Shown here piece after piece: positions 1 through 13,579 of a stretch of 13,579 nt of DNA. Source of the stretch: an uncultured Lachnospiraceae bacterium (GTDB taxonomy: Bacteria > Bacillota > Clostridia > Lachnospirales > Lachnospiraceae). Each line of letters starts with the position of its first letter. The first letter of the stretch is position 1. Position numbers and translations under genes: made by a program. Where the stretch lies: the NCBI GenBank assembly GCA_905236545.1, contig CAJOQO010000242.1:1-13579 (forward strand), read 5' to 3'. The notes under the pieces were generated by a model, which saw nothing but the letters and a program-made list of their open reading frames with translations, was not told the DNA's origin and searched no databases.

Positions 1-514
1 CGGAAAGGTCATAGTCATGGTAGTCTCCCATGTCATGTCCCGTGTAAGCCCTGTAATAGGTTTTTCTCCAGTGATCGCAGCGGTCAATATACCTGTCAAC
101 ATCCATCTTTCCGTACTCATTCAGTTCCAGCGCATGCGCCCTGCGGAATTCACGGTCCGCGTGCAGAAACACGTCAAAGGTCTTTACGCCCGCTTCCCTG
201 AGAATGATGTTGGAGCAGCGTCCCACCATGATGCATGGATTCTTTGCAAGTCCGAGGATCACTTCCTTCTGCGCAGTGAAGATCTCATCGTAGGAGCTGT
301 TGTAGGCACTGGTGCTCAGAAAGGAATTGATGAATCTGCTTCCGGCACTCAGGGATTCTCCTTCGCGGGAAACATCCTCTTCAGAATAGCCGCTCTTCAG
401 GGCAGTCATCCGCACAAAGTCCACATCGTAATACTCGATTCCCAGCTTCTGGGAGAGACCCTTCGCAACAGAACGGCCATATGCTCCATACTCTCTGCTA
501 ATCGTGATAACCAT
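1..514 (-). CDS. Cytidylate kinase-like family protein, 3' end beyond the window
   Basis: 171 codons are visible and the C-terminus is cut off by the window edge. The start is the ATG at 514-512, with an AAGGAGGAG ribosome binding site 6-7 bases upstream. The N-terminus MVITISREYGAYGRS followed by GLSQKLGIEYYD is the hallmark of the cytidylate-kinase-like family (Pfam Cytidylate_kin2): a nucleoside-monophosphate-kinase-like fold with a modified P-loop. Around residues 97-104 a VGRCSNII stretch matches the family's conserved GR(C/S) motif, and RKTYYRAYTG near residue 150 fits the lid and C-terminal region. The family is thought to phosphorylate nucleotides or related small molecules, but the substrate of this branch is not established. 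It begins 33 bases after the TRAP permease gene and is probably the last visible gene of that operon. A role with the transporter is inference from position only. Confidence 0.85.
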   Translation of the reverse strand, partial: MVITISREYGAYGRSVAKGLSQKLGIEYYDVDFVRMTALKSGYSEEDVSREGESLSAGSRFINSFLSTSAYNSSYDEIFTAQKEVILGLAKNPCIMVGRCSNIILREAGVKTFDVFLHADREFRRAHALELNEYGKMDVDRYIDRCDHWRKTYYRAYTGHDMGDYHDYDLS

Positions 515-538
515 AGTCTTATCTCCTCCTTCAGAAAG

Positions 539-556
539 CCTGCCTGCTCAGGCAGG
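539..556 (-). terminator. Short perfect hairpin over the end of the TRAP permease gene
   Basis: CCTGCCTG and its reverse complement CAGGCAGG are separated by only two bases, so a 7 bp stem with a 4-base loop can form. The hairpin includes the permease stop codon (550-548). On the minus strand it is followed by CTTTCTG and then the ribosome binding site of the kinase-like gene, with no real T-tract. It is therefore more likely a partial attenuator or RNA-stability element than a full terminator. Confidence 0.3.
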
Positions 557-2506
557 GGACGCACTCTTCTTCCCCGCCATCGTGATCACAAAGACCACAA
601 CCGTGATGGCAATTCCGATCAAATCGGTTACCAATCCCGGATAGATCAGCATCAGTCCGGCAACCGCCAGCAAAGCTCTGAACAGCGGATTCAGCCTTGT
701 CGTCATATACCCTTCCAGAGCCGCAGAGATCGCATACATTCCTATCACGCTGGTGATGATGATCAGGACAAATTCCGGAATATTCGTGTCGATCAGCAGC
801 ATCGCCGGATTCAGGCAGAAGATATACGGAATCAGAAATGCGCCGATCGCCAGCTTGGAAGCATTCAGCGCGGTCCGCATCGGATCCGACTTCGCGATCG
901 CGGAGCCCGCATAGGCCGCCAGGGCTACCGGAGGCGTGATGTCCGCAACGATTCCGAAATAGAACACAAACATGCTGGCGCAGATCGAATTCAGTCCCAT
1001 GCCCGTCGTAAGGATCGGCGCGCAGGTCGTCGCCATGATGATATAGGTCGCCGTCGTCGGAACGCCCATGCCCAGAACGATGCAGCAAAGCATCGTAAAG
1101 ATCAGCGCGATCAGGAGGTTTCCGTTGGAAATATTCACGATAACATCGATGAAGACCTGTCCGAGTCCGGTCATCGTTACCACGCCGGCAATGATTCCCG
1201 CGATGCCGCAGGCAACCGCGATACTGAGCGTATTCTTCGCACCGGTTTCCAGAGCGTCAAGGAACTTCTTCGGCGTCATGCGGTGTTCTTTGTTGAACAT
1301 GCTGACAACGATGCACAGAACCGTCGCAATAATCGCAGCTCTGCTCATCGTATAGCCGGCCGTGATCAGATACACCAGCGCTACCAGGGGAATCAGCAGA
1401 TAGATCTTCGGCAGGATCACCTTCGCCTTCGGCAGCTGTTCTCTCGGAACGCCCTTCAGCCCGAGACGCTTCGCTCTGAGATGAACCATCAGGAAGATGC
1501 CCGTGAAGTAAAGAACTGCGGGAAGAATCGCCTTAATAACGATCTGGGAATACGGAACGCCGACCATCTCCGCCATCAGGAACGCCGCCGCACCCATGAT
1601 CGGAGGCATGATCTGTCCGCCGGTGGACGCTGCCGCCTCTACCGCGCCGGCAAACTCACCCGGGTAACCGGTTTTCTTCATCATCGGGATCGTCACGGAG
1701 CCGGTCGTAACCGTATTGCCGACCGAAGAGCCGGAAACCATGCCGCACAGAGCTGACGAGATAACCGCCACCTTCGCAGGACCGCCCGAAGCGGAACCGG
1801 CGATGGTGTTCGCGCACTGGATAAAGAAATCCGAGATTCCTGTCGCTTCCAGAAACGCGCCGAAGATAATGAACAGAACAATATATGTGCTGCAGACGCC
1901 GACCGGGGTTCCGATCACGCCCTCCGTGGTATAAAACAGGTTGTAGATAATGATGTTCAACGACTTTCCGACCGCAAACGCGTACACGACAAAGCATGCC
2001 GCGACGATAATAATGGGAATGCCGGTCACCCTGCGGCAGCACTCCGCAAGGATCACAATACCGATTACGCCAAGCCATACCTCGAGATCAGAGATACGGA
2101 TCCCATGCTTGATGATAGCCTGGCTGTTGATTACAAAATAGAAAAAGCTTCCGGATCCGGCAGCAGCCAGGATCACATCATAGATCGGAATGCGATTGGG
2201 CTTCTGCGGCTTTCCTCCGGACTTTCTTGCCGGATACAGGATAAAGACGAATATGATCACGATGCCCAGGAACAGCGGGCGGCGGATCCTCTCATCCCAT
2301 ACCGCAAACAGATTCATATAGATCATGAAGGCTGAGAACGCGGCAAGCATCACCTTGATCACGATCGCCGGGATCCCCTCCCATGGCCGGACGTTGGATT
2401 CCCGGTCATATTTTTTCATCAGCTCCTCGACATCCGCGGCACTGCCGACGGAAGGATCTTCAGCCGGAGCTGTCTTCAGTTTGTCTTTCTCATTGTTGTC
2501 TTTCAT
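548..2506 (-). CDS. TRAP transporter fused permease (4TM + 12TM subunits, TAXI-type)
   Basis: This 652-residue membrane protein belongs to the fused TRAP permeases that pair with TAXI binding proteins. It uses an ion gradient to import a substrate, usually an organic anion, delivered by the binding protein. A soluble acidic N-terminus of about 45 residues is followed by many hydrophobic helices. The small (4TM) part covers roughly residues 45-190 and the large part roughly 195-645. Family signature motifs are clear: SGSSVGNTVTTGSVTIP at 258-274, STGGQIMPPIMG at 294-305, LGMGVPTTATYI at 478-489 and ADITPPVALAAYAGSAIA at 521-538. The ATG at 2506 was chosen because GAAGAGG lies 6 bases upstream. 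A longer frame reaches an ATG at 2533, but that start lacks a ribosome binding site and would contain this one. The gene lies 64 bases after the DUF1850 gene in the usual TAXI operon order. The substrate cannot be read from sequence. Confidence 0.95.
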   Translation of the reverse strand: MKDNNEKDKLKTAPAEDPSVGSAADVEELMKKYDRESNVRPWEGIPAIVIKVMLAAFSAFMIYMNLFAVWDERIRRPLFLGIVIIFVFILYPARKSGGKPQKPNRIPIYDVILAAAGSGSFFYFVINSQAIIKHGIRISDLEVWLGVIGIVILAECCRRVTGIPIIIVAACFVVYAFAVGKSLNIIIYNLFYTTEGVIGTPVGVCSTYIVLFIIFGAFLEATGISDFFIQCANTIAGSASGGPAKVAVISSALCGMVSGSSVGNTVTTGSVTIPMMKKTGYPGEFAGAVEAAASTGGQIMPPIMGAAAFLMAEMVGVPYSQIVIKAILPAVLYFTGIFLMVHLRAKRLGLKGVPREQLPKAKVILPKIYLLIPLVALVYLITAGYTMSRAAIIATVLCIVVSMFNKEHRMTPKKFLDALETGAKNTLSIAVACGIAGIIAGVVTMTGLGQVFIDVIVNISNGNLLIALIFTMLCCIVLGMGVPTTATYIIMATTCAPILTTGMGLNSICASMFVFYFGIVADITPPVALAAYAGSAIAKSDPMRTALNASKLAIGAFLIPYIFCLNPAMLLIDTNIPEFVLIIITSVIGMYAISAALEGYMTTRLNPLFRALLAVAGLMLIYPGLVTDLIGIAITVVVFVITMAGKKSASPA

Positions 2507-2570
2507 ACAAAACCTCTTCATACTTCCGTGCATGGTTCAGCACTCTGCATTCCATGACCTGAGCAGCGAA

Positions 2571-3086
2571 TCATTCCAATGCAAACCTTACCATTGCATT
2601 TCTCCCACACAGATCACGAAGACTGACCTGCTCTCCATTCTCCAAAGTAAGGACATGATCCGATACCGTTCCCACAAAATAAACCAGATCATCCATCCTG
2701 CGGTCGAACCCGGTGATAATCATGCTGCCGTCGCTTCCATACTCCAGCTTCTGTCCTTCTTCCAGTTCCGTCTGAACACCGGCACCGAATCCATAGTACA
2801 CCGTTTTCACGACATAGATCCCGTCATCCCGGATCTCATAGTAGTCAGTAACCGGGCTTTTATTGACCGAATGGACAAATCCGACGCTGAAGGTGTCGGA
2901 TTCACGGACCGGGAAGCGGGCATAAACCTTACCGGTCTTCGCGGACGAGAGCACCAGACGCAGGCCATGATGCTGATACGCAAATGCGGCAGCCAGAACC
3001 GCAAAAACAAGGATCAGGACTGCCGCAATTCTTTTTACTCTCAGTGCTCCCGTTTCTGATTGATCCGAAGCACTCTTTTTACTCAA
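2571..3086 (-). CDS. DUF1850 domain protein of the TRAP-TAXI operon
   Basis: A small membrane-anchored protein of about 171 residues. One N-terminal hydrophobic segment (RIAAVLILVFAVLAAAFAY) is followed by an extracytoplasmic domain. The core motifs VGFVHSVNKSPVTDYYEI, then YYGFGAG, then ELEEGQ are typical of DUF1850, a family known for lying between a TAXI binding protein and a fused TRAP permease; its function is unknown. It sits in exactly that place here. The start is unclear. The preferred start is the TTG at 3086-3084, which overlaps the stop of the upstream gene as TTGAGTAA, with a weak AGGG 8 bases upstream. The only in-frame ATG upstream (3128) lies deeper in the preceding gene, has no ribosome binding site, and would place a charged stretch before the membrane segment. 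Translational coupling to the upstream gene is likely. Confidence 0.85.
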   Translation of the reverse strand: MSKKSASDQSETGALRVKRIAAVLILVFAVLAAAFAYQHHGLRLVLSSAKTGKVYARFPVRESDTFSVGFVHSVNKSPVTDYYEIRDDGIYVVKTVYYGFGAGVQTELEEGQKLEYGSDGSMIITGFDRRMDDLVYFVGTVSDHVLTLENGEQVSLRDLCGRNAMVRFALE

Positions 3087-4035
3087 CCTCGATGCCCTGC
3101 TCCTCGTAGTACTTTCTGGCACCCGCATGGAACGGAACGCTGATGCCCTTCACAGCATCTTCAACGTTCAGGAACTCGAACTTCGAATGTCCGGCAATCA
3201 GATCCTTCTGGTTGTCAAACATCGCCTTCAGAAGCTCGTATACGGCAGCTTCACTGACATCGTTGGAAGCGATCAGTGTAGCGCGGACGGAAACCGTGGT
3301 CGCATCCTTGTCGACTCCGTTGTAGGTGCCGGCCGGGATCACCGTCTCGGTGTAGAAATCATAGTCGCCCTGGAGCTTCTTGATGTGCTCGGCGTCCAGC
3401 TGAACCAGGCTGATGTCCTTCGTGGTTGCCAGATCGACAACAGCAGTCGTCGGAGCGCCCGCAACGATAAAGGCAGCATCGATCTTTCCATCCTTCAGGC
3501 TGTCGGCGGAATCACCAAAGGATGCATTCACGACATTGATATCATCAAAGCTCATGTCATAAGCTGCCAGGATCTGCTTCGCGTTAAACTCAACGCCTGA
3601 TCCCGCGTCGCCGACGGAAACGGTCTTTCCCTTCAGATCCGCCACGCTCGAGATGGAGCTGTCGCAGGTGATGATCTGAACCGTCTCATCATAAAGGCCT
3701 GCCACGGTGGAGAAGGTCTCATACGCGCCCTCATCCTCGAACAGATCCGTCCCTGTATAGGCATAAAACATAACATCATTCTGAACGATTGCCAGATCAG
3801 CTTCTCCCACGTCAACCAGCTGGATATTCGCCTTCGATGCGCCGGTGGATGTAACGGTCAGGCTGGATTCTTTCAGAACCGGATTCAATACCGTCGCCAT
3901 AACACCGCCTACCGCATAGTAGGTGCCGGTCGTTCCACCGGTTCCAAGGGTCAGGTTATCCGCTGCCATAACAGCCGTGGATGCCCCGAGGACCATAGCC
4001 GCCGCCATCACGATTCCAGAAATTCTCTTTTTCAT
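3079..4035 (-). CDS. TAXI family TRAP transporter solute-binding protein
   Basis: A 318-residue exported binding protein that captures the substrate for the TRAP permease encoded two genes downstream. The start is the ATG at 4035, with GGAGG 7 bases upstream. A Sec signal peptide covers residues 1-24 (KKR, then a hydrophobic core, then AVMA) with likely signal peptidase I cleavage before ADNLTLG. The mature protein opens with GTGGTTGTYYAVGG (31-44), the glycine-rich ligand-site motif diagnostic of TAXI proteins, and ends with the family's usual tail (HAGARKYYEEQGIEVE). There is no lipobox cysteine, so nothing visible anchors the protein to the membrane. The few characterised TAXI proteins have been linked to glutamate or dicarboxylate-like ligands, but ligand identity here is open. 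It is the first gene of the TRAP operon and follows its own promoter. Confidence 0.95.
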   Translation of the reverse strand: MKKRISGIVMAAAMVLGASTAVMAADNLTLGTGGTTGTYYAVGGVMATVLNPVLKESSLTVTSTGASKANIQLVDVGEADLAIVQNDVMFYAYTGTDLFEDEGAYETFSTVAGLYDETVQIITCDSSISSVADLKGKTVSVGDAGSGVEFNAKQILAAYDMSFDDINVVNASFGDSADSLKDGKIDAAFIVAGAPTTAVVDLATTKDISLVQLDAEHIKKLQGDYDFYTETVIPAGTYNGVDKDATTVSVRATLIASNDVSEAAVYELLKAMFDNQKDLIAGHSKFEFLNVEDAVKGISVPFHAGARKYYEEQGIEVE

Positions 4036-4136
4036 GCATGTACCTCCATCATTATAAGTTTTGCCAGTTCCCACAGCAGACATTCACATCCTGCCGGAGG
4101 TTCCCCCCGGAACAGCCCGCAAGAGAGCAATCAGAT

Positions 4137-4164
4137 AAAAAAATGCCTGCAAATATACAGACAT
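4137..4164 (-). terminator. Rho-independent terminator hairpin with T7 tract
   Basis: On the minus strand ATGTCTG (4164-4158) and CAGGCAT (4149-4143) form a 7 bp stem with one G-U pair and an 8-base loop, directly followed by a run of seven T (4143-4137). It would stop transcripts arriving from oppA. Its 5' arm overlaps the -10 box of the TRAP promoter, so transcripts begun there should lack that arm and escape termination. Confidence 0.7.
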
Positions 4165-4191
4165 TTTAACGCTTTATTGTATAAAAGTCAA
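4156..4191 (-). promoter_or_regulatory. Sigma-A-type promoter for the TRAP-TAXI operon
   Basis: The -35 box TTGACT (4191-4186) and -10 box TAAAAT (4168-4163) are separated by exactly 17 bases; each differs from consensus at one position. Transcription would begin near 4156, leaving an untranslated leader of about 120 bases before the TAXI gene. That leader contains a GC-rich 7 bp hairpin at 4110-4094. Confidence 0.75.
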
Positions 4192-4198
4192 CACACGA

Positions 4199-4235
4199 AG
4201 CGGACGCTCCGCTGCAGCAGCAGGAAGCGTCCGCT
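4199..4235 (-). terminator. Terminator-like hairpin directly after oppA
   Basis: AGCGGACGCT (4235-4226) and AGCGTCCGCT (4208-4199) form a perfect 10 bp stem with a 17-base loop, starting 17 bases after the oppA stop codon. It is followed by TCGTGTGTTGACTTTT, only a loose T-rich tail, so it may act together with the T7 hairpin at 4164-4137. Confidence 0.6.
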
Positions 4236-4252
4236 CCGTTCATGACAGTTCT

Positions 4253-6001
4253 TTATCTTCCGAACTGCGCGTCGTTGTTTCCGGAATCGGTCAGCCACAT
4301 CTCAAGCATGTTGATCGGGTCATTGTAGTCTGCCAGCCATCCTTCACGGGCAAAGTCAAACTGTCCGTTCTTTCTGTCGTTCAGGAAGACATTCCACTCT
4401 TCAGACTTGATCTCCATATTGATGCCGACAACCGCCAGATCCTGCTGGATCGACTGAGCAACCGCCACATGGCCGCTGCCGTCATTGGTCAGGTACTCAA
4501 CCGAAATCGGAGTTGAGGAGGACAGCATGTTGTTGTCATCAAACTCGAATCCTGCTTCCTTCAGAAGCTCGACTGCCTGATCCACCATCGAAGCGCCGGT
4601 CGCGGTCGGATCGTAGTATCCAACGCTCTCCTCGCCGTCGAAGTCCCAGACGACCGGGTACTCATACGCGTCATCATTTTCCATGAAGACACCGCCCTGT
4701 CCGTCCGCCATTCCTGCCGGAATGAACGCGCCGGCCGGCTGCTGCCCGGTCTGTCCGACAGCGTCAACAATATACTGACGATCGATCAGAAGAGAGAACG
4801 CCTCTCTCATCTTTGCAGCCTGCTCCGGCGTCTTGCCGTCAAACAGCTTGCTGTTGACGTTAAACGCAACATAGTAGGTGCCAAGGTTCGGGACGATGAA
4901 GAAATCATCATTCATGATGATGTTTGCGATCTCATCATTCGGAACGGTATCGATAAACTGCAGGGATCCATCGTTGTATGCGTTGTAGATCGCTGTGTCA
5001 TCCGCGCTCAGCATGAAGTTGATCTTATCCAGCGTCACGTTGTCCGCGTTCCAGTAGTTCGGGTTCTTCTCATAAGTCATGGACTCGTTGTGCTTCCATG
5101 CGGTGCAGGTCATCGGGCCGGAGGTTACAAAACCGCTCTCCAGAGCCCATGCACCCGGGTTCGCTCCTTTCGGATCCGCCTCGGTGACAGCCTGTTCGGG
5201 AACCGGGAAGAATGCGGGGAATGCGCAAAGATCAAGGAAGTACGCGCACGGCCGGGTCAGGTGGCAGGTGAAGGTCAGGCCATCATCGGACGCCTCGATG
5301 GCGAGTGTTCCGTCATCGTTCTTCGCAAGATTCATGGAATCGCACAGATAGCTGTAGTCAGCAGCGGTATTCGGATCCGCAAGGCGGTTCCAGGAATACA
5401 CCAGGTCCTCTGCATCCAGCTTCTCGCCGTCCGACCACTTCAGACCATCCCTGATCTTGAAGGTATAGGTCAGGCCATCCTCGGAAACCTCCGGCAGATC
5501 CTCTGCCAGTTCCGGAACCAGTTCCCCGTCCTCATCATACGCAAACAGACCGGAAAATGCCAGGATCGCCAGGCATGCGCCGTCCACGGAGCTGTTCAGC
5601 GCCGGATCAAGGTGGTCAGGCTCTGACGCAAGGTTCGCGTTCAGTTCATTGTCCGGTGCGGACATATATGCGAAATACTTAAATCCGAACAGGTTGGAAT
5701 ACAGGCCGCTGCATTCGGTATTCAGCATATAGATATCATTATAATAATAGATCGGGATGACAGCCCACGTCGCCATCAGCTCATCTTCCGCCTCATGCAT
5801 CAGGGCTTCACGCTTTGCAAGATCCGTCTCCTGATAGATCTTTGCGATCTTGGCGTTGTAATCATCCCAGTCCGGAGCCGCCTCTGAGCTCTTTCCGGAT
5901 GATTTTGCTGCTTCTGCTTCCGTCTCCGCCATCACGGTCATTCCGAAAGAAGACAGCACCATTGTACCGGCAAGCAGTACAGATACCATACGTTTCTTCA
6001 T
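4253..6001 (-). CDS. oppA: Oligopeptide ABC transporter substrate-binding protein, apparently circularly permuted
   Basis: A 582-residue exported binding protein of the SBP_bac_5 (OppA/DppA) family, expected to capture peptides for the OppBCDF importer encoded just upstream. The start is the ATG at 6001, with AAGGAGGAGG upstream. Residues 1-25 form a signal peptide ending in TVMA, without a lipobox cysteine, followed by a low-complexity linker (26-42). Residues 43-114 (PDWDDYNAKI, then AVIPIYYYND at 80-89, then GLYSNLFGFKYF) match the segment that normally ends family members; in E. coli OppA the counterpart is SPAFDSIMAE through IVPVYYYVN. Residues 116-582 then run through the normal N-terminus (LASEPDHLDPALNSS), LKWSDGEKLDAEDLVYSW at 187-204, NPNYWN at 313-318, and FDFAREGWLADYNDP at 548-562. 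The protein stops at NNDAQFGR, where the tail would normally begin. The frame is intact. It has seven cysteines, many for an exported binding protein. Family membership is very secure; the permutation is read by comparison from memory. Confidence 0.95.
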   Translation of the reverse strand: MKKRMVSVLLAGTMVLSSFGMTVMAETEAEAAKSSGKSSEAAPDWDDYNAKIAKIYQETDLAKREALMHEAEDELMATWAVIPIYYYNDIYMLNTECSGLYSNLFGFKYFAYMSAPDNELNANLASEPDHLDPALNSSVDGACLAILAFSGLFAYDEDGELVPELAEDLPEVSEDGLTYTFKIRDGLKWSDGEKLDAEDLVYSWNRLADPNTAADYSYLCDSMNLAKNDDGTLAIEASDDGLTFTCHLTRPCAYFLDLCAFPAFFPVPEQAVTEADPKGANPGAWALESGFVTSGPMTCTAWKHNESMTYEKNPNYWNADNVTLDKINFMLSADDTAIYNAYNDGSLQFIDTVPNDEIANIIMNDDFFIVPNLGTYYVAFNVNSKLFDGKTPEQAAKMREAFSLLIDRQYIVDAVGQTGQQPAGAFIPAGMADGQGGVFMENDDAYEYPVVWDFDGEESVGYYDPTATGASMVDQAVELLKEAGFEFDDNNMLSSSTPISVEYLTNDGSGHVAVAQSIQQDLAVVGINMEIKSEEWNVFLNDRKNGQFDFAREGWLADYNDPINMLEMWLTDSGNNDAQFGR

Positions 6002-6041
6002 TTTGTTCCTCCTCCTTAATGGATAAAATAAAAACATCCTG

Positions 6042-6070
6042 ATTATACAACAAACCTTCCCAAATGAGAA
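6042..6070 (-). promoter_or_regulatory. Possible internal promoter for oppA
   Basis: A perfect -10 box TATAAT (6047-6042) lies 17 bases from TTCTCA (6070-6065), which matches the -35 consensus at four of six positions. Transcription would begin near 6035, giving a leader of about 35 bases with the strong oppA ribosome binding site. It could raise binding protein levels above those of the membrane subunits, as is common in such systems. Confidence 0.5.
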
Positions 6071-6072
6071 GG
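6048..6072 (-). terminator. Hairpin with short T-rich tail between oppF and oppA
   Basis: CCTTCTC (6072-6066) pairs with GGGAAGG (6061-6055) over 7 bp including one G-U pair, with a 4-base loop, then TTTGTTGT follows. It looks like a weak terminator or attenuator after oppF and overlaps the -35 region of the possible oppA promoter. It may lower read-through into oppA or protect the 3' end of the oppBCDF message. Confidence 0.4.
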
Positions 6073-6102
6073 ATTATCGCGTTTCCTGCCGGATTCATTG
6101 AT

Positions 6103-7083
6103 TCATTTATTCCAGCATGCGACCATATGCCCGTTTCCACGGTCTGTCAGGGCCGGCATCTCCTGCGCGCAGTGATCGGTCGCGAGCTTGCATCTCGTAC
6201 GGAACGGGCAGCCGCTCGGCATATGCAAAGGGCTCGGCACGTCTCCCTCCAGGATGATTCTCCTGCTGGTCTTCGCGATCTTCGGATCCGGATAAGGAAC
6301 AGCGGAAAGCAGGGAGGTCGTGTAGGGATGAACCGGATTCGCATTCAGCTCGTCCGCGTCCGCTGTCTCCACCATTTTTCCGAGGTACATGACCGCGATC
6401 CTGCTCGAGATGTGGTGCACCACGAGAAGATCGTGCGCGATGAACAGATACGCAACTCCAAGCTTATGTTGCAGATCCTCAAACATGTTGATGACCTGCG
6501 CCTGAATCGACACATCCAGCGCGGAAACCGCTTCGTCGCACACGATAAAGCGGGGATTCGTCGCGAGAGCTCTGGCGATTCCGATTCTCTGCCGCTGTCC
6601 GCCGGAGAACTCATGCGCATAGCGCGTCGCATGCTCCGCGTTCAGTCCGACCAGCTCCATCAGATTCAGGATCTGTTCCCTTCTGTCCGCCTTGTTTTTG
6701 TACAGCTGATGAACGTCAAGAGGCTCTCCGATGATATCCTCCACCGTCATGCGGGGATTCAGGGAGGAATACGGATCCTGGAACACCATCTGCATATCTT
6801 TTCGAAGTGAGCTGATGGACTTGTCATCCACCCGTTTTCCATCAAAGAAAACATCTCCGTCCGTAGGCTTGTACAGGCGGATCAGCGCTCTGCCCACCGT
6901 CGTCTTTCCGCAGCCGGATTCGCCGACAAGTCCCAGCGTTTCCCCTGGCCTGATCGCGAACGAGACACCATCCACCGCCTTGAGGGGCGTTCTGGAGAAC
7001 ATTCCGGTCTTCACGGGAAAGTACATCTTCAGGTCATTAACCTCCACCAGATTCTCCGGATTCGGCTTATAGTTCATATCCAT
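6103..7083 (-). CDS. oppF: Oligopeptide ABC transporter ATP-binding protein OppF
   Basis: A 326-residue cytoplasmic ATPase subunit that powers the peptide importer as a partner of OppD. The ABC motifs are complete: Walker A GESGCGKT at 54-61, Q-loop [11 protein letters not shown] at 100-110, signature FSGGQRQR at 159-166, Walker B FIVCDE at 179-184, D-loop SALD, and switch histidine 217. The C-terminal oligo_HPY region ([12 protein letters not shown], then GCPFRTRC, then the cysteine of DHC) carries four cysteines (292, 298, 305, 323). These match a conserved cluster of this subfamily that has been reported to hold an iron-sulfur centre in related dipeptide ATPases. The start ATG at 7083 has GGGAGG 8 bases upstream; a second in-frame ATG two codons later is possible. 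It lies 15 bases after oppD. The phrase [13 protein letters not shown] is typical of OppF rather than OppD. Confidence 0.96.
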
Positions 7084-7098
7084 CCGTTCGTCCTCCCG

Positions 7099-8127
7099 TC
7101 ATTTCCCTGCTGCAGGCATGTCTTCCGCCCGGATCATCCCTGATTCGATCCCTTCCTGGATCGCTTTCCAGCAGGAAGCGTAGTGACCGTCAGGCGTGGG
7201 CATCTCAGGCGGCTGTTCCTCAAGGCAGATCTTCATCGCCTCATCGCAGCGCGGGCAGAACGCGCAGCCCTTCGGCATATTCAGCAGATTGATCGGCGTA
7301 CCGGAGATCGGCTCAAGCCGCTTCCCCATGGAATCAATCTTCGGGATCGAACGCAACAGCCCCTTCGTATACTCGTGGCAGGGACGGTAGAAGATATCCT
7401 CCGCCGTTCCTCTTTCGCATACCCGGCCGCCGTACATGACGATAATCTCATCCGCCATCTGCGCAATGACGCCCAGGTCATGCGTAACCATAATGATGGC
7501 CATTCCAAGCCTTCTCTGCAGATCCTTCATAAGATCAAGAATCTGGGCCTGGATCGTCACATCCAGAGCTGTCGTCGGCTCATCCGCGATCAGGATATCC
7601 GGCTCGCAGGCAAGCGCCATGGCGATCATAACCCTCTGCCTCATTCCGCCGGAAAACTCAAACGGATACTGGCGGATACGCTTCTCGGGCTCATTGACGC
7701 CGACCAGCTCCAGCATCTCGATCGCCCGCTTCTCCGCCTCTTTGCCTTTGTGGTTCGTATGAAGCCGGATGGCCTCCTTCAGCTGGTATCCGATCGTAAA
7801 GACCGGATTCAGGCTGGTCATCGGATCCTGGAAAATGATGGAGCAGCACTTTCCGCGAAAATCCCGCATCCTGCTCTCAGGCCAGTTTGTAATGTCTTCT
7901 CCCTTGTAGAGAATCCGGCCGGATCGGATGGATCCGTTTTTCTCCAGAATCTGCATCACGGAGTAGGCGCTGACAGACTTTCCGGATCCGGACTCGCCGA
8001 CGATCCCCAGGATCTTTCCCGCCGACAGGTTAAATGAGACGCCGTTGACCGCCTTCACCTCTCCCTTGTCTGTGTCAAAGGCGGTATGGAGGTCAATTAC
8101 GGACAGAATGCTCTTTTCTTCAGCCAT
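7099..8127 (-). CDS. oppD: Oligopeptide ABC transporter ATP-binding protein OppD
   Basis: A 342-residue ATPase subunit that pairs with OppF beneath the OppBC channel. Walker A GESGSGKS lies at 44-51, Q-loop IFQDPMTSLNPVF at 98-110, signature FSGGMRQR at 158-165, Walker B ILIADEP at 178-184 and switch histidine 216. FSGGMRQR with ADEPTTALDVTIQAQ is typical of OppD/DppD. The C-terminus has the oligo_HPY region with cysteines at 288, 291, 294, 301 and 319, one more than the usual pattern. The start is the ATG at 8127. An in-frame GTG at 8136 overlaps the oppC stop as GTGA, but the AGGAGG at 8141-8136 runs into that GTG and is correctly spaced only for the ATG. The neighbours oppC and oppF are within 15 bases on either side. 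Confidence 0.96.
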   Translation of the reverse strand: MAEEKSILSVIDLHTAFDTDKGEVKAVNGVSFNLSAGKILGIVGESGSGKSVSAYSVMQILEKNGSIRSGRILYKGEDITNWPESRMRDFRGKCCSIIFQDPMTSLNPVFTIGYQLKEAIRLHTNHKGKEAEKRAIEMLELVGVNEPEKRIRQYPFEFSGGMRQRVMIAMALACEPDILIADEPTTALDVTIQAQILDLMKDLQRRLGMAIIMVTHDLGVIAQMADEIIVMYGGRVCERGTAEDIFYRPCHEYTKGLLRSIPKIDSMGKRLEPISGTPINLLNMPKGCAFCPRCDEAMKICLEEQPPEMPTPDGHYASCWKAIQEGIESGMIRAEDMPAAGK

Positions 8128-8132
8128 CTTGC

Positions 8133-9215
8133 TCACCTCCTCAGCTTCGGGTCAAACGCGTCTCTCAGGCCGTCGCCAAGAAGGTTGAACGCCAGCGTGA
8201 TCAGACCGATCATAAGTGCGGGGAAAACCAGTTTATAGGTATAGGTTGTGATCCCGCTGCGCGCCGCGCTCGCCAGAGAACCGAGAGACGGCATGGGAGC
8301 CTTGACGCCCAGCGAGATGAAGCTCAGGAAGGATTCCGTAAAGATTGCCGAGGGAATCTGCAGAGCCGCCGAAATGATGATCACGCCGATACAGTTCGGC
8401 AGAATATGCCGGCGGATGATGCGCGGGCTCTTCGCGCCGCTGACTCTGGCCGCAAGGACATATTCATTCTGCTTGATCGTAAGGATCTGTCCCCTGACCA
8501 GCCTTGCCATGCCGACCCAGTACAGAAGGCCGAAAACGATGAAGAGCGAGATCATGTTCGTGCCCAGACGGGCAAGGATCCCATTGCCGTTAAACTTCAG
8601 GACTTCATTGAGAACGACAGACAGAAGAATGATCATCAGGAGGTCGGGAAGCGAATAGATCACATCCACGAACCGCATCATGATCAGGTCTACCTTCCCT
8701 CCAAAATATCCTGCGATCGATCCATACAAAACGCCGATGATCAGAACGATAATACTCGCAAAGACACCTACCAGCAGGGAGATTCTCGTGCCGTAGGCAA
8801 CACGGACAAAATAGTCACGACCGAGCTCATCCGTTCCCATGATGTGGGGGAATACCTTCCCGCCCTCATCGATATACTGCTGTTCCATCCGGGAGTAGGT
8901 GAACGGAGCCATATTGGTCGCGCTCTTGTCCCTCTTCCCGTTTACCGTGATGATGTCGGAATAGCTGTACGGCACCACGATCGGAACGATAATGATCATC
9001 AGGATGATCAGGATCAGCACAATGATGCTGAACATCGCGAGCGGATTCTTCCGCAGCTTCCTCATACCGTCCCGGAAGAAGGATGTGGACTCGCTCATCA
9101 CCTCCGCCTGTACCTTCTCCTCGTCGGTTGCTTTCTCAAACTTCCGAAGATCGATCTGCAGTGAGAGCGGATTCTTCTTTGGCATCTGATTGACATCGTA
9201 AGCTTCCTTTGCCAT
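8133..9215 (-). CDS. oppC: Oligopeptide ABC transporter permease OppC
   Basis: A 360-residue inner-membrane subunit that forms half of the peptide channel with OppB. A cytoplasmic N-terminal stretch of about 58 residues precedes the first membrane helix (LAMFSIIVLILIILMIIIV). An extracytoplasmic loop of about 50 residues with the conserved HIMGTDELGRDYFVRV motif follows, and then the BPD_transp_1 core of about five helices. The coupling (EAA-like) motif YVLAARVSGAKSPRIIRRH, which docks on the ATPases, is intact, and the C-terminus has LAFNLLGDGLRDAFDPKL, a strong OppC/DppC signature. The length is slightly above usual because of the long N-terminus. The ATG at 9215 has AAGGAGG 8 bases upstream and lies 13 bases after oppB. 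Confidence 0.96.
   Translation of the reverse strand: MAKEAYDVNQMPKKNPLSLQIDLRKFEKATDEEKVQAEVMSESTSFFRDGMRKLRKNPLAMFSIIVLILIILMIIIVPIVVPYSYSDIITVNGKRDKSATNMAPFTYSRMEQQYIDEGGKVFPHIMGTDELGRDYFVRVAYGTRISLLVGVFASIIVLIIGVLYGSIAGYFGGKVDLIMMRFVDVIYSLPDLLMIILLSVVLNEVLKFNGNGILARLGTNMISLFIVFGLLYWVGMARLVRGQILTIKQNEYVLAARVSGAKSPRIIRRHILPNCIGVIIISAALQIPSAIFTESFLSFISLGVKAPMPSLGSLASAARSGITTYTYKLVFPALMIGLITLAFNLLGDGLRDAFDPKLRR
8136..8141 (-). promoter_or_regulatory. oppD ribosome binding site inside the end of oppC
   Basis: AGGAGG is formed by the last two arginine codons of oppC, with the TGA stop right behind it and the oppD ATG 8 bases downstream. This decides the oppD start at 8127 and suggests coupled translation of the two genes. 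Confidence 0.75.
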
Positions 9216-9228
9216 GATACTCCCCTCC

Positions 9229-10140
9229 TTAATCCAGATTGATGCGCGGATCGATCAGCTTATAGACAATATCCGTCAGCAGATTCATCGTTACCATAAA
9301 GACCGCCAGGAAAATCGTAACCCCCATGATCATCGGGTAGTCACGGTTTGTAATGCTCTGTACAAACTCCGCTCCGAGGCCGCCGATCGTGAAGATCTGC
9401 TCAACAACCAGCGAACCCGTCAGAACCGAAGCAATCATCGGTCCAAGGTAGGTGACAACCGGAATCAGCGCATTGCGCAGCGTATGGACAAACAGAACCT
9501 TCCACTGGGCGACGCCCTTCGCGCGCGCCGTCCGGACGTAATCCTGTCCCATGACATCCAGCATGGACGTCTTTGTCAGCCTGGTGATATAGGCTGACGG
9601 ATACATGGCAAGCGCGATCACCGGAAGGAGCAGATTCTGGTGCGTCGGACTCCAGGCGCGGACCCAGCCGAGCTTCACGGAGAATATGACCAGGAGAAAA
9701 GACCCGAGAACAAAGCTCGGAAGCGATGTAAACAGGGTTGAAAGAAAGATAATCACCCTGTCCGGCCACCGGTTTCGCTGCAGTGCGGCGATGCTCCCGA
9801 ATATGATGCCGAGCGCGACTGCAAGAAGGACGGCATAGGCGCCAAGCTGCGCGGAAACAGCAAACTTGGAAAGGATCGTTTCCGCAATCTCACGTCCTGT
9901 CTTCGCGCTGATCCCGAAATCCCCATGCAGAAGATTCTTCATGTAGATCAGGAACTGCTGCCCCACCGGTTTGTCAAGATTAAACCGCTCCTCCAGAGCT
10001 GCCTGGACCTCCGGTGACTTTGCCTTCTCGCCCGCAAACGGTCCGCCGGGGATCGCATTCATCGTAAAGAACGTGATAAAGCAAACGATGAATATCGTAA
10101 TGATGGCGAGAAGGATCCTTTTGAATATGTACTTGCCCAT
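9229..10140 (-). CDS. oppB: Oligopeptide ABC transporter permease OppB
   Basis: A 303-residue inner-membrane subunit, partner of OppC. The N-terminal helix (RILLAIITIFIVCFITFF) followed by NAIPGGPF is the standard start of OppB/DppB proteins. A loop with LLHGDFGISAKTGREI leads into the core domain of about five further helices. The coupling motif YVRTARAKGVAQWKVLFVH and the C-terminal IGGLGAEFVQSITNRDYPMIMG and IDPRINLD stretches are classic. The start ATG at 10140 has AAGGAG 6 bases upstream. It is the first gene of the opp operon, with a strong promoter 50-80 bases before it. Peptide-length preference (oligo or di) and other substrates such as nickel cannot be settled from the permease alone. 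Confidence 0.96.
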   Translation of the reverse strand: MGKYIFKRILLAIITIFIVCFITFFTMNAIPGGPFAGEKAKSPEVQAALEERFNLDKPVGQQFLIYMKNLLHGDFGISAKTGREIAETILSKFAVSAQLGAYAVLLAVALGIIFGSIAALQRNRWPDRVIIFLSTLFTSLPSFVLGSFLLVIFSVKLGWVRAWSPTHQNLLLPVIALAMYPSAYITRLTKTSMLDVMGQDYVRTARAKGVAQWKVLFVHTLRNALIPVVTYLGPMIASVLTGSLVVEQIFTIGGLGAEFVQSITNRDYPMIMGVTIFLAVFMVTMNLLTDIVYKLIDPRINLD

Positions 10141-10184
10141 ATCCCGCTCCTTCCGGTAGTATGATCTGCTTATGTATGTATGTT

Positions 10185-10220
10185 ATGTGCAATTATAACT
10201 TTTCCGCGTTGAAGCGTCAA
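10185..10220 (-). promoter_or_regulatory. Strong sigma-A-type promoter of the opp operon
   Basis: TTGACG (10220-10215) and a perfect TATAAT (10197-10192) are separated by 17 bases. Transcription would begin near 10185, about 45 bases before oppB. The leader contains a short run of CATA repeats and the AAGGAG site. No clear operator or terminator is visible in the 56 bases between this promoter and the upstream lipoprotein gene, so some read-through is possible. Confidence 0.8.
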
Positions 10221-10275
10221 TGATCAGTAACTCAATCCGGCTGACGGTGAAGCACTGAGACGTAATTTACCGCCT

Positions 10276-11670
10276 TCATCTGTCCGCATCTACAAGCGAT
10301 GCGGCGTCAAAGAAACTGGTAAAATACACCGGTGCGTTGATCAGTGTATATCCGTCAATAAACCTGCGGGTCATCCGCATATACCGGTCTCCCATCTCTC
10401 TGAAGTCCGTGTCTCCCCACAGGCCGCACAGATAGCAGAACCCGTGATCCACCAGGTAGTCCAGCTTTTCTCCCGGATACTCAACCTCCGCGCCATACGG
10501 GTAGAACAGAATATCCGACTGCCCGACGATGGATCCGGCCTTGCTGATCCAGTCATCAATCTCTCCGGCAAAGGTTTCCATGCTCATATCGTTCATATAG
10601 CTGTGGGACCATCCGGCGCACGCGATCTCCCAGCCCTCCGCGCGCAGCGCGTCAGCGATTGCGGATACCGTCTCATTCTGTCCGTCTGAGGATCCCGCAC
10701 CGCCTGTCCGGGCTTCTGAGGAACCCGTGCTGTCCGTCCGGGTTCCGGAAGCATCCGCGCCCTGCGATAAATCACCTCCGCCGCCCGGAATCGGATACCC
10801 GAATATGCCTTCACTCCCCGACACAGACACGATTCCCTTTGCTCCCCGGAAAGAAAAGTCCGGATGTTCGTCAATAAACGTATCCAGAATGGGGATAAAA
10901 TCGTAATCGCCTGTGGCAGCATGTCCCTCACTGTCCGTATACTGGGCCTTCACCTTCCCATTCTCGTCAAGAACCAGCTTTGTCGCGATTCCGTCACCGT
11001 CTCTGACGTCGCTGTAGTTGAGATTGTCCTGCGAGAGGATGATGGGCCGCTTGCCCTCAGGCAGCTTCAGCGTCAGTTCTTCCATGGAGGAGGTTCCGCG
11101 TGCGTCCGTTACCATCTGCGCGATGGAATGGATATCGATCAGGACAAAACCATTTGCGTAAAGGGATTCGAGAATCGAGCTGAATTCCTTGCAGGTAACC
11201 ATGGTGGTATTGTAATCAGCCGCCCTGTCATCCCCGTCAAACGCCATCATCGTGTCGTAGATGAGCGTCGGGAAGCACAGATGAGGAATATCGCCCTCCA
11301 CCCAGCTCACGAGGTTCTTGTCTCCCTTCTCGTATCTCTCCCGCGCCTCCAGCACGCGCTCATCCTTTGCCCGCGGGAGCGGTATGGTGTCGAGAACGGA
11401 AATCGCTTCCTCATAATTATAGCCCTGGGCGAGCCTCTCTGCCTCTGAAAGCACCTCCATCAGGGAAGCCTCCTCCGATTCAGACTCTTCCAGAAGCATT
11501 CTCTCCTCCGCCATCTTCGGGGTCTCCACCGGCTCATTGTTTGCATACTTCCCGTCTGTCCCGATTGCCTCCGCGATCTGATAATTGATCTGGCTCCGGG
11601 TGCAGCCGGCAAGCACAAGGACGCTTCCCAGAAGAAACGCCAGAGCTCCGGTCTTAACATACTTTTTCAT
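10276..11670 (-). CDS. Lipoprotein with divergent polysaccharide-deacetylase-like domain
   Basis: A 464-residue exported lipoprotein. The signal peptide ends in the lipobox LAGC, with Cys23 the lipidated residue. An acidic stretch (54-75) is followed by an AERLAQGYNYEEAISVLDTI repeat-like helix pair (77-96), resembling a single TPR. The rest resembles the NodB/CE4-like proteins found in Lachnospiraceae: IPHLCFPTLIYD at 128-139, ILSQDNLNYSD at 211-221, YDFIPILDTFIDEHPDFSFRGAKG at 256-279, and WEIACAGWSHSY then ILFYPYGAEVEYPG at 347-400. The usual metal ligands look partly lost: the Asp-Asp position reads DN, and the expected His-x3-His reads HSYMN. A glycine/serine-rich insert spans 296-336. 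The start ATG at 11670 has GAGGGG 6 bases upstream, and the gene lies 17 bases after dapF, so co-transcription is likely. It may bind or trim cell-wall glycan, but catalysis is doubtful. Lipoprotein status is secure; function is not. Confidence 0.85.
   Translation of the reverse strand: MKKYVKTGALAFLLGSVLVLAGCTRSQINYQIAEAIGTDGKYANNEPVETPKMAEERMLLEESESEEASLMEVLSEAERLAQGYNYEEAISVLDTIPLPRAKDERVLEARERYEKGDKNLVSWVEGDIPHLCFPTLIYDTMMAFDGDDRAADYNTTMVTCKEFSSILESLYANGFVLIDIHSIAQMVTDARGTSSMEELTLKLPEGKRPIILSQDNLNYSDVRDGDGIATKLVLDENGKVKAQYTDSEGHAATGDYDFIPILDTFIDEHPDFSFRGAKGIVSVSGSEGIFGYPIPGGGGDLSQGADASGTRTDSTGSSEARTGGAGSSDGQNETVSAIADALRAEGWEIACAGWSHSYMNDMSMETFAGEIDDWISKAGSIVGQSDILFYPYGAEVEYPGEKLDYLVDHGFCYLCGLWGDTDFREMGDRYMRMTRRFIDGYTLINAPVYFTSFFDAASLVDADR
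10685..10744. repeat. Two-copy 30 bp tandem repeat within the lipoprotein linker
   Basis: Two adjacent 30-base units, 10685-10714 and 10715-10744, both begin TCTGAGGA and match at about 23 of 30 positions. In the protein they encode ten-residue units sharing GSS (residues 316-318 and 326-328) in the Gly/Ser/Thr-rich insert. The frame is kept, consistent with linker growth by slippage. Confidence 0.55.
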
Positions 11671-11687
11671 GCCTGTCCCCTCTGTCC

Positions 11688-12566
11688 TTACAGATTGATG
11701 CTTCCCTCAAAGACTGTCACAGCCGGACCTGTCATATAGACCGTATTGCGCTCCTGATCCCACTCGACGAAAAGATCGCCGCCCCTGAGATGTACGGTCA
11801 CCGCTGTCTGCGTCAGCCCGTTCAGAATACAGGCGACCGCAGCTGCGCAGGCGCCCGTTCCGCAGGCCCAGGTCTCACCGCTTCCGCGCTCCCATACTCT
11901 CATCGTCACATTTGTCCTGTCGTCCACATGGATAAACTCTGTGTTAACACCCTCCGGGAAAGCCGGATTATGCTCAAACAGGGGACCGATTCCGCTTACA
12001 TCAAACCCCGCCACATCAGCCACCTGCACGACACAGTGGGGATTTCCCATGGACACGCAGGTTCCTTTCAGGGAAAATGCATCCCTCAGAGGGATCTCCG
12101 CCTCCCGGATCACTTCGCCCCATAGATCAGTGTGCTCTGTCAGGATCCCTTTCCCGAATGCGTCAGGGGCAACCGGGATCATGGACGGCTTCAGAATCGG
12201 AGCGCCCATATCCACCCTGACAAAGTCCACGGCTCCATCCTTTTTATGGAGCTTCAGCCGTTTGATTCCGGCAAGGGTTTCTACCGTAATCTCCGTCTTA
12301 TCGGTCAGCCCGTGGTCACTGACATATTTTCCGACACAGCGGATCCCGTTTCCGCACATCTTTCCACGCGAACCGTCCGCGTTGTACATCTCCATCTCAA
12401 AGTCCGCCGCATCGGAAGGATTGATCAGGATCAGCCCGTCCGAACCGATCCCAAAGTGCCGGTCTGAAACAAACCTTGCCACGCCTGCCGGATCCTCCGG
12501 CTTCTCGCGGGATCCGTCCACATAGACATAATCATTGCCGATCCCGTGCATCTTCGTAAATCTCAT
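11688..12566 (-). CDS. dapF: Diaminopimelate epimerase
   Basis: A 292-residue cytoplasmic racemase-type enzyme that converts LL-diaminopimelate to meso-diaminopimelate, the cross-linking residue of peptidoglycan and precursor of lysine. It opens with MRFTKMHGIGNDY, a near-invariant DapF start. The two catalytic cysteines are present in their motifs: Cys71 in GKMCGNGIRC and Cys235 in ETWACGTGAC. Further signatures are GSDGLILI (41-48), MYNADGSRGKMCGNG (60-74), SMGNPHCV (172-179) and PEGVNTEF (204-211). The start is the ATG at 12566. The open frame extends upstream, but that extension has no family similarity. GGGAG lies about 10 bases before the ATG, inside the upstream methyltransferase gene, which it overlaps by 35 bases. 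Length and motifs indicate a functional enzyme. A meso-diaminopimelate-type cell wall is therefore likely. Confidence 0.98.
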   Translation of the reverse strand: MRFTKMHGIGNDYVYVDGSREKPEDPAGVARFVSDRHFGIGSDGLILINPSDAADFEMEMYNADGSRGKMCGNGIRCVGKYVSDHGLTDKTEITVETLAGIKRLKLHKKDGAVDFVRVDMGAPILKPSMIPVAPDAFGKGILTEHTDLWGEVIREAEIPLRDAFSLKGTCVSMGNPHCVVQVADVAGFDVSGIGPLFEHNPAFPEGVNTEFIHVDDRTNVTMRVWERGSGETWACGTGACAAAVACILNGLTQTAVTVHLRGGDLFVEWDQERNTVYMTGPAVTVFEGSINL

Positions 12567-13350
12567 TCTTACCACTCTCCCTTGCCCGGAACAGGATCCG
12601 GCCCGTTCCGGCGTCCAGATCCTCCCCGTCTCCCATACACTGGTTCCTCTCTCCGCAGGACGTATCCTTTGTCCGGTAAGCCGTGCACGCACGTCCGGGT
12701 TTCATCCCCGATCGCAGGAGCATCTCCTCCACCTCGCGCACGCCCCAGGCACGTTCCCGGTGTGTCTCCAGGAAGCGCTCATACATTCCGTTTTCCCTGA
12801 GCAGAAACAGGGTCAGGTCATATTCATTGATCTTTGTTTCAGGATCATAGCTGTTTTCCCAGATAAAGCTGCATTCATCCCGCGACTCCGCGAAGGTGTT
12901 GTCCGCGCACAGCTTTTCATAATATCCCGCGCTGTTAAGGTCAAACAGAAACAGCCCGCCCGGATCGAGATAATTGTTCACCAGGGAAAAGACACGAACC
13001 ATGTCCTCCGGATCCGTGACATAGTTCAGACTGTCGCAGGTGGAGATGACAGCACGCACGGTTCCGTACAGTTCGAATGCTCTCACATCCTGCTGCAGAT
13101 AGAGGATGTCATGTTTTCCTTTCCTCTCCTGCGCAATCTGAAGCATATCCGCGGACAGATCCACGCCGATCATATCATACCCCGCCTCAGCCAGCCTCCT
13201 CGTCATCTGCCCGGTTCCGCAGCCAAGGTCAAGCACCAGCCCGTCCCTGATTCCATCCCTTCTCAATTCCCGGATCAGGCAGGCAGCCCATTCGTCATAA
13301 GGCACTTCATCCATGAAGGTATCGTACACACGCGCAAAGGTCTCGTACAT
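12532..13350 (-). CDS. Class I SAM-dependent methyltransferase
   Basis: A 272-residue cytoplasmic protein with a Rossmann-type methyltransferase fold. Motif I VLDLGCGTG is at 39-47 and the acidic end of the second strand is GVDLSADML at 62-70. DV at 88-89 and the CDSLNYV segment at 105-111 complete the SAM pocket, with DPGGLFLFDLNS at 129-140 as the post-motif strand. The substrate is unknown; this family is widely annotated only generically. The start is the ATG at 13350, 7 bases after GAGG; an ATG two codons upstream (13356) is too close to the ribosome binding site. The N-terminus MYETFARVYDTFMD is characteristic of the clostridial members. The 3' end overlaps dapF by 35 bases, so the two are probably translationally coupled. 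The last ~15 residues (after RARESGK) look like an extra tail produced by that overlap. Confidence 0.92.
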   Translation of the reverse strand: MYETFARVYDTFMDEVPYDEWAACLIRELRRDGIRDGLVLDLGCGTGQMTRRLAEAGYDMIGVDLSADMLQIAQERKGKHDILYLQQDVRAFELYGTVRAVISTCDSLNYVTDPEDMVRVFSLVNNYLDPGGLFLFDLNSAGYYEKLCADNTFAESRDECSFIWENSYDPETKINEYDLTLFLLRENGMYERFLETHRERAWGVREVEEMLLRSGMKPGRACTAYRTKDTSCGERNQCMGDGEDLDAGTGRILFRARESGKNEIYEDARDRQ

Positions 13351-13364
13351 TGCCATTCCTCTTC

Positions 13365-13426
13365 TGATCCGATTTCACCCGATCCGCATTCGCCCGATCC
13401 GCATTCATCCTGATCCGCATCCGTCC
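13365..13426. repeat. Four imperfect 15-16 bp tandem repeats before the methyltransferase gene
   Basis: Units beginning at 13365, 13380, 13395 and 13411 share a core of (C/T)GATCCGCATTC followed by a variable CC-ending spacer. The first and last units are more diverged. The array ends about 9 bases before the methyltransferase ribosome binding site, in the short intergenic region. Unit length and similarity do not fit a CRISPR. Confidence 0.65.
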
Positions 13427-13456
13427 CGGTCTGCGGCAGCCGGAAGCCGGCAGTCC

Positions 13457-13579
13457 TTATCTGACAACGTTTGCCACAAATGCGTAGGAAAACACCGTCA
13501 TGATGACCGTTGCCATCAGAACGCCCAGCAGGATCGGAACGATAGCCTTTTTCCAGTCCATATCAAGAATCGTCGCGAC
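13457..13579 (-). CDS. C-terminal fragment of a membrane protein, 5' end beyond the window
   Basis: Forty codons ending in TAA at 13459-13457 are visible; the start lies outside the window. The peptide is a short polar stretch with DMDWKKA followed by one hydrophobic helix (IVPILLGVLMATVIMTVFSYAFVANVV) and a final Arg. This resembles the last helix of small multi-drug export proteins (COG2426), which often end with a charged KKA followed by LLGVLxA, but the fragment is too short to be sure. The 106-base gap to the methyltransferase gene contains a small GCCGG/CCGGC hairpin (13451-13439) without a T-tract and the tandem repeats. Operon membership is unclear. Confidence 0.6.
   Translation of the reverse strand, partial: VATILDMDWKKAIVPILLGVLMATVIMTVFSYAFVANVVR

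Follow-up and report, generated by a model that had tools for sequence, protein, structure and literature searches.

TpMglB-2 (Tp0684) of Treponema pallidum is a naturally permuted sugar-binding protein, placed in a "Type Ic/Cluster Bc" in the excerpts of its report on which we draw (PMC4990184). The same excerpts describe relatives in treponemes and in Gram-positive, often gut, bacteria, and a protein that binds its ligand and changes shape. A permuted binding protein is thus already known for cluster B, while a search for permuted OppA-type proteins returned no description among the best-ranked matches in the openly licensed literature; the OppA-type case is unusual in its recurrence. Here we analyse a gene whose product, judged from sequence comparison and modelling, very probably functions as the peptide-binding protein of an OppBCDF transporter. 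It is of the OppA type (family 5, cluster C) with a naturally circularly permuted chain, and is one of a group of proteins whose order has repeatedly changed, probably through duplication and trimming.

The window, the whole stretch of DNA that was analysed, comprises 13,579 nucleotides of a contig from an uncultured gut bacterium of the Lachnospiraceae, and all features given below lie on its minus strand. An intact frame of 582 amino acids (4253-6001) encodes, in this order, a signal, a linker, a tail, a head and a middle. The ribosome binding site AAGGAGGAGG (6008-6017) ends 6 nt before the ATG, which starts at 6001. Translation gives a signal peptide with an AxA-type site and without a lipobox cysteine, followed by a Ser/Ala/Glu-rich linker (together residues 1-41; 5879-6001). 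The displaced tail (residues 42-114; 5660-5878) is homologous, by alignments and profile, to the canonical OppA/DppE C-terminus. At the tail-to-head junction (residues 111-124; 5630-5671), delimited by an alignment across relatives and by a modelled strand at residues 119-124, the native C-terminus is fused to the native N-terminal strand. The head and middle (residues 115-582; 4256-5659), assigned to SBP_bac_5 through PF00496 (E 9.7e-82) and through the canonical profile described below, finish with the residues NNDAQFGR, and the stop codon directly behind QFGR (4253-4255) marks, in sequence and alignment, what we term opening A. D558, the Asp of an LADYNDP motif that is nearly invariant among relatives, is presumably the counterpart of the peptide-binding Asp of OppA.

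A terminator-like hairpin of 12 pairs with a T tail follows the gene (4140-4167), predicted by a consensus scan only, which reported four such sites in the scanned region versus 1.8 (sd 1.4) in shuffles. The gene comes after oppB (9229-10140), oppC (8133-9215), oppD (7099-8136) and oppF (6103-7083), open reading frames supported by comparison with relatives; oppF, used as a query, retrieves its counterparts from further opp operons. In relatives, too, the gene lies beside oppBCDF. A sequence-only reading of this DNA had proposed the order signal, tail, head, middle, ending at NNDAQFGR, and had placed the gene, with its own ribosome binding site and a hairpin behind it, in an intact opp operon; frame, motifs and coordinates match that description, and each of these signals and neighbours is present. 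Behind the opp genes, the strand continues with a TAXI-type TRAP transporter set (548-4083), in which a binding protein (3079-4083), a small protein (2571-3128) and a permease (548-2533) were named by eye from their translations.

The displacement of the tail was visible in comparisons with proteins of known structure. When Bacillus subtilis DppE (8ay0) was compared by phmmer, query residues 119-441 matched chain residues 23-336, residues 482-576 matched 354-444, and residues 47-107 matched 452-512, the last being the tail block with an i-Evalue of 2.8e-4. B. subtilis OppA (8are) and the OppA of 9rd1 gave the same three blocks, the tail block alone being weak (i-E 0.92 and 0.82). A canonical profile built solely from 16 normally ordered relatives aligned residues 37-113 with its positions 449-525 and residues 120-582 with its positions 1-446, so that the C-terminal segment, last in the canonical order, is N-terminal in the window protein. 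The tail alone scored 107.4 bits against this profile (E 3.8e-32), versus a top score of 5.8 bits among 1000 shuffles of the tail, 753 of which were reported, which answers the earlier concern that the tail might align no better than random sequence. The proposal to align both blocks to the SBP_bac_5 profile held for the head and middle, since residues 160-576 match positions 1-367 of 368 in PF00496 (275 bits, curated cut-off 32.4); it was unworkable for the tail, which lies outside this "Middle" model. That exclusion may be why permuted proteins look normal in annotation. Against NF011684, the NCBIfam OppA equivalog, the window protein scores 211 bits, below the cut-off of 947, and on this score it is a distant relative outside that equivalog.

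Structure prediction, suggested earlier as a check, yielded a confident AlphaFold model with pLDDT values of 90-97 in the tail, falling to about 30 at residues 1-30 and 68 at residues 31-40, where signal and linker lie. The structure matches listed for this model are OppA/DppA-type family 5 proteins, and sequential aligners cover only residues 112-582; the modelled fold is of the OppA type. A model of a canonical protein (L102, from 16 rows) had a pLDDT of 71.5, a quality insufficient for a control.

Whether relatives share the order had been left open by the sequence-only reading, which recommended a search of genomes; the order proved to be widely shared, and further relatives are opened elsewhere. 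Of the 19 genomes of the genus, 16 have it, the window's own included; three of these 16 have partial genes and a further one an in-frame stop, and the remaining three of the 19 contain no close copy. Among 80 named loci, 59 read tail-head-middle, 3 are truncated yet begin in that order and 18 are canonical. Since merged residue ranges from the locus search mask chain order, loci were mapped individually, and the "full-length" L102, L117 and L106 are canonical once mapped. In protein searches, all 121 proteins formed by the query and its best 120 of 5023 hits are permuted. Comparison of the window gene with seven relatives gave dN/dS values of 0.03-0.14 for the tail, 0.06-0.17 for the other folded segments and 0.15-0.50 for signal and linker, ratios that are rough, with several dS values close to 1 or higher. 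All folded segments, the tail included, are under purifying selection. The shared order and the dN/dS values rule out a pseudogene, and loss of the C-terminus without replacement is likewise ruled out, its tail being present and conserved at the N-terminus. Profile matches, conservation across species, purifying selection, the oppBCDF neighbourhood and the confident model all point to a circular permutation with retained function, as had been proposed.

Some relatives show features of their own. P0049-P0081 and L020/L048 are close relatives of 760-831 amino acids; in two of them that were read fully, P0049 and P0074, lipobox and tail are separated by a long linker of Ala/Glu-rich repeats. P0082 carries two pairs of CxxC-type, zinc-ribbon-like motifs in its N-terminal linker, odd for an exported binding protein, and in the permuted protein of L084 a transmembrane-like segment at the start, together with a coiled-coil-like linker, takes the place of a lipoprotein signal. 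At L136, in the single-contig genome G312, one in-frame stop splits a type A gene into frames of 404 and 206 residues, reflecting either a pseudogene or a sequencing error; the two pieces were kept separate. Downstream of the gene, L095 (7076-7231), L100 (7092-7220) and L041 (7900-8028) show weak head-like matches of 22-30 bits, perhaps further binding-protein genes.

A profile of the tail-to-head junction was used to find contiguous tail-head stretches in genomes. With the window's own genome included at each rank and with thresholds that differ between ranks, such stretches occur in at least 27 of 397 genomes of the family, at least 5 of 295 of the order, at least 8 of 391 of the class and, with a broader profile, at least 9 of 348 of the phylum; the figures are minimum values, as scoring was restricted to part of the candidates in genomes rich in them. 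The window's opening A falls at c446/449 on the canonical profile, about residues 582|37-42 of the window protein. Three more openings, each joining the native C-terminus to the native N-terminus, were found in other genomes: B at c107-110 (L149-L151; window residues about 227-232), C at c342-376 (L165, L178-L180, L185, L187-L191 and L193; about 480-500) and D at c261-274 (L175 and L183; about 383-396). In the model, the openings fall within or next to loops, and the stretch absent in D includes a three-residue helix. Curated models made from other proteins agree with these orders at the level of sequence matching. In L149 (B), residues 48-416 match NF011684 positions 157-521 and residues 472-519 match TIGR04028 positions 37-85; in P0122 (C), residues 194-542 match NF011684 positions 39-378 and residues 55-171 match positions 406-526 of a SapA model; in P0123 (D), residues 63-275 match NF011684 positions 314-521 and residues 294-558 match NF007287 positions 31-298. 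Protein searches added two Limnochordaceae MAGs as carriers of C (P0131, P0132) and Helicovermis profundi (P0244) and Fusibacter bizertensis (P0273) as carriers of D; a D query had 50 D proteins among its best 120 hits, and a C query had 35 C proteins among its own best 120, the others being canonical.

The number of changes was then estimated on trees. On a careful 77-row protein tree (core and tail), A needs 4 changes, 3 of them forced by supported branches, and the AU test rejects A as a single clade (p 8.1e-69). A second careful tree, with 81 rows of rotated proteins, thinned by hand from 149 by omitting near-duplicates, additional type A sequences, a number of canonical groups and rows on long branches, as well as L016 (in-frame stop) and L107 (contig end), requires 13 state changes overall; A needs 7, only 4 of them forced, and A, C and D are each one-sided in 0% of 200 bootstrap trees. 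D as a single clade is rejected (AU p 1.8e-80), and C marginally so (AU p 0.028). A quick protein tree with one extra row gives 6 changes for A. Since the binding protein itself could mislead, an independent tree of 52 rows and 1288 columns was built from OppB, OppC, OppD and OppF, thinned from 83 rows by omitting mostly close relatives and L232, whose Opp genes are aberrant. There, supported branches force all of the 5 changes that A needs; A is one-sided in 0% of bootstraps and is rejected as a single clade (AU p 3.2e-33), while B is a single clade in 80% of bootstraps; a quick 83-row version, in which L107 is counted as A, gives 6 changes for A, all forced.

The A proteins of L065 and L090/L107 lie on the Opp tree among the canonical L098, L104, L112 and L117, four A rows have the canonical L233 as their sister, and a D row (L212) pairs with the canonical L242. 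Of the remaining canonical rows, L099 differs in position between trees, and L097 lies inside A on the protein trees and outside the Opp tree sample since its contig ends. If A never reverts, 10 gains are required on either tree; at equal costs the numbers are 7 (protein) and 5 (Opp), with changes of A in both directions, such that gains and reversions are not firmly separable. A short low-complexity insert sits exactly at the A loop in canonical relatives of the A clade and is absent from canonical outgroups such as L160, L162, L164 and L166; it may be the scar of a reversion or mark a permissive loop, and the larger insert at this loop in L181 and L183 means that it does not settle the direction of change. 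A distant protein of type A (L220, G367) is left unplaced because of its very long branch, and the type A operon of a Treponemataceae MAG (L080) groups with Clostridia-titled loci on the OppBCDF tree, through either transfer or a binning error. The best reading is that OppA-type proteins have been permuted repeatedly, at four places.

Such changes would start from a tandem gene duplication, pass through an in-frame fusion of tail to head and end with trimming at surface loops, the route that PMC3320104, in the part consulted, gives for permutation by duplication (tandem copy, fusion, trimming). Adjacent SBP genes in several genomes (G129, G427, G362, G1170, G1275 and G1298), short tail-head junctions and the linker-like character of opening A fit this route; no two-tail intermediate was seen in 363 database proteins or in 217 mapped locus and protein frames, and the duplication step is accordingly a proposal. 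The permuted protein would bind peptides between its two lobes and pass them on to OppBC as canonical relatives do; the main consequence would be that the signal, the linker and, in most relatives, the lipid anchor attach to a different lobe.

The window genome is a MAG of 349 contigs, 72% complete, a setting in which tandem oppA copies might have been collapsed or misjoined. This misassembly reading, raised as a possible refutation by the sequence-only reading, is already refuted and its probability negligible, since the order recurs in separate assemblies across the genus and in the named loci, which come from separate records and include the isolate Porcincola intestinalis (L046), and since types A (G226), C (G716 and G1238) and D (G1002) are present in single-contig genomes. 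A single ancient permutation inherited vertically, with scattered canonical copies explained by tree error or gene replacement, would account for all type A proteins being opened at one place, and basal branches of the OppBCDF clade commonly carry A, so that a single origin with reversions fits part of the tree. We regard this history as improbable: one-clade trees for A are rejected with both data sets, a return to canonical order is itself a permutation, and B, C and D require separate events regardless.

Repeated permutation being the better account, the question becomes what drives it. With OppA domain limits that we take as given, B opens domain II and A, C and D open domain III, so that an N-terminal anchor leaves domain I in all four. 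Selection might favour this relocation, the lipid or linker attachment moving from domain I to another lobe and altering docking to OppBC. A lipoprotein-type signal is kept in 3/3 B rows, 2/2 D rows and 29/38 A rows (27 recognized with a rough pattern and 2 by eye), and tethering was proposed as a possible driver by the authors of TpMglB-2 in the excerpts of their report (PMC4990184). In DppABCDF, according to excerpts of its report, a scoop of DppB contacts both lobes of DppA (PMC12136057), and a moved tether could therefore alter docking. Lipobox loss occurs among permuted rows and in none of the 32 canonical rows (29 scored by pattern, 3 by eye), a comparison that ignores relatedness. Yet 3/6 type C rows and the window protein have no clear lipobox, which means that a lipid anchor is not always involved, and the same operon is served by canonical and permuted forms. 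Selection for the relocated anchor is a less than even bet. Permuted proteins in which neither a rough pattern nor inspection by eye showed a clear lipobox cysteine are P0001, L015, L068, L080, L128, L142 and L159 (A) and L185, L188 and L193 (C). The changes may instead be neutral, the fold tolerating several loop openings, tandem copies arising and the orders being equally good. The positions of the openings in or beside loops, the adjacent SBP genes and the parsimony changes in both directions speak for neutrality, which we hold to be somewhat better than an even bet; that a few loops were used over and over suggests a degree of constraint, and the missing two-tail intermediates count against it. 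Tolerance of the fold together with tandem copies is more likely than a specific advantage. One could speculate, at less than even odds, that in Clostridia and related Bacillota chain order switches repeatedly, in both directions and at four preferred places, as in a natural permutation scan, with selection acting on the shift of the anchor between lobes.

Within one common family of transport proteins, normal and permuted relatives serve the same operon and share 50-59% identity with the window protein whatever their order, and four openings occur. Such natural pairs allow direct tests of how folding order, the position of the anchor and the dynamics of the lobes matter. The natural openings might also inform the design of binding-protein sensors. 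For annotation, the case is a warning that permutation is easily overlooked where the Pfam model misses the tail, and that tools assuming sequential order miss it altogether. DNA methyltransferases are permuted in several ways. These enzymes and saposin/swaposin are, in the part of PMC3320104 consulted, likewise families with natural permutation, yet not transport proteins, and for the methyltransferases partly duplicated intermediates are reported there, in contrast with the present case. TpMglB-2 is likewise a naturally circularly permuted substrate-binding protein; compared by description from the excerpts of its report, it has the cluster B sugar-binding fold and one reported topology, whereas the proteins described here belong to cluster C and show four openings and several switches. 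With canonical OppA, DppE and MppA (family 5, cluster C; 1ola, 8are, 8ay0 and 3o9p), the window protein shares its sequence family, its modelled fold and the oppBCDF operon, but its natural termini are joined and its new ends lie in a C-lobe loop (A), with related lineages opened at three others.
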